Source: Neptuniibacter caesariensis (GTDB taxonomy: Bacteria > Pseudomonadota > Gammaproteobacteria > Pseudomonadales > Balneatricaceae). From it: a stretch of DNA of 64,000 nt. The position numbers and the translations under genes are program-made. The notes under the pieces are model-generated. The model did no database searches. It saw only the letters and a program-made list of their open reading frames with translations, and was not told the origin of the DNA. The first letter of the stretch is position 1; every line of letters starts with the position of its first letter. The stretch lies in the NCBI RefSeq assembly GCF_000153345.1, contig NZ_CH724126.1, positions 154,774 through 218,773 of the forward strand, given 5' to 3'. Positions 1 to 64,000 of this stretch are shown here, in pieces.

Positions 1-344
1 GTTTCGTCTCAAGCGAGGCGCATATTCTACTTTGCGCTCATTCAAAGTCAACCGTTTATTTTGCAATTTTGTAAATTTTTTTACTCAGCAACCGGGCTTT
101 GAATCCTGCTGCGTAAGCAATCTAAAAACTCAACGTTTTCAACCACTTACTCAGCCCTTAACTCAGTTCAAAACCGCCTTAATTTGCGGCCTCCCTAAGC
201 AAGGACGGCGAATTCTACAGACATCTCAGAAAGGGTCAACACCCCAATGTAAAAAAACTTAAAAAAACCGTAAAAAAGTGCAGAAACCACTTAAATCGAT
301 CAAAGAACAACCAGAGCTGATTATTTGGCGTACAACTTGGAATA
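1..344. other. Gene-free left edge
   Basis: I see no coding sequence I would support here. The only open frame (plus strand, 76 codons) has no protein-like composition and no ribosome binding site. Two similar short stretches, GGCGCATATTCTAC (17-30) and GGCGAATTCTAC (207-218), lie about 190 bases apart. They could be related promoter or regulatory elements of a gene left of the window, but this is a guess from resemblance only. Confidence 0.4.
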
Positions 345-380
345 AAAAAGGCGGTTTCAACATTCTGAAACCGCCTTTTT
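345..380 (-). terminator. Rho-independent terminator of the tat operon
   Basis: A perfect 10-bp stem (350-359 with 366-375) with a six-base loop is flanked by A and T runs on both sides. It lies 26 bases past the tatC stop on the minus strand and could work in both directions. Confidence 0.85.
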
Positions 381-405
381 GAAGTTCTACTGCAAGATAA
401 GAAGC

Positions 406-1224
406 TTATTTACTGTTCTCTTCCTCTTCTTGCATTGCTTCTGCAAATTCATCCTCTAATTCTTCGTCTTCTTCCTCTTTCTCCTTTCGGACAAAGATCA
501 CACCCAAAAGAATGCCTGCTTCAAACAGTAACCACATTGGAACTGCTAATAAGCTTTGCGAAATAACATCCGGGGGTGTCAGCAACATACCTAAGACAAA
601 GCAACCGACGATTACATAGGCCCTTTTCTGTCGAAGCCCCTCTGGGGTTGCAGCACCTGTCCAGATGAGTAACAAAGTTGCGATTGGAATTTCAAACACA
701 ACACCAAACGCGAAGAACAGCTTCAGAACAAAGTTTAGATAACTACTGATATCCGTCATCACCGCTACATTCTCGGGACCTACGCTGGTAAAGAAGCCGA
801 AGATCAGTGGAAACACCACAAAATAAGCAAAGGCTATACCGGCATAGAAGAGAAAGATGCTTGAGACTAACAACGGAACGGCCAGGCGCTTTTCATGCTT
901 ATATAAACCCGGTGCGATAAATCCCCAGATCTGATGAAGCACAAATGGCATTGCCAGAAAAATCGCAGCAACCAGTGTTAGCTTAAATGGTGCAAAGAAG
1001 GGTGATGTGACATCCGTTGCTATCATACTGGTGCCTTCCGGCAGCAGAGCAGTCAGCGGTGCAGATAAGTAGGTATATAGATCGTTCGCAAAATAGAACA
1101 GACCCAGAAAGATAACTAAGACCGCAAATAGAACATACATAAGTCTCTGGCGTAGTTCCACCAGATGACTGATGAGTGGCTGTTCCTGATCTTGTTCAGG
1201 GGTTCCCTGATTCTTATCACTCAT
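406..1224 (-). CDS. tatC: Sec-independent protein translocase subunit TatC
   Basis: TatC is the polytopic inner-membrane subunit that recognises twin-arginine signal peptides and nucleates the TatA pore. The 272-aa protein has the expected length plus a longer tail, and about six hydrophobic segments. The conserved N-terminal cytoplasmic stretch ([13 protein letters not shown], residues 16-28) is present. The last 25 residues are almost all acidic ([11 protein letters not shown]...), unlike the E. coli protein and typical of salt-adapted relatives. The start codon overlaps the tatB stop by one base, so the genes are translationally coupled. A Tat substrate, the TRAP receptor at 47.9 kb, is encoded in the same window. 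Confidence 0.97.
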
Positions 1225-1598
1225 TATTTTTTAGTACTAGGTTCTTTATCAGACTCAGCAGGCTCTACAGTCTCTGCCTGTTCTGATTGAGCTTTTAACT
1301 CATCAGGGGACGCTGCTTTTGCAGCCATAGGAGATTCTTCGTTTAGAGCATCCTGGAAAGGCTGACGCATCTCGTTAAGCTCTTTCTCCAGTTCCTCTTT
1401 CTTTATAGCCGTAGTGCGCTTCATCTCTTCAACCCTGAGTTCTTCACTGATCTCAGATTGAATCGAAGAGACTGTCCTACGGATACGCCCCACCCATAAA
1501 CCGACTGTCTTAACGGCCACGGGTAGTTTGTCCGGCCCCAAAACAACCAGGGCCACGACAGCAACGATCAGAATCTCAGCAAAACCAATATCAAACAT
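1224..1598 (-). CDS. tatB: Sec-independent protein translocase subunit TatB
   Basis: TatB forms the signal-peptide receptor complex with TatC. The 124-aa protein has the family layout: a short periplasmic N-terminus ([10 protein letters not shown]), one membrane helix (residues 7-21), the LGPDKLP hinge, an amphipathic helix, and a charged, probably unstructured C-terminus rich in Glu, Ser and Lys. It starts 12 bases after the tatA stop and overlaps tatC by one base. The hinge sequence and the longer helix distinguish it from TatA. It is shorter than E. coli TatB (171 aa), mainly in the tail. Confidence 0.95.
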
Positions 1599-1610
1599 TA
1601 AGTAAGCCTG

Positions 1611-1868
1611 TTACTTATCAGACTTTTGCTCATCTTTTACATCAGCTTTATTTGCTTCTGTAAAATCAGCATCTTCCTGCTTAATCTGCTTTTGGTCAGC
1701 CTTTTCCTGCTCTTTCTCTTTTTCTTCATCGGTCATAGCTTTCTTGAAGCCTTTTACTGCACCGCCAAGATCACTACCGATGTTTTTGAATTTCTTAGTA
1801 CCAAAAATAAGAATGATGATTGCCAGTACAATTAGTAGCTGCCAAATGCTGATACCACCTAAACCCAT
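1611..1868 (-). CDS. tatA: Sec-independent protein translocase subunit TatA
   Basis: TatA oligomers form the translocation channel of the Tat pathway. The 85-aa protein begins [10 protein letters not shown], has one membrane helix (residues 8-20) and the conserved [14 protein letters not shown] hinge and amphipathic helix, then a Lys/Glu/Asp-rich tail. It is the first gene of tatABC. The broken HIT-family gene and hisE lie just upstream on the same strand, so they may share a transcript. Confidence 0.96.
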
Positions 1869-1883
1869 TTTTACTCTCCGTTC

Positions 1884-2218
1884 TTACATGGCAGGATCAC
1901 GCCCGCCACCTAAAATATGATAATGCATATGATAAACCTCCTGATGCTCGCCTATACCTGAATAGGTAATAGTACGCTCACCATCAATGAGGCCAGTTCT
2001 CTGCGTAATTTCCGGGATTTCAATACCAGATGTGCAACCAATGCAGCACCCGCCTCCCGAAGGTCATTCAAATTCCGTATATGCTGACATGGTATCACCA
2101 ATAGGTGAACCGGTGCTTTAGGCGCACGGTCTTTAAATGCCACTCTATATTCATCCTGATATACACACTCTGCAGCCTCTTCACCACGGGCTATACAACA
2201 GAACACACAACCGGATAT
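1884..2218 (-). pseudogene. HIT-family (HinT-like) nucleotide-binding protein, frameshifted
   Basis: HIT proteins hydrolyse purine nucleoside phosphoramidates. Two frames together recreate a HinT-like protein. The first (from 2218) gives SGCVFCCIARGEE ... APKAPVHLLVIPCQHI and stops at 1952. The second frame supplies GIEIPEITQRTGLIDGER, then the HIT histidine triad VYHMHYHILGGG and ends at 1884. The shift lies near 2000-2030. The total of 335 bases equals 112 codons less one base, the normal family length. The codon where ATG is expected reads ATA (2216-2218), after an in-frame TAA at 2222-2224; a GTG at 2204-2206 is the only nearby alternative start. The translated first frame lacks the catalytic triad, so no active enzyme is predicted unless the frameshift is a sequencing error. 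Confidence 0.85.
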
Positions 2219-2228
2219 AGGTTAGCCT

Positions 2229-2561
2229 TTATTTTTTATTACGTGACGCTTTCTCTTCCAAACCAGAAAGATCAAAACGTCGAGCTAACTCATCTAATAC
2301 TACCTGAGGTTTTTCACCTAAATGTGACAAAGCCACCAAAGAATGGAACCAAAGGTCAGCGGTTTCATAAATCACATCTTTATTATCGCCGCTTGTTTCC
2401 GCGTCCTTTGCCGCAAGAATCGTTTCAGTCGCTTCTTCACCGACCTTTTCTAAAATCTTATTCAGACCCTTGGCATGCAAACTGGAGACATAAGAACTAT
2501 CCGGAGAAGCACCTTTACGTTGTTCCAAAACTTCGCCCAGTTGAGTTAATACATCACTCAT
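2229..2561 (-). CDS. hisE: Phosphoribosyl-ATP pyrophosphatase
   Basis: HisE hydrolyses phosphoribosyl-ATP to phosphoribosyl-AMP in the second step of histidine synthesis. The 110-aa protein carries the MazG-like all-alpha fold signatures [14 protein letters not shown] and [14 protein letters not shown], whose acidic residues bind magnesium. I place the start at the ATG giving [12 protein letters not shown]; the frame stays open 15 codons further upstream, but that extension does not look like family sequence. In Pseudomonas the order is ubiB-hisI-hisE-tatA. Here hisI is absent between ubiB and hisE. Confidence 0.93.
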
Positions 2562-2648
2562 CTCATATCTCACTTTAGTTATTGCTAATTCACGTTGCGG
2601 AAGCATACCCGATCAATATTACTTCCACCATCCCCTCCTAAAGGAGGA

Positions 2649-4283
2649 CTAACTCCTTTTAAAGAGCAGGAACAACCCTATCGCCCCCAGCAACCAGCTA
2701 CTCGGAGGAAGCTCACATAACCATTCCATCATAGCGGGATTAGATACTGCGAGAGCCGCAATAATAAACAGTATCCCGGCATAGCGTCGACGACTGCTAC
2801 GCGTCTCCAGCTCATCCTTAGCCTGCTGGTAGGCCCTGATATCTCGCTGACGACTGTTATCTAAGTTACGGACCTGATTTAGCGCATCAAATACCAACTG
2901 CGGCATATGAGGCATCTTTTCCAACCAATCAGGTGCTTGCTGTTTGATTGAACGATAAACCCCTTTGGGACCCATTCGCTCTTTCATCCAGTTTTCAAGG
3001 AAAGGCTTCGCGGTTTTCCACAGATCCAGATCAGGATAAAGCTGACGGCCTAACCCTTCTATATTCAGCAAGGTTTTTTGCAGGAGCACCAGTTGCGGCT
3101 GAACCTCCATATTGAAGCGTCTGGCCGTCTGGAACAATCCTAACAACACCTGACCAAAGGAGATCTCTTTAAGCGGCTTTTCAAAAATAGGCTCACAAAC
3201 ACTACGTATAGCAGTTTCAAATGCATCAACATTTGTATCCGCTGGGACCCAACCTGAATCCACATGAAGCTGTGCTACTAAGCGGTAATCCCGCTTAAAG
3301 AAGGCCAGAAAGTTACGCGCCAGGTAGCTTTGGTCTTCGGGAGTCAGAGAACCGATGATGCCGAAATCTACCGCGATATATTGGGGGGATGATGGATTAT
3401 TGCGCGATACAAAGATGTTTCCCGGGTGCATATCTGCGTGGAAGAAGCTGTCCCTGAACACTTGAGTGAAGAAAATCTCTACCCCTCGTTCAGCGAGTAG
3501 TTTCATATTGGTATTCTGCTCATTGAGCTGATCAACTTCAGCCACAGGGATACCATGAATACGTTCCATTACAAGAACATTTGCACGTGTGAAATCCCAG
3601 TAGATTTCCGGAATATAAAGAATATCGCTGTTTTCAAAGTTGCGTCTTAGCTGCGACCCATTGGCCGCTTCTTTACGCAGATCTAACTCATCAAAAATGG
3701 TTTGTTCGTATTCCGAAACCACTTCAACCGGGCGCAATCGGCGGCCTTCCTGCCAAACAGCCTGTACCAGTCGAGCCATGGTATACAACAAGTCGACATC
3801 TTTTCTGATGGTTTTGCCAATACCTGGACGAATCACTTTAACGACAACCTCTCGGCCATCATTCATCGTCGCTTTATGTACCTGTGCCACCGAAGCAGAA
3901 GCCAGTGGCTCTACCTCAAATTCAGAGAATAGCTCTGATACAGGCTGTTCAAGCGCTTGCTCTATAAGCGCCTGAGCTTTAGGTCCCGAGAAGGGAGGCA
4001 CCCGATCCTGAAGTTTCTTCAGTTCTTCCGCTAACTCATCAGGTAACAGGTCACGACGCGTCGACAGCATCTGGCCAAATTTGATAAATACCGGACCCAG
4101 CGCTTCAAGCGCTAAACGTACCCTAACGGCCTCGGGCTGACGCGCAGGAATCAGGTATCGCCATAACATCAACCAGAACAGCACCCTCGCATACCAGGGC
4201 AGCGAGAGGCTTAAAAATAAGGTATCTAAACGATAACGAGCGAATACCTGAACTATCTTCAGAATGCGTGAAAGACGTTTCAC
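2649..4283 (-). CDS. ubiB: UbiB, ABC1/ADCK-type atypical kinase for ubiquinone synthesis
   Basis: UbiB is a membrane-bound kinase-like ATPase needed for ubiquinone biosynthesis, thought to help extract hydrophobic precursors from the membrane. The 544-aa protein is full length. It shows the family KxGQ motif ([16 protein letters not shown], near residue 67), the alanine-rich nucleotide loop (ASASVAQVH), the catalytic HADMHPGN and the metal-binding VDFG motif. Two hydrophobic helices close the C-terminus. The usual neighbours ubiE and ubiJ are not here; the upstream gene on the same strand is a diguanylate cyclase. UbiC and UbiA of the same pathway are encoded near 32 kb. Confidence 0.97.
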
Positions 4284-4331
4284 TGCGGGGAAACCCTGTT
4301 ACAAATATTTAAAAAAAAGAAATCGCCGGTG

Positions 4332-5921
4332 TTAATTTGACCGAACCAGATTTCGTCCATCCTCTTTGGCCTGATAAAGGGCCTCGTCAGCACGGGTAAA
4401 GACATCATCAAGGGAGTCTCCCTCTTTAATCTCTGTAACACCGAACGACATTGTAATCCCCACGGGCTTGCCATGGAAATTAAATGGACTACTAGCAAGG
4501 GACTCGCGCAACTTATCCATTGCCTGCGCTGCTTCCTCAGCAACAGTAGATGGCAGAAGAATAACAAATTCCTCTCCACCATAGCGGGCAACAAAATCAG
4601 TAACACGGATATTTTTGGTGATCACTTTAGCGACCAGGCGAAGCACTTTATCGCCCGCTAAATGACCGTAGGTATCATTGATCTTTTTAAAGAAATCCAG
4701 ATCCGCAACCACAACTGAGAAGGAGGTACGGTAACGGGACCAACGCTCATATTCCTGAGCAATCTGCTCGTCGTAAGCGGCACGATTCGGCAAACCGGTG
4801 AGAGGGTCAGTACGCGCGCGTAAACGCTCCTCTTCCATATGCGCCTTAACCTTACGGGTCTCCTCTTCCATCTGTTCGACTTTTCCGATCAGATCTTCAT
4901 AACGACCCTGAAGGCGTTGTTCACGCTGTTCTTCTTTTTTCTTGAAACTATCCATCGCCTTAACCAGACCGGATAGCTGCTGTGAAACTGCTTTTTTAAG
5001 GTCACCGATCTCGTGGGTATTCTTCACGGTCAGGTGTAATTTTTTAACATCTCGGCGTACCTGAAGATCCAGATCTTTCTGACTCTGGCCAATTTCAGCC
5101 TGCTCCTGGCGACTATCCACAACGAATGTCTGTACTTCATTAAGACGTGAGCTCAGCTCGATCAGATAGTTCTCAAAATCTTCACTGGTGTTACTTGTAG
5201 ACTTAATAACCAGCTGCACTACCTGATGAACGATCTCCGGAAGGTGTGGAAGCTCAAAGCCCTTCTCAATACGTTTGACCAGTTCACGAGCATTTGGAGT
5301 TTCTTCTTTGGGTACATAAAGGCCGCTAATCAGCTCTAGCAGTTCCGCGCCAATACGATTAAGGAGAATACGTACTTCATCGCCTAAGGCTTCGCTTGAG
5401 GCTGTCGCGTCCAGAGAGAAATCACTGTCACTGAAAGAAGCATCCGATTCGGTACCGGTTTCAATATGGCTTTGCAGCTCTATAAGGTCACGAAGTACCG
5501 ACGGCAGTTCATAAACTTTTTCTTCGACATCTTTACTGCGCTTTTCCAGAGAATCCAGCAAGTTCTGCGAACCGCTGTTCTGCACCTGGGTTCGCAACAT
5601 CCGTATCCATTTAAGGAGTGCCGCCACGGTATCTTTGGCATTGCGGGCTCGCGTTTCTTCGCGATTCTGGATCTGTTTTTCGACACGGCGGCTGATTTTT
5701 TGCAGGAAACCAAGGTGCTCGACACACTGATCCTGAAGCAGAGGCTTAAGCGCACTTAGCTCAGTATCAAATTCAGAGTTTTCACCCTCTAAGGCGACAG
5801 AGAAATGACTCGCAAGAAGACGCAATTGTTGCTCAGTGTCCAGGCTTTTCCGTTCGAATTGCTCAAACTCCTGGGTGAGTTCCCGGTATTTTTTCTTCCA
5901 GTCTACGTTTTCTTCCGCCAC
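4332..5921 (-). CDS. Diguanylate cyclase with long coiled-coil N-terminus (DgcH-like)
   Basis: This enzyme is predicted to make cyclic di-GMP from two GTP. The first 330 residues are rich in charged heptads and lack membrane segments, suggesting a cytoplasmic coiled-coil dimeriser. The C-terminal GGDEF domain has an intact GGEEF active site (about residues 448-452) and an RxxD inhibitory site (RVTD) five residues before it, so product inhibition is expected. I prefer the GTG at 5921 because GAGGAAA lies just before it; an in-frame GTG six codons upstream has no such site. The gene sits next to dsbA and cytochrome c4 as the PA5487 (dgcH) gene does in Pseudomonas aeruginosa. Confidence 0.9.
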   Translation of the reverse strand: MAEENVDWKKKYRELTQEFEQFERKSLDTEQQLRLLASHFSVALEGENSEFDTELSALKPLLQDQCVEHLGFLQKISRRVEKQIQNREETRARNAKDTVAALLKWIRMLRTQVQNSGSQNLLDSLEKRSKDVEEKVYELPSVLRDLIELQSHIETGTESDASFSDSDFSLDATASSEALGDEVRILLNRIGAELLELISGLYVPKEETPNARELVKRIEKGFELPHLPEIVHQVVQLVIKSTSNTSEDFENYLIELSSRLNEVQTFVVDSRQEQAEIGQSQKDLDLQVRRDVKKLHLTVKNTHEIGDLKKAVSQQLSGLVKAMDSFKKKEEQREQRLQGRYEDLIGKVEQMEEETRKVKAHMEEERLRARTDPLTGLPNRAAYDEQIAQEYERWSRYRTSFSVVVADLDFFKKINDTYGHLAGDKVLRLVAKVITKNIRVTDFVARYGGEEFVILLPSTVAEEAAQAMDKLRESLASSPFNFHGKPVGITMSFGVTEIKEGDSLDDVFTRADEALYQAKEDGRNLVRSN

Positions 5922-6010
5922 GCGATTTCCTCGGAGCACAGTACAAACAATGTCGGTTAAGATTATGTTAGTCGAACTCTGACTTCCACACTAGGGCTGA
6001 AATCAACGCT

Positions 6011-6046
6011 AAAACAAAAAAACGCCCATAAAGGGCGTTTTTTTTA
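6011..6046 (-). terminator. Rho-independent terminator after dsbA
   Basis: A 7-bp stem AACGCCC/GGGCGTT (6021-6027 with 6033-6039) has A-rich sequence to its left and eight T to its right. It lies 19 bases past the dsbA stop and can act for minus-strand transcription. Confidence 0.85.
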
Positions 6047-6057
6047 CTCAGATCTGA

Positions 6058-6678
6058 TTAGTTCGCTGAATTACGTTCTTTTTCTACCAAGTAATCGACA
6101 ACTTCAAGCATCTGCTTATGACCACCCGCCATCGCAGCGGTAACCTGATACTTACCATTGACCACCATCGCCGGAACACCCTGAATCTGATATTTCGTCA
6201 GCTTCTGGTCACCCTGTCTTAGCTTGGTATTAACGGCAAACGATTTAAACGCACTCTTGAACTTCTTAGGTTCAACACCCAGGTTGCTATAGAAATCTGC
6301 GAAGTCATCAACACTTCTGAAACGACGACGCTCTACATGTACAGCATGAAAGGTCGGCTCATGGGTTTTATCCAGTGTATTCAATACCTCTGAAGCGTAG
6401 TAAGCACGCGCCATCTGTTCCCAGCTAGGGTTCCAGGCAGCCGGAACACGAACAAAATTCACATCTTCGCTCTTGTTCTTATCCCAATGCTTAATCAATG
6501 GTTCAAAGCTATTACAATGCGGGCACGGGTAACCAAACATCTCGATAACTTCAATTTTACCCTTATTAGAAGTCAGGCCTGGTGCTACCTGTTTGTAATG
6601 AACACCCTCTTTATACTCTTCTGCTTGAACCATAAATGGCAGAAGCAGAGCCACTAACATCAACCCAAACTTTTTCAT
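6058..6678 (-). CDS. dsbA: Thiol:disulfide interchange protein DsbA
   Basis: DsbA introduces disulfide bonds into periplasmic proteins and is reoxidised by DsbB. The start chosen gives MKKFGLMLVALLLPF, a typical Sec signal peptide ending VQA-EE, preceded by GGAG at a suitable distance; the open frame reaches seven codons further up without a better site. The mature protein has the thioredoxin-fold active site CPHC at about residues 52-55 (GYPCPHCNSFEP) and the cis-proline loop IQGVPAMVVNG. The length of 206 aa is normal. Its own terminator and that of the c4 gene flank it, so it is probably monocistronic. Confidence 0.97.
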   Translation of the reverse strand: MKKFGLMLVALLLPFMVQAEEYKEGVHYKQVAPGLTSNKGKIEVIEMFGYPCPHCNSFEPLIKHWDKNKSEDVNFVRVPAAWNPSWEQMARAYYASEVLNTLDKTHEPTFHAVHVERRRFRSVDDFADFYSNLGVEPKKFKSAFKSFAVNTKLRQGDQKLTKYQIQGVPAMVVNGKYQVTAAMAGGHKQMLEVVDYLVEKERNSAN

Positions 6679-6748
6679 TATTACTTGCTCCGAACACAAT
6701 AAGACGGGGTGGTAGACAATAAAACAAATTATAAGTTCCTACCAGACA

Positions 6749-6779
6749 CAAAAAAGGCAGCCTAAGCTGCCTTTTTTTA
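6749..6779 (-). terminator. Rho-independent terminator after cytochrome c4 gene
   Basis: A perfect stem AAAAAGGCAGC / GCTGCCTTTTT (loop CTAA, 6762-6765) with long A and T runs lies 14 bases past the cytochrome c4 stop. Confidence 0.88.
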
Positions 6780-6792
6780 ACCTGAGCTGAAC

Positions 6793-7398
6793 TTACTTGC
6801 TCAAACCCTGAATGTAGCTAGATACAGCTTTCATTTCAGCATCGCTCAGCTTAGCAGCGATATCCTGCATCATCTGCTGAGGATCGTTGTTACGCTCACC
6901 TTTGCGGAATGCCTGAAGCTGTTTTTCAGTGTAAGCAGCGTGCTGACCACCGATTGCTGGGAAACCAGCCTGGCCGTTACCTTCACCTGTTGGTGCGTGG
7001 CAAGCAGTACATGCAGCTACACCTTTAGAAGCGATACCCGCGCGGTAAATCTTCTGGCCCTGTTCAACCAGATCTTTAGCCGCATGACCAACTGTACCGT
7101 TTTGCTTAGCGAAGTAAGCAGCGATATCAGCAATGTCCTGATCGCTCATTGCATCCAGAAGACCAGTCATCTCTACAACAGGACGCTTACCGGATTTGAT
7201 ATCATCCATCTGCTTGATCAGGTATTTTTCATTCTGACCTGCCAGCTTAGGGAAGTTAGCGATCGCGCTGTTACCGTCAGCACCGTGACAAGCAGCACAT
7301 ACAGCAGTTTTGCCTTTACCTGCAGCAGCATCACCTGCCGCGTGAGCTACACCAGTGATACCAATGGTCACCAGCAAGCTAATCAGTAGTTTATTCAT
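6793..7398 (-). CDS. Dihaem cytochrome c4
   Basis: Cytochrome c4 is a periplasmic, often membrane-associated, two-haem electron carrier that feeds terminal oxidases. The chosen start gives MNKLLISLLVTIGITGVAHA, a clear signal peptide. The open frame extends 58 codons upstream, but that part lies in the divergent promoter region and is not protein-like. The 201-aa product has two repeated c-type domains, each with a CxxCH haem site (CAACH and CTACH), plus downstream methionines as likely sixth ligands. It is divergent from engB, the same arrangement as cc4/engB in Pseudomonas. Confidence 0.95.
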   Translation of the reverse strand: MNKLLISLLVTIGITGVAHAAGDAAAGKGKTAVCAACHGADGNSAIANFPKLAGQNEKYLIKQMDDIKSGKRPVVEMTGLLDAMSDQDIADIAAYFAKQNGTVGHAAKDLVEQGQKIYRAGIASKGVAACTACHAPTGEGNGQAGFPAIGGQHAAYTEKQLQAFRKGERNNDPQQMMQDIAAKLSDAEMKAVSSYIQGLSK

Positions 7399-7617
7399 CG
7401 ATGAACCCAGACTCTTGCTATTAAAATTTTTTGGACGGCCAAATGCATGATGACAAAGGCAAAATGCGGCGACCGATCTTATCCTCACTTCCCCGCGGAC
7501 TAGAGCTAAAGCCTGAACGCAGGTAAAATTGGCGCAATTATAAACCAATATCCACACAAACTGGAACGGCAATCTCTGTTCCTTTAGTAGTGATTTGCCA
7601 AAAAGCGACCAAAAAAT

Positions 7618-8274
7618 ATGTCTTCAGATCAAAGAATTGTTCACTATAACTCCGCGCGATTTAATAAAAGCGCGGCAAAATTACATCAGTGCCCGGAAGA
7701 TATTGGCGCTGAAGTGGCGTTCGCGGGTCGCTCAAATGCGGGTAAATCCAGCGCCATTAACACACTGACCAACAACGGCAAGCTGGCCCGCACGTCAAAA
7801 ACCCCCGGCCGAACTCAGCTCATCAACTTTTTTGATCTAAACCTTGAAGGTGTTCGTCTGGTCGATCTACCTGGTTATGGTTATGCGAAAGTACCTGTAG
7901 AGATGAAAGTTCACTGGCAAAAGCACCTGGGTGAGTATCTGGAGAAACGCCAGTGCCTTCAGGGGGTGGTATTGGTGATGGATATCCGCCACCCAATGAA
8001 AGAGTTTGACCAGATGATGGTCGAATGGTGCGAAAATTCGCAAATGCCGCTACACGTTCTGCTAACAAAAGCGGATAAACTGAAAAAAGGGCCCGCCCAA
8101 TCGACCATGCTAAAACTCCGTAAAGAGTTACAGGCCGTGCTGGGAGATCTGGTCACCGTACAAACCTTTTCTGCTTTGAAGAAACAAGGTGTAGATCAGC
8201 TGCGTAATCGCCTGGATCATTGGCTTCTGCCTGAAGAGACGGACTTTGAGAGTGAAGTAATAACAGAAGAATAA
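7618..8274 (+). CDS. engB: Ribosome biogenesis GTP-binding protein EngB (YihA/YsxC)
   Basis: EngB is an essential TRAFAC-class GTPase acting in late large-subunit ribosome assembly. The 218-aa protein has the P-loop GRSNAGKSS (residues 37-45), the G2 threonine in KTPGRTQ, the G3 motif [11 protein letters not shown], the G4 motif TKAD and the G5 serine-alanine. The closing acidic tail is common. It is divergent from the cytochrome c4 gene and convergent with polA, with a small-RNA-like gene filling the 3' gap. Confidence 0.97.
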
Positions 8275-8385
8275 AAGAAAGCCCTGGGAAACTTAGGAAG
8301 GGGAACTGTCAATTTCTCAGGGCTTTAACGCATGCTTGTTGTAAAGAGCCACAACCATGGCTAGATGAACGTATACGTGACTCTT
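8272..8385 (-). ncRNA. Candidate sRNA in the ErsA/Spot 42 position (engB-polA gap)
   Basis: The minus strand reads as a compact sRNA of about 114 nt. It starts six bases after a sigma-E-type -10 element. A 5' hairpin pairs AAGAGTCAC (8385-8377) with GTGGCTCTT (8352-8344), nine continuous pairs with one G-U. A linker follows, then a terminator-like stem pairing AAAGCCCTG (8326-8318) with CAGGGCTTT (8286-8278), extended past one mismatch by GAAA/TTTC, and ending in TTTCTTTTAT. Its 21-base loop (8312-8292) holds the pyrimidine-rich CAGTTCCCCTTCC, a plausible seed against Shine-Dalgarno regions. Spot 42 of E. coli and the AlgU-dependent ErsA of P. aeruginosa lie in this same gap. Homology to either was not tested; the identity is inferred from position, promoter and fold. 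Confidence 0.7.
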
Positions 8386-8390
8386 AAAAA

Positions 8391-8417
8391 GTAGACCTGC
8401 TTTGAAAATGAAAGTTC
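8391..8417 (-). promoter_or_regulatory. ECF sigma-E/AlgU-type promoter of the candidate sRNA
   Basis: On the minus strand GAACTT (8417-8412, preceded by GGG) is followed after exactly 16 bases by TCTAC (8395-8391). The known AlgU (sigma-22) consensus is GAACTT-N16/17-TCTGA, so this differs at one position of the -10 element. The predicted transcript start is near 8385, where the first base of the 5' stem lies. Envelope stress is the expected inducer. Confidence 0.7.
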
Positions 8418-8424
8418 CCCAGAT

Positions 8425-8456
8425 AGCTCAAAAAATATACAAACATTTTTTGAGCT
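8425..8456 (-). terminator. A/T-rich hairpin downstream of polA
   Basis: A perfect 12-bp inverted repeat (AGCTCAAAAAAT with ATTTTTTGAGCT, loop of eight) lies 57 bases beyond the polA stop. It may end the polA transcript and insulate the sRNA promoter just beyond it. The stem is A/T-rich and no clean U tract follows, so the call is tentative. Confidence 0.5.
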
Positions 8457-8513
8457 TCTGATATCAGGTACTTAGAAAGGAATGCCAAGTCACAATAGCT
8501 TTTGCAACCCTTA

Positions 8514-11282
8514 TTAGTGCGCCTGCTCCCAATTTTCACCTACACCCGCTTCCACCAGCAAAGGGACATCAAGGTCGGCCGCTGTAGCCATCTTGTCTTT
8601 CACCGCTTCAACAAAGCTATCCACCTGTGTATCACGAACCTCAAAGACCAGTTCATCGTGAACCTGCATGATCATACGCACATCAAAGTCAGACTCTGCC
8701 AGCCACTTATCCACAGTCACCATTGCCCGCTTAATGATATCTGCTGCTGTCCCCTGCATCGGCGCGTTGATAGCAGTACGTTCTGCAGCCTGACGACGCA
8801 TTGCGTTACGGGCTTTAATCTCAGGCAGGTACAAACGTCGACCAAACAAGGTCTCAACATACCCCTGTTCCTGAGCCTTAGCACGGATATCATCCATGTA
8901 GTGCTGAACACCTGGGTAGGTTTCAAAGTAGTGCTCGATATACTGCGCGGCATCCTTACGCGCGATACCCAGCTGCTTCGCCAGACCAAAAGCTGACATT
9001 CCGTAGATCAGGCCGAAATTGATCGCTTTAGCACTACGACGCTGATCATCACTAACCTGATCCAGCTCAACTTTAAACACTTCCGCTGCGGTAGCACGGT
9101 GAATATCCGCACCTTTGGAGAATGCATCCAGCAGCCCCTGATCTTGTGACAGGTGCGCCATAATGCGCAATTCAATCTGCGAATAGTCCGCCGCGACAAC
9201 CTTATAACCTTCAGGCGCGATAAACGCATGACGAATACGACGCCCCTCCTGGGTACGCACAGGTATATTCTGCAGGTTTGGATCGGTAGAAGATAACCGG
9301 CCTGTTGCTGTCACTGCTTGATGATAAGAGGTATGTATACGCCCAGTACCCGGATTAATCATCAGCGGCAGTTTATCGGTATAGGTGGATTTAAGTTTGC
9401 TCAGGCTGCGGTGTTCCAGAATCAGCTTCGGTAGCGGGTAATCCAGCGCTAGTTCCTGTAATACCTCTTCCGCAGTGGATGGCGCCCCTTTAGGCGTCTT
9501 CTTGATAACTGGAATGCTCAGCTCTTCAAAAAGGATCTGCTGGAGCTGTTTAGGTGAAGCCAGATTGAACTCTTTTCCCGCAATATCATAGGCCTGACGC
9601 TCCAGTTCAACCATACGCTCTGCCAACTCAATACTCTGTTCTCCCAGCATCGAGGCATCCACTAAAGCCCCGTTTCGCTCGATATGTGATAGCACAGGGA
9701 TCAGCGGCCTTTCGATATCATTAAAAACAGAGGTCAGGGTTTCATCTTTGCTAAGTTGAGCATTAATTGCCTGATGCAGGCGCAAGGTGATATCCGCATC
9801 TTCAGCGGCATAAGGCGCAGCCTGTTCCAATTCAATCTGATTAAAAGTCAGCTGTTTCTTGCCCTTACCGGCAATATCTTCGAACTTAATCGTTTTAAGG
9901 CCCAGATAACGATCTGCCAGGCTGTCCATATCATGACGGGTAGCCGTAGAGTTCAATACATAAGATTCCAACATCGTATCGAATTCGATTCCGGTCAGCT
10001 CAATGCCATAGCGTGCCAGAACATTCATGTCGTACTTAAGATGCTGACCCACTTTTTTATGATCGCTACTTTCCAGCAGCGGTTTCATTTTTTCCAGCAG
10101 TGTTTCACGAGTGATCTGCTCAGGCGCTCCCATGTAGTCATGGGCAACGGGAACATAAGCCGCTTTCCCTGGTTCAATCGCAAAAGAAACGCCCACCAGT
10201 TCCGCCTCCATGTAGTTGAGGCTGGTGGTTTCCGTATCGAATGCGAATAACTCAGCTGTGGATAACTTTTCCAGCCACTGATCTAAAGTTGCTTCATCCA
10301 GTACCGTGTCATACTCAACATCAGAGGGTGCTTCGGGCAGCTCGGGCTCGTCATCAGATGCATCAGTGCCTGAAGCTGCAGACTCACCCGACTCAAGCTC
10401 TTTAACCCAGCTGCGAAATTCAAACTCTTCAAACAGTTCCAGAAGCTGCTCTTTAACCGGCTCAGGTTTGACAAAATCCTCTACCGACTCCTGTAGCTCA
10501 ACATCGGTTTTAATCGTAGCCAGTAGATAGGAAAGGTCAGCTGCTTCGCGATTGTCTTCGAGCTTTTTAGCCATGCTTTTCGAACCACGGAACCCAAGAT
10601 CGGCAATCTTATCCAGATTTGCGTAAAGGTCTTTCAAACCGCCAATCCCTTGCAGCAACGCCAGCGCGGTTTTCTCTCCGACACCTGGCACGCCCGGAAT
10701 GTTATCGACCTTATCTCCCATCAATGCCAGGAAATCGATAATCAACTCAGGCGGTATACCAAACTTATCTTTCACCCCTTCAACATCCATTACCGTATCG
10801 GTCATGGTATTGATCAACGTCACATGCTGATCCACCAGCTGTGCCATATCTTTATCACCCGTTGAGATCAACGTAGCGATACCTTTAGCACTGGCCTCAC
10901 GGGCCATCGTGCCGATCACATCGTCAGCCTCTACACCCTCTTCCACAATCAGCGGGAAGCCCATCGCTTTGATAATCTTATGGATAGGCTCGACCTGACT
11001 TCGAAGATCATCCGGCATGGGTGGACGCTGGGCTTTGTACTCACTGAAGATTTCGTCACGGAACGTTTTGCCTTTGGCATCAAAAATGACCGCAACCGGG
11101 CTTTCCGGATACTGTTTAATCAGACTTTTCATCATGGAAGTCACAACACGGATCGCTCCGGTTGGTATTCCAGCCGAATTTCTTAGGTCCGCTTGCTGTG
11201 AAGCAAAGAACGCACGGTATAAATAAGAGGAGCCGTCGACTAAAATGAGAGGTGAAAGGGTGGCTTGGCGCTGTTCGCTCAT
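8514..11282 (-). CDS. polA: DNA polymerase I
   Basis: PolA fills gaps and removes RNA primers in replication and repair. The 922-aa protein is full length with three domains in order: a 5'-3' exonuclease (about 1-300), the 3'-5' exonuclease domain (about 330-520, acidic FDTETTSL retained) and the polymerase domain. Polymerase motif A (DYSQIELRI), motif B ([14 protein letters not shown]) and motif C ([10 protein letters not shown]) are all intact. It converges on engB; the DUF2782/thrB pair is divergent on the other side. Confidence 0.98.
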
Positions 11283-11366
11283 CTGGTATATCCGGGTTGG
11301 TTACTCTTCAAAGGACAGATCATAGTCGATAAGCGCCACCGCACAAACCGACAATAGGAAATAGAG

Positions 11367-11645
11367 ATGAAAAAGTTACTCTTAGCTGCAATTCTGCTCG
11401 CCGCTCCGATGGTACAAGCTGAAGTACCTCCGCTGGTTGACGAGAATGAACCGCAGATCACCATCTTCCATGAAGCGGAAAAAACTTATTATGAGTACCG
11501 CATAAATGGTCAGTTGAAAGAGATCAAGGTCGTACCGAAAAACGGTAAAGAGTATTATCTGGTACCAGCACCGGGTGAAGGCGATTTCATCCGTCACGAA
11601 GAGTCCCAGTTATTGATCCCTAAATGGGTTCTGTTTCGCTGGTAA
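11367..11645 (+). CDS. DUF2782 small periplasmic protein
   Basis: The 92-aa protein starts with a signal peptide (MKKLLLAAILLAAPMVQA). The rest is a compact beta-rich domain with the family stretches YYEYRINGQLKEIKV and a C-terminal WVLFRW. This small family of unknown function is encoded between polA and thrB in Pseudomonas too (PA5494), which supports the call. It lies 29 bases before thrB and may be cotranscribed with it. No catalytic residues are evident. Confidence 0.85.
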   Translation: MKKLLLAAILLAAPMVQAEVPPLVDENEPQITIFHEAEKTYYEYRINGQLKEIKVVPKNGKEYYLVPAPGEGDFIRHEESQLLIPKWVLFRW

Positions 11646-11674
11646 TCTGATAGTAATTTAACTGAGTATCACTC

Positions 11675-12631
11675 TTGGCTGTATACACTGAACTCAATGA
11701 CAGCGACTTTAAGTCGCTACTGGTGGATTATGATCTCGGCCAGCTTGCCAAATACAAAGGCATAGAAGGCGGTATCGAGAACACCAACTATTTTGTCACC
11801 CTTAAGTCAGGTGACAAAGAAGATGAGTATGTACTTACTCTCTTTGAAGAACTTAGCTACGAAGAGCTTCCCTATTTTATCGAGCTGAATCAATGGCTAT
11901 CTGAGCGGGATATTCCGGTACCTTATGCGATAAAAGACCGTAATGGTATTGGCCTTAAAAAGGTCAAGAACCGGCCTGCCGCATTACAACCGCGTTTCTA
12001 TGGTGATCATGTCGGCCAGACTGAACTCACGCCCGAACACTGCGCATCTATAGGAAAAGTACTGGGTGAATTCCATGTCGCCGCCGAAGACTTTTACCTT
12101 AAACGCCAGGCGCATCGTGGCGTTTTTTGGTGGCGCCGTGAGAGCGAACTGATCGCTCCACAGTTACCTGAAGCTGATGCCGCTATGTTGAAGGAAGAAG
12201 TGATCCGCTTCGACCAGCTGCGGGAAAACCCCGGTGATATCAAAAGCGGTACGATCCATGGCGACCTGTTCCATGACAATGTTTTGTTTCAGGGTACACA
12301 AATCAGTGCAGTGCTGGATCTGTACAATGCGGCAACCGCTTTTCTACTCTATGACCTGGCGATTGTTGCAAATGACTGGTGTTGTAACCCCGATGGTTCG
12401 ATCGATGCAGATCGTGAACAAGGCTTGTTGAAAGCTTATGCTCAGGCCCGCCCTTTTACTAAGGATGAATCTGCAGCCTGGCCAATACTGACCTGTACTG
12501 CTGCCATGCGTTTTTGGTTATCACGTCTGATCCCCTGGCTGGATGAAAATAGTGAGCAAAAGCTCAAAGATCCAGATGAGTTGAAACGTATTCTGATCTA
12601 CCGTCGGGAAAATCCAGGTAAACTCCCCTGA
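11675..12631 (+). CDS. thrB: Homoserine kinase (APH-fold type)
   Basis: The enzyme phosphorylates L-homoserine in threonine synthesis. The 318-aa protein belongs to the aminoglycoside-phosphotransferase-fold ThrB of pseudomonads, not the GHMP-type of E. coli. It has the catalytic Brenner-like motif IHGDLFHDNVLF and the metal-binding aspartate in AVLDLYNA. The start is a TTG giving MAVYTELNDSDF, which matches where family members begin; no ATG lies in a suitable place, and the ribosome binding site is weak. A terminator follows. Confidence 0.95.
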   Translation: MAVYTELNDSDFKSLLVDYDLGQLAKYKGIEGGIENTNYFVTLKSGDKEDEYVLTLFEELSYEELPYFIELNQWLSERDIPVPYAIKDRNGIGLKKVKNRPAALQPRFYGDHVGQTELTPEHCASIGKVLGEFHVAAEDFYLKRQAHRGVFWWRRESELIAPQLPEADAAMLKEEVIRFDQLRENPGDIKSGTIHGDLFHDNVLFQGTQISAVLDLYNAATAFLLYDLAIVANDWCCNPDGSIDADREQGLLKAYAQARPFTKDESAAWPILTCTAAMRFWLSRLIPWLDENSEQKLKDPDELKRILIYRRENPGKLP

Positions 12632-12655
12632 ACCCGCTGCAGAATACTTTTACAG

Positions 12656-12682
12656 AGCCTCCGTTACTTCGGGGGCTTTTTT
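12656..12682 (+). terminator. Rho-independent terminator after thrB
   Basis: An 8-bp stem AGCCTCCG / CGGGGGCT (one G-T pair, loop of six) is followed by six T. It lies 24 bases past the thrB stop. Confidence 0.85.
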
Positions 12683-12723
12683 AATTCTGCAAATTGCCCC
12701 TGCCCTCTTATCCAAACTCTCGC

Positions 12724-12754
12724 TATAATCAGTCACTGATTATTTATACAGTGA
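12724..12754 (+). promoter_or_regulatory. uvrD promoter -10 with LexA-like (SOS) operator
   Basis: A TATAAT at 12724-12729 is followed at 12733-12754 by a dyad, CACTG and CAGTG separated by ten A/T bases. This resembles the LexA box CTGT-N8-ACAG; the right half ACAG is perfect and the left half reads CTGA. The site would cover the start of transcription, 14 bases before the uvrD start codon. In E. coli uvrD is a known SOS gene. I could not identify a good -35 element. Confidence 0.6.
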
Positions 12755-12767
12755 CTGAAGAACAGCA

Positions 12768-14981
12768 ATGGATGTAACCCACATTATCGATTCTCTGAAC
12801 GATGCCCAGCGCAATGCGGTAACTGCGCCGGTAAAAAATTTACTGGTTTTGGCCGGTGCTGGCTCAGGTAAAACCCGCGTGCTGGTCCACCGGATCGCCT
12901 GGTTGATTCAGACTGAGGGGATTTCCCCCTATTCGATTATGGCGGTAACCTTTACCAATAAAGCCGCTAAAGAGATGCGCGGCCGTATAGAGGAGTTGTT
13001 GGGGCTAAATCCTCAGGGGATGTGGGTCGGTACCTTCCATGGCCTTGCTCATCGATTGCTGCGCGCACACTGGCAGGATGCCGGGCTTCCTGAAAATTTC
13101 CAGATTATGGACAGTGATGACCAGCTACGCCTGATCAAACGTCTTGCCAAAGAGATGGGGCTGGATGATAAGCGCTGGCCTCCACGTCAGTTCCAGTGGT
13201 ACATCAACGACAAAAAAGATAACGGTCTGCGTGCCAAGAATATTGAACCTCGCCATGATCTGAATGACCGGCAGATGGTCGCCATGTATGAAGCCTACGA
13301 GCAGGCTTGTGAGCGTGGTGGGATGATCGACTTTGGTGAGCTATTGCTGCGTTCACTGGAACTGTTCCGCGATAAGAACCCGGCGCTTTTGGAACATTAT
13401 CAGGAGCGTTTTCGCTACATCCTGGTTGACGAATTTCAGGACACCAACACCATTCAATATGGCTGGTTGCAGCTGCTCTGTGGCGGACAGCAGAAGCTGA
13501 TGGCCGTGGGTGATGACGATCAGTCTATTTACGGCTGGCGTGGCGCGAAAATCGAAAACATTCAAAACCTATCAACACACTTCCCGGGCGTTGAAACAAT
13601 CAAGCTGGAGCAAAATTACCGTTCCACCGAAACAATCCTGCGTGCTGCCAATGAAGTGATTCGCAACAACCAGGGGCGTTTAGGTAAAGAGCTTCATACG
13701 GAGTCAGGTGAAGGGGATCCGATCTCGCTGTATGCGGCCTTCAACGAACAGGATGAAGCCCGTTTTATCGTCGATCAGATCGGAAAATGGAGCCAGGAAG
13801 GTAACCTACGTAAAGAGTGTGCAATTCTTTACCGCTCCAATGCCCAGTCACGCGTCCTTGAGGAAGCCTTAATTCGCAGCGGTGTTCCGTACCGAATCTA
13901 TGGTGGCCAACGTTTCTATGAGCGTCTTGAGATTAAAAACGCCCTCTCCTATCTACGCCTGATGAACAATCGTGATGATGACACCTCCATGGAGCGTGTC
14001 ATCAATGTTCCGACCCGTGGTATCGGAACTCGCACCATTGAGATCATTCGAGAGCATGCCCGTAGTCAGGGAATCTCAATGTGGCGTGCCTCCAACGAGA
14101 TCGTCGAGCTTAAACGTTTACCGGCACGTGCCTCCAACGCGCTACAGGCATTCCTCGATCTGATTAACCAAATGGCCCAGGATACTGAAGATACGCTGCT
14201 TCATGAACAGACCGAGCATGTGATCCAGCATTCAGGGCTGATCGAGCATCACAAAAAAGAGAAAGGCGAGAAAGCCCAGTCCCGCATTGAAAACCTTGAA
14301 GAACTGGTCACTGCGGCGAAACAGTTCAACAGCCAGTGGGATGAGTTTCTTGATGAGGAGTTCAGCTCTCCCCTTGCAGCCTTCCTGGATCAGGCTGCAC
14401 TGGATGCAGGGGATGCTCAGGCCGATGAGTACCAGGACAGTGTTCAGTTGATGACTTTGCATTCCGCTAAAGGTCTGGAGTTCCCCCAGGTGTTCCTGGC
14501 CGGAGTCGAGGAAGGCTTGTTCCCGCACAAAATGTCGATCGAAGAGCCAGGACGCCTCGAAGAGGAACGTCGCCTGTGCTACGTGGGCATCACGCGTGCG
14601 ATGCAGAAGCTATTTATCACTTACGCAGAATCCCGTCGCTTACATGGTCAGGATACTTACAATCGACCTTCCCGCTTTATCAGTGAGATACCTTCCGAGT
14701 TGATGGAAGAGGTTCGTTTGAATGCCAGTGTCAGTCGACCAATGACAAGCCGCTACAATGACAATCAGGGTAGCAGCCTGTTCGGAAGTAGTTCTTTGGG
14801 CAGCAGCGAAGTCCCTGAAACCAATCTGGCACTTGGCTCGCGGGTTATGCACAGCAAGTTTGGTGAAGGTACCGTACTTAACTTTGAAGGTTCCGGTGCT
14901 AAAGCCCGGGTACAAGTGAATTTCGACTACGAGGGCCCCAAATGGCTGGTGGTCGGGTTTGCTAACCTAACCCCTCTGTAA
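12768..14981 (+). CDS. uvrD: DNA helicase II, UvrD
   Basis: UvrD is a superfamily 1A 3'-5' helicase acting in nucleotide excision repair and mismatch repair. The 737-aa protein is full length and carries all helicase motifs: Walker A GAGSGKT (motif I), TFTNKAAKEM, motif II DEFQDT, motif III DDDQSIYGWRGA, motif IV NYRSTETIL, motif V TLHSAKGLEF and motif VI VGITRAMQKL. The C-terminal 70 residues form the usual UvrD tail domain (GSRVMHSKFGEGTVL). A LexA-like operator lies just upstream and a terminator just downstream. Rep is less likely, since Rep lacks this tail domain. Confidence 0.97.
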   Translation: MDVTHIIDSLNDAQRNAVTAPVKNLLVLAGAGSGKTRVLVHRIAWLIQTEGISPYSIMAVTFTNKAAKEMRGRIEELLGLNPQGMWVGTFHGLAHRLLRAHWQDAGLPENFQIMDSDDQLRLIKRLAKEMGLDDKRWPPRQFQWYINDKKDNGLRAKNIEPRHDLNDRQMVAMYEAYEQACERGGMIDFGELLLRSLELFRDKNPALLEHYQERFRYILVDEFQDTNTIQYGWLQLLCGGQQKLMAVGDDDQSIYGWRGAKIENIQNLSTHFPGVETIKLEQNYRSTETILRAANEVIRNNQGRLGKELHTESGEGDPISLYAAFNEQDEARFIVDQIGKWSQEGNLRKECAILYRSNAQSRVLEEALIRSGVPYRIYGGQRFYERLEIKNALSYLRLMNNRDDDTSMERVINVPTRGIGTRTIEIIREHARSQGISMWRASNEIVELKRLPARASNALQAFLDLINQMAQDTEDTLLHEQTEHVIQHSGLIEHHKKEKGEKAQSRIENLEELVTAAKQFNSQWDEFLDEEFSSPLAAFLDQAALDAGDAQADEYQDSVQLMTLHSAKGLEFPQVFLAGVEEGLFPHKMSIEEPGRLEEERRLCYVGITRAMQKLFITYAESRRLHGQDTYNRPSRFISEIPSELMEEVRLNASVSRPMTSRYNDNQGSSLFGSSSLGSSEVPETNLALGSRVMHSKFGEGTVLNFEGSGAKARVQVNFDYEGPKWLVVGFANLTPL

Positions 14982-14991
14982 CTGATGACTC

Positions 14992-15022
14992 GCTGGGTTG
15001 CCAAAACAACCCAGCGCTTTTC
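14992..15022 (+). terminator. Rho-independent terminator after uvrD
   Basis: A perfect 9-bp stem GCTGGGTTG / CAACCCAGC with a six-base loop is followed by GCTTTT. It begins ten bases after the uvrD stop. Confidence 0.85.
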
Positions 15023-15059
15023 CCTCTCTGTACTAGACTACTAAGGTCTGTTTCGACCT

Positions 15060-15788
15060 ATGGACCTGTCTATGCTCAGACGGCTTACCTTGTTATTGCT
15101 GCTATTTTTCCCGCTCCTGCTCAAAGCTGAAGCGATCAAAGTGCCTATCTATGATCAGCCCAGACCGCCCCTGGCCCTGCTTATTAAGGGAGAGGCACGA
15201 GGAATCTACCCTGACCTTTTCCGAGCGGTGTTAATTGAAGCAGGCCTAACCCCTGAACTGATACCTGTTCCCCCTATGCGCCGTCGGGTCGACTTTGAAA
15301 CAAACCAATATAGCTTGTCTTGTTGCGCAAATCCTGCCTGGCGAAAGCGCCCCAAAGAGCAGGAGATTCAGATATTCAGCAAACCTTTCTACTGGACTAA
15401 AGACGTTTTTATATTCCCACAGGAACAAGCATTTACGATCGATAAATTATCCTCACTTAGCAATAAGCGTGTCGCCACAATACGGGGTTTCGACTATCGC
15501 GGAGAAGCCTACTTTGGAGAGCGCCTGAACTATCACAATGAGCAGGCCCTCATACGCGCTGTAGCACTTGGCCGGGCAGATGTGGGCATTGTTAATGAAG
15601 ACATCTTACTTGCCTCTGAAGAAGTAGCTCAGGTTGAACAAGGGCCCGTCCATGATCAGGCGAGCCTGCATATTCGCATTCACCGGAAAAGAATCGACCT
15701 TGTTGAACCGATCAATCAGGCCATTGAGAGAATAATCACCTCTGGAGAGCTTGATCAGATCGTGCGAAGCTACCTATCCAAAGACTGA
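15060..15788 (+). CDS. Periplasmic substrate-binding protein, family 3 type
   Basis: The 242-aa protein has a signal peptide (residues 1-24, very leucine-rich, ending LLKAEA). Its domain resembles bacterial extracellular solute-binding protein family 3 (polar amino acid receptors), with a typical early GIYPDLFRAVLIEAGL and late ADVGIVNEDILL. There are no transporter genes beside it, so it is an orphan receptor-like protein; such proteins are common in marine gammaproteobacteria and their ligands are mostly unknown. A second ATG four codons in is an alternative start. Neither has a good ribosome binding site. Confidence 0.75.
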   Translation: MDLSMLRRLTLLLLLFFPLLLKAEAIKVPIYDQPRPPLALLIKGEARGIYPDLFRAVLIEAGLTPELIPVPPMRRRVDFETNQYSLSCCANPAWRKRPKEQEIQIFSKPFYWTKDVFIFPQEQAFTIDKLSSLSNKRVATIRGFDYRGEAYFGERLNYHNEQALIRAVALGRADVGIVNEDILLASEEVAQVEQGPVHDQASLHIRIHRKRIDLVEPINQAIERIITSGELDQIVRSYLSKD

Positions 15789-15880
15789 TTGCCCTGTAGT
15801 AATCGGCTAATACCACTTCACTTTTCACTGCTGATATTTTGATCCGGCTATTTTCGTAGCCATTCAAATGGAGCAGAGAT

Positions 15881-16447
15881 ATGAATAATAAAAAGATTCT
15901 GATGATCACCGGTGATTTCACCGAAGATTACGAAACCATGGTACCTTTCCAAACCCTGCTGGCCGTTGGCCATCATGTTGATGCAGTCTGTCCTGATAAA
16001 GTGAGCGGCGATACTATTGCCACCGCTATTCACGACTTCGAAGGCGATCAGACCTATACCGAGAAACGCGGGCATAATTTCACTTTAAACGCGACCTTCT
16101 CCGACATTAATGTCGCTGATTACGATGCACTGGTTATCCCGGGCGGTCGCGCTCCGGAATACCTGCGCCTGAATGATGAGGTGCTCACGATGGTCCGCCA
16201 CTTTTTTATTGAAGATAAACCCGTGGCGGCCATCTGTCACGGCGCACAGCTGCTAACCGCCGCTGGTGTTCTGGAAGGCAAAGCCTGCTCCGCTTACCCA
16301 GCATGTAAGCCAGAAGTGATTCAATCAGGTGGAAGTTATGCTGAGATCGAGATCGATTCGGCAGTCACTGATGGTAATCTGGTTACCGCACCTGCCTGGC
16401 CTGCGCACCCCGCCTGGCTTGCTCAATTTATGGCTTTGCTAAACTAG
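15881..16447 (+). CDS. DJ-1/PfpI family protein
   Basis: The 188-aa protein has the class I glutamine-amidotransferase-like fold of the DJ-1/PfpI superfamily. The nucleophile elbow AICHGAQLL carries the conserved cysteine followed by histidine, and the upstream acidic residue lies in VPFQ/DYET. Members act as deglycases, glyoxalase III-like enzymes or chaperones, so the exact reaction cannot be told from sequence. A GGAG ribosome binding site precedes the ATG. It is probably monocistronic; a hairpin follows. Confidence 0.88.
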
Positions 16448-16464
16448 ACTGACAGCTAACATGA

Positions 16465-16492
16465 AGAGGCCTGCCGAATCGGTCCGGCCTCT
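16465..16492 (+). terminator. Hairpin between the DJ-1 and RHH genes
   Basis: AGAGGCC (16465-16471) pairs with GGCCTCT (16486-16492), with an inner CCGA/TCGG. It lies 18 bases past the DJ-1/PfpI stop and 22 bases before the next start. There is no T run, so it may be a weak terminator or an mRNA-stabilising structure. Confidence 0.45.
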
Positions 16493-16513
16493 GATTCAGA
16501 GTATTGAACAACG

Positions 16514-16864
16514 ATGTGTAAACTTTTTATCAACGCAGATCCTGAACTTTGGAAAAGCAGTACCCGCTCGATCCGCATCGACGGAATGGTGACCAGTGTA
16601 CGCCTGGAAAACTATTTCTGGAGTACGCTAGAGGTGGTCGCAGAGCGTGACGGAATGAATATCCCACAGATGCTGACCCGCCTCTATCACGAATCGATCG
16701 ATGCGGGTCACGACCTTGGAAATTTCACATCATTCTTAAGGGTGTGCTGTATGCGTTATCTGGCACTTCAATTAAGTGGGGATATCCCAGCTGATCAGAA
16801 GCAGGCTATCGCTGATCTGGATGCGGATAGCATCTTGGCCAAAGAGATCGCTATGCGACACTAA
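16514..16864 (+). CDS. Ribbon-helix-helix domain protein
   Basis: The 116-aa protein has a central ribbon-helix-helix region of the RHH_4 type: SIRIDGMVTSVRLENYFWSTLEVVAERDGMNIPQML. It begins with a beta strand (MVTSVRLE) that would insert into DNA or a partner. The family is widespread and uncharacterised in proteobacteria; a DNA-binding or regulatory role is inferred only. It converges on the PAS-GGDEF gene, leaving 11 bases between the stops. Confidence 0.75.
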   Translation: MCKLFINADPELWKSSTRSIRIDGMVTSVRLENYFWSTLEVVAERDGMNIPQMLTRLYHESIDAGHDLGNFTSFLRVCCMRYLALQLSGDIPADQKQAIADLDADSILAKEIAMRH

Positions 16865-16875
16865 AGCTAACCTGC

Positions 16876-18174
16876 TCAGGAGGCAATGAAGAATGCCCCT
16901 TTTCCTGAACGCTTGACCTTATACATAGCCACATCGGCTGCTTTAATCAGTCGTTCCAGATCCTCACCATGCTCAGGGCAGAGCGCAATGCCAATGCTGG
17001 CACTGATCAGAGCCTCAACTTCTACCCCCTCATCGGTGCTAAAACAGATAGGCTTCTCCAGTGCATTAATGAGTTTTTGTGCAACATCTCCTGCTGCTTC
17101 AGGCATACGTATTCCATCCAGCATCACGACAAACTCATCACCACCAATGCGTGCCGCCTGATCGGAACGACGCAGCTCTTTTGATATACGCTGTGCCGCT
17201 TCAACGAGTACACGATCACCAACCGGATGTCCCCAGGTATCATTAACTTTTTTAAAGCCATCCAGATCGATAAAGAGTATGGCGACACTTTCCTGATTAC
17301 GCTGCGCTCTGGAGAAGAACATCTCGGCCTGTTCCAACAGGAAATATAGCGATGGCAAGCCAGTTAGCGCATCGTAATGGGCCATGCGACGTAATTCCCC
17401 CTGCACCTCTTCCGCCTTATCGATCGCCTGATGCAGTTCGGTGACGTCATATTCAGCCATAAGAATCAGAAAATCACCGCTGAGAGGATGTCGGGTGATC
17501 CGAATATCCAGAGTATGCTTACGCAGCCCCTGCGCCGTTTTCATCTGATAAGTCCAACGACCTCCCTGCTTCTCGATAGCCCGCTTCAGACATTGTTGAC
17601 CTTCCTGCGGATCGGCAAATCGCATACTGAAAGGCGAATTACCTTCAGGCATCGCTTCATGCTGAACATGCTTATAAGCTTCGGTCGCAGCGGGGTTCTC
17701 AACCACAACCTGCCCCTCATAGGTAAAACTGGTAACCAGCACAGTGGTATAGCGCATCGCCTCGACTAGCAGCAGGTTTTCCGGAGTATCTCCCAGATTC
17801 ACCTCTTCATTCACATAAGCGATAATTCCACGATGGCGTTCTGGCCCCAGCAAGCAGGCTCGATGGCGCATAAATAAGGTTTTTGGTTTGCCTCCCGGGT
17901 AGGTGGTCCAGGGATCGATCGTTAAACCATTCTTAGCGGCAAGCTCAAAGGTCTGGGCCGTTCTTTCCCTTGCCCCCTGCGTGTCACCGGACAGGTCTTT
18001 GTTTATCAGCTCTTCAAGTGAATTCAGGCTCCAGAAATCCACCGCAGCAGAATTTCCCCACCACCAGCCATGTTTATCCAGATCAAAAACCCAGACCACA
18101 TCAGGGATAAGTTCATACAGCGCTAACTCTTCATGGGTTTGGATATGAACGAGGTGGTTGTATTCGGAAGACAT
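16876..18174 (-). CDS. PAS-type sensor diguanylate cyclase
   Basis: A predicted cytoplasmic cyclic di-GMP synthase of 432 aa. Two PAS-like regions (about 15-130 and 140-255) precede a GGDEF domain whose active site GGDEF is intact at about residues 344-348. An RxxD inhibitory site (RRSD) is five residues upstream. No membrane helices are seen. I choose the ATG at 18174, which follows AGGA by eight bases (AGGAAAGTGAGTATG). The open frame extends 16 codons upstream without a comparable site. What the PAS domains sense cannot be told. Confidence 0.9.
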   Translation of the reverse strand: MSSEYNHLVHIQTHEELALYELIPDVVWVFDLDKHGWWWGNSAAVDFWSLNSLEELINKDLSGDTQGARERTAQTFELAAKNGLTIDPWTTYPGGKPKTLFMRHRACLLGPERHRGIIAYVNEEVNLGDTPENLLLVEAMRYTTVLVTSFTYEGQVVVENPAATEAYKHVQHEAMPEGNSPFSMRFADPQEGQQCLKRAIEKQGGRWTYQMKTAQGLRKHTLDIRITRHPLSGDFLILMAEYDVTELHQAIDKAEEVQGELRRMAHYDALTGLPSLYFLLEQAEMFFSRAQRNQESVAILFIDLDGFKKVNDTWGHPVGDRVLVEAAQRISKELRRSDQAARIGGDEFVVMLDGIRMPEAAGDVAQKLINALEKPICFSTDEGVEVEALISASIGIALCPEHGEDLERLIKAADVAMYKVKRSGKGAFFIAS

Positions 18175-18276
18175 ACTCACTTTCCTGGTCGGTTTTCTCA
18201 AAAGTATCCGACTTAACGGCAATAGTCCACGCTAGGCATTATCACGAATGGCTGCCTATTTAATTGTCGCGGTGGA

Positions 18277-18735
18277 TCAGTTCTGATTTTCGGCCAGGCG
18301 ACGATCCTCATAGACCTTGCCGACACTGTATCCAATCAGTGTTTGATACTTAAATGTGTCCTGATCCAGGTGCAGTATTTTATAAACCTTGTACGGCGCC
18401 AAAGCCGTTAGGGGTGTAGCACCACTGCTGGTCGACACAAGATAAGTCCCAAAGTTTTCACCGTCACAAAACCAGATACGCCGTTCGGTCTGAGCTTCCG
18501 TAAAACCTGTCGAATCCGTTGTCGTAAATCGACTCACATACAAACCTTTTGGCAAATAAGTCTCTACATAACGGTTACTACTCTCTAGCGCACTGTTCTC
18601 GGATTTCCCTACCCAACTGCCGATGATCTGATCACATGAATAGAGGACTTCAGAGTCTTGTTCCTCTTGCTGCGTAATATGTGTCGTCGCTGCTCCGGCT
18701 ATGAAAGCCGATATAACAAGCAGGGTCAGCTTCAT
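18277..18735 (-). CDS. Secreted protein of unknown function
   Basis: A 152-aa protein with a short N-terminal signal or anchor (MKLTLLVISAFIAGAATTHI) and two cysteines (in LYSCDQIIGSW and IWFCDGENF) that could form a disulfide. The pattern IIGSWVG, then alternating beta strands, resembles lipocalin-like lipoprotein domains, but there is no lipobox cysteine. The ATG at 18735 follows GGTGG and is preferred over a GTG three codons up. I do not recognise the family. It is divergent from the next unknown gene, with an inverted repeat between the two. Confidence 0.6.
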   Translation of the reverse strand: MKLTLLVISAFIAGAATTHITQQEEQDSEVLYSCDQIIGSWVGKSENSALESSNRYVETYLPKGLYVSRFTTTDSTGFTEAQTERRIWFCDGENFGTYLVSTSSGATPLTALAPYKVYKILHLDQDTFKYQTLIGYSVGKVYEDRRLAENQN

Positions 18736-18755
18736 AAGTTCCACCCTTTGCTTAC

Positions 18756-18779
18756 AGCACCGGACAATTAACCGGTGCT
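18756..18779. repeat. Perfect inverted repeat in a divergent promoter region
   Basis: AGCACCGG (18756-18763) and CCGGTGCT (18772-18779) are separated by eight A/T-rich bases. The two flanking genes are divergent, so this could be an operator or a hairpin in one leader. No T run follows on either strand. Confidence 0.5.
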
Positions 18780-18859
18780 TAGAAGAAAGTATGGTAACTT
18801 TTCCGGTATTATCAAAAGTCCTGCTTCATTGAGAACGAGTTTGAGGAATAAACGGCAGC

Positions 18860-19369
18860 ATGATCGGCTTCGGGTCTAAGAATTTCAGCATCGCGATTCA
18901 CATTGCCAATCGGCCTGAACTGGACGAGTACCGCGATCTCAAAGTGCTCAAAGCTCTCAGCCCCCAAGAAATTGATCAGATCGTTTTAAAAACAGGCAAC
19001 CACTGGCGAAAGATATTCAACGTCAGCGCGAAGTTTATCTATCAGATACATACTCAAGGTCAGGAAAGCTGGCAAGCCTACCGGGATCAGATACTTTTTC
19101 AGGAAAAGTCGCCGGTTGCTTTGCTTTTCTCAGCGCCGCCACCAGCAGAAACACAAGCACCCGATGTGATCCATATCGTGGCCGGGCGGACTTATGCCAA
19201 GGAGCTCGGCCTGGAAGGGCTGTTCTGGCTAGACGATCAGTTTGCTATTAACGAAACACAATCGCTGATAGTTTGTCCTTACCTGGACTATCGGCAGCTC
19301 AGTAATGCCAGGATCGAGACACTTGTCTCCCTGGTGGAAAAGTTACAACACAAACCCGAAGATATTTAG
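18860..19369 (+). CDS. Conserved protein of unknown function
   Basis: A soluble 169-aa protein without signal peptide or membrane segment. Noticeable features are a long middle stretch VIHIVAGRTYAKELGL and a C-terminal VCPYLDYRQLSNARIETLVSLVEKL. GAGGAA lies 11 bases before the ATG. Regular codon use and a following terminator argue that it is real. I cannot assign a family, and no catalytic motif is obvious. Confidence 0.6.
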   Translation: MIGFGSKNFSIAIHIANRPELDEYRDLKVLKALSPQEIDQIVLKTGNHWRKIFNVSAKFIYQIHTQGQESWQAYRDQILFQEKSPVALLFSAPPPAETQAPDVIHIVAGRTYAKELGLEGLFWLDDQFAINETQSLIVCPYLDYRQLSNARIETLVSLVEKLQHKPEDI

Positions 19370-19375
19370 CACAAG

Positions 19376-19407
19376 ACTGCAACCATAAGTGTCAGTTGCA
19401 GTTTTTT
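19376..19407 (+). terminator. Rho-independent terminator
   Basis: ACTGCAAC / GTTGCAGT (loop of 11 bases) is followed by a run of T. It lies six bases past the stop of the unknown gene at 18860-19369 and could partly act against the convergent GFA gene. Confidence 0.8.
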
Positions 19408-19417
19408 GGGCTAAGGG

Positions 19418-19774
19418 TCAAAAGGAAGCGCCGTCAACCAGCACATGGGGTAAGGAAAGCACATCGACCCCATCAACACATCCCAGATGGATACGATAAT
19501 GCCCCGGCTTACGCATCGTTTGATGGAACGGGTAGATTCCGCAACGTTTACAGAAGTGATGTTTAGCTACATGGGTGCCAAATTCATAAGTAGCGATGGC
19601 TCCCTCTTTTGCTTCAATATCAATATCTTCAGGTGCGACAAAGAAGTTACTCATCATCGCACCTTTTTTCTGACAGACAGTGCAATTACAACGTAATCCA
19701 TCAACAATCTCTGGTGCTTTGAAGCTAAACTTAATGTCGCCGCAATGGCAGCTACCTGTATAGTGCCTGGACAT
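19418..19774 (-). CDS. GFA family (glutathione-dependent formaldehyde-activating-like) protein
   Basis: The 118-aa protein shows the zinc-binding cysteine pattern of the GFA/CENP-V domain: SCHCGDIKF, then CNCTVCQKKG, then HFCKRCGIYPF. Members bind two zinc ions. One is a glutathione S-hydroxymethyl synthase, but most are uncharacterised, so only the fold is safe here. The ATG at 19774 follows a strong GGGGGAG; a GTG two codons up lies too close to it. Confidence 0.85.
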   Translation of the reverse strand: MSRHYTGSCHCGDIKFSFKAPEIVDGLRCNCTVCQKKGAMMSNFFVAPEDIDIEAKEGAIATYEFGTHVAKHHFCKRCGIYPFHQTMRKPGHYRIHLGCVDGVDVLSLPHVLVDGASF

Positions 19775-19811
19775 ATACACTCCCCCGAATACAAATTCAG
19801 TCGATCAACAC

Positions 19812-20213
19812 TTAATCAAAAGCGGCGATATCACGGATATGGCCGTGACCATCAATAGCCACTTGAACACACTCTGTCTCGGTGACCTTTCGCAGTTCAG
19901 AGCCATCCGGGCAGCAGCCCCAGGCTTCAACACTCACTCTTAACGAGCTACGTCCACTTTCAATCAGTTTGGTATAGAAGGACATCACGGTACCTTCTCG
20001 AACAGGAGACATAAATGCCATCTGTCCTATAGAGACAGTCGAAACACGTCCCTTGGAAAGTTTAGCTGCATATATCTCCGATGCCTGGACCATCTTGGCT
20101 GATACCCAACCACCAAAAACATCACCAAACATATTAGTCGCGTCACTGCCGGCTGGAAGAAGAAGGCTTAATTCGCCTTCAGGCTGAAGATTGTTGTCAA
20201 TTTCGTGGTTCAT
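19812..20213 (-). CDS. Hotdog-fold acyl-CoA thioesterase (YciA-like)
   Basis: This 133-aa protein is predicted to hydrolyse acyl-CoA esters. It has the hotdog pattern GDVFGGWVSAKMVQ, in which the aspartate (or the following Asn/Asp region) is catalytic in YciA-type thioesterases, plus the central beta strands VSTVSIGQMAFMSPVREG. The start chosen (MNHEIDNNLQ) removes a 21-codon extension that is not family-like. It lies 37 bases upstream of the GFA gene on the same strand and may be cotranscribed. Confidence 0.85.
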   Translation of the reverse strand: MNHEIDNNLQPEGELSLLLPAGSDATNMFGDVFGGWVSAKMVQASEIYAAKLSKGRVSTVSIGQMAFMSPVREGTVMSFYTKLIESGRSSLRVSVEAWGCCPDGSELRKVTETECVQVAIDGHGHIRDIAAFD

Positions 20214-20369
20214 TTTTACTACTACCCTAGCTCTGCTTTCCCAATATTGGTGTGAAATCGAACAGAAAAGCATCATTTTTTACTTATTATGGCTCGCAGA
20301 CTAAACCAAAGTCGTAATAGTTCAAAGATATTGCTGAAAAAACTGCACAAAAAATAAAATTGCAATTTG

Positions 20370-20403
20370 CTGTCACATTTTTGTCATTAAAGCAGCCTAT
20401 AGT
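20370..20403 (+). promoter_or_regulatory. Pho box and -10 element of pstS
   Basis: Two 7-bp direct repeats, CTGTCAC-ATTT-TTGTCAT (20370-20387), match the PhoB site consensus with the normal 4-base spacing. A -10 element TATAGT follows after exactly ten bases (20398-20403). This geometry is that of phosphate-starvation promoters where the Pho box replaces the -35 element. PhoB is encoded at 33.3 kb. Confidence 0.85.
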
Positions 20404-20452
20404 CTTCCACCATCTTAACTAACATACTAAATAAGACTCTCTGGAGCTCTAC

Positions 20453-21424
20453 ATGAAACCAATGAAAAAGCTGTTTGCTGCTGTTGCTATCTCTGCAACT
20501 TGCGTAGCTGCAAATGCATCTGACCTGCTGGACAAAAACCTGCCTGTATACACTAAAGCTTCAGGCGTATCTGGTAACCTGTCTTCTGTTGGTTCAGACA
20601 CTCTGGCTAACCTGATGACTCTTTGGGCTGAAGAATTCAAGCGTAGCTACCCAAATGTAAACATCCAGATTCAGGCTGCAGGTTCTTCTACTGCTCCACC
20701 AGCTCTGACTGAAGGTACTTCTAACATTGGTCCTATGTCTCGTAAGATGAAAGACAAAGAGATCGAAGCTTTCGAGAAGAAATTCGGTTACAAGCCAACT
20801 CCAGTTGCTGTTGCTATCGACGCACTGGCTGTTTTCGCACACAAAGACAACCCAGTTAAAGGCCTGACTATTGCTCAGGTTGACGCTATCTTCTCTTCTA
20901 CTCGTAAGTGTGGCGCTGCTGCAGACGCTAAAACTTGGGGTGACGTAGGCGTATCTGGTGCACTGGCTGACAAGAGCATCCAGCTGTTCGGCCGTAACTC
21001 AGTATCTGGTACTTACGGTTACTTCAAGAAGAAAGGCCTGTGTAAAGGCGACTTCAAAAACAACGTTAACGAACAGCCAGGTTCTGCTTCTGTAGTACAG
21101 TCTGTTTCTACTTCCCTGAACGCTATCGGTTACTCAGGTATCGGTTACAAGACTGCTTCTGTTCGCGCACTGCCTCTGACTAAGAAAGAAGGTACTGCAT
21201 TTGTTGAAGCAACGCCTGCAAACGCTCTGAACGGCAAGTACCCACTGGCTCGTTCTCTGTACGTATACGTAAACAAGAAGCCAGGTCAGCCTCTAGCTCC
21301 TCTGGAGAAAGAGTTCCTGAAGATGGTTATGTCTAAAGTAGGTCAGGAAGTTGTTGTTAAAGACGGCTACATCCCACTACCTGCTGCAGTTGTTAAGAAG
21401 CAGATGGCTGCTCTGGGCATGTAA
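20453..21424 (+). CDS. pstS: Phosphate ABC transporter, periplasmic phosphate-binding protein PstS
   Basis: PstS captures inorganic phosphate in the periplasm for the PstCAB transporter and for PhoR/PhoU signalling. The 323-aa protein has a signal peptide (residues 1-23, ending ANA-SD) and PBP-like motifs: [22 protein letters not shown] and the phosphate-loop region [15 protein letters not shown]. Codon use is strongly biased (CTG, GCT, GTA), consistent with very high expression. A Pho box lies upstream and a strong terminator follows, which should allow PstS to outnumber the membrane components. Confidence 0.97.
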
Positions 21425-21452
21425 TACATCCCAAGCCAATTGCTTTACTGAG

Positions 21453-21484
21453 ATAAGGGGGCCAGAAATGGCCCCCTTATTTCG
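21453..21484 (+). terminator. Strong hairpin between pstS and pstC
   Basis: ATAAGGGGGCC / GGCCCCCTTAT (perfect 11 bp, loop AGAAAT) lies 28 bases after the pstS stop, with TTTCG beyond. It probably terminates or attenuates pstS transcription and stabilises its 3' end. Confidence 0.85.
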
Positions 21485-21497
21485 TTTATTACACCTT

Positions 21498-21531
21498 CTG
21501 TAATATTCGTGTAACAAACTTTTAATATTGT
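21498..21531 (+). promoter_or_regulatory. Second Pho box, upstream of pstC
   Basis: CTGTAAT-ATTC-GTGTAAC (21498-21515) is a weaker Pho box with the same 7-4-7 layout; its right half is identical to that before phoB. A TATTGT (21526-21531) begins ten bases later. With the terminator just upstream, this gives pstCAB-phoU its own phosphate-controlled promoter. Confidence 0.6.
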
Positions 21532-21570
21532 ACGCGCCGTATTTTTAGTTAACCTCAGGACCCTTGTGCC

Positions 21571-23844
21571 ATGAGTACAAATAACACAGCTTCTAGCGAA
21601 CTGGATTTCGACACACCAGCGGCTAAGCGCCACCGGAATATCCGAGCGCTGAAAGATAAGTTTGCATCGGCAGGCATCGCCTTTGGTGGCATCAGCGTTA
21701 TTGTCGCGATTCTGTTGATTTTCTTTTACCTTCTTTATGAAGTAGCGCCTCTGTTTGAGTCAGCAAAAATTGAACGCTGGCAGGATAACGAACAGACCGT
21801 TGCACCTTATGCCGTACCCGGTGAAGGCAATACTCTCTACCTGACCATGGAAGAGCAAGCTGAAATCGGTTTACGCGTTACAGACACGGGTACTTTTTCT
21901 TTCTTTAACACGCGTAACGGCGAAGTACTTAAAAAAGAGAGCGTATCTCTCCCTGAAGGCGTGACTGTAACCAGCTTTGCTCTGGCTTCTGAGTACAGCG
22001 GTATCTTTGCTTTAGGTTACAGCAATGGTCAGGCGCAGGTATTCCAGCACAAGTACAAATCAACTTACCCGAACGGTGTACGTGTTATCACACCAGGTAT
22101 CGAATACCCTCTGGGTGCTGAAACGATTCAGGTAAGCGATGGCCCTCTTGAAGTACTGGCGCTTAACGGTGAAGAAGACACCTGGACACTGGTAGGTGGA
22201 CAGCAGTCTAAGCTGAATGCGGCACAGATCTCGCTAACTGAGAACCTGATTACTGAAGAAGTGATGGCCGAAAGTGATCTGGTTGCCATGCCGGATATGA
22301 ACATTCCGGCTAACAAAATTTTGCTGATGCCAGATCGTCGCTGGATGTTGATCTCTGGCGAAGACAGCAAGCTGGGTGTGGTCGATATGAACGCGGAAGG
22401 TGGCCCGAAGGTTACCCAGCTTATCGATGCAACGCCTGGCAATATTACCTCCTTTGAACTTCTATTGGGTGGTAACTCCCTGCTTATCTCTGACGATAAA
22501 GGTGAGACCTCTCAGTGGTTCCTGGTACGTAACGAAGATAATGAATGGTTGTTGACCAAAATTCGTGACTTCAAGAACGGTAGTGCACCGATCACTGGTA
22601 TCTCTATCGAGCACCGCCGTAAAGGTTTTGCTGCAATCACAGACTCTGGCGATATTTCGTTCTTCACGACAACAGCTGAGCGTAACTCACTGAACGCTGC
22701 GGTAGCTAAGGGCAATGTTGATATGATTGCACTGGCACCTCGTTCTAATGCGCTACTGGTTGAACAGAACGGTGAACTGACCCTTTGGAAGATCCACAAC
22801 GAGCATCCGGAAATTTCCTGGAGCGCGCTATGGGAGAAAGTTTGGTACGAAGGTTATCAGGAACCTGAATTCACTTGGCAGTCTTCTGCATCAACCAACG
22901 ATTTCGAGCCTAAGTACAGCCTTATGCCACTGGCATTCGGTACGCTTAAAGCAGCATTCTATGCAATGCTACTGGGCACACCACTAGCGATCTGTGGTGC
23001 GATCTATACCGCTTACTTCATGGTTCCGGCGATGCGCCGTAAGGTAAAACCTTTCATCGAGTTGATGGAAGCACTACCAACAGTAATCCTGGGCTTCCTG
23101 GCCGGTCTGTGGCTGGCACCTTTCATGGAAGTGAACCTGGCAGGTATTTTTGTCACCTTACTGGTGCTGCCTGTTGCCATTATTGCCTTTGCTTATGCCT
23201 GGGCCTGCGCACCCAAAGCTATTCGCTTCCTGATTCCGGAAGGCTGGGATGCGGCCCTGCTGGTACCGGTTGTGATCATCGCAACTATGTTCAGTTTCTG
23301 GATAGCACCAGGAATCGAACAGGTGCTGTTCGGTACCGAGATGCGCTACTGGGTCAGTAACGAATTAGGTATTCCTTACGACCAGCGTAACGCTCTGGTT
23401 GTCGGTATCGCGATGGGCTTTGCGGTTATCCCAACGATCTTCTCGATCACAGAGGATGCGATCTTCGCAGTACCTAAGCACCTGTCATACGGTTCCCTTG
23501 CACTAGGTGCAACACCTTGGCAAACACTGGTTCGCGTTGTTATGCCAACAGCAAGCCCGGGTATTTTCTCAGCAGTTATGATCGGTATGGGTCGTGCTGT
23601 AGGTGAAACCATGATCGTACTCATGGCGACAGGTAACACACCAATCATGGATGTAAACATCTTTGAGGGTATGCGTACTCTGGCGGCCAACATCGCAGTT
23701 GAGATGCCTGAGTCTGAGGTGGGTAGTACTCACTACCGTATCCTGTTCCTGGCAGCCTTCGTACTCTTCCTGTTTACGTTCTTCGTAAACACGCTGGCCG
23801 AGTTGGTAAGACAACGCCTGCGTAAGAAGTACGGCTCTCTGTAA
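21571..23844 (+). CDS. pstC: Phosphate ABC transporter permease PstC, long form
   Basis: One of two permeases that form the phosphate channel. The protein has 757 aa, over twice the E. coli length. After one N-terminal membrane helix (about 43-63) comes a roughly 370-residue, probably periplasmic domain with beta-propeller-like repeats, then the canonical permease domain with five to six helices. The ABC-permease EAA-like loop is present (YGSLALGATPWQTLVRVVMP). Long PstC proteins of this type occur in pseudomonads and marine gammaproteobacteria. Followed 24 bases later by pstA. Confidence 0.96.
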   Translation: MSTNNTASSELDFDTPAAKRHRNIRALKDKFASAGIAFGGISVIVAILLIFFYLLYEVAPLFESAKIERWQDNEQTVAPYAVPGEGNTLYLTMEEQAEIGLRVTDTGTFSFFNTRNGEVLKKESVSLPEGVTVTSFALASEYSGIFALGYSNGQAQVFQHKYKSTYPNGVRVITPGIEYPLGAETIQVSDGPLEVLALNGEEDTWTLVGGQQSKLNAAQISLTENLITEEVMAESDLVAMPDMNIPANKILLMPDRRWMLISGEDSKLGVVDMNAEGGPKVTQLIDATPGNITSFELLLGGNSLLISDDKGETSQWFLVRNEDNEWLLTKIRDFKNGSAPITGISIEHRRKGFAAITDSGDISFFTTTAERNSLNAAVAKGNVDMIALAPRSNALLVEQNGELTLWKIHNEHPEISWSALWEKVWYEGYQEPEFTWQSSASTNDFEPKYSLMPLAFGTLKAAFYAMLLGTPLAICGAIYTAYFMVPAMRRKVKPFIELMEALPTVILGFLAGLWLAPFMEVNLAGIFVTLLVLPVAIIAFAYAWACAPKAIRFLIPEGWDAALLVPVVIIATMFSFWIAPGIEQVLFGTEMRYWVSNELGIPYDQRNALVVGIAMGFAVIPTIFSITEDAIFAVPKHLSYGSLALGATPWQTLVRVVMPTASPGIFSAVMIGMGRAVGETMIVLMATGNTPIMDVNIFEGMRTLAANIAVEMPESEVGSTHYRILFLAAFVLFLFTFFVNTLAELVRQRLRKKYGSL

Positions 23845-23868
23845 TCGTGCGTATTGAGGATTAATTTA

Positions 23869-25557
23869 ATGCGACAGTCATTTACTGAATGGACAAAATC
23901 CGGCGCACCTTGGGTATGGCTTAATGCCGGCGCCGTAGCGATCTGTATGATCATGGTTGTGGGCCTGTTGAGCCTGATCGCGGTACGCGGTCTGGGTCAC
24001 TTCTGGCCAGCAGACATCGTTCAGGCAGAGTATAAAGAGAACAATAACTCAATTCGCATGATCGGCGAACGAGTGCAGGTTCAAGAAGTTGCTGCTGAAC
24101 AGCTTCGTGATGGTGGTGTAAACGTACCTGCCGATGTAGAAACTATGGACCGTGTACTGATGAAAATCGGTAACCGTGATCATGGTGGTACTGACTTCAT
24201 CTGGATTCTGGATGACTTTATCGAAGAGTCTTCCAAGCCGGAGATGCTGTTTGCGGCTGAACGTCGTGAATGGGGTAACTTCTATGGCTACCTGCGCAGC
24301 ATCAAAGAGTCTGGTAACGAAGTTGCAGCTTACGATGGTTATGAAAAGTCCGCAGACTACGAGGCGCTTTGGAACGAATTCCAAAACCGCATTGAACGTG
24401 CAGAGATGATCCATGACCAGATCAAAGATATTGAGAAAGGTAAGATCGGTTCCATCAACTACGAGCTGGAACGCTTGCGTTTGAAAGAACGTGCCCTGCA
24501 GCTTAAAGAAGTTACCGATACAGCTAAATATGCAGAGATCGATGCGCGTCGTGCAGAACTGAATGCCGAATATGAAGGCCTGCAGGGTGAACTGCTGGAT
24601 CTTTATAATGCGGTTAACCGCGACAGCATTACAGCAGAGATTGCCAACGGTAAGATCGTCGAGTTCAAAGTCGCTCACATCGTACGCGCATTCCTGCCAA
24701 ACGATATGGGCCTTGGCGGTAAGACCGGTCACTACTTTGCCAAACTATGGGAGTTCCTGAGCGACGACCCACGTGAAGCAAACACTGAAGGGGGTATCTT
24801 CCCTGCGATCTACGGTACGGTTCTGATGGTAATCATCATGTCCGTAATGGTAACCCCATTTGGTGTTGTTGCTGCTGTTTACCTGCGTGAATACGCGAAG
24901 CAGGGTTTTGTTACCCGTGTGATCCGTATCGCCGTAAACAACCTGGCAGGTGTACCTTCAATCGTATACGGTGTATTCGGTCTGGGCTTCTTCGTTTACT
25001 TCCTGGGTGGTCATATAGATGACGCATTCTTCGCAGAAGCGAAACCAGCGCCAACCTTTGGTACACCAGGTCTGCTTTGGGCATCGATTACTCTGGCTCT
25101 GCTAACAGTACCGGTTGTTATCGTAGCAACTGAGGAAGGTCTGACCCGTATCCCTCGTGCGGTACGTGAAGGCTCTCTGGCACTGGGTGCGACGAAGTTC
25201 GAAACCCTGATGAAGATTGTTATTCCGATGGCCAGCCCGGCAATTATGACCGGTGTTATCCTGGCGATCGCCCGTGCAGCAGGTGAGGTAGCCCCTCTGA
25301 TGCTGGTGGGTGTAGTAAAACTGGCTCCAAGCCTGCCGCTGGACGGTAACTATCCGTTCCTGCACCTGGATCAGAAATTTATGCACCTGGGCTTCCACAT
25401 CTATGATGTTGGCTTCCAAAGCCCGAACGTTGAAGCGGCTCGTCCGCTGGTATACGCAACAGCGTTTCTGTTGGTGGCAGTAATCGCGATGCTGAACTTG
25501 TCAGCTATCCAGATTCGAAACCACCTGCGAGAGAAGTACAAAGCGCTTGAAATGTAA
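23869..25557 (+). CDS. pstA: Phosphate ABC transporter permease PstA, long form
   Basis: The partner permease of PstC. I use the ATG at 23869 (MRQSFTEWTK), preceded by TGAGGA; a TTG five codons earlier is less likely. The 562-aa protein also has a large insertion between the first and second membrane helix (about 45-300), here predicted to be coiled-coil-rich (ELERLRLKERALQLKE). The C-terminal permease domain has the EAA-like loop (EGSLALGATKFETLMKIVIP). Both permeases thus carry matching, enlarged periplasmic parts. Confidence 0.96.
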   Translation: MRQSFTEWTKSGAPWVWLNAGAVAICMIMVVGLLSLIAVRGLGHFWPADIVQAEYKENNNSIRMIGERVQVQEVAAEQLRDGGVNVPADVETMDRVLMKIGNRDHGGTDFIWILDDFIEESSKPEMLFAAERREWGNFYGYLRSIKESGNEVAAYDGYEKSADYEALWNEFQNRIERAEMIHDQIKDIEKGKIGSINYELERLRLKERALQLKEVTDTAKYAEIDARRAELNAEYEGLQGELLDLYNAVNRDSITAEIANGKIVEFKVAHIVRAFLPNDMGLGGKTGHYFAKLWEFLSDDPREANTEGGIFPAIYGTVLMVIIMSVMVTPFGVVAAVYLREYAKQGFVTRVIRIAVNNLAGVPSIVYGVFGLGFFVYFLGGHIDDAFFAEAKPAPTFGTPGLLWASITLALLTVPVVIVATEEGLTRIPRAVREGSLALGATKFETLMKIVIPMASPAIMTGVILAIARAAGEVAPLMLVGVVKLAPSLPLDGNYPFLHLDQKFMHLGFHIYDVGFQSPNVEAARPLVYATAFLLVAVIAMLNLSAIQIRNHLREKYKALEM

Positions 25558-25601
25558 TCTGAACCAACAGACAACGAACAGAATTTTGAAAGGTTGCTAA
25601 A

Positions 25602-26435
25602 ATGACTAGCGAAGCTAAAACACACGCAATTGATATTTCTTCTATGCAGCGAGACAATCGCGTTCTTAACCTTGCAGATGAAACAATCGCTCTTGAGGTT
25701 AAAGATCTACGTTTAAGCTATGGCGATAACGAAGCTCTGCACGGTATCGACATGCACATCCCGAAAAACCGTGTAACCGCGTTTATCGGCCCATCCGGTT
25801 GTGGTAAATCCACACTACTACGCTGCTTCAACCGCATGAACGATCTGGTTGATGACTGTAACATCACCGGTCAGATCATGCTGGATGATGCCAACATCTA
25901 CGAGCGTAGCGTTGATATCGCTGAATTACGCCGTCGCGTAGGTATGGTATTCCAGAAGCCAAACCCATTCCCAAAATCTATCTACGAAAACGTTGCTTAC
26001 GGCCTGCGTATTCAGGGCGTTACTAAGAAACGTGTTATCGATGAAACGGTTGAGTGGGCTCTGAAATCAGCAGCACTGTGGGATGAAGTAAAAGATCGCC
26101 TGCATGAAAGTGCACTGGGTATGTCTGGTGGTCAGCAGCAGCGTCTGGTTATCGCGCGTACCATCGCCGTTAAACCAGAAGTACTTCTGCTTGACGAACC
26201 CGCTTCCGCTCTGGACCCGATCTCAACTCTGAAGATCGAAGAGCTGATTCACGAACTGAAGAAAGATTTCACTATCGTGATCGTTACCCATAACATGCAA
26301 CAGGCAGCACGTGTATCTGATTACACTGCTTTCATGTACATGGGTGATCTGATCGAGTTTGGTGTAACAGATACGCTGTTCACAAACCCAGAGAAGAAAC
26401 AGACTGAAGACTACATCACAGGCCGTTACGGTTAA
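25602..26435 (+). CDS. pstB: Phosphate ABC transporter ATP-binding protein PstB
   Basis: The 277-aa ATPase has Walker [10 protein letters not shown], the family-specific [20 protein letters not shown] signature [11 protein letters not shown], Walker [15 protein letters not shown] and the H-loop VTHNMQQA. It drives phosphate import through PstCA. An extra N-terminal stretch of about 25 residues precedes the core domain, a common variation. The gene lies 44 bases after pstA and 20 bases before phoU. Confidence 0.98.
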
Positions 26436-26455
26436 TTGGGGTAAGGACTAAGATC

Positions 26456-27190
26456 ATGGAACTGAATACTGAAAACTATTCAACGCATATCTCCCAGCAG
26501 TTCAACGAAGAGCTGGAACAGATCCGCACTCAGTTACTCACGATGGGCGGCATGGTTGAGCGTCAGGTACATGACTGTATCGACGCCCTGCTAAACGGCG
26601 ATGCGGAACTGGCAGAACAGTCACGCAAAGTTGATAAGCAAACTAACGATATGGAAGTAATGATCGATGAGCAGTGCACAACGATCATTGCCCGTCGTCA
26701 GCCAGCAGCAAGCGACCTTCGCTTGATTATTGCTGTGTCCAAAGCCGTATCTGACCTTGAGCGTATGGGCGATGAGGCCAGCCGTATCTGTCGCCATGCA
26801 ATTGAGCTGGTAGATGAAGGTGAATCACCGCGTGGCTATCAGGAAGTACGCCACATCGGCAACCTGGTACGCGAGATGGTTAAAGACGTGCTAACAGCCT
26901 TTGCCCGTAACGATACTGAACTGGCCTACCGCGTTGCCAAAATGGATAAATCTGTAGACCAGGAATACCGTTCTGCAATGCGCTCCCTGGCAACATTCAT
27001 GATGGAAGATCCACGTTCGATCTCTAGCGTGATGAATGTTATCTGGGTTCTGCGAAGCCTCGAGCGTATCTCTGAACATGCCCGTTCTATGGCTGCGCAC
27101 CTGATCTATCTGGTGAGTGGCACCGATGTTCGTCACGGTAGCCTGAAACAGATTAAAAAGGCGGTACGCCCGGAAGACGGTGACGCCTGA
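26456..27190 (+). CDS. phoU: Phosphate-specific transport system accessory protein PhoU
   Basis: PhoU is a peripheral helical-bundle protein that links the Pst transporter to PhoR and represses the Pho regulon when phosphate is ample. The 244-aa protein has the two repeated three-helix bundles with their metal-binding patterns (DLERMGDEASRIC and SLERISEHARSM). The last gene of the pst operon; a strong terminator follows. Confidence 0.97.
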   Translation: MELNTENYSTHISQQFNEELEQIRTQLLTMGGMVERQVHDCIDALLNGDAELAEQSRKVDKQTNDMEVMIDEQCTTIIARRQPAASDLRLIIAVSKAVSDLERMGDEASRICRHAIELVDEGESPRGYQEVRHIGNLVREMVKDVLTAFARNDTELAYRVAKMDKSVDQEYRSAMRSLATFMMEDPRSISSVMNVIWVLRSLERISEHARSMAAHLIYLVSGTDVRHGSLKQIKKAVRPEDGDA

Positions 27191-27210
27191 TAATTAATCA
27201 AACGCTAATT

Positions 27211-27243
27211 AAAAAGCAGCCCTGACCGGCTGCTTTTTTTTTT
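27211..27243 (+). terminator. Rho-independent terminator of the pst-phoU operon
   Basis: A GC stem GCAGCC / GGCTGC (loop CTGACC), extended by five A-T pairs, is followed by ten T. It starts 20 bases after the phoU stop. Confidence 0.92.
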
Positions 27244-27328
27244 ACCAAATCGCCAAAGTTCCAGCGGTTTTGGTCGATACTAAGTAGACCATGCGGGAGA
27301 TCTTCCCGCCCTTGCTGTCGGACCTTAT

Positions 27329-28846
27329 ATGCTGCAATACACCGTATACGCTGATCTCAACTGCCCTTTTTGCTATGCCTTGCATGAGCAGTTGTATCGC
27401 TATGGGTTGTTGAATCAGGTTGACTGGCGTCTGGTCGAACATGCGCCAGAAATCGGCATATATAACAAGAGCGCTGAAAGCCAGGCCGAACTGGCCAGCG
27501 AAGTCTTTGTCGTGCGCAGCCGAGCGCCTGGGATTGATGTCGCACTCCCCCGGTTTCGCAGTGACAGCCGCTTTGCCAGCCTTTGTGTGATTGAAGCTGA
27601 GCAACAGGACACCGAAAAGTCTATCGAGCTGCGTCGCCGCCTCTACCGCGCCCTGTGGGTGGAAGGTAAAGATATTGCGGATGTTTCGGTGATCTACGAT
27701 TGCCTTAAAGAAACCGGCTTACCCACAGAGCTGGATATCACTGAAGATCAGGAAAATCAGCTCACCGATTGGCAAACAGCCTGGGAAGAAGGCAATTTTA
27801 ATCTGCGCATACCGGTTATCTGCGCCGAAGATGGTCGCGTCTCGCTGGGATTGCCCAGCCCTGAGGATCTTAAAGCTTTCTTCAAAGGCGAAGATATTAT
27901 CTCCCAGGAACAGGTCAGAGAAAGTTGCCCACGAGCAGAGCAACAGACCATCGCCATCTTTTGTGATCATGGGATAGAAAAGATCTGGCCGATGATTGCG
28001 ACCCTGCGCAATGAATTTAATATCCTTCTGCCCTCAAGCAAAGGCGAATTGACCACCTTGCTTGCGGAAGACCAACCGGATCTGCTTTTGCTATGTACCG
28101 AACAGCAGTGGCAGGAGATGTTGAGCTTATGTCAGGAGATCACTGCCAACAAAGACGACTATACCCTCCCGGTCGCCTTTGTTTCTGCTGACCTGGACGA
28201 TCAGCGTGAGCTGGATGCCTACAATGCAGGTGCGGCTGACTTTTTAACGCTTAATCGCGCCCCTGCCGTCCTGCAGTCACGTATTCAAATTCTTATGCAG
28301 CTGAAACAGTCTCAGGATCAGCTGGCCCGTTCGGCACGTGTGGACGGCCTGACCCAGGTGAACAATCGCCGCGAATTTGAGCGTAACATTGAGATGGAGT
28401 GGCGTCGCGCGCAACGTTCAAAGCGATCTCTTGCACTGATCATGCTGGATATTGATCATTTCAAACCTTTCAACGATGGTTATGGTCATCTGGCGGGGGA
28501 TGGCTGCTTACGTACCGTGGCGCAGACAATCAAACATAGCATCCAGCGGGCTCAGGATATGGTCTGCCGTTACGGGGGAGAAGAGTTTGTCGTGATCCTG
28601 CCGGAAACCGATCTCGACGGCGCCCAAATGATTGCCGAGAGAATCAGAAAAGCGATCGCTAAGCTGAAAATAAACCACGAATTCTCCAGTACCGACAACA
28701 CCATTACGATCAGCGCTGGTGTTGCCTGTCTAAGCCCCTCACAGGAAGGCTCGCCACACGAACTGATCTTGCTGGCAGACCAGGGGCTTTATCAGGCAAA
28801 AGCCCAGGGCCGTAACCAGGTTGCTATAGTCCAGACATCGGAATAA
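27329..28846 (+). CDS. Thioredoxin-fold / receiver-like / GGDEF fusion protein
   Basis: A 505-aa protein with three parts. Residues 1-195 resemble the DsbA/FrnE thioredoxin-fold family, with CPFC at 12-15 and a late cis-proline-like IPVICAEDG, but no signal peptide, so it is cytoplasmic. Residues 206-320 look like a response-regulator receiver whose phospho-acceptor aspartate is replaced by cysteine (PDLLLLC) and whose lysine is missing, so it cannot be phosphorylated. Residues 335-505 form a GGDEF domain with GGEEF at 416-420 and an RxxD inhibitory site (RAQD). I infer a redox- or thiol-sensing diguanylate cyclase. It follows the pst-phoU terminator and overlaps the GST gene end to end. Confidence 0.85.
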   Translation: MLQYTVYADLNCPFCYALHEQLYRYGLLNQVDWRLVEHAPEIGIYNKSAESQAELASEVFVVRSRAPGIDVALPRFRSDSRFASLCVIEAEQQDTEKSIELRRRLYRALWVEGKDIADVSVIYDCLKETGLPTELDITEDQENQLTDWQTAWEEGNFNLRIPVICAEDGRVSLGLPSPEDLKAFFKGEDIISQEQVRESCPRAEQQTIAIFCDHGIEKIWPMIATLRNEFNILLPSSKGELTTLLAEDQPDLLLLCTEQQWQEMLSLCQEITANKDDYTLPVAFVSADLDDQRELDAYNAGAADFLTLNRAPAVLQSRIQILMQLKQSQDQLARSARVDGLTQVNNRREFERNIEMEWRRAQRSKRSLALIMLDIDHFKPFNDGYGHLAGDGCLRTVAQTIKHSIQRAQDMVCRYGGEEFVVILPETDLDGAQMIAERIRKAIAKLKINHEFSSTDNTITISAGVACLSPSQEGSPHELILLADQGLYQAKAQGRNQVAIVQTSE

Positions 28847-29417
28847 AGCCCGGTAGTGCTTTTATTCGTCCAATCCAGTGCTGGATAGCCGGATAATCAT
28901 CAAGTGTAATCCCCCCCTCCCAGGCCAGTGCAACATAAGGCATCACTGCGCAGTCAGCGATGGTAGGTCTATCACACGCCAACCAACGGTTATTTGAGAG
29001 ATGTGATTCCAGTAACCCCAATACTCTGCTCGCAGTACCTAAGGCTCGCCCCTTATCCAGATCATAGCCAAACTTATCAACTAACCTTGCGGCCCCTGGC
29101 CCATGCTGAATCTCATTCGCCGAAGTCGCCAACCATTGTTGTATCTCAGCCTGTTCTGCAGCTGTTTCACCATACCAATCTGCAGATGCGTAACGCTTAG
29201 CCAGATAGATCAGGATGGCGTGCGAGTCTCGTAAACTGATCTCGCCATCGACCAACACAGGTAACTCCCCCCAGGGGTTCAGATCAATCACCGGAGATTG
29301 CTTATGCATACCCGCCAGAAAGTCTACCGCTTCCAGCTCCAATTTAATGCCTGTCAGCGCCGCAAACAAACGCACTTTGTAGCAATTGCCCGAAGGCTCA
29401 AGATCATAAAGCTTCAT
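28824..29417 (-). CDS. Glutathione S-transferase family protein
   Basis: The 197-aa protein has an N-terminal thioredoxin-like GST domain (MKLYDLEPSGNCYKVRLFAAL, with the glutathione-site loop NPWGELPVLVDG and the SxAI contact DSHAILIYLA) and an all-helical C-terminal domain (ACDRPTIADCAVMPYVALA). The start at 29417 follows AAGGAG; the frame is open 30 codons further, into the upstream PPOX gene, but that part is not GST-like. Its last 23 bases overlap the 3' end of the convergent GGDEF gene. It is 13 bases from the PPOX gene, a likely operon. Confidence 0.93.
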   Translation of the reverse strand: MKLYDLEPSGNCYKVRLFAALTGIKLELEAVDFLAGMHKQSPVIDLNPWGELPVLVDGEISLRDSHAILIYLAKRYASADWYGETAAEQAEIQQWLATSANEIQHGPGAARLVDKFGYDLDKGRALGTASRVLGLLESHLSNNRWLACDRPTIADCAVMPYVALAWEGGITLDDYPAIQHWIGRIKALPGFIPMSGL

Positions 29418-29430
29418 ACTTTTCTCCTTG

Positions 29431-29994
29431 TTATCTGATTGCCTCAAAAGCTTCCAATTCAGAAGTACTGAATCGAGGGGTAATATGCTGTGAACAGTTC
29501 CAGTCAAAAGCTTCTAACTGAACGGTGATCACCGACTCAAACTTCTGCATATGTTTATCAATGTGTAAGCACTGGACAAGCTCATCGGTGATTTGATCAC
29601 CAGATAGCATGCGGGCCATTCCAAGAATCTTAAGTCGACGACGATTGGGGTAGTCCATTAGAAACAACGCAACTCTGTCGTTGTGCGCTAAATTGCCGAG
29701 GCTCTGATACTGCCCATTACCGGTGAAGTTGATAAACGCTAGTGTTTGGCTATCCAGGACCTTTAGAAACCCCATATCACCGCCACGATGTTGAATATAA
29801 GGCCAGCCCGTTTCGCTCACTGAGGCCATATAGAAGCTATCCCGTGAACTTATAAATTCGCGCTCTCTTGATTCAAAGCGATCAAACACAGGCATTCGCT
29901 GTCTGACCGCTGATGACCGTTCATAACTGCCAAACTGTTTCTGTACCCTCTCAACCGAAGGGGTAAAGGTAATTTCACTGAAACGATGTCCCAT
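29431..29994 (-). CDS. Pyridoxamine 5'-phosphate oxidase-family (FMN-binding split barrel) protein
   Basis: The 187-aa protein belongs to the PPOX/split-barrel flavoprotein class: REREFISSRDSFYMASVSETGWPYIQHRGG followed by NGQYQSLGNLAHNDRVALFLMDY is the typical FMN-binding layout. Whether it acts on pyridoxamine phosphate or another substrate cannot be told; this subgroup is often annotated as general FMN-dependent oxidoreductase. I chose the ATG at 29994 over a GTG four codons earlier. It is divergent from the LysR regulator, which may control it and the GST gene downstream. Confidence 0.85.
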   Translation of the reverse strand: MGHRFSEITFTPSVERVQKQFGSYERSSAVRQRMPVFDRFESREREFISSRDSFYMASVSETGWPYIQHRGGDMGFLKVLDSQTLAFINFTGNGQYQSLGNLAHNDRVALFLMDYPNRRRLKILGMARMLSGDQITDELVQCLHIDKHMQKFESVITVQLEAFDWNCSQHITPRFSTSELEAFEAIR

Positions 29995-30101
29995 CACTGA
30001 GCCCACTAGAAATTAGGTTATGGCATTATCTGATCAGCACTTTCCTCAATAAACACCACAAATATCTTTTCACTTATGCATTTTCTGCAATAATCATTTC
30101 C

Positions 30102-31007
30102 ATGAATAAATTAAAAGCGATGGCAATCTTCGTAAAAATTGTTGATCAGGGAAGCCTGAGTAAAGCGGCTGAAAAACTGGGAATGTCGCAATCATCTGTT
30201 GCCAGATCATTGGCTGCACTCGAGGAATCAGTAGCCACCCAACTGATTCATAGAACCACTCGAAAGCTGACATTGACCGAGGAAGGTATCGAATTCAGCT
30301 TACGCTGTCGTCAGATCCTCGCCGACGTGGAAGATGCAGAGAATGCGTTAACTCAGCGACAAAGCAAACCGAAGGGCCTGATCCGAATCACTGCGCCACA
30401 GACGTTTGGACGGTTGCATATCAACCCACTGATTAGTGAATTCATACACACCTATCCGGAGATCGAAGTAGAGCTGCTGTTACTGGACAGGGTTGTTGAT
30501 CTGATTGAGGAAGGGATGGATATAGCGTTGAGAATCGGTCATCTACCGGATTCAACATTGATAGCCAAACAAGTAGGCAAAGTCGCTTTTAAAGTTTGCG
30601 CCAGCCCCAGTTATATCAAGCAGGCTGGTCAGGCTGAGCACCCGACTGAGCTCTTCGATTATGAGTGCATCCAACTCACTGCACTGAAATCTCATGCCCA
30701 ATGGGGTTTTAAAGAAGCCGGCAAACATCACAAAATCAGTATCAGCGGACGCTTTAAAACTAATCACGTGGAATCAGCATTAGATGCCTGCAAACAAGGG
30801 CTCGGTTATGGGCAGTTTCTGAGCTACCAGGTTGCCGAAAGTGTGCACTCAGGTGAACTCAAAACGGTTCTGGAAAGCTACGAGCCCCCACCGTTACCCG
30901 TTAACCTGGTTTACCCGCACTCTCGACGCCTCTCTTCGCGGAGCAGAACCTTTATCGACTGGATTGCCCCCAGGCTACAGTCCCGCCTGAGGGCTATGGA
31001 TAGCTAG
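30102..31007 (+). CDS. LysR-type transcriptional regulator
   Basis: The 301-aa protein has the LysR winged helix-turn-helix at residues 1-60 (MAIFVKIVDQGSLSKAAEKLGMSQSSVARSLAALEE) and the substrate-binding effector domain from about 88. It is encoded divergently from the PPOX-GST pair with 107 bases between the starts, the usual placing of a LysR regulator and its target. The effector is unknown. Its stop lies seven bases from the convergent DUF1415 gene. Confidence 0.95.
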   Translation: MNKLKAMAIFVKIVDQGSLSKAAEKLGMSQSSVARSLAALEESVATQLIHRTTRKLTLTEEGIEFSLRCRQILADVEDAENALTQRQSKPKGLIRITAPQTFGRLHINPLISEFIHTYPEIEVELLLLDRVVDLIEEGMDIALRIGHLPDSTLIAKQVGKVAFKVCASPSYIKQAGQAEHPTELFDYECIQLTALKSHAQWGFKEAGKHHKISISGRFKTNHVESALDACKQGLGYGQFLSYQVAESVHSGELKTVLESYEPPPLPVNLVYPHSRRLSSRSRTFIDWIAPRLQSRLRAMDS

Positions 31008-31014
31008 GAAGCGT

Positions 31015-31599
31015 TTAAACCTGAGGCCAATAGTCAGCTAGTGGAGGAAATCGCTCAATTAACCCCTCGCGACCCAGTTTATCCATGAGTGCCATGTTAC
31101 GTTCAGGAATCTCTTCCGGGTTCTTATAATGCACCAGAACCCTACTCATCTGCCCTTCCCGGATAATATGGATCGTTGGGAAAGGAGCCCGATTCGTCCA
31201 GTTGGTAATATCGTCAGCGTCTACACCGGCAAAACAATACTCAGGATGGAAACTCGCCAACTGAAAAATCCCATCCAAACCCGCGTTTTCCAGAACCGCC
31301 TGACAAAGATCAAGCAGATCGAGAAACTCCTCAAACGTTTGCGCTGTTTGAGTGAAGCTCACCAGTGTAGTGGATAGATCGCTTTCCTCTTGCCCCTGAA
31401 TATGAGCGAGTTCCTGCAAAAAATCCTGCACTGCGGGCTCAACAGCCTCAGCACCAGACACTGCATATCGGATCGTTTCATTTCGCACCTCAGGTGCAGC
31501 AAAAGGGCATAGATTTAACCCTACTACCATCGCTTCAACCCATTGCTGGGTCAGTGAAGCTGCCTGCTCAGCAGGGAAAGCAAAAAGTTGTTTAGTCAT
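31015..31599 (-). CDS. DUF1415 family protein
   Basis: A soluble 194-aa protein matching the DUF1415 pattern: VEAMVVGLNLCPFA near the start, then LASFHPEYCFAG and the acidic/asparagine-rich DITNWTNRAPFPTIHIIRE. The function is unknown, although conserved Cys, His and Asp residues hint at an enzyme. The family is common in gammaproteobacteria. It is divergent from ubiC. Confidence 0.88.
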   Translation of the reverse strand: MTKQLFAFPAEQAASLTQQWVEAMVVGLNLCPFAAPEVRNETIRYAVSGAEAVEPAVQDFLQELAHIQGQEESDLSTTLVSFTQTAQTFEEFLDLLDLCQAVLENAGLDGIFQLASFHPEYCFAGVDADDITNWTNRAPFPTIHIIREGQMSRVLVHYKNPEEIPERNMALMDKLGREGLIERFPPLADYWPQV

Positions 31600-31715
31600 G
31601 GGGCTATCTTATCACAGGCACACATTCTTAAGCGTCAGAGATCTAAGGGAAATCTGCCTCCTACCACCTGATGCTTTCTGATAAGATAGCGCCACTGTAA
31701 TTTTGGACTCACACT

Positions 31716-32252
31716 GTGCCCATAAAAGCTGCTTTAACCCAACAAAGCTTCGATACCCGCTGGACCTCCCTGCGTCGCCCTTTTGAACAGGCCGCGCCTC
31801 AGGCCTGGCGTTCGTGGCTTACTGATGCTGGCTCCCTGACTCAACGTTTAGTCAAACTTAGCAAAGGTAATTTTCGAGTAGAGGTGATTCGGCAAGGCTG
31901 GCTTCGCCCTACCCGATCTGAGGCTAAAGCTCTGGGTATGACTGAACGGCAGTTTGCTCTGGTCCGTGAAGTGCAATTAATCGGTAACGATCAACCCTGG
32001 GTATTCGCCCGTTCGATCATCCCTGCACAAACCCTCACCGGTAGCCAAAGGCAGCTGCGCATGCTGGGCAACCGCTCATTAGGCACGCTTTTGTTTACTG
32101 ACCCGACCATGCGCCGCGGCCCCTTGCAGATCAGCCGTCTGAAAACCCGGGATCATCACGAAGTCTGGGCGCGCCGATCGATCTTCTATCTTTCAGATAA
32201 GCCCCTGCTGGTTTCAGAGGTTTTCCTCCCTGAGCTACTGAAGGTAAAATAG
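31716..32252 (+). CDS. ubiC: Chorismate pyruvate-lyase
   Basis: UbiC removes pyruvate from chorismate to give 4-hydroxybenzoate, the first committed step of ubiquinone synthesis. The 178-aa protein has the family pattern: early W..SLRRP, central VREVQLIGNDQPWVFARSIIP (containing the substrate-contact arginine) and late WARRSIFYLSDKPLLVSEVFLP. The start is a GTG read as MPIKAALTQ. It is 27 bases upstream of ubiA, and the order ubiC-ubiA-phoB-phoR matches Pseudomonas. Confidence 0.95.
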   Translation: MPIKAALTQQSFDTRWTSLRRPFEQAAPQAWRSWLTDAGSLTQRLVKLSKGNFRVEVIRQGWLRPTRSEAKALGMTERQFALVREVQLIGNDQPWVFARSIIPAQTLTGSQRQLRMLGNRSLGTLLFTDPTMRRGPLQISRLKTRDHHEVWARRSIFYLSDKPLLVSEVFLPELLKVK

Positions 32253-32279
32253 CCCAACACCGACAACCAGAGTGAAACG

Positions 32280-33167
32280 ATGGAATCTTCAGCGCAGCCC
32301 AGCTCTCTTTCTTTGATGAAAAAGGCCAAAGCCTATGGCCGCCTTATGCGCGTTGAAAAACCGATCGGCACTTACCTACTGTTATGGCCGGCGTACTGGG
32401 CACTCTGGATTGCTGCTGAAGGTATCCCTCCCTACGATATTTTGTTTATCTTCACGCTCGGAGTATTTTTGACCCGCTCAGCCGGTTGTGTCATCAATGA
32501 CTTTGCCGATCGCAAGATCGATGGCCATGTAAAGCGCACTGCACTTCGCCCTATTCCAGCCGGCCTGGTCACCGCTAAAGAAGCCCTGATTCTCTTTGCC
32601 GGTCTTATGCTGATCGCTTTCGTTCTGGTTCTGTTTACCAACCTGAATACCATTCTGTTATCCGCCGGCGGCTTACTATTAGCGGCCTGTTACCCCTTCA
32701 TGAAACGCTACACCCATCTACCTCAAGTTGTGCTTGGGGCAGCGTTTGCCTGGTCAATACCTATGGCCTTTACCGCTGTCACTGATTCAGTGCCGCTTTA
32801 CGCCTGGTTAATCTATATCGCGACCCTGCTATGGACCGTTGCCTATGACACTATGTATGCCATGGTCGATAGGGATGATGATCTTAAAATTGGTGTAAAA
32901 TCGACCGCTATTTTGTTTGGCTATGCTGATAAATTTATTATCGGGATTTTGCAACTTAGCACTCTACTGAGCCTGATTTTGCTGGCTCTTCAGGTTAACC
33001 TTGGCCTGTTCTTCTATTTAGGCCTGGCAGGGGCTGCGCTGTTGTTTATCTATCAACAATGGTTAATTCGCGATCGTGAGCGAGATCCTTGCTTCAAAGC
33101 CTTTCTCAATAACCACTATGCAGGCCTTTTGATATTTGTCGGATTAGCAGCCGACTACGCGTTTTAA
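32280..33167 (+). CDS. ubiA: 4-hydroxybenzoate polyprenyltransferase
   Basis: UbiA attaches the polyprenyl tail to 4-hydroxybenzoate in the inner membrane. The 295-aa protein has eight to nine membrane helices and both aspartate-rich motifs: [10 protein letters not shown] (residues about 74-83) and [17 protein letters not shown] (about 190-206), which bind the prenyl diphosphate through magnesium. It follows ubiC directly and precedes phoB by 134 bases. Together with UbiB at 3-4 kb it documents ubiquinone synthesis. Confidence 0.97.
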
Positions 33168-33226
33168 TCAGCAGAAAGCAGCCACTTTGTTTGTTTTTTA
33201 AGCAATCTCTTGCTAATTCTTACTGC

Positions 33227-33262
33227 ATGTCATATTTGTGTAACACAATTGTCTTCTAATAT
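33227..33262 (+). promoter_or_regulatory. Pho box and -10 region of phoB
   Basis: ATGTCAT-ATTT-GTGTAAC (33227-33244) is a 7-4-7 Pho box, and TCTAAT (33255-33260) follows after ten bases, the same spacing as before pstS and pstC. Autoregulation of phoBR by PhoB is known in related bacteria. Confidence 0.75.
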
Positions 33263-33301
33263 CCGCGTCAATAAACTGAGCTAACAAAGGACAACATTGT
33301 A

Positions 33302-33997
33302 ATGTCTGCTTCCAAAAGCGTATTGATCGTTGATGATGAAGCGCCAATACGCGAGATGATCGCCGTAGCGCTCGAAATGGCTGGATACCAGTGCTTAGAA
33401 GCTGAAAATGCGAACCAAGCGCATGGTCTGATCGTTGATGATAAACCAGACATGGTTTTATTAGACTGGATGATGCCCGGTGCCAGCGGCATCGAATTTG
33501 CTCGCCGCCTGCGTAAGGACGAAACGACAGCCGATATCCCCATCATCATGCTAACCGCTAAAGGTGATGAAGATAACAAGATTAAAGGGCTGGAAGCCGG
33601 TGTAGATGATTACATTACTAAACCTTTCTCCCCTCGTGAACTTGTTGCACGTCTAAAAGCGGTTCTTCGTCGTACAACACCAAAAGGTATTGAAGAGCCC
33701 GTAACGGTAGATGGTTTAACACTGGACCCTATCTCCCACCGAGTGACATCCGACCTGAATCCTATCGAACTGGGGCCGACCGAATTTCGCCTACTGCAGT
33801 TCTTTATGACCCATCAGGATCGCGCTTACTCAAGAAGTCAGTTACTCGACATGGTTTGGGGTGGTAACGTATACGTTGAAGAGCGCACAGTTGACGTTCA
33901 TATCCGTCGTTTGCGAAAAGCACTTGGCGATCGTCATGATTATCTGGTACAAACGGTACGCGGAACGGGTTATCGCTTCTCATCCAATGTTGCCTGA
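33302..33997 (+). CDS. phoB: Phosphate regulon response regulator PhoB
   Basis: PhoB binds Pho boxes when phosphorylated by PhoR under phosphate limitation. The 231-aa protein has an N-terminal receiver (acidic pair DDE near residue 11-13, phospho-acceptor in VLLDWMMPG, lysine in TKPFSP) and a C-terminal OmpR-type winged helix ([12 protein letters not shown] ... [18 protein letters not shown]). It lies downstream of its own Pho box, with phoR 19 bases beyond. Confidence 0.98.
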
Positions 33998-34016
33998 ATA
34001 ATTTCAAGGACTTAGC

Positions 34017-35423
34017 ATGCAAAAAAATCGCCACTCGATGTTTACCAGCCTCCTGCTGGTGAGTGGAAGCTCTTTTGTACTAGGTCTGGCTTTTGGTTAT
34101 CCGAGCTGGTTTCTAGCACTGGCTCTGATCGCCTGGTCTCTGTACCAGATTCGCCAGTTCAATAAACTGACTGACTGGCTGCAATCCCGTGACGAATCTC
34201 AGGAACCACCTGAAGCCCCCGGGCACTGGGGCGAGCTGTTTGACGAGCTATCCCGCATACAACGACGCCAGAGCGGCCGTGAAAATCGCCTGCGAAATAT
34301 TATCACCCGATTTCAGGAATCTACATCAGCACTACCTGATGCGATCCTGATTATCGACAAAAGTAATAATATGGAATGGTGGAACGGTTCTGCCAATCGC
34401 TTGCTTGGGCTAAGCAATAAAGATGACCGTGGAAAGCCGGTTATGAACCTGCTTCGTGATCCGCGTTTCATACGTTATTACAAACGCGCTCAATATACTG
34501 ACCCTATCACGCTGCCATCACCTGCCCACACGGATATACAGATTCAATACCAGATTACCCGGTTTGGTGAAGGGGACCGCATATTGGTTGCCCGTGATGT
34601 TTCGCGCCTGATGCGCCTCGAGCAAACCCGCCAGGACTTCGTGGCTAACGCATCCCATGAACTGAGAACCCCATTGACTGTTATCCGCGGTTATCTGGAA
34701 ACCTTCCTCGATCAGGAGTTACCTCGGCCTCTGCTACGTGGTCTGGGCTCTATGCAACAACAAGCACGGCGCATGGAAAACCTCGTATCGGACCTGTTGC
34801 TACTCTCCCGACTTGAAGCCAGCCATCAGATTTCCGATGAGCAACCCATCCAGTTACAAAGTGTCGTTAACCACATTATGGAAGGGGCTGAGCAATTAGG
34901 AAACGAAAAAGGCCATCGCTTTAAACTGGATATTGATCCGGATCATGACCTCTGCGGTCAGGAGATCGAGCTTCACAGTGCCTTCTCTAACCTGGTATAT
35001 AACGCCGTTCGATATACCCCTTCCGAAGGCGACATCAGCGTTAAATGGTGGGTTGATGATCAGGGCGCGCATTTCTCTGTCAAAGATAACGGGCCCGGCA
35101 TCGAGTCGATCCACCTGCCACGCCTGACCGAACGTTTCTACCGTGTCGATGAAAGCCGTTCTTCTGCCAGTGGTGGCACAGGACTGGGCCTGGCTATCGT
35201 TAAGCATGTCCTGGCTCGACATAACGGTCAGTTAACCATCAAAAGTAAGATAGGCAAAGGTAGTACTTTTGCGTGTCACTTCCCTCTTGAGATGGTGGTA
35301 AAAGCAGAAAGGCACGATGACGATGATGACTTCGATGGTAATGAGCTGAATTCTGCAGAAGGCAGATCATCAGAGATGCAAACGCAGCCAGCGGTAAATA
35401 ACCGCACAGCTGCGCCAGAATAA
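34017..35423 (+). CDS. phoR: Phosphate regulon sensor histidine kinase PhoR
   Basis: The 468-aa kinase has an N-terminal membrane-anchoring hydrophobic region (about 8-45) without a large periplasmic loop, a PAS domain (about 95-200), then the phospho-acceptor ASHELRTPLTVIRGYLETF and a HATPase domain with N box (NLVYNAVRYTP), G1 (DNGPGI) and G2 (GGTGLGLAIVK). It senses phosphate through the PstSCAB-PhoU complex, encoded about 7 kb away. A 40-residue acidic and serine-rich tail (EGRSSEMQTQPAVNN) is longer than usual. Its stop lies four bases from that of the convergent cysZ. Confidence 0.97.
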   Translation: MQKNRHSMFTSLLLVSGSSFVLGLAFGYPSWFLALALIAWSLYQIRQFNKLTDWLQSRDESQEPPEAPGHWGELFDELSRIQRRQSGRENRLRNIITRFQESTSALPDAILIIDKSNNMEWWNGSANRLLGLSNKDDRGKPVMNLLRDPRFIRYYKRAQYTDPITLPSPAHTDIQIQYQITRFGEGDRILVARDVSRLMRLEQTRQDFVANASHELRTPLTVIRGYLETFLDQELPRPLLRGLGSMQQQARRMENLVSDLLLLSRLEASHQISDEQPIQLQSVVNHIMEGAEQLGNEKGHRFKLDIDPDHDLCGQEIELHSAFSNLVYNAVRYTPSEGDISVKWWVDDQGAHFSVKDNGPGIESIHLPRLTERFYRVDESRSSASGGTGLGLAIVKHVLARHNGQLTIKSKIGKGSTFACHFPLEMVVKAERHDDDDDFDGNELNSAEGRSSEMQTQPAVNNRTAAPE

Positions 35424-35427
35424 AGGC

Positions 35428-36201
35428 TTACTCTTCCAGATATTTCTGGTCCAGATCCTTTTCAATGGTGGCATGGGCCTCAACCCAATAGATCGTCGCA
35501 CCAACAACAGCCGCGGGCATAATGATCAAATTGACCAGTGGAATCATCATCCCTACCTGGATCAAACCACCAAAACCGATCGATGTGAGCCGATCACTCT
35601 TCAGCATCAGCTTCATATTCTTAAAGCTGACCTTATTGTTATCCATCGGATAGTCACAATACTGTATCGCCATCATCCAGGCGCCAAACAGCAACCATAG
35701 CAGCGGCGATATAAAATTGATCACCGGGATGAATGAGATCAGCAGTAGGATCAACAAACGCGGCAGATAGTACGCCAGCTTTGATAGCTCACGTCCGATT
35801 GCTCTGGGTATTAAGGCCAACACGGCTTGCCAACCTTCATCGGTGACTACATCCCCCCTCAGGCGCTTCTCAACCTTCTCAGAGAGGAAACCGTTAAAGG
35901 GGGCCGCAATGATGTTCGCAAAGATCGAAAAGCCGTAGTAGACGAACACAATGACCAACAGCGCCATAAGCGGCCACAACAGGTACTCTAAGAACTGCAA
36001 CCACTCCCAGTCCGGAAGAAAGGTGCTGATCAGTAGCTGTACCCAGTCACCAAAATTACTAAATAGCATCCAAATTGCCGCAATAAACAAAACAATGTTT
36101 GTCAGTAGTGGAACAAGGACAAAGGGACGAATTTCCGGATCGGGTAGCATCTGCAAACCCCGCAGAAGGTATCCGGAACCACGAAGAGGATTTCCTTTCA
36201 T
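35428..36201 (-). CDS. cysZ: CysZ family sulfate transporter
   Basis: CysZ is a membrane protein that provides sulfate uptake for cysteine synthesis in E. coli. The 257-aa protein has four to six hydrophobic segments and the family pattern GSGYLLRGLQMLPDPEIRPFVLVPLLTN and FGGLIQVGMMIPLVNLIIMP. No other cys genes are nearby. A 75-aa membrane protein gene lies 12 bases upstream on the same strand. The gene is convergent with phoR. Confidence 0.92.
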   Translation of the reverse strand: MKGNPLRGSGYLLRGLQMLPDPEIRPFVLVPLLTNIVLFIAAIWMLFSNFGDWVQLLISTFLPDWEWLQFLEYLLWPLMALLVIVFVYYGFSIFANIIAAPFNGFLSEKVEKRLRGDVVTDEGWQAVLALIPRAIGRELSKLAYYLPRLLILLLISFIPVINFISPLLWLLFGAWMMAIQYCDYPMDNNKVSFKNMKLMLKSDRLTSIGFGGLIQVGMMIPLVNLIIMPAAVVGATIYWVEAHATIEKDLDQKYLEE

Positions 36202-36213
36202 AAAAACCTTTTA

Positions 36214-36438
36214 TTACTGAATCAAAAAATTAGCGATACGGATCGCAACCGCTGCGATCATCATCGTTAAACCAACGCGATTTACGTTAAATTCACGTCG
36301 GTTCATATCCATTGTTGGCTTCCAGAACTCCACCAGCGACTTGTAATCTTTGGTCCGCCCGGCGTACATCGCCAGTGAAACCAAGAAAACCAGTAGACCA
36401 CCCCAAAATAAAAACTGTTCTAATATTGCCAGATACAT
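36214..36438 (-). CDS. Small two-helix membrane protein
   Basis: A 74-aa protein with two hydrophobic segments (residues 5-24 and 52-70) flanking a charged linker (GRTKDYKSLVEFWKPTMDMNRREFNVNR). I use the ATG at 36438; a GTG one codon earlier is possible. AAGGCGA precedes it. It sits 12 bases upstream of cysZ. I do not recognise the family and infer no function. Confidence 0.65.
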   Translation of the reverse strand: MYLAILEQFLFWGGLLVFLVSLAMYAGRTKDYKSLVEFWKPTMDMNRREFNVNRVGLTMMIAAVAIRIANFLIQ

Positions 36439-36639
36439 CACATTCGCCTTTACTTATTGCCAGTAGAAGTGAACCAGTCTTAAGCTTACTGGTCCTTATA
36501 AGTAACCCAATGGGCAAAGAAACAGTTAGCCTATCAAAAAACAAAGTAGTCGGCTGCACTGCCTTGGTTGAGCGGCATAGTATCTTACGTAATAACGCCG
36601 CAAAAATTTATCAAAACAGAGCAACTGCTGGAGTAGTAG

Positions 36640-37578
36640 ATGAAAGCAATACAGATCAGCCAGTTTGGTTCCAACGACGTCTTAACATATACCGAGCTGG
36701 TTAAACCGCAACTGAATCCGGGTGAAGTTTTAGTGAAAAACCGTGCTGCGGGCGTCAACCCAATTGATTGGAAGACCTGTAGCGGTGGCGGAGCCGCGCC
36801 CTTTATTGGCGATCTGCCTTTCATACCAGGCTGGGAGTTTGCCGGTACCATTGAAGCGGTCGCTGATGATGTAGAAGAGTTTAAACAAGGGGATGAAGTT
36901 TTCGGATTCATTCGCTTCCCTGAACGTGCTGGTTGCTTTGCGGAATATATTGCCGCGCCAGCGGATCAGATCAGTCTGCGCCCTGACGGGCTGTCAGCAG
37001 AAGCAGCTGCGGGGCTTGGTCTGGCAGGTCTGACAGCCTGGCAGGCGCTGTTCGATAAAGGCAACCTTCAGGCTTCACAACAGGTGGTGATTCTTGCGGG
37101 AGCCGGCGGTGTAGGACATTTGGCCGTACAGCTAGCCAAATGGATGGGCGCCCGGGTTGTCGCCACGGCATCGACGGAAAATCATGAATTCCTAAAAGAG
37201 CTTGGGGCTGACCTAGTTGTCGATTACAAAAACGAATCGATCCTCGATCATGTAAATAACGTTGATCTGGTGATTGATGGTGTCGGAGGAGAGGTCGGTA
37301 TTGATGCCCTGAACTGCGTTAAACCCGGTGGAACACTTGTAACACTCCCCTCAGTAACCAAGGATGAAGTGATTGCCGCGGGTAAGGCAATGAAAGTCAA
37401 AGTAGAACCTATTAGAGCCGAACCCAACTGCGATCAGCTAGACCGCCTGGCTGGCCTGTACGCTGATCGAAAACTGGTGCTGCAGATTGCCGATACAATC
37501 CCCCTTGAAGATATTGGAAAGGCATTCGATGCCAGCCGTACAGGCAAGGTAAAAGGCAAGCTGATCCTAACCTTATAA
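36640..37578 (+). CDS. MDR-superfamily NADP-dependent oxidoreductase (quinone oxidoreductase-like)
   Basis: The 312-aa protein has the N-terminal GroES-like domain (NRAAGVNPIDWKTC) and a Rossmann domain with the nucleotide motif GAGGVGHLAVQLAK. The zinc ligands of alcohol dehydrogenases are not present, which fits the quinone-oxidoreductase branch of the medium-chain family. A GGAG precedes the ATG. It stands alone; the substrate cannot be predicted. Confidence 0.9.
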   Translation: MKAIQISQFGSNDVLTYTELVKPQLNPGEVLVKNRAAGVNPIDWKTCSGGGAAPFIGDLPFIPGWEFAGTIEAVADDVEEFKQGDEVFGFIRFPERAGCFAEYIAAPADQISLRPDGLSAEAAAGLGLAGLTAWQALFDKGNLQASQQVVILAGAGGVGHLAVQLAKWMGARVVATASTENHEFLKELGADLVVDYKNESILDHVNNVDLVIDGVGGEVGIDALNCVKPGGTLVTLPSVTKDEVIAAGKAMKVKVEPIRAEPNCDQLDRLAGLYADRKLVLQIADTIPLEDIGKAFDASRTGKVKGKLILTL

Positions 37579-37594
37579 GCGGAAAAACTGTGAT

Positions 37595-37621
37595 TCAGGG
37601 GCTTAAAAGCTAAGCCCCTGA
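37595..37621. terminator. Bidirectional hairpin between convergent genes
   Basis: TCAGGGGCTTA / TAAGCCCCTGA (11 bp, loop AAAGC) sits between the oxidoreductase and the PilJ-N gene and includes the last codons of the latter. T runs are short on both sides, so it may terminate both transcripts only moderately. Confidence 0.6.
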
Positions 37622-38379
37622 TACATATACATGGCCGTGAGCTTATCCATACTCACCGTGATTTTTTCAGCTGACCGTGTAAGCAAAGCTAACAGCGCTT
37701 TGTTACTGCTGGTCTCGCCATCGGATAAACCTTTAAAACGTTTAAAATCACGCTGAATTTTGTTCAGTTCAGATTTAATCTGCTCATTATTCAACTGACT
37801 GCCTTCCAGCTCCTGACGGTTCTGTTCAAAAAGTTGCAAAGAGCTGACAAAGGCCTCCTGATACTTATCTTCGAAGCCCCAGGTTTTTAGTGCATAGTGG
37901 CTACTGACCCTTTGTGAAAGCATGCGGATAAAACCCGCTGTACTGATCGCCTTTCCGTATTTGGTATCGGTATTTTCGACAATCTCCATGGTCACCGCAC
38001 TCCATAACTGCAACAGAAGTTCGGTTTCCTGGCGTACACGCTCCGCATCAGTTCTACTGGGATTCTGAGCATAAAGAGGCTTCACAACTTGCCACTGTGC
38101 TGAAGCCCGACGTAAGGAGTCTCGCACTGCATCAGTCTTTGCGTAGCCTTGTATCTCTTCCTGAGCAGCTTCATAACTATCGATCGCTTTGTGTAACTCC
38201 TGCTCCGCCTTACGCGCACGAACAGAAAGCCCCATCAGGATATAGTTCTTCAGCATCTGCTGAGTCAGCATCCCCTGATTAGAGGTTACATTGATCGCTT
38301 GTTCTATGGATTTGATCTCAGCATAACAACTGCCACTAAACATGAGCAGTGCAAGTACTACCAGTTTTACTGCACGCAT
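37603..38379 (-). CDS. Periplasmic PilJ/NarX-type N-terminal domain protein
   Basis: A 258-aa protein with a signal peptide (residues 1-20, ending CYA-E) and a single predicted helical sensor domain like the periplasmic part of PilJ and NarX: INVTSNQGMLTQQMLKNYILM, later GFIRMLSQRVSSHYALKTW. It has no membrane anchor and no signalling domain. As last gene of the six-gene pilus chemosensory operon it may bind ligands or tune PilJ in the periplasm, which is inference. Confidence 0.8.
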   Translation of the reverse strand: MRAVKLVVLALLMFSGSCYAEIKSIEQAINVTSNQGMLTQQMLKNYILMGLSVRARKAEQELHKAIDSYEAAQEEIQGYAKTDAVRDSLRRASAQWQVVKPLYAQNPSRTDAERVRQETELLLQLWSAVTMEIVENTDTKYGKAISTAGFIRMLSQRVSSHYALKTWGFEDKYQEAFVSSLQLFEQNRQELEGSQLNNEQIKSELNKIQRDFKRFKGLSDGETSSNKALLALLTRSAEKITVSMDKLTAMYMYQGLSF

Positions 38380-38398
38380 CCGTCTCTCCTTATTATTA

Positions 38399-41300
38399 TT
38401 AGACGTAGGCTTCAGCTAAAAGATTATCTACCAGATCTAAGAGTTGGTTCTCGGTCCAAGGTTTTGTTAAATACGCCGCAACGCCTGCATTAACCGCTTC
38501 ATTACGATGCTTCTCAGTTGAACGGGAGGTGATCATAATGACCGGAATATCTGCGGTTTCTTCACGGTTATTCAATACCGTCGCCAGTTCGATGCCCCCC
38601 ATACGCGGCATCTCCATATCACTAAGGATCAGATCCGGCTGGCGTTTACGAATCTGATTAAGTGCATCCAGTCCATCGATGGCTGTCATCACTTCATAGC
38701 CCGTATCTTTCAACAGAATCTCAAGTGATTTACGGGCACTTAGCGAATCATCAACCACCAGTAAACGCGGTAATTCGAGTTCATCACTGTTGTCCAGCAA
38801 CAGCGGCTGATCAGTCAGTGACGCACGTTTATGACGAATACGCCCCGGCAGATCGATAATCGGAGCCGCTTCACCATTGGCCAGAATGGTCAAACCTGGG
38901 ATCCCCGGTAACTCAGGAACAAAGTCGCCCATCTGCTTAAAGGCCAGTTCACGATGTGCAATCACTTCACGGACCAGAACAGCAACCCGTTCGCCCTGCC
39001 CCATATTGACGATCAGAACCGGGTTCACAGCGCCCTCTTCGAGATAGTTGAAACCGCCCTGGTCCAACAGTCCTTCCAGTGCAAAGGCAGGATAATCTTC
39101 ATTTTTGTATGTGAAGATCAGTTGCTCATCCTCGCGTCGGATGATTCCGTCCAAGGATAATAAACTCTGTTCAACCCCATGCCCGGCCAGAGCAAAGACC
39201 TGTTTGGCGCAACGTACCAGCAGCGTACGGATCATCAAAGAGCTGGATGGCATGGAGAGACTGAACGTCGTCCCCTGACCACTGACTGAAGCGATATCCA
39301 GCGTCCCCTGCAAGCGCAGAATCTGCTGGTAAACCACATCCATACCGATTCCACGTCCTGACAGCTGGCTTATCTCGCCTCGGGTTGAGAAACCCGGTAT
39401 CAGGATCAGACGATGAGCCTCCTGCTCGGACATGGGTTGATCAGGGTCTACCAACGCTTTCTCGTTGGCAACGGCCAATACTTTCTGGGTATTGATACCA
39501 TCACCATCATCAGCGCATTTCACGCTGATCTGATCATCTACCAGAGCGAAGCTTAATGTGATTGTTCCCTGTTCATCCTTGCCGCGTTGTTTACGAAGCT
39601 GAGGCGACTCAAGTCCATGATCAACCGCGTTACGGATAATATGCAGTAGAGGGTCCGCCAGCTGGTTGAGTATATGACTATCAACCAGGGTTTCCTCACC
39701 TTCTACGACCAGTTGCGCCATTTTCCCTGTCGCACGGCACGCCTGACGAAGGATTCGTTGCAGGCGGGAAGTAATCGTCCGTACCTCGACTAATCGGGTA
39801 CTTAACACGTTTTCAAGGGTTTCTTTTTGTAAGCCGGATTGGGCGATGTGAAGTGAGCTCAGGTTATGAATGTGACCATCCATCTCCTGAGTCACTTCGC
39901 GTACATCCGCTACAGCTTCCTGCACACGAGAAATAATCGTATGCATTTCGTTGTAGCGATCCATTTCCAGCGGATCAAACTCCTCAGAGGATTCATCCAA
40001 CTGAGGCTGCAGATTCATCTGTTCACTAAACTGTTGTTCCAGCTCGAACAAAATTCGCTGCAAATTACGGTGACGATCTCGGTTAACACGAGTAAAACCA
40101 CGAAGCTGAGTGATCTCTTCATCTAGCTGGGTATTCAGGGTGCTCGATTCACCTGCCAGACGGAACAGGTTATCCAAGATATTCCTTGGCACACGGAATA
40201 CCGGCGTATCACTTCGGGAACCTTCTTGGGGATTATCCTGAACCTCTTCCGGTTCTGCACTCTCAGCTGGGGCACTATCCTGACTGGACGCTGCTTGAGG
40301 CTTCTGACGAGTCGGTTCTGCCTGCAACGCTTCAAGCCCTTCGGTCTTGAGACGGAAGTCCCAGTCCATAATCGATTGCAGTACACCCTGCGCATTCTCA
40401 GGTGCATTGCCACCCTCAGTAACGGTATCCGACATTGCAGCAATACAGTCACAGGCTTCGAGCATATCTTCTTTCAAACCCAGGCCCGGCATCTGCCCGG
40501 CTTCGGTCAGGAAATCCATCACATCTTCAAGACGATGGGCCAGATTTGCCAATCCGCGGATGCCTGCCATATTGGCAAGCCCTTTAAGGGTATGCACCGC
40601 TCGTTGCGCCCCTGCTAACGCCTCTTTGTCATCCTGATCGAGAACCTGCTGCATATTGCCCAGCAGCTCGTCAGAAAGGGTTGGCAGCTCATTGTGCAAC
40701 ATATCCAGCAGCTGAGGGTCGATCTCGTCGGACTCACTCAACAGAATATCTTCAGGCTCTGCATATTCCTGAACGATGTCGTCACTGGTCTGGATAGAGG
40801 CCTGGGCAAGCAAGCCCATGATAAATGATGCTTCTTCGGTCGCCGGGCGGCAAAGCAAAGGAGCATCAACAAATTGGTCTAACAGTGTCTGTTGAGAGTC
40901 AAAGCTGCCAATATCAGCAAAGTATTCAATAAACGCAGACAGGCATGATTCAATAGCCTGGGTTCGCTCAATTGTTAACGCACCCTCACCCGCTTTGAGA
41001 AGCTCAAGGTTGAACAGCAACCCTTCAACAAGGACTTTGGCACCGATCAGGTTAACCGTCTCTAACGCACGTAATACCGTGGATAGTGACTCTTCTGATT
41101 CACTGATCAAGCCCTTATCAGGGTTTTCGGTTTGCCATTGCTGTACCAGTTGCGAGAGGGAATGGGAAAGCATTTCCATCACCGCAGGATCAATCTGCGG
41201 TCCTTGCTCTTCCAGTAAACTGAAGTCAATCGTGCAAAAACTTACCGGTTCTTCGGTTGGCTCAGCGGCAACGTCTAAGTCTTTCACATCTTGAGAGCTG

Positions 41301-42286
41301 GCCTGTTCCATAGGTCCTAGGAGATGAAGTTCAGCCAGATCATCTTCTGTCGCTTCAAATGCTTGCAGATCGACTGCATTTTCACTCTCAGGCGCTTGCT
41401 CGGAATGGGCAGATAAACGATGCAGGTCATCCAGCAAAAGCGCTTTCAGGAAATCGGTATCCTCCTGAGCAACAGGTTCATCCCAGGTTGCGTTTTGTAA
41501 CAACTCGAAAACAGGATCGATCGCACTCTCTGTCAGCTCCGACAGTAAGTTAAGCAATGCATCATTCAGTTGCTTAGCAATGCCCGTGTCCGCCATTTCT
41601 GGTAGCTGTACAAGCAATTCACCGTAGAGCGCCAGCAGATCAGCTATACCCGCCCAATCATTTTCAGAACATTGATCGATCAGTTCATAAAACTGATCGG
41701 ATAGCGCTTCGTGAAACACGGGTAGGTTGTTTGATAGTTCACTCAGAAGAGTGAAGATACCTGACAACGGTTGTTGCAGGTGGGCAGGCGCCTCAAGTAG
41801 CGTCTCTGAAGCATCAACTTCTTCGATCAAAGGCTTATCAATCAATTCAGGCTCTGATAGTTGCTCGCCAGAAGCGCTCGCGTCACTCTGAAAATCAGCT
41901 GCGCACAACTGGGCGCAATCGCTTTCCAGTAGCTCAATCAGGAAGCTAGCATCCTCTTCGGCGACAGGCTCTGGCCAACGAGTGTCCTGAAGCAAACTCA
42001 CTAAAGCATCAGTTACCGTCTCTGGCGAATGGCTAAAAACAGACTCTAATTGACTGGCAACATCGCTAATCAATGGCTGATATTCTGAAATATCAGCCCC
42101 CTCCAGGGATTCCAGGAGTTCTGCGTACAAGGCCAGAAGGTCTGCTAAACCCGACAGATCTTGCTCACTGAACTGATCAACATACTGATGAATCTCAACG
42201 ATCAGCTCAGTCAGAGGCAGCTCCATTTTTAGGCAAAGCTGCTGCTTAGCTATCAGCCACTCAATGGCCTGTTTAGGATCAAACAT
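38399..42286 (-). CDS. ChpA-like hybrid CheA histidine kinase
   Basis: A 1295-aa kinase controlling twitching motility, about half the size of P. aeruginosa ChpA (2472 aa). Residues 1-500 hold two clear internal repeats (about 39-125 and 207-291; GLADLLALYAELL matches GIADLLALYGELL) and part of a third. One canonical Hpt domain has the phospho-histidine at 565 (AVHTLKGLANMAG). The CheA dimerisation, ATPase (IIRNAVDHG, DDGDGI, GRGIGMDVV) and CheW-like domains follow, then a receiver from about 1170 (LLVVDDS, LILSDMEMPRMGG). Genes are spaced 19-20 bases on each side. Confidence 0.93.
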   Translation of the reverse strand: MFDPKQAIEWLIAKQQLCLKMELPLTELIVEIHQYVDQFSEQDLSGLADLLALYAELLESLEGADISEYQPLISDVASQLESVFSHSPETVTDALVSLLQDTRWPEPVAEEDASFLIELLESDCAQLCAADFQSDASASGEQLSEPELIDKPLIEEVDASETLLEAPAHLQQPLSGIFTLLSELSNNLPVFHEALSDQFYELIDQCSENDWAGIADLLALYGELLVQLPEMADTGIAKQLNDALLNLLSELTESAIDPVFELLQNATWDEPVAQEDTDFLKALLLDDLHRLSAHSEQAPESENAVDLQAFEATEDDLAELHLLGPMEQASSQDVKDLDVAAEPTEEPVSFCTIDFSLLEEQGPQIDPAVMEMLSHSLSQLVQQWQTENPDKGLISESEESLSTVLRALETVNLIGAKVLVEGLLFNLELLKAGEGALTIERTQAIESCLSAFIEYFADIGSFDSQQTLLDQFVDAPLLCRPATEEASFIMGLLAQASIQTSDDIVQEYAEPEDILLSESDEIDPQLLDMLHNELPTLSDELLGNMQQVLDQDDKEALAGAQRAVHTLKGLANMAGIRGLANLAHRLEDVMDFLTEAGQMPGLGLKEDMLEACDCIAAMSDTVTEGGNAPENAQGVLQSIMDWDFRLKTEGLEALQAEPTRQKPQAASSQDSAPAESAEPEEVQDNPQEGSRSDTPVFRVPRNILDNLFRLAGESSTLNTQLDEEITQLRGFTRVNRDRHRNLQRILFELEQQFSEQMNLQPQLDESSEEFDPLEMDRYNEMHTIISRVQEAVADVREVTQEMDGHIHNLSSLHIAQSGLQKETLENVLSTRLVEVRTITSRLQRILRQACRATGKMAQLVVEGEETLVDSHILNQLADPLLHIIRNAVDHGLESPQLRKQRGKDEQGTITLSFALVDDQISVKCADDGDGINTQKVLAVANEKALVDPDQPMSEQEAHRLILIPGFSTRGEISQLSGRGIGMDVVYQQILRLQGTLDIASVSGQGTTFSLSMPSSSLMIRTLLVRCAKQVFALAGHGVEQSLLSLDGIIRREDEQLIFTYKNEDYPAFALEGLLDQGGFNYLEEGAVNPVLIVNMGQGERVAVLVREVIAHRELAFKQMGDFVPELPGIPGLTILANGEAAPIIDLPGRIRHKRASLTDQPLLLDNSDELELPRLLVVDDSLSARKSLEILLKDTGYEVMTAIDGLDALNQIRKRQPDLILSDMEMPRMGGIELATVLNNREETADIPVIMITSRSTEKHRNEAVNAGVAAYLTKPWTENQLLDLVDNLLAEAYV

Positions 42287-42306
42287 TGATCTCTATCCCA
42301 TTGTAA

Positions 42307-44424
42307 TCAAGAGTTTGCCAGCTTAAATACACTGACTGACTTCTGCAGTTCATCAGCCGCTTCCACCAGCTCATCCGACAGCTGCGCCTGCTGCTTCATC
42401 TCGGCGTTGGTTGCCTGCGTAGTCTCGTTGATGCTATTCGCACGGGTACGCAGATCTTCGGCCACCTTAGCCTGCTTAACCGAACTGTGGGCAATTCGAA
42501 CTACGGAATCTACCAGCGTCTGTGTGGTCGCACGGGTTTCATCCATACGCTCACCCGCCTCTTCCGCCAGGCGCGTACCTTCGACTACGTCAGTGATTAC
42601 ATTGTTGATTACGTTAATCGTATCCGCTGTCTCAAGCTGAATATTATTAACCAGGGATTCAATCTCGGAGGTCGCCTCTCGGGAGTTTTCAGCAAGACGC
42701 TGTACCTCATCTACGACCACCATCAGGCCGCGGCCCGCTTCACCCGCAGAGGCGGCATGCATACTCGCATTCAAAGAAAGTACATGGGTACGTTCCGAGA
42801 TGTTGTTGATCAGGTTTACGATACCACCGATCTCCTGGGAACGTTCGCCCAGGCGTTTGATACGTTTTTCCGCTTCATGGATGGTCTGACGAATCTTGTT
42901 GATACTGTCGATTGTCTGAGATACTGAGTCCATCGCCGTTTCAGAGGTTTTGATCGCTTTCTGGGATGCGTTGTTAGACAGTACCGCCAGCTTAGAGATC
43001 AGCTCCATGGCGCTGATTGCAGAATCCAGACCGGTCAGCGTTTCAACAATCTCCTCTTTCTCTCGTTCCGCATAACTCAGTACCGTTTCAGACTGTGACT
43101 TCACCTGAACAGAGGCGTTGTTTACACGGCTGGATACGCTGTTTACTTCCTGCAGTACCGATTCAATCGATTCCACCAACTGGTTGATCGAGTCAGATAC
43201 CGCCCCAGTGACATCCTCGGCAACCGGAACACGGACGGTCAGGTCTCTTTGCGAGATCTGGAATACGTTCTGGATCAAAGTAATGATCGAGCTGTTAAGA
43301 CGTTTGTTCTCTTCATCTTTAACCTGCAGCGCCTGCTCCTTCTCTTCCAGCAGGGTATCCAATACGCTGGAAAGCTGGCCGATCTCATCTTTAGTATCCA
43401 GATCGCTTCGCGCATCTACCTCACCTTCACGGACTCGGTTAACCGTATTCTGGATAATACCCAGAGGGTTCAGTACGCCAAACTTCACAATAGAAAGCGA
43501 AACAGCCAGGGCTACAATCATTAATCCCATCGCTATCAGGAAGTACTTCGCCATCTCGGTGGTACCGGAAGCCTGCAACTGTTCGTTTTCCAGCTTATAG
43601 TTCGCCGCCAGCGCGTTGACTTCATCGATCTTAGGACCCAGTGCAGCGATGATATCCTGCAGTTGCGTAAATTTAGTATTGGTGCGCTCTACCGCATCAG
43701 ACAGTGCCGCAAACAGTTCTTCCAGCTTAGTCAGGTTTTCCATAACCGCCGTGCGGTTTTGCGGGAATCGCTCAACTTTGAAGGGATCCAGATTTAAGGC
43801 ATCTAACTGGTTTTTCATACGTGTTATCTGGGCACGTATACGCGACGCCTTTTCTTCACGGCCTTCACTAACGATGTACTCATCCAAAGCACCGTTCAAG
43901 GCTTTAAACTGCTCGGTTAGCCAATCACGTTCGATCCATACCAACAGGGATTCTGTTTCCCACATCAACAGACGAATCTCTTTTGAAAGACCTTCACCTG
44001 TATTCAGACCGATCTCCATACGTGCTTCAGAACCGTCATAAAAGGTGTCCTGATACTGGTCGATGATTCCGTGAAACTGCTCCACCAGCGCTTTGTCCTG
44101 GTCTGTACGCAGATAGTTTTTCAGGTTATTTACATCCTGATCAACCACTTCCATCACGTCGTTAAACATCGACAGTTGTGTCATATCTTTGTCGGTCTGG
44201 AAACTCTTTTCCTGGAATCGCGCTTCTGAGATATTCGCCTGAATATCACTGATTAGAAGAAGGAAATCATTTAACTGTTGTGAACGGGTTTGAGCTTTTT
44301 CCTGGAGAACAATGGTCTGATAGTAAGACGCACCCATGAAGACCAATCCGGCAAGAAGCAGTACCAGTGCTATTGCAAACTTGATCGGTATCCGTACATT
44401 CCTGAATTCCCAAAAGGATTGCAT
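42307..44424 (-). CDS. pilJ: Twitching motility chemoreceptor PilJ
   Basis: PilJ is the transmembrane chemoreceptor of the pilus chemosensory system. The 705-aa protein has membrane helices at about 16-36 and 295-318, a helical periplasmic sensor with PilJ-N motif (QLNDFLLLISDIQANISEARFQ), a HAMP domain, and the signalling hairpin tip IGGIVNLINNISERTHVLSLNASMHAASAGEAGRG. It is a full-length family member. No methyltransferase (PilK) or methylesterase (ChpB) gene lies in the operon. Confidence 0.95.
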   Translation of the reverse strand: MQSFWEFRNVRIPIKFAIALVLLLAGLVFMGASYYQTIVLQEKAQTRSQQLNDFLLLISDIQANISEARFQEKSFQTDKDMTQLSMFNDVMEVVDQDVNNLKNYLRTDQDKALVEQFHGIIDQYQDTFYDGSEARMEIGLNTGEGLSKEIRLLMWETESLLVWIERDWLTEQFKALNGALDEYIVSEGREEKASRIRAQITRMKNQLDALNLDPFKVERFPQNRTAVMENLTKLEELFAALSDAVERTNTKFTQLQDIIAALGPKIDEVNALAANYKLENEQLQASGTTEMAKYFLIAMGLMIVALAVSLSIVKFGVLNPLGIIQNTVNRVREGEVDARSDLDTKDEIGQLSSVLDTLLEEKEQALQVKDEENKRLNSSIITLIQNVFQISQRDLTVRVPVAEDVTGAVSDSINQLVESIESVLQEVNSVSSRVNNASVQVKSQSETVLSYAEREKEEIVETLTGLDSAISAMELISKLAVLSNNASQKAIKTSETAMDSVSQTIDSINKIRQTIHEAEKRIKRLGERSQEIGGIVNLINNISERTHVLSLNASMHAASAGEAGRGLMVVVDEVQRLAENSREATSEIESLVNNIQLETADTINVINNVITDVVEGTRLAEEAGERMDETRATTQTLVDSVVRIAHSSVKQAKVAEDLRTRANSINETTQATNAEMKQQAQLSDELVEAADELQKSVSVFKLANS

Positions 44425-44444
44425 AGAACTTATTCTCCGTTAGA

Positions 44445-44921
44445 TTAAAACTGATTCTTCAAGGCCAGGAATAATCGATGATGATCGATCTCCAGCCATT
44501 GTTGATTAGCAAATTCGTAAGCATCACCTGCAGCTTGTTCAATCACTTCCGGCAAACCGGACAGCGTTTCATTCAAACAGACTGGATCGGTGATACTTCG
44601 CGGCGGCTGACGAAGCAGCACGCCAACCGTATGCGGATGGTTATCGATCAGAAGCACCCATTCCTGATCCTGTTTTGGTTCATCAACCATCTGAAGATAA
44701 TTATCCAGATCATAGACCGGGGCGGTTTCACCACGGTGATTGATAAAACCGGCAAACCACTCCGGTGTAGAAGGGATAGAACAGATCGAGGGGGCCTTTA
44801 CCACCTCAGCACGAACACCTTCCATAATCAGCAACGCATAGCTGCTGATCATAAAGCCATGGCGAATCTTATGAATTTGTGGTTCTTGAGATTCAGAAGT
44901 GCTGTCGATTATAGGCTCCAT
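44445..44921 (-). CDS. pilI: CheW-like adaptor PilI
   Basis: The 158-aa CheW-domain protein couples PilJ to the ChpA kinase. It shows the CheW core pattern (VVKAPSICSIPSTPEWFAGFINHRGETAPVYDLDNYL) and sits between pilH and pilJ as in Pseudomonas. It is slightly shorter than P. aeruginosa PilI. Confidence 0.9.
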   Translation of the reverse strand: MEPIIDSTSESQEPQIHKIRHGFMISSYALLIMEGVRAEVVKAPSICSIPSTPEWFAGFINHRGETAPVYDLDNYLQMVDEPKQDQEWVLLIDNHPHTVGVLLRQPPRSITDPVCLNETLSGLPEVIEQAAGDAYEFANQQWLEIDHHRLFLALKNQF

Positions 44922-44936
44922 CGATGTATCCCTAAC

Positions 44937-45296
44937 TTATGTCAGCGCGTTAATTTGCGCGGTGAGATCGTCTTCGGTGAAGGGCTTTGCTACCATCGCC
45001 GATGCGCCTTGCAACTGCGCCCAGACCTTGTCGGCCTCTTCATTTTTACTGGACACAATCACCACTGGTATATGCTTGGTATCCTCGTTACTGGTGATCT
45101 GCCGGCAAGCCGAATAACCGTCCATTTCAGGCATGATAATATCCATAAAGATCAGGTCAGGGTTCTCGCTTTTAGCTTTTTCCAAACCTTGCTTACCGTC
45201 ACTTGCCGCAACCACTTCGACACCACAAGAGGCCAGTACTGTACAGATATGTTTTTGTTGTACCGGATCATCTTCTACAACCAGTATTTTTTTCAC
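44937..45296 (-). CDS. pilH: CheY-like response regulator PilH
   Basis: A single receiver domain of 119 aa with the acidic pair (VVEDDPVQQ), phospho-acceptor aspartate (LIFMDIIMPEMDG), the threonine/serine switch (VVIVSS) and lysine (VAKPFTEDD). By order and similarity it matches PilH, which in Pseudomonas opposes PilG in steering pilus retraction. Spacing to its neighbours is 15-17 bases. Confidence 0.9.
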   Translation of the reverse strand: MKKILVVEDDPVQQKHICTVLASCGVEVVAASDGKQGLEKAKSENPDLIFMDIIMPEMDGYSACRQITSNEDTKHIPVVIVSSKNEEADKVWAQLQGASAMVAKPFTEDDLTAQINALT

Positions 45297-45313
45297 CTAG
45301 ATAACTCCACTCA

Positions 45314-46117
45314 CTAAGCTTTTTGAAACTCTTCTACCCAATTAGAAACCCGGTTAATCACCTTCTGGAACTCTTCATGCACTATCGGCTTGGTCAGATA
45401 GGTGGAACAACCGGACATGATCCCCTTAACCTCATCCATGGGTGAGGTTTTAGAAGTCAGCATAATAATTGGGATTTTTTTCAGATCTGGGCGCTTACGC
45501 ATCTCGGTACAGGTTTCAAAACCATCCATACCCGGCATAACCACGTCCAGAAAGATAAAATCAAATTGATGTTCAGCAACCTGTTCCATTGCTTCTTCAC
45601 CTGAACCGGCAAACCGAACATTTACGGGTAGAGGAAGCTGTTGCAATTCAGCATTAAGGGCTTGCTGCATGACTTCGTTGTCATCGACAACCAGCACTTG
45701 AAATGCTTTCCTGTCAGACGAAGTAACAGGAGCCTCGATAGCTTGCTGCTCATATTTACTGAAACGATTTTCCTGCTCTTCTGTTACAGCAGGATCACAG
45801 GACATCTCTTCGTTTTCGTTGGTCATTTTATCCAACGCACGAAGAACACGAGAAGAAACCAGAGGGTAGCCCAGATGGGCATAACTTTTATCGTCAGGCT
45901 TACCACGCCCTACCAGAATGATGCGGGAATGGTATTGCTGCGGCAGATTTTGCAGCGCTGAATGGGCACTCAGATCAAAACCAAAAACCAATAAAAGATC
46001 GGGCAGTTGATCAAAATCGATATCAACCAGCTCATACCGCGTCTGTTTAGACAAACGGAAGATCTTTTCCAGCTTTACGCGTTGATCCTCTGGAAAGCCA
46101 ATTGAACCTATCTGCAT
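45314..46117 (-). CDS. Two-part response regulator in the PilG position
   Basis: A 267-aa protein as first gene of the chp operon, where Pseudomonas has the single-domain PilG. Residues about 141-265 form an intact receiver (LVVDDNEVM, FIFLDVVMPGMDG, LTSKTS, LTKPI). Residues 1-95 look like a second, degenerate receiver-like fold (YELVDIDFDQLPDLLLVFG) with no acceptor aspartate. About 45 linker residues lie between. I infer that this replaces PilG with an added docking or regulatory domain. The ATG follows GGGGGA. Confidence 0.8.
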   Translation of the reverse strand: MQIGSIGFPEDQRVKLEKIFRLSKQTRYELVDIDFDQLPDLLLVFGFDLSAHSALQNLPQQYHSRIILVGRGKPDDKSYAHLGYPLVSSRVLRALDKMTNENEEMSCDPAVTEEQENRFSKYEQQAIEAPVTSSDRKAFQVLVVDDNEVMQQALNAELQQLPLPVNVRFAGSGEEAMEQVAEHQFDFIFLDVVMPGMDGFETCTEMRKRPDLKKIPIIMLTSKTSPMDEVKGIMSGCSTYLTKPIVHEEFQKVINRVSNWVEEFQKA

Positions 46118-46465
46118 GCATCCCCCAATAACTTAGCAATGGGTACTTCACCATGTATTAAAAACAGATCAGTCGACGCTTTGGCTTTCTGCGCAGGAAG
46201 GCATACAGCAGATAAAACTACATCGCGGCACAGGCGCACAGAGCTACCTATACAGCACAAACAACTTTTATCCATAAGCTTTCAAACCCAGAACACAATT
46301 ATCCTATTTGCGTTCTGGGTATCCATCTCTACTCGATTTATTATTTTTTTTATTCATGCACCAGCATTGCGTCTTACTGTACAGCTTTTAATCTAAAATT
46401 AAAAACGCACCACTATAAAACGCTTGTATGAATCTTATGTTAGAGTTTTTTTAATTAAGATGGAA
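46118..46465. other. Intergenic leader with long hairpin, upstream of the chp operon
   Basis: No gene is seen in these 348 bases. ACCCAGAAC (46286-46294) and GTTCTGGGT (46312-46320) make a perfect 9-bp stem with a 17-base loop. The region right of it is A/T-rich (for example TTATTATTTTTTTTATT near 46338). The chp operon promoter should lie here on the minus strand, but I could not fix its elements with confidence. Confidence 0.5.
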
Positions 46466-46491
46466 ATAAAAAAACGGACCATATGGTCCGT
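46466..46491 (-). terminator. Rho-independent terminator, minus strand
   Basis: A perfect palindrome ACGGACC/GGTCCGT (46474-46491) is followed on the minus strand by seven T. It lies 22 bases past the stop of the gene at 46514-46939. Confidence 0.88.
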
Positions 46492-46513
46492 CAAAAATAG
46501 TGTTTCAGTTATA

Positions 46514-46939
46514 TTACTGTGAGCAGAGGAACTGCTGCTGTCGCATCAATAAACGGCAACCCTCACCACGTATATCCCGATCCCAGCAAGCATGGCGTGC
46601 CCAGCTTTTATCATCATCAGATGGTTTTTCACTATACGTAGGGACCCCTTCACAGAACCCTTCTGTCGGTGCAGCTTTCTCCCAACAGGCTTTAAGAAAT
46701 TTGCCATGGGTGATTGTGCATGCAAAACCAGAACAGGTATTGAAGCTAGTCAGCGCTTCATCAAGACAAGCTTGTTGGTCTGCGCGCTCGCCGAAACTCA
46801 GTCCCCGCTCGCGGAATTCAACAGACTTGTCTTGCAACTCTTTATTCCAACCTGGCAACCAAAGATCTTGTGTAAGCCAAGCGATAAAAATTCCACCGAC
46901 AATGACGAAAAGCGTCGCCCAGATAAATTTCTTAATCAT
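46514..46939 (-). CDS. Membrane-anchored cysteine-rich protein of unknown function
   Basis: A 141-aa protein with one N-terminal hydrophobic helix (IWATLFVIVGGIFIAWL, residues 6-22) and a soluble part with eight cysteines (for example CLDEALTSFNTCSGFACTI and a late CWDRDIRGEGC) that suggest several disulfides in the periplasm. I recognise no family. It is the last of three genes on the minus strand (YjaG-like, 86-aa membrane protein, this one) with gaps of three and nine bases, so an operon is likely. Confidence 0.65.
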   Translation of the reverse strand: MIKKFIWATLFVIVGGIFIAWLTQDLWLPGWNKELQDKSVEFRERGLSFGERADQQACLDEALTSFNTCSGFACTITHGKFLKACWEKAAPTEGFCEGVPTYSEKPSDDDKSWARHACWDRDIRGEGCRLLMRQQQFLCSQ

Positions 46940-46948
46940 GTTAAATCC

Positions 46949-47209
46949 TTAACGGGGCCGCCAGAGCAATCCCTTCATACACATAAACAGCCCAACAACC
47001 GACAACAGCATCGTTCCATTGATCAACATTGGGTGTCGTGCCATCAGAGGCTTAAAAGGGTGTTTCTGTTCCAGATCGCATTCCGCCAGATCGTAGTTAT
47101 AAGACCCACCCAATTCCAGACAGGCATTGACTGCAGATTGATCCATATAAAAAACCACCATCAGTGCGATCGATGGCAGGATAAGAAGAACAAGGCCGAT
47201 TCTGAGCAT
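46949..47209 (-). CDS. Small membrane protein of unknown function
   Basis: An 86-aa protein with two hydrophobic segments (residues 3-20 and 62-80) and a short loop with two cysteines (ACLELGG and AECDLEQ) that could form a disulfide on the periplasmic side. It sits three bases downstream of the YjaG-like gene and nine bases upstream of the cysteine-rich protein. I recognise no family. Confidence 0.65.
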   Translation of the reverse strand: MLRIGLVLLILPSIALMVVFYMDQSAVNACLELGGSYNYDLAECDLEQKHPFKPLMARHPMLINGTMLLSVVGLFMCMKGLLWRPR

Positions 47210-47212
47210 AGT

Positions 47213-47809
47213 TTATTCGCTGTCGCAGATACCCAGATTGCTGTAACCATCATTATGGGAAAGTTCACGAAGTTCACGCAAGGCTTCACCTCTTGGCAGG
47301 TCATCCTGAATGATCTCCAGAATGTCCGCCTGGAAATCATCTTCCTGCTGCATCAGTTCGTGAGTATTGATGAATCGAACCAGCTCCTCGTCCGATATCT
47401 GATCATCAGCGTTCAGTTCGATAAAGGTTGCTACGGACTCGCGTGACATATTCGCAACATTCAGAACTTCACCCGGATCAGCGGCAATAACAGTATTCAG
47501 CGTAGAGTAGAGAGAAACGACAGCATCCAGCGCCGGCGAAGCACCATACATTTCGAACTCATCCAGGTCCGGCATATTCGCTTCAACTTTATCCAGCTGA
47601 ACCTCAAAATTCATCTTGGCACCGGTGTTATTCAGGTGATCCCAAACAGCATCCAGAATCTGGCGCATCTTCTCCGCATCACCAAATTCCAGCAACCGGG
47701 CAAACAGTGCAAAGTTCGGAAACATCCTCTCCGTAACAGCCGCGCAAAATGCCGTGAGCTGCCAGTCTTTAAGATCGTAAAACTCTTTATCAAAACGTGG
47801 ATCGGACAT
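47213..47809 (-). CDS. YjaG family protein (DUF416)
   Basis: The soluble 198-aa protein matches the YjaG/DUF416 pattern: an early LTAFCAAVTERMFPNFALFARL and a central ALDAVVSLYSTLNTVI. The function is unknown. I use the ATG at 47809 (MSDPRFDKEF); a GTG three codons up is possible. It is first of the three-gene group described for the cysteine-rich protein. Confidence 0.85.
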   Translation of the reverse strand: MSDPRFDKEFYDLKDWQLTAFCAAVTERMFPNFALFARLLEFGDAEKMRQILDAVWDHLNNTGAKMNFEVQLDKVEANMPDLDEFEMYGASPALDAVVSLYSTLNTVIAADPGEVLNVANMSRESVATFIELNADDQISDEELVRFINTHELMQQEDDFQADILEIIQDDLPRGEALRELRELSHNDGYSNLGICDSE

Positions 47810-47873
47810 GAATACCACCAGATCAGTTGGAAAGTGCCTATTGTAACGGTTTTAATGGCAATTGCATGAATTC

Positions 47874-48962
47874 TTAAACGAGATCTCGTGCCTGAAGGAA
47901 CGCGAGCTCTGAAACATCATGCCAGGCATGAGCTTGTTGACGAAAACGGTCAAAAGATTCAAAGATCTTAATAGCTCTGGGGTCCTTTTGCAGGGTATTA
48001 GCAATGACCGTTTCAGCACTGTTTTTCAGTTCACGTAAAACGTCGTCAGGAAAACGCCTAAGCTCGACATTATGAACTTTGATCAGTTGTTGCAGAACCC
48101 GGTTATTTTTTGCGGTGAGTTCCGCCAGCATCTCCTGATTGGCTACTCGCATCGCGCTGTTAACAATCGCCTGAAGATCTTTCGGCAGTGCTTCCATAGC
48201 TTGCTTGTTAACCAGGCATTCAATGGTCGTACCCGGTTCATGCCAACCGGGGTAATAGTAATACTTAGCAACTTTATGCAAACCTAAAGCAACATCGTTA
48301 TAGGGGGCTGCCCACTCAGCCGCATCGATCGCCCCAGTTTCAAGTGCATTAAAAATCTCATCACCAGGTAAAAGCACTGGTTCAACACCATGCTGTTTCA
48401 ACACCTGACCACCGAGGCCTGGAATTCGCATTTTCAGGCCCTGAAAATCCGCCAGACTGTTAATCTCTCGGTTAAACCATCCCCCCATCTGCACCCCGGT
48501 ATTTCCGCAAGCCCAGGGGATGACACCGTATTCGGCATAGAGCTCATGCCAAAGCTCCAGACCCTCTCCCTGATAAAGCCAGGCATTCATCTCCTGTGCG
48601 GTCAGCCCGAACGGTACCGCAGCGAAAAACTGTGCAGCGGGTATTTTTTCCTGCCAATAGAATGCAGCACCATGCCCCATTTCAGCTTTGCCATCAGCAA
48701 CCGCATCAAACACATCAAGGGGTTCAACAAGCTCGTGGGCACCGTATATGGAGATTCGGATTCGGCCACCACTCATCTCATTAATCAGCTTGGCCAGAAA
48801 GTTTGCTCCCATGCCAAGACCAGGAAAGTTTTTCGGCCAGGTGGTGACCATCTTCCATTTGTATTCAGGCAACAGGCGCGCTTGTGCAGAACTTGATTGC
48901 ACGGCCAGTCCAGCGGCTAAAGGAAGGGCTCCTGCTGTTTTGACAAATTGGCGGCGTTTCAC
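47874..48962 (-). CDS. TRAP transporter solute receptor (DctP family), Tat-exported
   Basis: A 362-aa periplasmic receptor of the TRAP type. It begins with a twin-arginine signal (MKRRQFVKTAGALPLAAGLA), so it should be exported folded through the Tat system encoded at 0.4-1.9 kb. The DctP core includes the arginine-containing substrate motif (LKMRIPGLGG) and the GDEIFNALETGAIDAAEW stretch. It most resembles receptors for 2-oxo acids, such as TakP, in the WACGNTGVQMGGWF region. No TRAP permease genes (DctQM) are adjacent. Confidence 0.9.
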   Translation of the reverse strand: MKRRQFVKTAGALPLAAGLAVQSSSAQARLLPEYKWKMVTTWPKNFPGLGMGANFLAKLINEMSGGRIRISIYGAHELVEPLDVFDAVADGKAEMGHGAAFYWQEKIPAAQFFAAVPFGLTAQEMNAWLYQGEGLELWHELYAEYGVIPWACGNTGVQMGGWFNREINSLADFQGLKMRIPGLGGQVLKQHGVEPVLLPGDEIFNALETGAIDAAEWAAPYNDVALGLHKVAKYYYYPGWHEPGTTIECLVNKQAMEALPKDLQAIVNSAMRVANQEMLAELTAKNNRVLQQLIKVHNVELRRFPDDVLRELKNSAETVIANTLQKDPRAIKIFESFDRFRQQAHAWHDVSELAFLQARDLV

Positions 48963-49142
48963 GGGATGGACCTTAATTGTTATTTTTCAAGAAAATAGCA
49001 TGCGTTCCCTAGGACCGCAATTTGACACAAAAGGTGATCTCCGAAGCATAAGATTGTTATACTTTGAACGAACAGTAGAAAAGAAAAATAGATTCTATTT
49101 ATCTAACTGTTCCTTGTAGTTTGTATTTAAAGAGGTGAGACG

Positions 49143-49994
49143 GTGAATTCGTTCAATCTACTCAAGCAGATTGCGGAAGCACGTGAGAGCTTAAGAAAAT
49201 CTGAGCAGAAAGTGGCTGACTATGTATTGGCGCATGCCAACGAAGTCATCCATATGCGTATTGTCGATCTGGCCTCCGAAGCTAATGTCAGTGAACCAAC
49301 CGTTGTTCGCTTCTGCCGTGCATTGAACTACGATGGGTTTCAGGATTTCAAACTGACCCTGGCCCAAGGGCTCGCCAGTAACAACAACTTTGAGCAGTTT
49401 TCGCTGGATTCCAAAGATACTGTGACCGAATTCAAAGAAAAGATCTTTGATTCGATGATCGGTAATTTGCTGAATATAAAGGATCAACTCGATACCGTTA
49501 CGGTTGAAAAAGCGATCGACGCATTAGCCAACGCTCGACGGGTTGAGTTTTATGGGTTTGGTGCATCGGCCCCGGTCTGTACTGATGCAGCGCATAAGTT
49601 CCACCGTTTGAAAGTTTCGTCGACCTCCTATTCCGATCCCCATATGCAGGCGATCTCAGCGGTCTCTCTGGATGACCGAGATGTGGTGGTAGCTATCTCG
49701 CAGACGGGTCGCACTAAAGACTTATTACACACCGTTCGTCTAGTGAAAGAGACGGGGACGACCGTCATCTCACTATGCCCAAGCAATACCCCCCTTGCCG
49801 ATCTGGCAACAGTGCCAATTCATATCGATTTAGAAGAAGATAAAGACTTAAGTACCCTGATGTCTTCACGTGTACTGCATCTGGTCGTAATCGATGTGCT
49901 CGCTGTAGGGGTAGCAATGAAGTTAGGACCTGGGTTGATTGATCATCTCAAAACAATCAAGCGAAGCCTACGGTCATTAAGGCAGAATGGCTAA
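49143..49994 (+). CDS. hexR: HexR-type RpiR-family transcriptional regulator
   Basis: HexR represses central sugar metabolism genes (Entner-Doudoroff and glucose-6-phosphate pathways) and is relieved by KDPG. The 283-aa protein has the RpiR helix-turn-helix domain (VDLASEANVSEPTVVRFCRALNYDGFQDFKLTLAQ) and the SIS sugar-phosphate domain (EFYGFGASAPVC, VVAISQTGRTKD). The start is a GTG 11 bases after AGAGGTGAG. Its usual targets zwf-pgl-edd are not beside it; the next genes are an oxygenase and a methyltransferase, 32 bases on. Confidence 0.93.
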   Translation: MNSFNLLKQIAEARESLRKSEQKVADYVLAHANEVIHMRIVDLASEANVSEPTVVRFCRALNYDGFQDFKLTLAQGLASNNNFEQFSLDSKDTVTEFKEKIFDSMIGNLLNIKDQLDTVTVEKAIDALANARRVEFYGFGASAPVCTDAAHKFHRLKVSSTSYSDPHMQAISAVSLDDRDVVVAISQTGRTKDLLHTVRLVKETGTTVISLCPSNTPLADLATVPIHIDLEEDKDLSTLMSSRVLHLVVIDVLAVGVAMKLGPGLIDHLKTIKRSLRSLRQNG

Positions 49995-50026
49995 ACACTC
50001 CTGGGGAAAACATTGAGGCGTAGACA

Positions 50027-50860
50027 ATGTCCCAAGTCTTAGAACTAAATGGTTTCTTTCGGTTATTAGATATCGGGATAGATGAGTTAGATCTGCATTC
50101 TCAGAGCTTCTCAGCGATGCGCCGGGGAGAGTTTCAAGGAATTTTAGTCCGTAACGTCTACCCGTCTGAAGCCCTGCCCCCCATTATCAAGAAGTTAGAG
50201 CAACACAATCCACCCTTTTTAAAAACCTGGTTTCCCGAAGCATTTAATTCTTGGTTTTACGGGCAGAATTTAAACCTGGCCGATCCAGAGTTAGGCGAAT
50301 ATTTTGAACAAGCAGCGTTATTCCATCAACATTTAGAACAGCTGTTTCCTCAATCCGCTCTTAAACATATTACCGACGTGCTTTCTGCTTTAGACAACGG
50401 CCGCCCATTTTGCCCGGCACCCGGCCCTCTGCCTGACCAGGAATACATGTTTGCTACAATCAGAGCGCATGAACAGGGTGGATTTATTCCCCCTCACTGT
50501 GAAAATGAATACCCTCGACGCCGCACCTACCATCATTTACGCGGTATCGCTGATGCCCATGTTTATTCCTATGTGCTGGCGCTGTCGCTGCCTGAATCCG
50601 GGGGCGCCCTGGAAATTTTTGAACACAAAATGGCCATTGCTAATACAGCTGAAACCAGCACAGAACAAAGCGAAACGGAAATTGATATTGACCAGTTAAA
50701 ATCCGTCAAAATACGCATACCACCTGGGTCATTAATGCTGTTTGATTCCGGAGCCTATCTACATCAGCTTCAGCCTATCGTCAGCCCACAACGGCGCTGG
50801 ACTATCAGCAGCTTTATGGCAATGTCCAAAACTGAAGACAAAATGTACTGCTGGGGCTAG
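50027..50860 (+). CDS. Fe(II)/2-oxoglutarate-dependent oxygenase, WelO5-like
   Basis: A 277-aa protein without signal peptide. Its blocks (FQGILVRNVYPSEAL, FATIRAHEQGGFIPPHCENEY, YSYVLALSLPESGGALEIF, a late LMLFDSGAYLHQLQPI and RRWTISSFMAMS) line up in order with what I recall of the WelO5/AmbO5 halogenases. The candidate iron ligands are H157, E159 (HxE) and H246; R256/R257 would bind 2-oxoglutarate. WelO5-type halogenases have glycine where E159 is, leaving room for halide, so a hydroxylase is predicted rather than a halogenase. The methyltransferase gene starts three bases beyond. Leucine codons are rich in TTA/TTG, unlike pst genes, which may point to acquisition. Confidence 0.75.
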   Translation: MSQVLELNGFFRLLDIGIDELDLHSQSFSAMRRGEFQGILVRNVYPSEALPPIIKKLEQHNPPFLKTWFPEAFNSWFYGQNLNLADPELGEYFEQAALFHQHLEQLFPQSALKHITDVLSALDNGRPFCPAPGPLPDQEYMFATIRAHEQGGFIPPHCENEYPRRRTYHHLRGIADAHVYSYVLALSLPESGGALEIFEHKMAIANTAETSTEQSETEIDIDQLKSVKIRIPPGSLMLFDSGAYLHQLQPIVSPQRRWTISSFMAMSKTEDKMYCWG

Positions 50861-50863
50861 TTT

Positions 50864-51694
50864 ATGAACGATCACAGATATCCAGTACCCAGCTATTTCG
50901 ATTTCCTTATCCAGGATTTCCATGAAGGTATGGGCAATCGCATGGTGCATTTAGGGCATTGGGATCAACCCACAGCAACACAGCAAGTAAACGGAGCTTC
51001 TTTCGCTGCGGCTCAGAAAGCGCTCGAACAAGAACTCATCCGAATGGGACAGTTAGAAGATGGCTTGTCCGTACTTGATGTGGGCTGTGGCTTTGGTAGC
51101 ACCCTGCAAACGATTGATAGCCAATTTGCCCATATGCAACTATTGGGGCTGAATATCGATCCGAGGCAAATCGCTATTTGTGAGCAGATCAAAGCCACCG
51201 GCCATAACACCCTGAGTTGGCAGCAAGGGGACGCCTGTAGCATGCCTTTTCCTGATCAATGCTTCGACCGTATTTTCTGCATTGAAGCGATGTTTCATTT
51301 CCCCTCCCGACAGAAATTTTTCAACGAAGTCGCACGTTTATTGAAACCTAATGGTTTACTCATCGCTTCAGATATCGCCTGTACTAAAACCGTTGATCAT
51401 CAATCTATACCCGGGTTTGCCATTGAAGCGGCTTTATTTGATGGATATGGTCCATGGCCTGACCTGTGGGGAGACGAAGGCAGTCACTCGGTTATGGCAA
51501 GCAAATCCGGTTTGAAGCTTGAGGCTTTCAGAGATGTCTCCAAAGAGACTATGCCCAGCCACCAACTGACGGTTTCAAGCCGTGCTGATGGGCGAAAAGA
51601 CCCAGGAAGCTCAGCCCAGCGTGCTGCGATGATGCTGAAATGGCTTCAACAACAAGACATACTGCAATACTGCTACTTCACACTGCGAAAATAA
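50864..51694 (+). CDS. Class I SAM-dependent methyltransferase
   Basis: The 276-aa protein has the Rossmann SAM-binding motif I (VLDVGCGFGST, residues 70-80), an acidic motif II (LGLNIDPRQ), the post-I GDACSMPFPDQCFD and post-motif III VARLLKPNGLLIASD. It resembles small-molecule C-, O- or N-methyltransferases of the UbiE/RebM type, not nucleic-acid enzymes. It begins three bases after the oxygenase stop, so the two are translated together. I infer that one modifies what the other produces. The substrate is unknown. Confidence 0.85.
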   Translation: MNDHRYPVPSYFDFLIQDFHEGMGNRMVHLGHWDQPTATQQVNGASFAAAQKALEQELIRMGQLEDGLSVLDVGCGFGSTLQTIDSQFAHMQLLGLNIDPRQIAICEQIKATGHNTLSWQQGDACSMPFPDQCFDRIFCIEAMFHFPSRQKFFNEVARLLKPNGLLIASDIACTKTVDHQSIPGFAIEAALFDGYGPWPDLWGDEGSHSVMASKSGLKLEAFRDVSKETMPSHQLTVSSRADGRKDPGSSAQRAAMMLKWLQQQDILQYCYFTLRK

Positions 51695-52078
51695 AAGTGC
51701 GGCTATGCTGCATTAACAGCAATTGCCGCTCCGTTTAACCCTGTTTTTATGTTCAGGGTATACCCATTACGGTGAAATATTTCCGACATATTTCATTCAT
51801 CATGCTGCAATAGCGTCCCTTTATGATCTGCCCCAACACTAGGCCCGCAACAGCATTTATGAGCGCAATGCACAAAAATCGACAGCCGATAGCCCCGCTA
51901 AAAATGTTTGAAATTTGCGCATAGCTATTATAAAACTGGACATAGGCCGTATTTAAAAAAGAGCACTTAAGCGAGACACAACGTCTTAAGAAACCTCACC
52001 AGAGCCCCTCATCGAGGTGCGAATATACGCCACGCTCGATGGGCCTTCTGACCGTTAGGATAAGATCAGGAGTTGACT
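51695..52078. other. Long leader of the 65-aa gene, with inverted repeats
   Basis: No coding sequence is seen. CTTAAG occurs at 51967-51972 and 51984-51989. CATCGAG (52010-52016) pairs with CTCGATG (52035-52041) and, past a two-base bulge, GCC (52004-52006) with GGC (52042-52044). These lie within 110 bases of the start codon at 52079, so the 5' UTR is probably structured. The upstream half shows no clear promoter to me beyond a TATTAT at 51926-51931. Confidence 0.4.
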
Positions 52079-52276
52079 ATGTTGCGAAAGACTGAAGAAC
52101 TCAATGAAGCCCAGATCGAAGTTTTTGATCTGATGGTTGGTTTCGAAGAAGAAGAAAAAATCTCCCGTAAAAAACTGGCTTCACGCCGCGCGCTCAAAGC
52201 CCGAAGGGCAATAGAACAGCGCGAAGAAGATAAACAGCTCGCCGCCAGTATCGACGAGTGCTGGTTTGACGATTAA
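52079..52276 (+). CDS. Small charged protein, possibly PA3496 family
   Basis: A 65-aa soluble protein rich in Glu, Arg and Lys (ISRKKLASRRALKARRAIEQ then EEDKQLAASIDECWFDD). The length, the basic helix and the acidic end with a tryptophan recall the PA3496-type putative envelope integrity proteins, but I am unsure. AGGAG lies seven bases before the ATG at 52079, which I prefer over the TTG two codons earlier. A terminator follows. Confidence 0.6.
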   Translation: MLRKTEELNEAQIEVFDLMVGFEEEEKISRKKLASRRALKARRAIEQREEDKQLAASIDECWFDD

Positions 52277-52285
52277 CGAATAAAA

Positions 52286-52316
52286 GAAAAAGCCAGTCAT
52301 TGTGACTGGCTTTTTT
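52286..52316 (+). terminator. Rho-independent terminator
   Basis: AGCCAGTCA / TGACTGGCT (9 bp, three-base loop) with A runs to the left and T runs to the right. It can end the 65-aa gene (plus strand) and the convergent glutamate-synthase-like gene. Confidence 0.88.
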
Positions 52317-52329
52317 CGTTACAGAACGA

Positions 52330-53820
52330 TTAATACTCTGGATAAAGAATATTCAGCGGGATCGATCGACTGCCCTCAACCACAATAGCGCAATGTTTAC
52401 GCTTGAGCTTACGCGGTTCTGTGACGCCGCATGAGTGGGCGATCATCTCAACTTCGTGCACTAGATGGTTGTGGTAGTTAGCAACACGATCCGCTTTAAC
52501 CTCAGGTACCAAGCCGCGTTGCAGATCTGGATCGTGCGTAGTTATTCCGGTTGGGCAAGTATTCTTATTACACTGCAATGCCTGAATACAACCCAAGGCG
52601 AACATAAAGCCACGCCCGGTTACCGCAAAGTCCGCCCCCATACACAAAGCAGCTCCGACATCCGTTGGATTAATCAACTTACCTGAAGCAATAACCCGAA
52701 CCCTGTCACGCAGGTTATGCGCCATCAGTTTATTAACCAGAATCGGCAAGCTTTCACGTAATGGCAGACCAACACTGTCCATTAATGGCATAGGTGCGGC
52801 GCCCGTACCCCCATCGGCACTATCCAGGGTAATAAAGTCAGGGGCACTTTCTACCCCACGCTTATTAACGGCTTCACAAAAATCATCCAGCCATTCCGAA
52901 TCCCCCATCACCAATTTAAAGCCGCATGGCTTTCCAGTGACGCGACGTACCCGCTCAATCATATCCAGCAGATCATCAACAGAAGCTATATCCGGGTGAC
53001 GGTTTGGACTCAGGGAATCCTCTCCAACAGGAATACCTCGTACAGCGGCGATTTCAGGTGTCACTTTCTCGGCAGGAAGAATCCCCCCTTTACCTGGCTT
53101 AGCACCCTGGCTGAGTTTAATCTCAAACATTTTGACCTGGGGCAGATCACCTTTCTCTTTTAGTTTTTCATCGGTGAAATTGCCATTCTCATCGCGCAAG
53201 CCATACTTCGCAGTACCAATCTGGTAAACAATGTCGCAGCCCGCTTCAAGGTGGAAAGGTGAGACTCCCCCTTCGCCGGTGTTCATCCAGCAACCCGCTT
53301 TCTTTGCCCCTTGAGCAAGCGCCTGTATGGCAGGTTTAGACATAGCTCCGTAGCTCATGCCAGAGATATTGAAGAACGATGGCGCATCGTAAGGGTGCTG
53401 GCAGTATGGCCCGATTCTTAATGCCTGAGTTTTAACCGCATCCTCTTTTAATGTCGGAAACGGACAGTTAAGGAAATAATAGGTACCCGGAATTCGGAGA
53501 TCTCGGGATGAACCAAAGGCTATCGTGCTATCAACATTCTTTGCAGCACGATAAACCCAGGAGCGCTGTGCACGGTTAAACGGCATCTCCTCCCGATCCA
53601 TCGCAAAGAAATATTGACGGAAGAATTCCCCTATATGTTCAAATAGATAACGAAACCGGCCAATGAGCGGGTAGTTACGACGGATAGTTTGTGCGGTCTG
53701 ATGCTTATCTATCTGGTACAACACAATTGCCGCAAAGAGAGCAATAACGAAAACCACAAGGAAAGCTATACCAACAAATGCAATAAAGTTGATTGCAAAG
53801 CTAGTAACCTGATCGTTCAT
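52330..53820 (-). CDS. FMN-binding glutamate synthase family protein, membrane-anchored
   Basis: A 496-aa protein with an N-terminal membrane helix (about 12-36) followed by the FMN-binding, TIM-barrel synthase domain of glutamate synthase: FNISGMSYGAMSKPA, GGILPAEKVTPEIAAVRG, and late FITLDSADGGTGAAPMPLMD. Three cysteines in CIQALQCNKNTCPTGI could bind a 3Fe-4S cluster as in GltB. The glutaminase domain is missing, so the substrate is uncertain. An AAGGAGG eight bases before the ATG at 53820 decides the start; an ATG seven codons upstream lies ahead of that site. Confidence 0.88.
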   Translation of the reverse strand: MNDQVTSFAINFIAFVGIAFLVVFVIALFAAIVLYQIDKHQTAQTIRRNYPLIGRFRYLFEHIGEFFRQYFFAMDREEMPFNRAQRSWVYRAAKNVDSTIAFGSSRDLRIPGTYYFLNCPFPTLKEDAVKTQALRIGPYCQHPYDAPSFFNISGMSYGAMSKPAIQALAQGAKKAGCWMNTGEGGVSPFHLEAGCDIVYQIGTAKYGLRDENGNFTDEKLKEKGDLPQVKMFEIKLSQGAKPGKGGILPAEKVTPEIAAVRGIPVGEDSLSPNRHPDIASVDDLLDMIERVRRVTGKPCGFKLVMGDSEWLDDFCEAVNKRGVESAPDFITLDSADGGTGAAPMPLMDSVGLPLRESLPILVNKLMAHNLRDRVRVIASGKLINPTDVGAALCMGADFAVTGRGFMFALGCIQALQCNKNTCPTGITTHDPDLQRGLVPEVKADRVANYHNHLVHEVEMIAHSCGVTEPRKLKRKHCAIVVEGSRSIPLNILYPEY

Positions 53821-54300
53821 GCTATGGGCCTCCTTAGACATAGCACCGGCCTTTTTATAAGGCTTTTCTTTGTTTTTATGCTGTATTGAAGCGGCTGTAA
53901 ACAGTTATTCTTAAATAATTCCTGATATATAAGTCACTTGTACTTTTCAAAGGTTCCAATACCCCTGTAAAAGATGGCGTTTTACTGGCATTTTTCTCCA
54001 ATATGCCCCCTTTTTCAGCGAAAAAAGCTCAATTTTGTAAATTTTTTCGCCAGAGATTTGCCAAACACCTTGAGGTAGGAGTATGGTACGTCGCTCTCTA
54101 TGATTCTTTAGGCTTTAGCACTAGTTAACGGTACTTTTGGTAAGGCATTTTCCGAATCATTTGTGATGTCGATCCATCTGAAGCCACGCTTGTTTTTCCT
54201 TAGTCTGGCCCTATTTATTAGACATATTCGGATCGACGCTGAGTGATTAAGCGCGTAGATACACAGATTTGTTGAAACCTTAAATTGGAAGACCAGATTC
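53821..54300. other. Long region between divergent genes, structured folE2 leader
   Basis: In this 480-base stretch no gene longer than a short leader peptide is seen. A possible 6-residue open frame (54083-54103, MVRRSL) has AGGTAGGAGT before it. ATGATTC (54100-54106) can pair with GAATCAT (54154-54160), and GTCGATCC (54168-54175) with GGATCGAC (54230-54237). No Zur-type site of the GTTATA-N-TATAAC form is seen, although folE2 is often zinc-regulated. The gap also contains the promoter of the glutamate-synthase-like gene. Confidence 0.5.
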
Positions 54301-55236
54301 ATGACCAATTTGCCTGATGTAACCAGTCACCAAAACCCGGAGATTCATGGCTCTCTGGACTGGGTGGGCATGAATGGGATCACTGTCCCATTGCAGTTTG
54401 AAGACAATAAGCTTGGCGTTAACAACATTGAAGCGCGAGTTAACACCTACGTTAACCTGGTAAATCCAAAGGTTAAGGGCATTCACATGTCCCGCCTTTA
54501 CCTTGCACTGAGCAACTTCTTCGAAAACCAGACCCTGAATGTCCCAGCACTAACAGATTTCCTGTCTCACCTGCTGGATAGCCATCATGACATCTCAACT
54601 CAGGTTTTCCTGAACTTTGAATTTGATTTCCTGATTAAGCGTGACGCCCTGAAAAGCGATAACAGTGGTTGGAAAAGTTACTCCACAACCCTGCGTGCTA
54701 CCCTGAAAGATGGTGAAGTATTACTGGAACTGGCTACTCGCGTTCCTTACTCATCCACTTGCCCTTGTTCAGCAGCGCTATCGCGCCAGCTTCTAGCTCA
54801 AGCGTTCACTGATGACTTTGCTAACAAAGGCAGCATCAACATTGAAGACGTCGAGAACTGGCTGAAATCTGAAAAAGGTTCTTTCGCTACGCCTCATAGC
54901 CAGCGCAGCCAGGCAACTGCTTGGGTTAAGCTGGATAAGAACATGGGAGCTTTCCCGCTGACCGATCTGATTGATCTGGTTGAAGATGCACTTAAAACGC
55001 CGGTACAGACCGCAGTTAAACGTGCAGACGAACAGGAATTTGCTCGCCTGAACGGCCATAACCTGATGTTCTGTGAAGACGCAGCTCGCCGCGTTAAGCA
55101 CGCCCTGCAGTCTCAGGAGCACTACACTGACTTCTGGCTTAAAGTAGAGCATTTTGAAAGCCTGCATGCCCACGATGCGGTAGCACTGGCTTCCAAAGGT
55201 GTTGCGGGCGGATACAGCCCAGCGGATTACAGCTAA
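54301..55236 (+). CDS. folE2: GTP cyclohydrolase FolE2 (type IB)
   Basis: FolE2 makes dihydroneopterin triphosphate from GTP for folate and modified tRNA bases. It needs no zinc, unlike FolE, and often replaces it under zinc starvation. The 311-aa protein is full length with the family motif VPYSSTCPCSAALSRQL, whose cysteine and nearby residues hold the active site, and the C-terminal AARRVKHAL. It is downstream of an unusually long, repeat-containing leader. A bidirectional terminator follows. Confidence 0.96.
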   Translation: MTNLPDVTSHQNPEIHGSLDWVGMNGITVPLQFEDNKLGVNNIEARVNTYVNLVNPKVKGIHMSRLYLALSNFFENQTLNVPALTDFLSHLLDSHHDISTQVFLNFEFDFLIKRDALKSDNSGWKSYSTTLRATLKDGEVLLELATRVPYSSTCPCSAALSRQLLAQAFTDDFANKGSINIEDVENWLKSEKGSFATPHSQRSQATAWVKLDKNMGAFPLTDLIDLVEDALKTPVQTAVKRADEQEFARLNGHNLMFCEDAARRVKHALQSQEHYTDFWLKVEHFESLHAHDAVALASKGVAGGYSPADYS

Positions 55237-55257
55237 GCAAGCTGTAAAGCTTATCTC

Positions 55258-55293
55258 ATAAAAAAGGGCAGGTTAGTAACCTGCCCTTTTTTG
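55258..55293. terminator. Bidirectional terminator between folE2 and the ThDP enzyme gene
   Basis: GGGCAGGTT / AACCTGCCC (9 bp, loop AGT) is flanked by A and T runs. It lies 29 bases past the folE2 stop and directly at the 3' end of the convergent gene. Confidence 0.88.
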
Positions 55294-56922
55294 TTAGACA
55301 CGCATTCTAGGTACGTCATTCGGATCCAGGCATAGCTCGATCAAGATCGGTTTTTCTCTTTTCTCAATCGCCGCAATGGCAAGATCCAGATCATTTTCAG
55401 ATTTCACCAATACCCCTTGCCCACCCAGTGCAGTCGCAGTCTCGGCAAATGAAGGCCATTCAAACTGAGTCAGACCCGGGTCCATCTGCCTATCGACAAA
55501 TTGTATATGCTCAGCGCCGTAAGCAGAGTCGTTACATACAATAACGATCAGGTCTCTTTTCAAACGCACCGCTGTATTGAATTCATTTATACCGCCCATC
55601 ATGAAACCACCATCACCGCTAAACACAACAACCGGGCGATCACTCACCGCCAGACTCGCCCCAATAGCAGCCTGAACCCCTAGCCCAATAGAACCAAAGT
55701 GCGCAGTCACAATAAAACTTTGCGGATCCGGCGCTGAAATTCGGCACCAGACTTCAGTCATAAACCGACCACCATCTGTTGTAAGTACACGATTCTCAGG
55801 GAGAGCGCGCTCCAGTTTCTCAAGCGCTTCAATATAATTGATATAGCTGCCATCCTGCTGACTGTTAGTACCCAGCGGGTGCTGCTTCAATGAATGGGGT
55901 TCAAGTTCCCGAGTAAACAGGCTAGGTGGGATTTCGGCTTCATCTAACCAATAAACAATATTATCCGCGGTCAGTTGCGCATCCGCAGTCAAAGCGACCG
56001 TCGGATGAATGTTTTTACTGATTTCGGTGATCTCATTATTGATCTGGACGATGTTTTTATCTTTAACCAGCTTGCCCCGATCTGTTGTAAAGTGATGCAA
56101 GCTAGTACCAAAACAGATGATGCAATCTGATTGCGCTATAAGCTCGTAAGCTTGAGGCGTACTTAATGTACCAAAGATGTCCATATTAAAAGGGTGATCA
56201 TTAAACATCCCTTTCGCCTTGAGGGTAGTCGCCAAAGGCGCTTCCAATCGATCGGCTAGTTTAACAATACTCTCTTTTGCATCTATCGCACCGCCACCCG
56301 CTAGAATAATTGGCCTTCTGGCTGAAGCGATCATTCCGATTGCATTATCAAAGTCATCACCTTCAGGCACCATTGAAGCAGCATCAAAAACAGGATAGCT
56401 GATCTTCTGATGCTGAACTTCCTTCCACATGTAGTCCGCAGGCATATTAACAACGACCGGCCTTTTCTCCGCAGCAGCCCGATAAAAGGCATTTGCCATA
56501 TCCTGGGCCACTGTTTCCGGCGACCTTATCTGAACAAACCCGGCCCCCGTCGTTTTGATCAGCTCTCTTTGGTCGATATTCTGTAGGTTCTGCGTATCAG
56601 AAACAGGCGTATCCCCGGCCAATAGAATCATCGGCATGTTAGCCCTGGCTCCTTCCACCAAAGCGGTAATACAGTTAGTCAACGCAGGTCCATGGGTAAC
56701 CGTTGCAACGCCGATCTTACCGGAGACTTTGGAGTAAGCCAGTGCCATCATCACAGAGCTGCCTTCAATAGCTACCGGGATAAACTCACCGCCACAGTGT
56801 CTGACATAGTGGTCGACCATGAACAGGTTCGCATCCCCCATCAATCCAAACATCGTATCGATCTCATGATCTAACACCGCTTGAGCAATAGATTGGTAAA
56901 CATAGGTGACTTCGGTACTCAT
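55294..56922 (-). CDS. Thiamine diphosphate-dependent enzyme, acetolactate synthase-like
   Basis: The 542-aa protein has the three-domain layout of ThDP enzymes: a PYR domain with the catalytic glutamate (PVAIEGSSVMMALAY), a central Rossmann-like domain, and a PP domain with the ThDP motif GDGGFMMGGINEFNTAVRLKRDLIVIVCND. It most resembles IlvB-like proteins of unknown substrate. The lack of a small-subunit gene and of nearby ilv genes argues against a biosynthetic role. It is divergent from the Lrp-family regulator (149 bases between starts). Confidence 0.85.
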   Translation of the reverse strand: MSTEVTYVYQSIAQAVLDHEIDTMFGLMGDANLFMVDHYVRHCGGEFIPVAIEGSSVMMALAYSKVSGKIGVATVTHGPALTNCITALVEGARANMPMILLAGDTPVSDTQNLQNIDQRELIKTTGAGFVQIRSPETVAQDMANAFYRAAAEKRPVVVNMPADYMWKEVQHQKISYPVFDAASMVPEGDDFDNAIGMIASARRPIILAGGGAIDAKESIVKLADRLEAPLATTLKAKGMFNDHPFNMDIFGTLSTPQAYELIAQSDCIICFGTSLHHFTTDRGKLVKDKNIVQINNEITEISKNIHPTVALTADAQLTADNIVYWLDEAEIPPSLFTRELEPHSLKQHPLGTNSQQDGSYINYIEALEKLERALPENRVLTTDGGRFMTEVWCRISAPDPQSFIVTAHFGSIGLGVQAAIGASLAVSDRPVVVFSGDGGFMMGGINEFNTAVRLKRDLIVIVCNDSAYGAEHIQFVDRQMDPGLTQFEWPSFAETATALGGQGVLVKSENDLDLAIAAIEKREKPILIELCLDPNDVPRMRV

Positions 56923-57025
56923 GGGGTCTATAGCTCCTGTTAATTGTGATAAATGACCAACCTCTAATGCTAAATAAAATCCATGAAATTAATTTTCTTT
57001 CTCATACCACTTCAAAGCCATTATT

Positions 57026-57069
57026 GGTTATTATTTCCACAATATAGGCAAAAACCGGAATAATTAACC
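57026..57069. promoter_or_regulatory. Candidate Lrp/AsnC operator between divergent genes
   Basis: GGTTATTATTTCC (57026-57038) and GGAATAATTAACC (57057-57069) form an imperfect inverted repeat just before the Lrp-family start codon. The long dyad between a regulator gene and a divergent enzyme gene is the usual form of a self-regulating site. Confidence 0.4.
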
Positions 57070-57071
57070 GA

Positions 57072-57527
57072 ATGAAACTGACCCAACGAGATAGGAAAAT
57101 TCTAAAATTGCTGGCCAAAGATAGTCGCTTAGCAAATACCGAGATCGCTGAGCAAGTAGGGATGTCGGCATCGGCTTGCTGGAGGAGAATAAAGGCGCTT
57201 GAAGAAGCCGGAATTATTAACCGATACGCGGTTGTGCTCGATGAAAAGAAAGCCGGGCTTAATTTCCGTGCGATTGTTATGGTCAGCTTAAACCAACATG
57301 AACGGGAAACCGGAGCACAGTTTGAGCAAGCGATGTCAGAGTGCGAGGCTGTTGTTGAGTGTTTTGCAACGACCGGCCAGGAGGACTACAACATGCTGGT
57401 TGTTTGTGAAGATATTCAAGCCTATAACGAGTTTTTGGATAACAAACTCTTCAAACTCGGAACGGTTGCCAGCGTTCAAACAAACGTAATCTTAAAAGAG
57501 ATTACGCGGAGTGGCTTAGGCATATAG
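57072..57527 (+). CDS. Lrp/AsnC family transcriptional regulator
   Basis: The 151-aa protein has the AsnC-type helix-turn-helix (RLANTEIAEQVGMSASACWRRIKALEEAGII, residues about 19-49) and the RAM ligand-binding domain (GQEDYNMLVVCEDIQAYNEF). It is divergent from the ThDP enzyme and convergent with dsdA. The ligand is unknown; amino acids are typical of the family. Confidence 0.93.
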   Translation: MKLTQRDRKILKLLAKDSRLANTEIAEQVGMSASACWRRIKALEEAGIINRYAVVLDEKKAGLNFRAIVMVSLNQHERETGAQFEQAMSECEAVVECFATTGQEDYNMLVVCEDIQAYNEFLDNKLFKLGTVASVQTNVILKEITRSGLGI

Positions 57528-57569
57528 CAACACCATCGACATAGCACGATCAGCCAAAGCAGCCACTCC
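57508..57569. terminator. Long inverted repeat at the Lrp/dsdA convergent junction
   Basis: GGAGTGGCT (57508-57516), inside the last codons of the Lrp-family gene, pairs perfectly with AGCCACTCC (57561-57569) across a 44-base loop. TTATTTCG follows. It may be a weak terminator. Confidence 0.4.
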
Positions 57570-57600
57570 TTATTTCGATATATGGAATCTTAGCTAGCGA

Positions 57601-58944
57601 CTAAAATTTCTTAGTGCCTTGCTGGTAATATTGCTGCCATTCCTTTTCAGGCACCATGCTACCCCCCGTTGCCCAAATGATATGAGTAGCATTCTCCATC
57701 TTGTCCTGTAACCCATGATCATTCAGGTAGCTTTCGCCTTGCGAGAGTAGATTTACGATACCAGGCGCGCCCGCTAAAGCCGAAGGCTCCAACGCAATAT
57801 TTTCAGTCTCATAAATTCGAGCCAAGAGTTCATAGAGTTTCTGATCCTCAACGGTATAGATGCCACTCAGCAGTGGATCCATCACTTTGCCAACAAAACC
57901 GGAGGCACGACCAACCGCAAGACCATCAGCACAGGTTTGGTTATCGATACCTAACTCCTGAACACTGATCTGATCATGAAGCCCCGTGTACATACCCACC
58001 AGCATACAGGGTGAATGGGTCGGTTCAGCAAAGAAACAGTGAACATGATCACCAAAGAGCAACTTCAAACCAAAGGCAACCCCGCCAGGGCCTCCACCGA
58101 CACCACAAGGAAGGTATACAAACAGAGGATGCACGGCATCGACCTGAATATTCTGCTCAGTTAGCTGCTTAGCTAAACGCTCTGCGGCAACGGCATATCC
58201 CAGAAACAGGTCACTGGAATTCTCATCATCCACAAAGTGACAGCGCTCCTGACTCAATGCCTGTTTGCGGCCCTCTTCTACCGCCTTACTATAGTCATCC
58301 TCATATTCAATCACCTGGACCCCTTTGCTACGCAACAGATCCTTTTTCCATTGCCGGGCATCAGCAGACATATGCACCGTCACTAAAAAACCGAGTGCAG
58401 CCCCCATGATGCCAATACTTAAGCCAAGGTTTCCGGTTGAGCCCACCACGATCTGATGCTGGCTAAACACATTTCGACACAGATCACTGTTCAGCTCAGT
58501 GTAACAGGCCCCTGTACTTATCAGCTCTGCCTCCAAAGCGACAGTCTCGGCATACTTCAGCACCTCATATATGCCGCCACGAGCTTTAATGGAACCCGAA
58601 ATGGGAAGATGGCTGTCACATTTCAGCATCAGGCGCCCCGGTATACGCTGCGCTGATTCCAGCTCCATCTGGCCTTTAAATAGAGGGACCTCGCGCAACG
58701 GCGATTCAATAATGCCTTTATTAGCTGCGGTTTCCGGAAAGGCTTCTGCTATATAGGGAGCAAAGCGCTTTAATCGCGCCGAAGCATCAGCAACATCACT
58801 CTGTGATAGAGGCAGTTGAGCCGATGCATTTGAAAAGTCTGTGAGCTTAGGGTTCAACCAAAGCAGAGGCTCTGTTCGCTGTAGCTGTTCTAACAAGGGA
58901 AACTCACCTATCAGCTTGTTGATTTCCTGTGCACTAAAACTCAT
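57601..58944 (-). CDS. dsdA: D-serine ammonia-lyase
   Basis: DsdA deaminates D-serine to pyruvate and ammonia with pyridoxal phosphate. The 447-aa protein has the PLP lysine in [17 protein letters not shown] (K120) and the phosphate-binding glycine loop ([10 protein letters not shown]). It is full length for the family. The ATG at 58944 is preferred over a TTG one codon earlier. A DsdC-like regulator is divergent, the standard arrangement for D-serine catabolism. D-serine occurs in marine peptidoglycan turnover, which fits the habitat. Confidence 0.95.
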
Positions 58945-58981
58945 CAAACGACCTCTTTCGAATAAATTTTGTTAATCCCAG

Positions 58982-58994
58982 CTAATGAAATTAG
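58982..58994. promoter_or_regulatory. Candidate LysR-type (DsdC) operator
   Basis: CTAAT-GAA-ATTAG is a perfect short dyad lying midway between the divergent dsdA and dsdC starts. Its placing suits an operator, but the length and composition make chance possible. Confidence 0.3.
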
Positions 58995-59059
58995 GATAAA
59001 ACTATTAAAACAACGCTAATAATTAACAACAAACCATAAAAAACTATCCTTGGATTAAT

Positions 59060-59992
59060 ATGGCTAATCTGAAACCCTCTCATCTGAACAGCGCTGTACT
59101 GGCCAACCTGCAATGCTTTAGCAGTGCCGCAAAGCATCTCAGTTTTACCCGCGCGGCTGACGAGTTAAACCTAACCCAAGGTGCCATTAGTCAACGTATA
59201 CGTAAACTAGAAGAACAGCTCGGTTTTGCCCTGTTTCTGCGTTACAACCGTCGTCTTCAGCTCACAGCTGAGGGGGAAAGGCTCCTTATACAAACTAACA
59301 ACAGCCTGACCGAGCTCGACAACCTGATTCGAGATATCCATACCCAGGGGCTTGCCGGCGAATTGTCACTCTCAACCCCCCCTTCGTTTGCATCTGAATG
59401 GTTGTTGGAAAAGCTTGCTGACTTCTCGCAGCACTTCCCACAGATTTTTTTTCGTATGGAAACCCATAGCCGCCTGGTAGATTTTTTCTCCGAACAGATT
59501 GATCTGGCTATCTACTATGGTCAGGGCGAATATCCGGGTCTGGTTTGCTGGCATTTAATGGATGAGCAACTCATTCCTGTCTGTACACCCGAATTTGCAA
59601 AAAAATATGACCTATGGAGCAGGCCAGAACAACTTAACCACTGCCACCTATTACATGATGCTCAAGCCTGGCCAGAAGCAGGCCCCTATTCAGAATGGTC
59701 CTATTGGGCTGAACGACAATCCCTGAACCTCGAACTAAAGCAGGGGCACTGCTTTGATAAGTCAGAGCATGCCGTAAAAGCTGCAAAAGCAGGTTTAGGC
59801 GTCGCTATTGGACGTAAACAGCTCATCGAAAAGTATCTGAACAACGGCGAATTGATTAACCCGTTTGATGGGTTGCCGTCAGTGTTGTCACAGCAAAACT
59901 ATTATCTGGTCACCCATGAAGACCGAAAGGAACAACCGATTATAAAAGCGTTCCGGGAGTGGTTGCTGAAAATCAATAACCCTTTGTTTTAA
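59060..59992 (+). CDS. dsdC: DsdC-like LysR-type regulator
   Basis: The 310-aa protein has an N-terminal LysR helix-turn-helix (LSFTRAADELNLTQGAISQRIRKLEEQLGFALF) and effector domain. It shares with E. coli DsdC the stretches IDLAIYYGQGEYPGL, LLHDAQAW and GVAIGRKQLIEKYL. DsdC activates dsdA in response to D-serine, and here the genes are divergent, 115 bases apart. A GcvA-like regulator is the alternative. Confidence 0.85.
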   Translation: MANLKPSHLNSAVLANLQCFSSAAKHLSFTRAADELNLTQGAISQRIRKLEEQLGFALFLRYNRRLQLTAEGERLLIQTNNSLTELDNLIRDIHTQGLAGELSLSTPPSFASEWLLEKLADFSQHFPQIFFRMETHSRLVDFFSEQIDLAIYYGQGEYPGLVCWHLMDEQLIPVCTPEFAKKYDLWSRPEQLNHCHLLHDAQAWPEAGPYSEWSYWAERQSLNLELKQGHCFDKSEHAVKAAKAGLGVAIGRKQLIEKYLNNGELINPFDGLPSVLSQQNYYLVTHEDRKEQPIIKAFREWLLKINNPLF

Positions 59993-60094
59993 TGACTCAA
60001 TCGGTTGCTGATGGCTCATCTGATGACTACGCTTTTAATGTGACTGCAGGTTCAATATCAGAATGATATCGACGTAACTTGAACTCTTTGATTG

Positions 60095-62962
60095 ATGGCG
60101 CAAATGACTAACGACTCGAAGTTTCTTGAAAAACTCAAAAACAGTAGCGATCTGTTCGAAATTGTCTTTGACCATCAGTTCCAATTTATGGCAATTCTTG
60201 AACCTGATGGAAGAGTGATCAGCGTAAATCAAGTTGCGCTATCCCAGCAAGGCTATACACGCGAAGATTTTGTAGGGAGATACTTTTGGGAGTCAGCCTC
60301 ATGGCGTCACCTTCCAGATTGGGAAGCGATCTGGAAGAAGCGATTAAAAGCAGCATACGAAAACCGCTCCCCTATTTTCACCGATGATGTTTACGAAGCT
60401 CATGATGGTTCCATCAGGCATGCCGATGCTGTGACTATTGCGCTGTTTGATTCCGACGGCAAACTCAATGGTTATCTGATACAAGCAATCGACAAGACTG
60501 ATAAAGCGATCGCAGAAAAAGCGCTACGCGAAAGTGAGCAAAGATACAGAGGCGTGGTTGAAGACTTTCCGATCATGATCTGTACATACAAGCCCGGCGG
60601 AGAGATTATTTTTGTTAACCAATCATACTGCAAACTTTTTGGTCGCACATCTGAGGATTTAGTTGGCTCAAACTTCCTCGATTTAATCCCTGAAGGGGAT
60701 AGGCCTGCACTTATATCAAATATATCCGGACTTAATACTTCAAAACCTACATTTGTAAACGAACACAGGGTAATACTTCCTGGAGATAACATTGGTTGGC
60801 AGCGCTGGACCAATCGGGCAATTTTTAATCGCCAAGGAGAAATCGAAAGCTACCAGTCTATCGGTGAAGACATAACTCAACGCATGATCCAAGAAAGAGC
60901 TTTAGAGAGCTCTGAAGCACAACTAAGCACGCTTATAGGCAACCTTCCGGGCGTCGCGTTTCAATGCCTAAACAACCGGAATTGGACCATGCTCTATTTA
61001 AGTGATCGTTGCGAAGAAATATTTGGGTATACCGCAGAAAGTCTCATCAAAAGCCGTTACTGTTCTTACGCACAACTCATTGAACCCGGGTATAGGGAAT
61101 ATGTCTGGGCTGCTGTGCAAAACTCACTCAAAACTCAAACTCCATACAAGGTCTTATACAAACTCAAACATTCATCTGGTGAGAGCAGATGGATGGAGGA
61201 GCAAGGTAGAGGTGTTTCAACGGATTCCACGGGACTAACAATCGAGGGATATATTGAAGATGTAACTGAGCGTATTGAAGCTGAAAATCGATTAAACCAA
61301 GCAGCCGCCGTATTTAGAAGTACCGGTGAAGGCGTCGCTATAACAGACCAGAATGGAACCATTGTCGATGTGAATGAGGCATTCACTAAAATCACTGGCT
61401 TTGATAGAGACGAAGTGATTGGTAAAAACACACGTATCTTACAATCAGGCAAACATGACATCGCCTTTTACGAAAACATGTGGGAGCAGATACAAAAACA
61501 TGGACATTGGCGCGGAGAAGTGTGGAATCGCGCTAAGAGCGGGACAATCTACCCTGAAATTCTGACAATCAGCGCGATCGATTTTAAAAAAGGCCAGCAA
61601 CCTTCCGGGTACGTCGGTGTATTCGCAGATATAACCTCACTTAAAGAAACAGAAGCCCGCTTAGATCATTTAGCTCACTATGATGCCCTAACAGAATTGC
61701 CTAATCGCCTCTTATTTCGTGAACGCCTGATACACAGCCTTTTAATGTCAGAAAGGAAGAAAACCAAGGTAGCTGTTTTGTTCCTCGATCTTGACCGCTT
61801 CAAAAACATTAACGATACCTTAGGTCATGGAGTGGGAGACATACTGCTAGCTGAGATCGCCTCAAGGCTTCGCCATGTTGTCAGAATGGGTGACACCGTT
61901 GGGCGTATTAGTGGCGATGAGTTCTGTCTAATCCTTGAAGATATTCAAGATGTTACCGATGTAGTCCCCATTGTCGAAAAAATCTTATCGGTGTTTAGCC
62001 AGACGATTCAAATCAATAGCCATATGCTACAAATCTCTGCCAGTATTGGTGTAGCAATCAGCCCAGATAATAGTAATGATGCCGATGCTCTCCTTAGCTT
62101 TTCCGACTCGGCTATGTATGAAGCCAAAGAAGCCGGTCGCAATACCTATAAGTTTTATACTGCGGAAATGACCCAACAGGCCCTTGAACATAGCTTTGTA
62201 CAAAGTGCTTTGAGGGATGCCCTAGAACAATCCCAGTTTTTCGTGACTTATCAGCCCCAATTAAGGATCAAAGACTATTCAATGGTAGGGGTCGAAGCGT
62301 TAGTACGCTGGCAGCATCCAGAGCGGGGCCTTATTCCACCCGATTCATTTATTCCCATCGCAGAAAATAGCGGCTTAATCAGAGAATTAGGAGCCTGGAT
62401 TTTAAGAACGGCCTGCGAGCAAGGCGTTCAGTGGCTAAACGAACAAGTAAATTTTGGGCGGATATACGTTAATGTTTCTGCAACTCAACTACATGATGAG
62501 TCCTTCACTGAAGCTGTCATTATGTGCCTTAAAGAGACCGGGTTCCCCGCTGAAAAATTGGGCTTGGAGGTAACCGAAAGCTTTATCATGAAAGACCCAC
62601 AGCACGCTATTAATGTTCTGAGTAGCTTTAAAGAGATAGGTATTGAGCTGGCTATTGACGACTTTGGTACCGGCTATTCTTCACTATCTTACCTAAAACA
62701 ATTACCAATCGATAAACTGAAAATCGACCAGTCTTTTATTAGAGATATACCTGATGACCCAAATGATATGGCCATTGCTGAAGCGGTTATTGCCATGGGT
62801 AAAGCATTAAACCTAGAAGTGATCGCGGAAGGTGTCGAAAGCCAGATACAGGCAGATTTTTTATTAGATAAGGAATGTACTGAAGTTCAAGGGTACCTAT
62901 ATGCCCATCCCCTGACAGCCGATGCTTTTTCGGAATGGGAAAAACAACGCGATATTAAATAG
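60095..62962 (+). CDS. Multi-PAS GGDEF-EAL protein
   Basis: A 955-aa soluble protein with about four PAS domains (roughly 15-140, 145-275, 280-405 and 410-530), then GGDEF (about 535-700) and EAL (about 710-945). The cyclase signature reads SGDEF, a variant seen in both active and inactive proteins. The EAL site is intact (EALVRWQHPERG, ...NVSATQL, ESFIM, DDFGTGYSSLSYL, EGVE), so phosphodiesterase activity is likely. No membrane segment is present, so it is not LapD. ATG at 60095 or 60104 is possible; neither has a strong ribosome binding site. Confidence 0.9.
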   Translation: MAQMTNDSKFLEKLKNSSDLFEIVFDHQFQFMAILEPDGRVISVNQVALSQQGYTREDFVGRYFWESASWRHLPDWEAIWKKRLKAAYENRSPIFTDDVYEAHDGSIRHADAVTIALFDSDGKLNGYLIQAIDKTDKAIAEKALRESEQRYRGVVEDFPIMICTYKPGGEIIFVNQSYCKLFGRTSEDLVGSNFLDLIPEGDRPALISNISGLNTSKPTFVNEHRVILPGDNIGWQRWTNRAIFNRQGEIESYQSIGEDITQRMIQERALESSEAQLSTLIGNLPGVAFQCLNNRNWTMLYLSDRCEEIFGYTAESLIKSRYCSYAQLIEPGYREYVWAAVQNSLKTQTPYKVLYKLKHSSGESRWMEEQGRGVSTDSTGLTIEGYIEDVTERIEAENRLNQAAAVFRSTGEGVAITDQNGTIVDVNEAFTKITGFDRDEVIGKNTRILQSGKHDIAFYENMWEQIQKHGHWRGEVWNRAKSGTIYPEILTISAIDFKKGQQPSGYVGVFADITSLKETEARLDHLAHYDALTELPNRLLFRERLIHSLLMSERKKTKVAVLFLDLDRFKNINDTLGHGVGDILLAEIASRLRHVVRMGDTVGRISGDEFCLILEDIQDVTDVVPIVEKILSVFSQTIQINSHMLQISASIGVAISPDNSNDADALLSFSDSAMYEAKEAGRNTYKFYTAEMTQQALEHSFVQSALRDALEQSQFFVTYQPQLRIKDYSMVGVEALVRWQHPERGLIPPDSFIPIAENSGLIRELGAWILRTACEQGVQWLNEQVNFGRIYVNVSATQLHDESFTEAVIMCLKETGFPAEKLGLEVTESFIMKDPQHAINVLSSFKEIGIELAIDDFGTGYSSLSYLKQLPIDKLKIDQSFIRDIPDDPNDMAIAEAVIAMGKALNLEVIAEGVESQIQADFLLDKECTEVQGYLYAHPLTADAFSEWEKQRDIK

Positions 62963-63084
62963 GGCATGTCAACGAACTGACTTATTTGCATTAACCGGCC
63001 TTTACTTAGGTTTTTCTTGATCTACATCTCACCCTTTCTAAAGCTCTATCAGTTATGAGTAGATATGAAATTGTGATATTTATT

Positions 63085-63762
63085 CTAGGTGTTTTGCTCT
63101 AAGTTAATACGCTTCATCATTTCAGCCCACTGTTTAATTTCAGTGGCTGAATCCAAGAGCTTTTCTGATTCACCTTTTTTCCATACCCCCTGGCTGTTGA
63201 AATGAAACATTGGATCTAAGTCGTTTCGTTCCGAGCCCCGGCGAATTTCTTTATGAATATTATCAAGAATCAGAGGGTCCGAGTTTTCTTCAGCATAGTA
63301 AGCAAGGACCATATGGGCCTGGTTATCTTCAATCAGCTTGACGTAAGAAACTTTTAAATTCTCTACGGGGATACCTAATTCGAGAAGGGTGAAATACTTG
63401 GCAATTGAAAAGTCCTCACAATCCCCAGCATTTTTAATCAGGCTTTCTATGGGAGTAGCCCAATAGTCTTTACTCTCCCAAAGTTGCTTATCTTCAGCCC
63501 ACTTCATCTGGTTGAAGAAATTGTTTACCAGTTCGAGTTTCTCAATATCACTTTTGTCATGGCTGCTCTTTAACAGCTGATTCCACGCATCGAAGCGTTC
63601 CGCTGTCTCGCGATCATAGTGACGGTATATTTTTTTAACTTGTGACTGGGGGAGGATTTTTTGTAGATGGCCTGCATGAACAGGGCTTGCAGCATATATA
63701 GATGCCAGCACGGAGAAATGGATAAATTTAACGTTAAATAAACGAGCTGTTTTTCTTAACAT
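63085..63762 (-). CDS. lapG: Periplasmic cysteine protease LapG (BTLCP)
   Basis: LapG cleaves large surface adhesins such as LapA when cyclic di-GMP is low, releasing cells from biofilms; LapD holds it back. The 225-aa protein has an N-terminal signal region (ending PVHA-GH) and the transglutaminase-like catalytic triad: C115 (NAGDCEDFS), H150 (DNQAHMVLAY) and D167 (PLILDNIH). An AGGAGGGG precedes the ATG. It lies beside the GGDEF-EAL gene. LapD itself is not in the window. Confidence 0.9.
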   Translation of the reverse strand: MLRKTARLFNVKFIHFSVLASIYAASPVHAGHLQKILPQSQVKKIYRHYDRETAERFDAWNQLLKSSHDKSDIEKLELVNNFFNQMKWAEDKQLWESKDYWATPIESLIKNAGDCEDFSIAKYFTLLELGIPVENLKVSYVKLIEDNQAHMVLAYYAEENSDPLILDNIHKEIRRGSERNDLDPMFHFNSQGVWKKGESEKLLDSATEIKQWAEMMKRINLEQNT

Positions 63763-63848
63763 AAATGCCCCTCCTAATAGCCCCTCTAAAAATTAGCCCG
63801 CATACCTATAAATTTCAAAGCCTCAATCAAAAGTCTGAACCAAGATTA

Positions 63849-63880
63849 TTCCCCCCTCATGCTATCGCAAAAGGGGGGAG
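63849..63880 (-). terminator. Hairpin after the partial right-edge gene
   Basis: CCCCCCT (63851-63857) pairs with AGGGGGG (63872-63878), about 19 bases past the stop of the partial minus-strand gene. The T run is poor (AATAATC), so this is a weaker terminator. Confidence 0.6.
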
Positions 63881-63896
63881 CATTAACGCGTATACG

Positions 63897-64000
63897 TTAT
63901 AGTGATCCTACATTAATAACAATTGGGAAGTCAGTGTAATCTGCACGAGCTCCCGCTGCGGTAGGTTCCTGTTCTATCGTTTTATTTACGTCCATTGCTA
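63897..64000 (-). CDS. C-terminal end of an unknown protein, running off the window
   Basis: A minus-strand frame open from the window edge gives the last 33-34 residues of a protein, ending TDFPIVINVGSL before TAA. It is rich in small and hydrophobic residues at the end. Being upstream of lapG on the same strand, it could be the C-terminus of a LapG-controlled or secreted adhesin, but nothing in 34 residues proves it. Confidence 0.45.
   Translation of the reverse strand, partial: AMDVNKTIEQEPTAAGARADYTDFPIVINVGSL

Follow-up and report, generated by a model that had tools for sequence, protein, structure and literature searches.

A predicted small RNA gene of Neptuniibacter caesariensis at the place of ErsA, with an RpoE/AlgU-type promoter and a porin start site as its likely target

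The window considered here, a stretch of 64,000 nucleotides (64 kb) from Neptuniibacter caesariensis, contains two convergent genes with a gap between them. The gene engB (yihA/ysxC; an open reading frame with 249.5 bits to TIGR03598) occupies 7618..8274 on the plus strand, and polA (an open reading frame with 565 bits to Pfam DNA_pol_A) occupies 8514..11282 on the minus strand, an arrangement that is also that of polA-spf-yihA in E. coli. Read 5' to 3' on the minus strand, the gap holds GAACTT (8412..8417), a spacer of 16 nt, TCTAC (8391..8395), a predicted transcription start at 8385, a 9-bp hairpin whose foot is that same nucleotide, a linker, and a terminator. GAACTT is assigned as a -35 element of the RpoE/AlgU type by pattern, matrix score, and the rpoE promoters of relatives, and TCTAC as the -10 element by pattern and matrix score. 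All that the initial annotation had reported is present: these promoter elements, the hairpin at the 5' end, and a terminator whose loop is C/U-rich.

The predicted transcript, about 113 nt long (8273..8385), lies on the same strand as polA, its upstream neighbour. The first hairpin consists of the arms AAGAGTCAC (8377..8385) and GTGGCTCTT (8344..8352), which form nine pairs. It is followed by a conserved linker, AACAAGCATGCGTT (8327..8340), that takes part in no pair when 22 aligned sequences (alignment A1) are folded together, and by the terminator stem, made of AAAGCCCTG (8318..8326) and CAGGGCTTT (8278..8286), with CTTTT (8277-8273) directly 3' of it. The terminator loop contains a seed, GUUCCCCUUCC / GTTCCCCTTCC (8296..8306), whose core is nearly invariant in A1, and within the loop UUCCCCUUC (8305-8297) is the complement of GAAGGGGAA, the Shine-Dalgarno sequence of the gene for a major-type porin. 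Between polA and the promoter there is a perfect 12-bp inverted repeat, AGCTCAAAAAAT/ATTTTTTGAGCT, at 8425-8456, where the polA transcript may end.

The RNA is preserved to an extent that its surroundings are not. It is identical to that of G010 at 114 of 114 positions (8273-8386), while the engB and polA DNA of G010 is only 78-80% identical. In five other Neptuniibacter the identities of the RNA are 108/114, 109/115, 97/117, 99/115, and 102/117; over the six genomes compared, engB DNA is 73-78% and polA DNA 77-80% identical where these genes are present in the locus, and the sequence from the polA stop to the RNA start can hardly be aligned. A comparison of gaps finds the promoter elements constant, with drift in the spacer and on the polA side. 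Of 57 genomes, 13 have the region by a blastn search with 161 nt, counting the one it came from: 10 of the 11 Neptuniibacter and three others. An exact pattern of 21 bases from the RNA occurs in eight contigs (four Neptuniibacter, three Marinobacterium, and one Pontibacterium granulatum). Promoter and RNA are intact in two genomes with a different neighbourhood: G002, which has another gene where polA would be, and G006, in which no polA is seen and an open reading frame of 221 codons separates the RNA from engB.

Shuffled versions of the RNA fold equally well in only 3 of 200 cases (z -2.9). Folded by itself, the window RNA has a minimum-energy structure (-31.2) that lacks the 9-bp hairpin that had been proposed for its 5' end, and the best fold that contains the hairpin (-29.7) is weaker by 1.5 kcal/mol. 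The hairpin is nonetheless recovered when RNAalifold is given the 22 sequences of A1: the consensus has both hairpins where they were placed above, the first with seven of its nine pairs and the second, the terminator stem, with 9. The 5' stem covaries. Among 12 sequences, 96.2% of the cells of the 5' stem are paired and four of its nine pairs have both bases changed. The score for covariation is above that of all 500 shuffles and all slid versions, a level that related sequences can reach without structure, and one of the five covariation measures, further pair types, is not above shuffles (143 of 500 as high). The RNA scores 120 bits with a covariance model (R1) built from the 22 sequences, of which it is itself one. 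Since the RNA is conserved beyond engB and polA, the hairpin covaries, and the unit persists without polA, 8273..8385 is almost certainly a small RNA gene. Gene position, promoter class, and the two-hairpin body all hold up in relatives, and conservation of promoter and stems, one of the points on which the initial annotation had staked its reading, leaves that reading standing.

What drives the gene? The 64-kb window has two occurrences of GAACTT and TCTAC separated by 15 to 17 nt, where 0.08 would be expected, and none of 100 shuffles had two. A matrix built only from the rpoE promoters of relatives, the pattern behind which fits 22 of 30 rpoE upstream regions across the order, gives the promoter in the window a score that is equalled or exceeded in 2 of 1000 shuffles of its own gap. 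All ten other Neptuniibacter have GAACTT or GAACTA-N16-TC upstream of rpoE, 126 to 155 nt before it. A simple scan of 8150-8600 for sigma-70 promoters and terminators found nothing, under a loop limit of 8 nt that excludes the terminator of this RNA. To judge by its promoter, then, the small RNA is very probably under the control of a sigma factor of the RpoE/AlgU type, and the promoter type in common with rpoE suggests that it answers to envelope stress.

A genome search did not find rpoE itself in the assembly of N. caesariensis. This might be taken to refute the promoter assignment, and I set it aside because a run of 391 N adjoins rseA in that assembly and because rpoE is above the cut-off in 54 of the 57 genomes searched, including all ten other Neptuniibacter; the absence is better read as an assembly gap. 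In L230 (C3 of this genome) the 391 N connect rseA with the beginning of a frame that weakly resembles a pyrophosphatase, and the junction is perhaps a misjoin that hides rpoE. The gene that precedes rpoE in G007, which I take to be nadB, has its like at the start of a contig in N. caesariensis. Also in G007 (L206, 9438-10271), an anti-sigma protein has RseA_N and MucB_RseB_C domains in a single chain of 277 residues.

The second GAACTT-N16-TCTAC of the window is at 6738-6712 on the minus strand, about 60 nt before the likely start (MKKFGLML) of a gene that a DSBA domain match identifies as dsbA. It is probably a further RpoE promoter. A site of at least 11 bits stands upstream of dsbA in 30 of 58 loci, several of which are copies of one genome.

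The promoter can be followed well beyond the genus. The gene engB was found in 111 of 116 genomes of the family and 186 of 194 of the order. Within the part of these loci that was fetched, and taking one polA-engB gap per genome, 82 of 121 gaps have a promoter of at least 11 bits (a cut-off of my own choosing), against 5.1 expected from shuffles; 61 of the 86 gaps within the family are positive, and 21 of the 35 outside it. The 39 gaps without a scored promoter (for example L029, L036, L048, L105, L107, L109, L110, L123, L150, and L179) include some that fall below the cut-off and yet have GAACC or GAACG variants (L009, L012, L025, L045) and two that keep a GTTCCCC terminator (L103, L131). Loci without polA, among them L222, L223, and L225, were left out of that count. 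Forty such loci were tried separately and, the engB end being unplaceable in 14, 26 were counted: seven of these engB-side regions reach 11 bits, against 1.3 expected, and one of the seven, L164, begins GTACTT and has no RNA-like stretch. In some gaps the whole unit of promoter, RNA, and terminator appears, by eye and by score, to be repeated in tandem, three times in L155 (G294) and twice in L177 and L057.

The RNA itself is harder to follow. Among 67 sources, R1 has 21 matches at E up to 1, with 46 sources giving none. Fifteen of the matches are below 0.01, and 12 of these are new, the window, L031, and L034 being training sequences or close copies of them.

Two known small RNAs lie in this very place. 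The one with the greater claim to kinship is ErsA (RF01719, Pseudomon-1), first reported by Ferrara 2015. At six loci that I take to be Pseudomonas-like because RF01719 matches them (L142-L147), ErsA sits in the polA-engB gap and is read in the direction of polA, as is the RNA in the window. These loci have a GAACTT/GAACTA promoter as well, with TCAGA and a spacing of 17 rather than 16, and a C-rich terminator loop, but the body of the RNA differs in sequence. The initial annotation had called the RNA a counterpart of ErsA. Position and promoter class speak for that; the ErsA covariance model does not. RF01719 (gathering score 50 bits) has no match in 8200-8540 at E up to 10, and none in any of the 20 loci of the family searched at E up to 0.1 or of the 7 in another set, own and Neptuniibacter loci included, whereas it finds all six of the control loci L142-L147 at 127-139 bits. 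In the order mates L064, L071, and L155 it has matches below its cut-off. In the other direction, a model widened to 32 family sequences (R2) finds all six ErsA loci at the place and on the strand given by RF01719, with 16.8-19.9 bits and E-values of 0.02-0.13. The E-values are rough and the six loci are interrelated, and R2 also matches L167 at the same level, overlapping the end of polA. This marginal match is a hint of common descent and no proof of it. Rfam as a whole is no more forthcoming: at gathering score it has no match to the window, and at E up to 10 its six weak matches to the gap are to unrelated families only.

The other is Spot 42 (spf, RF00021), found between polA and yihA/engB in L181. 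Spot 42 serves carbon metabolism under CRP, from a sigma-70 promoter; the simple scan of 8150-8600 in the window sees no sigma-70-like site. A title in a reference list speaks of CRP as a repressor of spf. RF00021 finds the spf of E. coli (L181, 122.8 bits) and nothing in the window, so that of the proposed likeness to Spot 42 only the position remains.

In Pseudomonas, ErsA is reported to be controlled by AlgU and to repress algC with the aid of Hfq, and also to repress, again with Hfq, the porin gene oprD (PMC7264166). The pairing of ErsA with amrZ is described as involving an internal region, nt 26-56, with no need of Hfq (PMC5819304), and anr is a further target to go by the title of a paper. 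A text search of the literature with a piece of ErsA sequence gave no match, and a search on this gene or its kind found no paper naming Neptuniibacter.

The most likely reading of the locus is that Neptuniibacter has, at the place of ErsA, a hitherto unannotated small RNA gene with a promoter of the RpoE/AlgU type, and that the RNA works as a brake on a porin. I propose that under envelope stress RpoE/AlgU would transcribe the RNA from GAACTT-N16-TCTAC independently of polA, and that the RNA would stop at a terminator of its own, which presents UUCCCCUUC in a large unpaired loop. The loop would pair, presumably helped by Hfq, with the Shine-Dalgarno sequence GAAGGGGAA in the mRNA of a porin of the trimeric type (Porin_4) and, in this species, with that of an outer-membrane protein of the Gcw_chp type. 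Pairing there would block entry of the ribosome, shut off translation of both proteins, and so relieve the envelope. That the RNA acts in trans, depends on RpoE/AlgU, and blocks porin translation in the manner of ErsA is, I judge, distinctly probable, and about as much can be said for the narrower claim that the porin is its main target by way of the terminator loop.

The case for the porin begins with the core of the loop, UUCCCCUU, which is the complement of AAGGGGAA. The genome of N. caesariensis has 19 sites of the form AAGGGGAA-N2-13-ATG, against 11 for a reversed control pattern. Many of the 19 ATGs open no long frame, and two open outer-membrane proteins, Porin_4 and Gcw_chp. A porin of the Porin_4 type is found at E 1e-30 in 61 of the 116 family genomes and in none of the other 55. 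GAAGGGGAA stands at the porin start in 10 of the 11 Neptuniibacter, the start of the eleventh not being seen; it is in 28 of the 29 starts seen among the best 30 porin matches of the family (which include 9 of those 10 Neptuniibacter) and in 17 of 20 further starts; the three starts without it belong to extra copies in genus g11. A second porin copy in G010 is without it. Gcw_chp does not stand up as a conserved target, for it appears at E 1e-15 in only two of the 11 Neptuniibacter, this one and G002; the nearest copies of the two genomes both have GAAGGGGAA, and a second copy in G002 has not.

Pairing was also measured directly, in 39 genomes. The longest perfect complement between RNA and porin mRNA falls on the Shine-Dalgarno sequence in 35 of them, the exceptions being G005, G069, G025, and G066, and is 8-12 nt long in 31. 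The mean length is 8.4, against 6.2 for shuffled RNAs, in a set of related genomes where a script placed the RNA ends and several stretches were given a length of 180 nt. Genome by genome, 0 to 18 of 100 shuffles match the length of the complement in the 31 good genomes. Of 91 control start regions in the genome of N. caesariensis, none has a complement of 9 nt. Duplex energy is too blunt to serve as a target score, as 4 of 100 control start regions equal the porin.

Might the RNA be real and RpoE-dependent, and the porin match nothing but a by-product? The main targets would then be others (biofilm, sugar, or cell-wall genes), reached through the linker AACAAGCATGCGTT or by general anti-Shine-Dalgarno pairing, and the porin would keep GAAGGGGAA for reasons of its own. 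I consider this rather unlikely, though it has facts to draw on. In G058 the porin keeps GAAGGGGAA with no such RNA gene in the 68-nt polA-engB gap, and in G005 it keeps GAAGGGGAA though the loop of the RNA has mutated to UUACUCUU; it follows that the site is not kept only for the small RNA. In the 22 sequences of A1 the linker has changed about as little as the loop. The start of mraY offers the RNA a complement of 10 nt, and AAGGGGAA occurs at mraY and at other genes that have nothing to do with the envelope. ErsA, too, is reported to have targets other than porins in Pseudomonas, algC and amrZ for example (PMC8395346). What tells against a by-product is that the GTTCCCC/CCCCTT loop recurs across genera although the rest of the RNA has drifted. 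In G022, moreover, the complementarity stays with the seed even in the 5' half of the RNA: the match is at RNA position 17 and still gives 10 nt, so the seed has been moved or doubled.

Spot 42 encodes a peptide, SpfP, and it is natural to ask whether the RNA in the window has a dual function of this sort. It contains an open frame for 13 residues, MVVALYNKHALKP (8317-8358, minus strand), and from ATG to TGA the frame is open, with mild changes only, in 7 of the 11 Neptuniibacter sequences of A1. A peptide is nevertheless quite improbable. The ATG has no evident Shine-Dalgarno sequence before it, the other sequences of A1 lack the ATG, have the frame stopped or altered, or read on past this stop, and the hairpin arm and linker that the frame overlaps account for its conservation. 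In the E. coli locus L181 (NZ_CM135959.1), RefSeq has a coding sequence named after Spot 42 at 2146-2193, inside spf.

That there is no small RNA gene at all, the element being a product of 3' processing or a terminator of polA or engB with a promoter match by chance, has in its favour that it lies between convergent genes with a tail reaching the stop codon of engB, and is scarcely credible given that no T-run follows the stem on the plus strand, that the unit survives without an adjoining polA in G002 and G006, and that a conserved promoter and 5' hairpin would not be expected of it.

Returning to the RNA as a porin brake under RpoE/AlgU, it would be in familiar company. RybB, MicA, and VrrA are sigma-E-dependent RNAs that repress porins by pairing near their start sites. 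They would work alike in answering to an envelope-stress sigma factor and acting on porin starts, but they come from different loci and pair by their 5' end or an internal region, unlike the RNA in the window, which would use its terminator loop.

ErsA is known from Pseudomonas, and the RNA of Neptuniibacter escapes the Rfam model. If marine relatives of Neptuniibacter do have a counterpart, control by envelope stress at this locus would seem to predate the known family. Taking the evidence jointly, I raise tentatively, at a little short of an even chance, the idea that the polA-engB gap across the order harbours one ancient RNA gene driven by RpoE/AlgU, and that ErsA is its branch in Pseudomonas. 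The body of the RNA would turn over almost completely, and the gene could multiply in tandem or part from polA; what would stay fixed is the promoter, the link to engB, and a C-rich loop that matches the ribosome site of the major porin. A counterpart of ErsA here would also show how locus and promoter together can reveal fast-evolving small RNAs where sequence search fails, and the porin start site offers a concrete target for experiment.

Outside Pseudomonas I have met with a single experimental hint, sRNA4758272 of Alcanivorax dieselolei, which was reportedly seen by RNA-seq beside a gene for an engB-type GTPase and is reported as conserved in Alcanivorax, with two copies in some species (PMC9788540). 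Its other neighbour there is an antiporter gene, not polA.

The seed is not always confined to the terminator. In genus g13 (L040, L108) CCCCTT is found in both hairpins, and in genus g12 (L098, L099, L101) it is found in the first hairpin only, with a different terminator loop.
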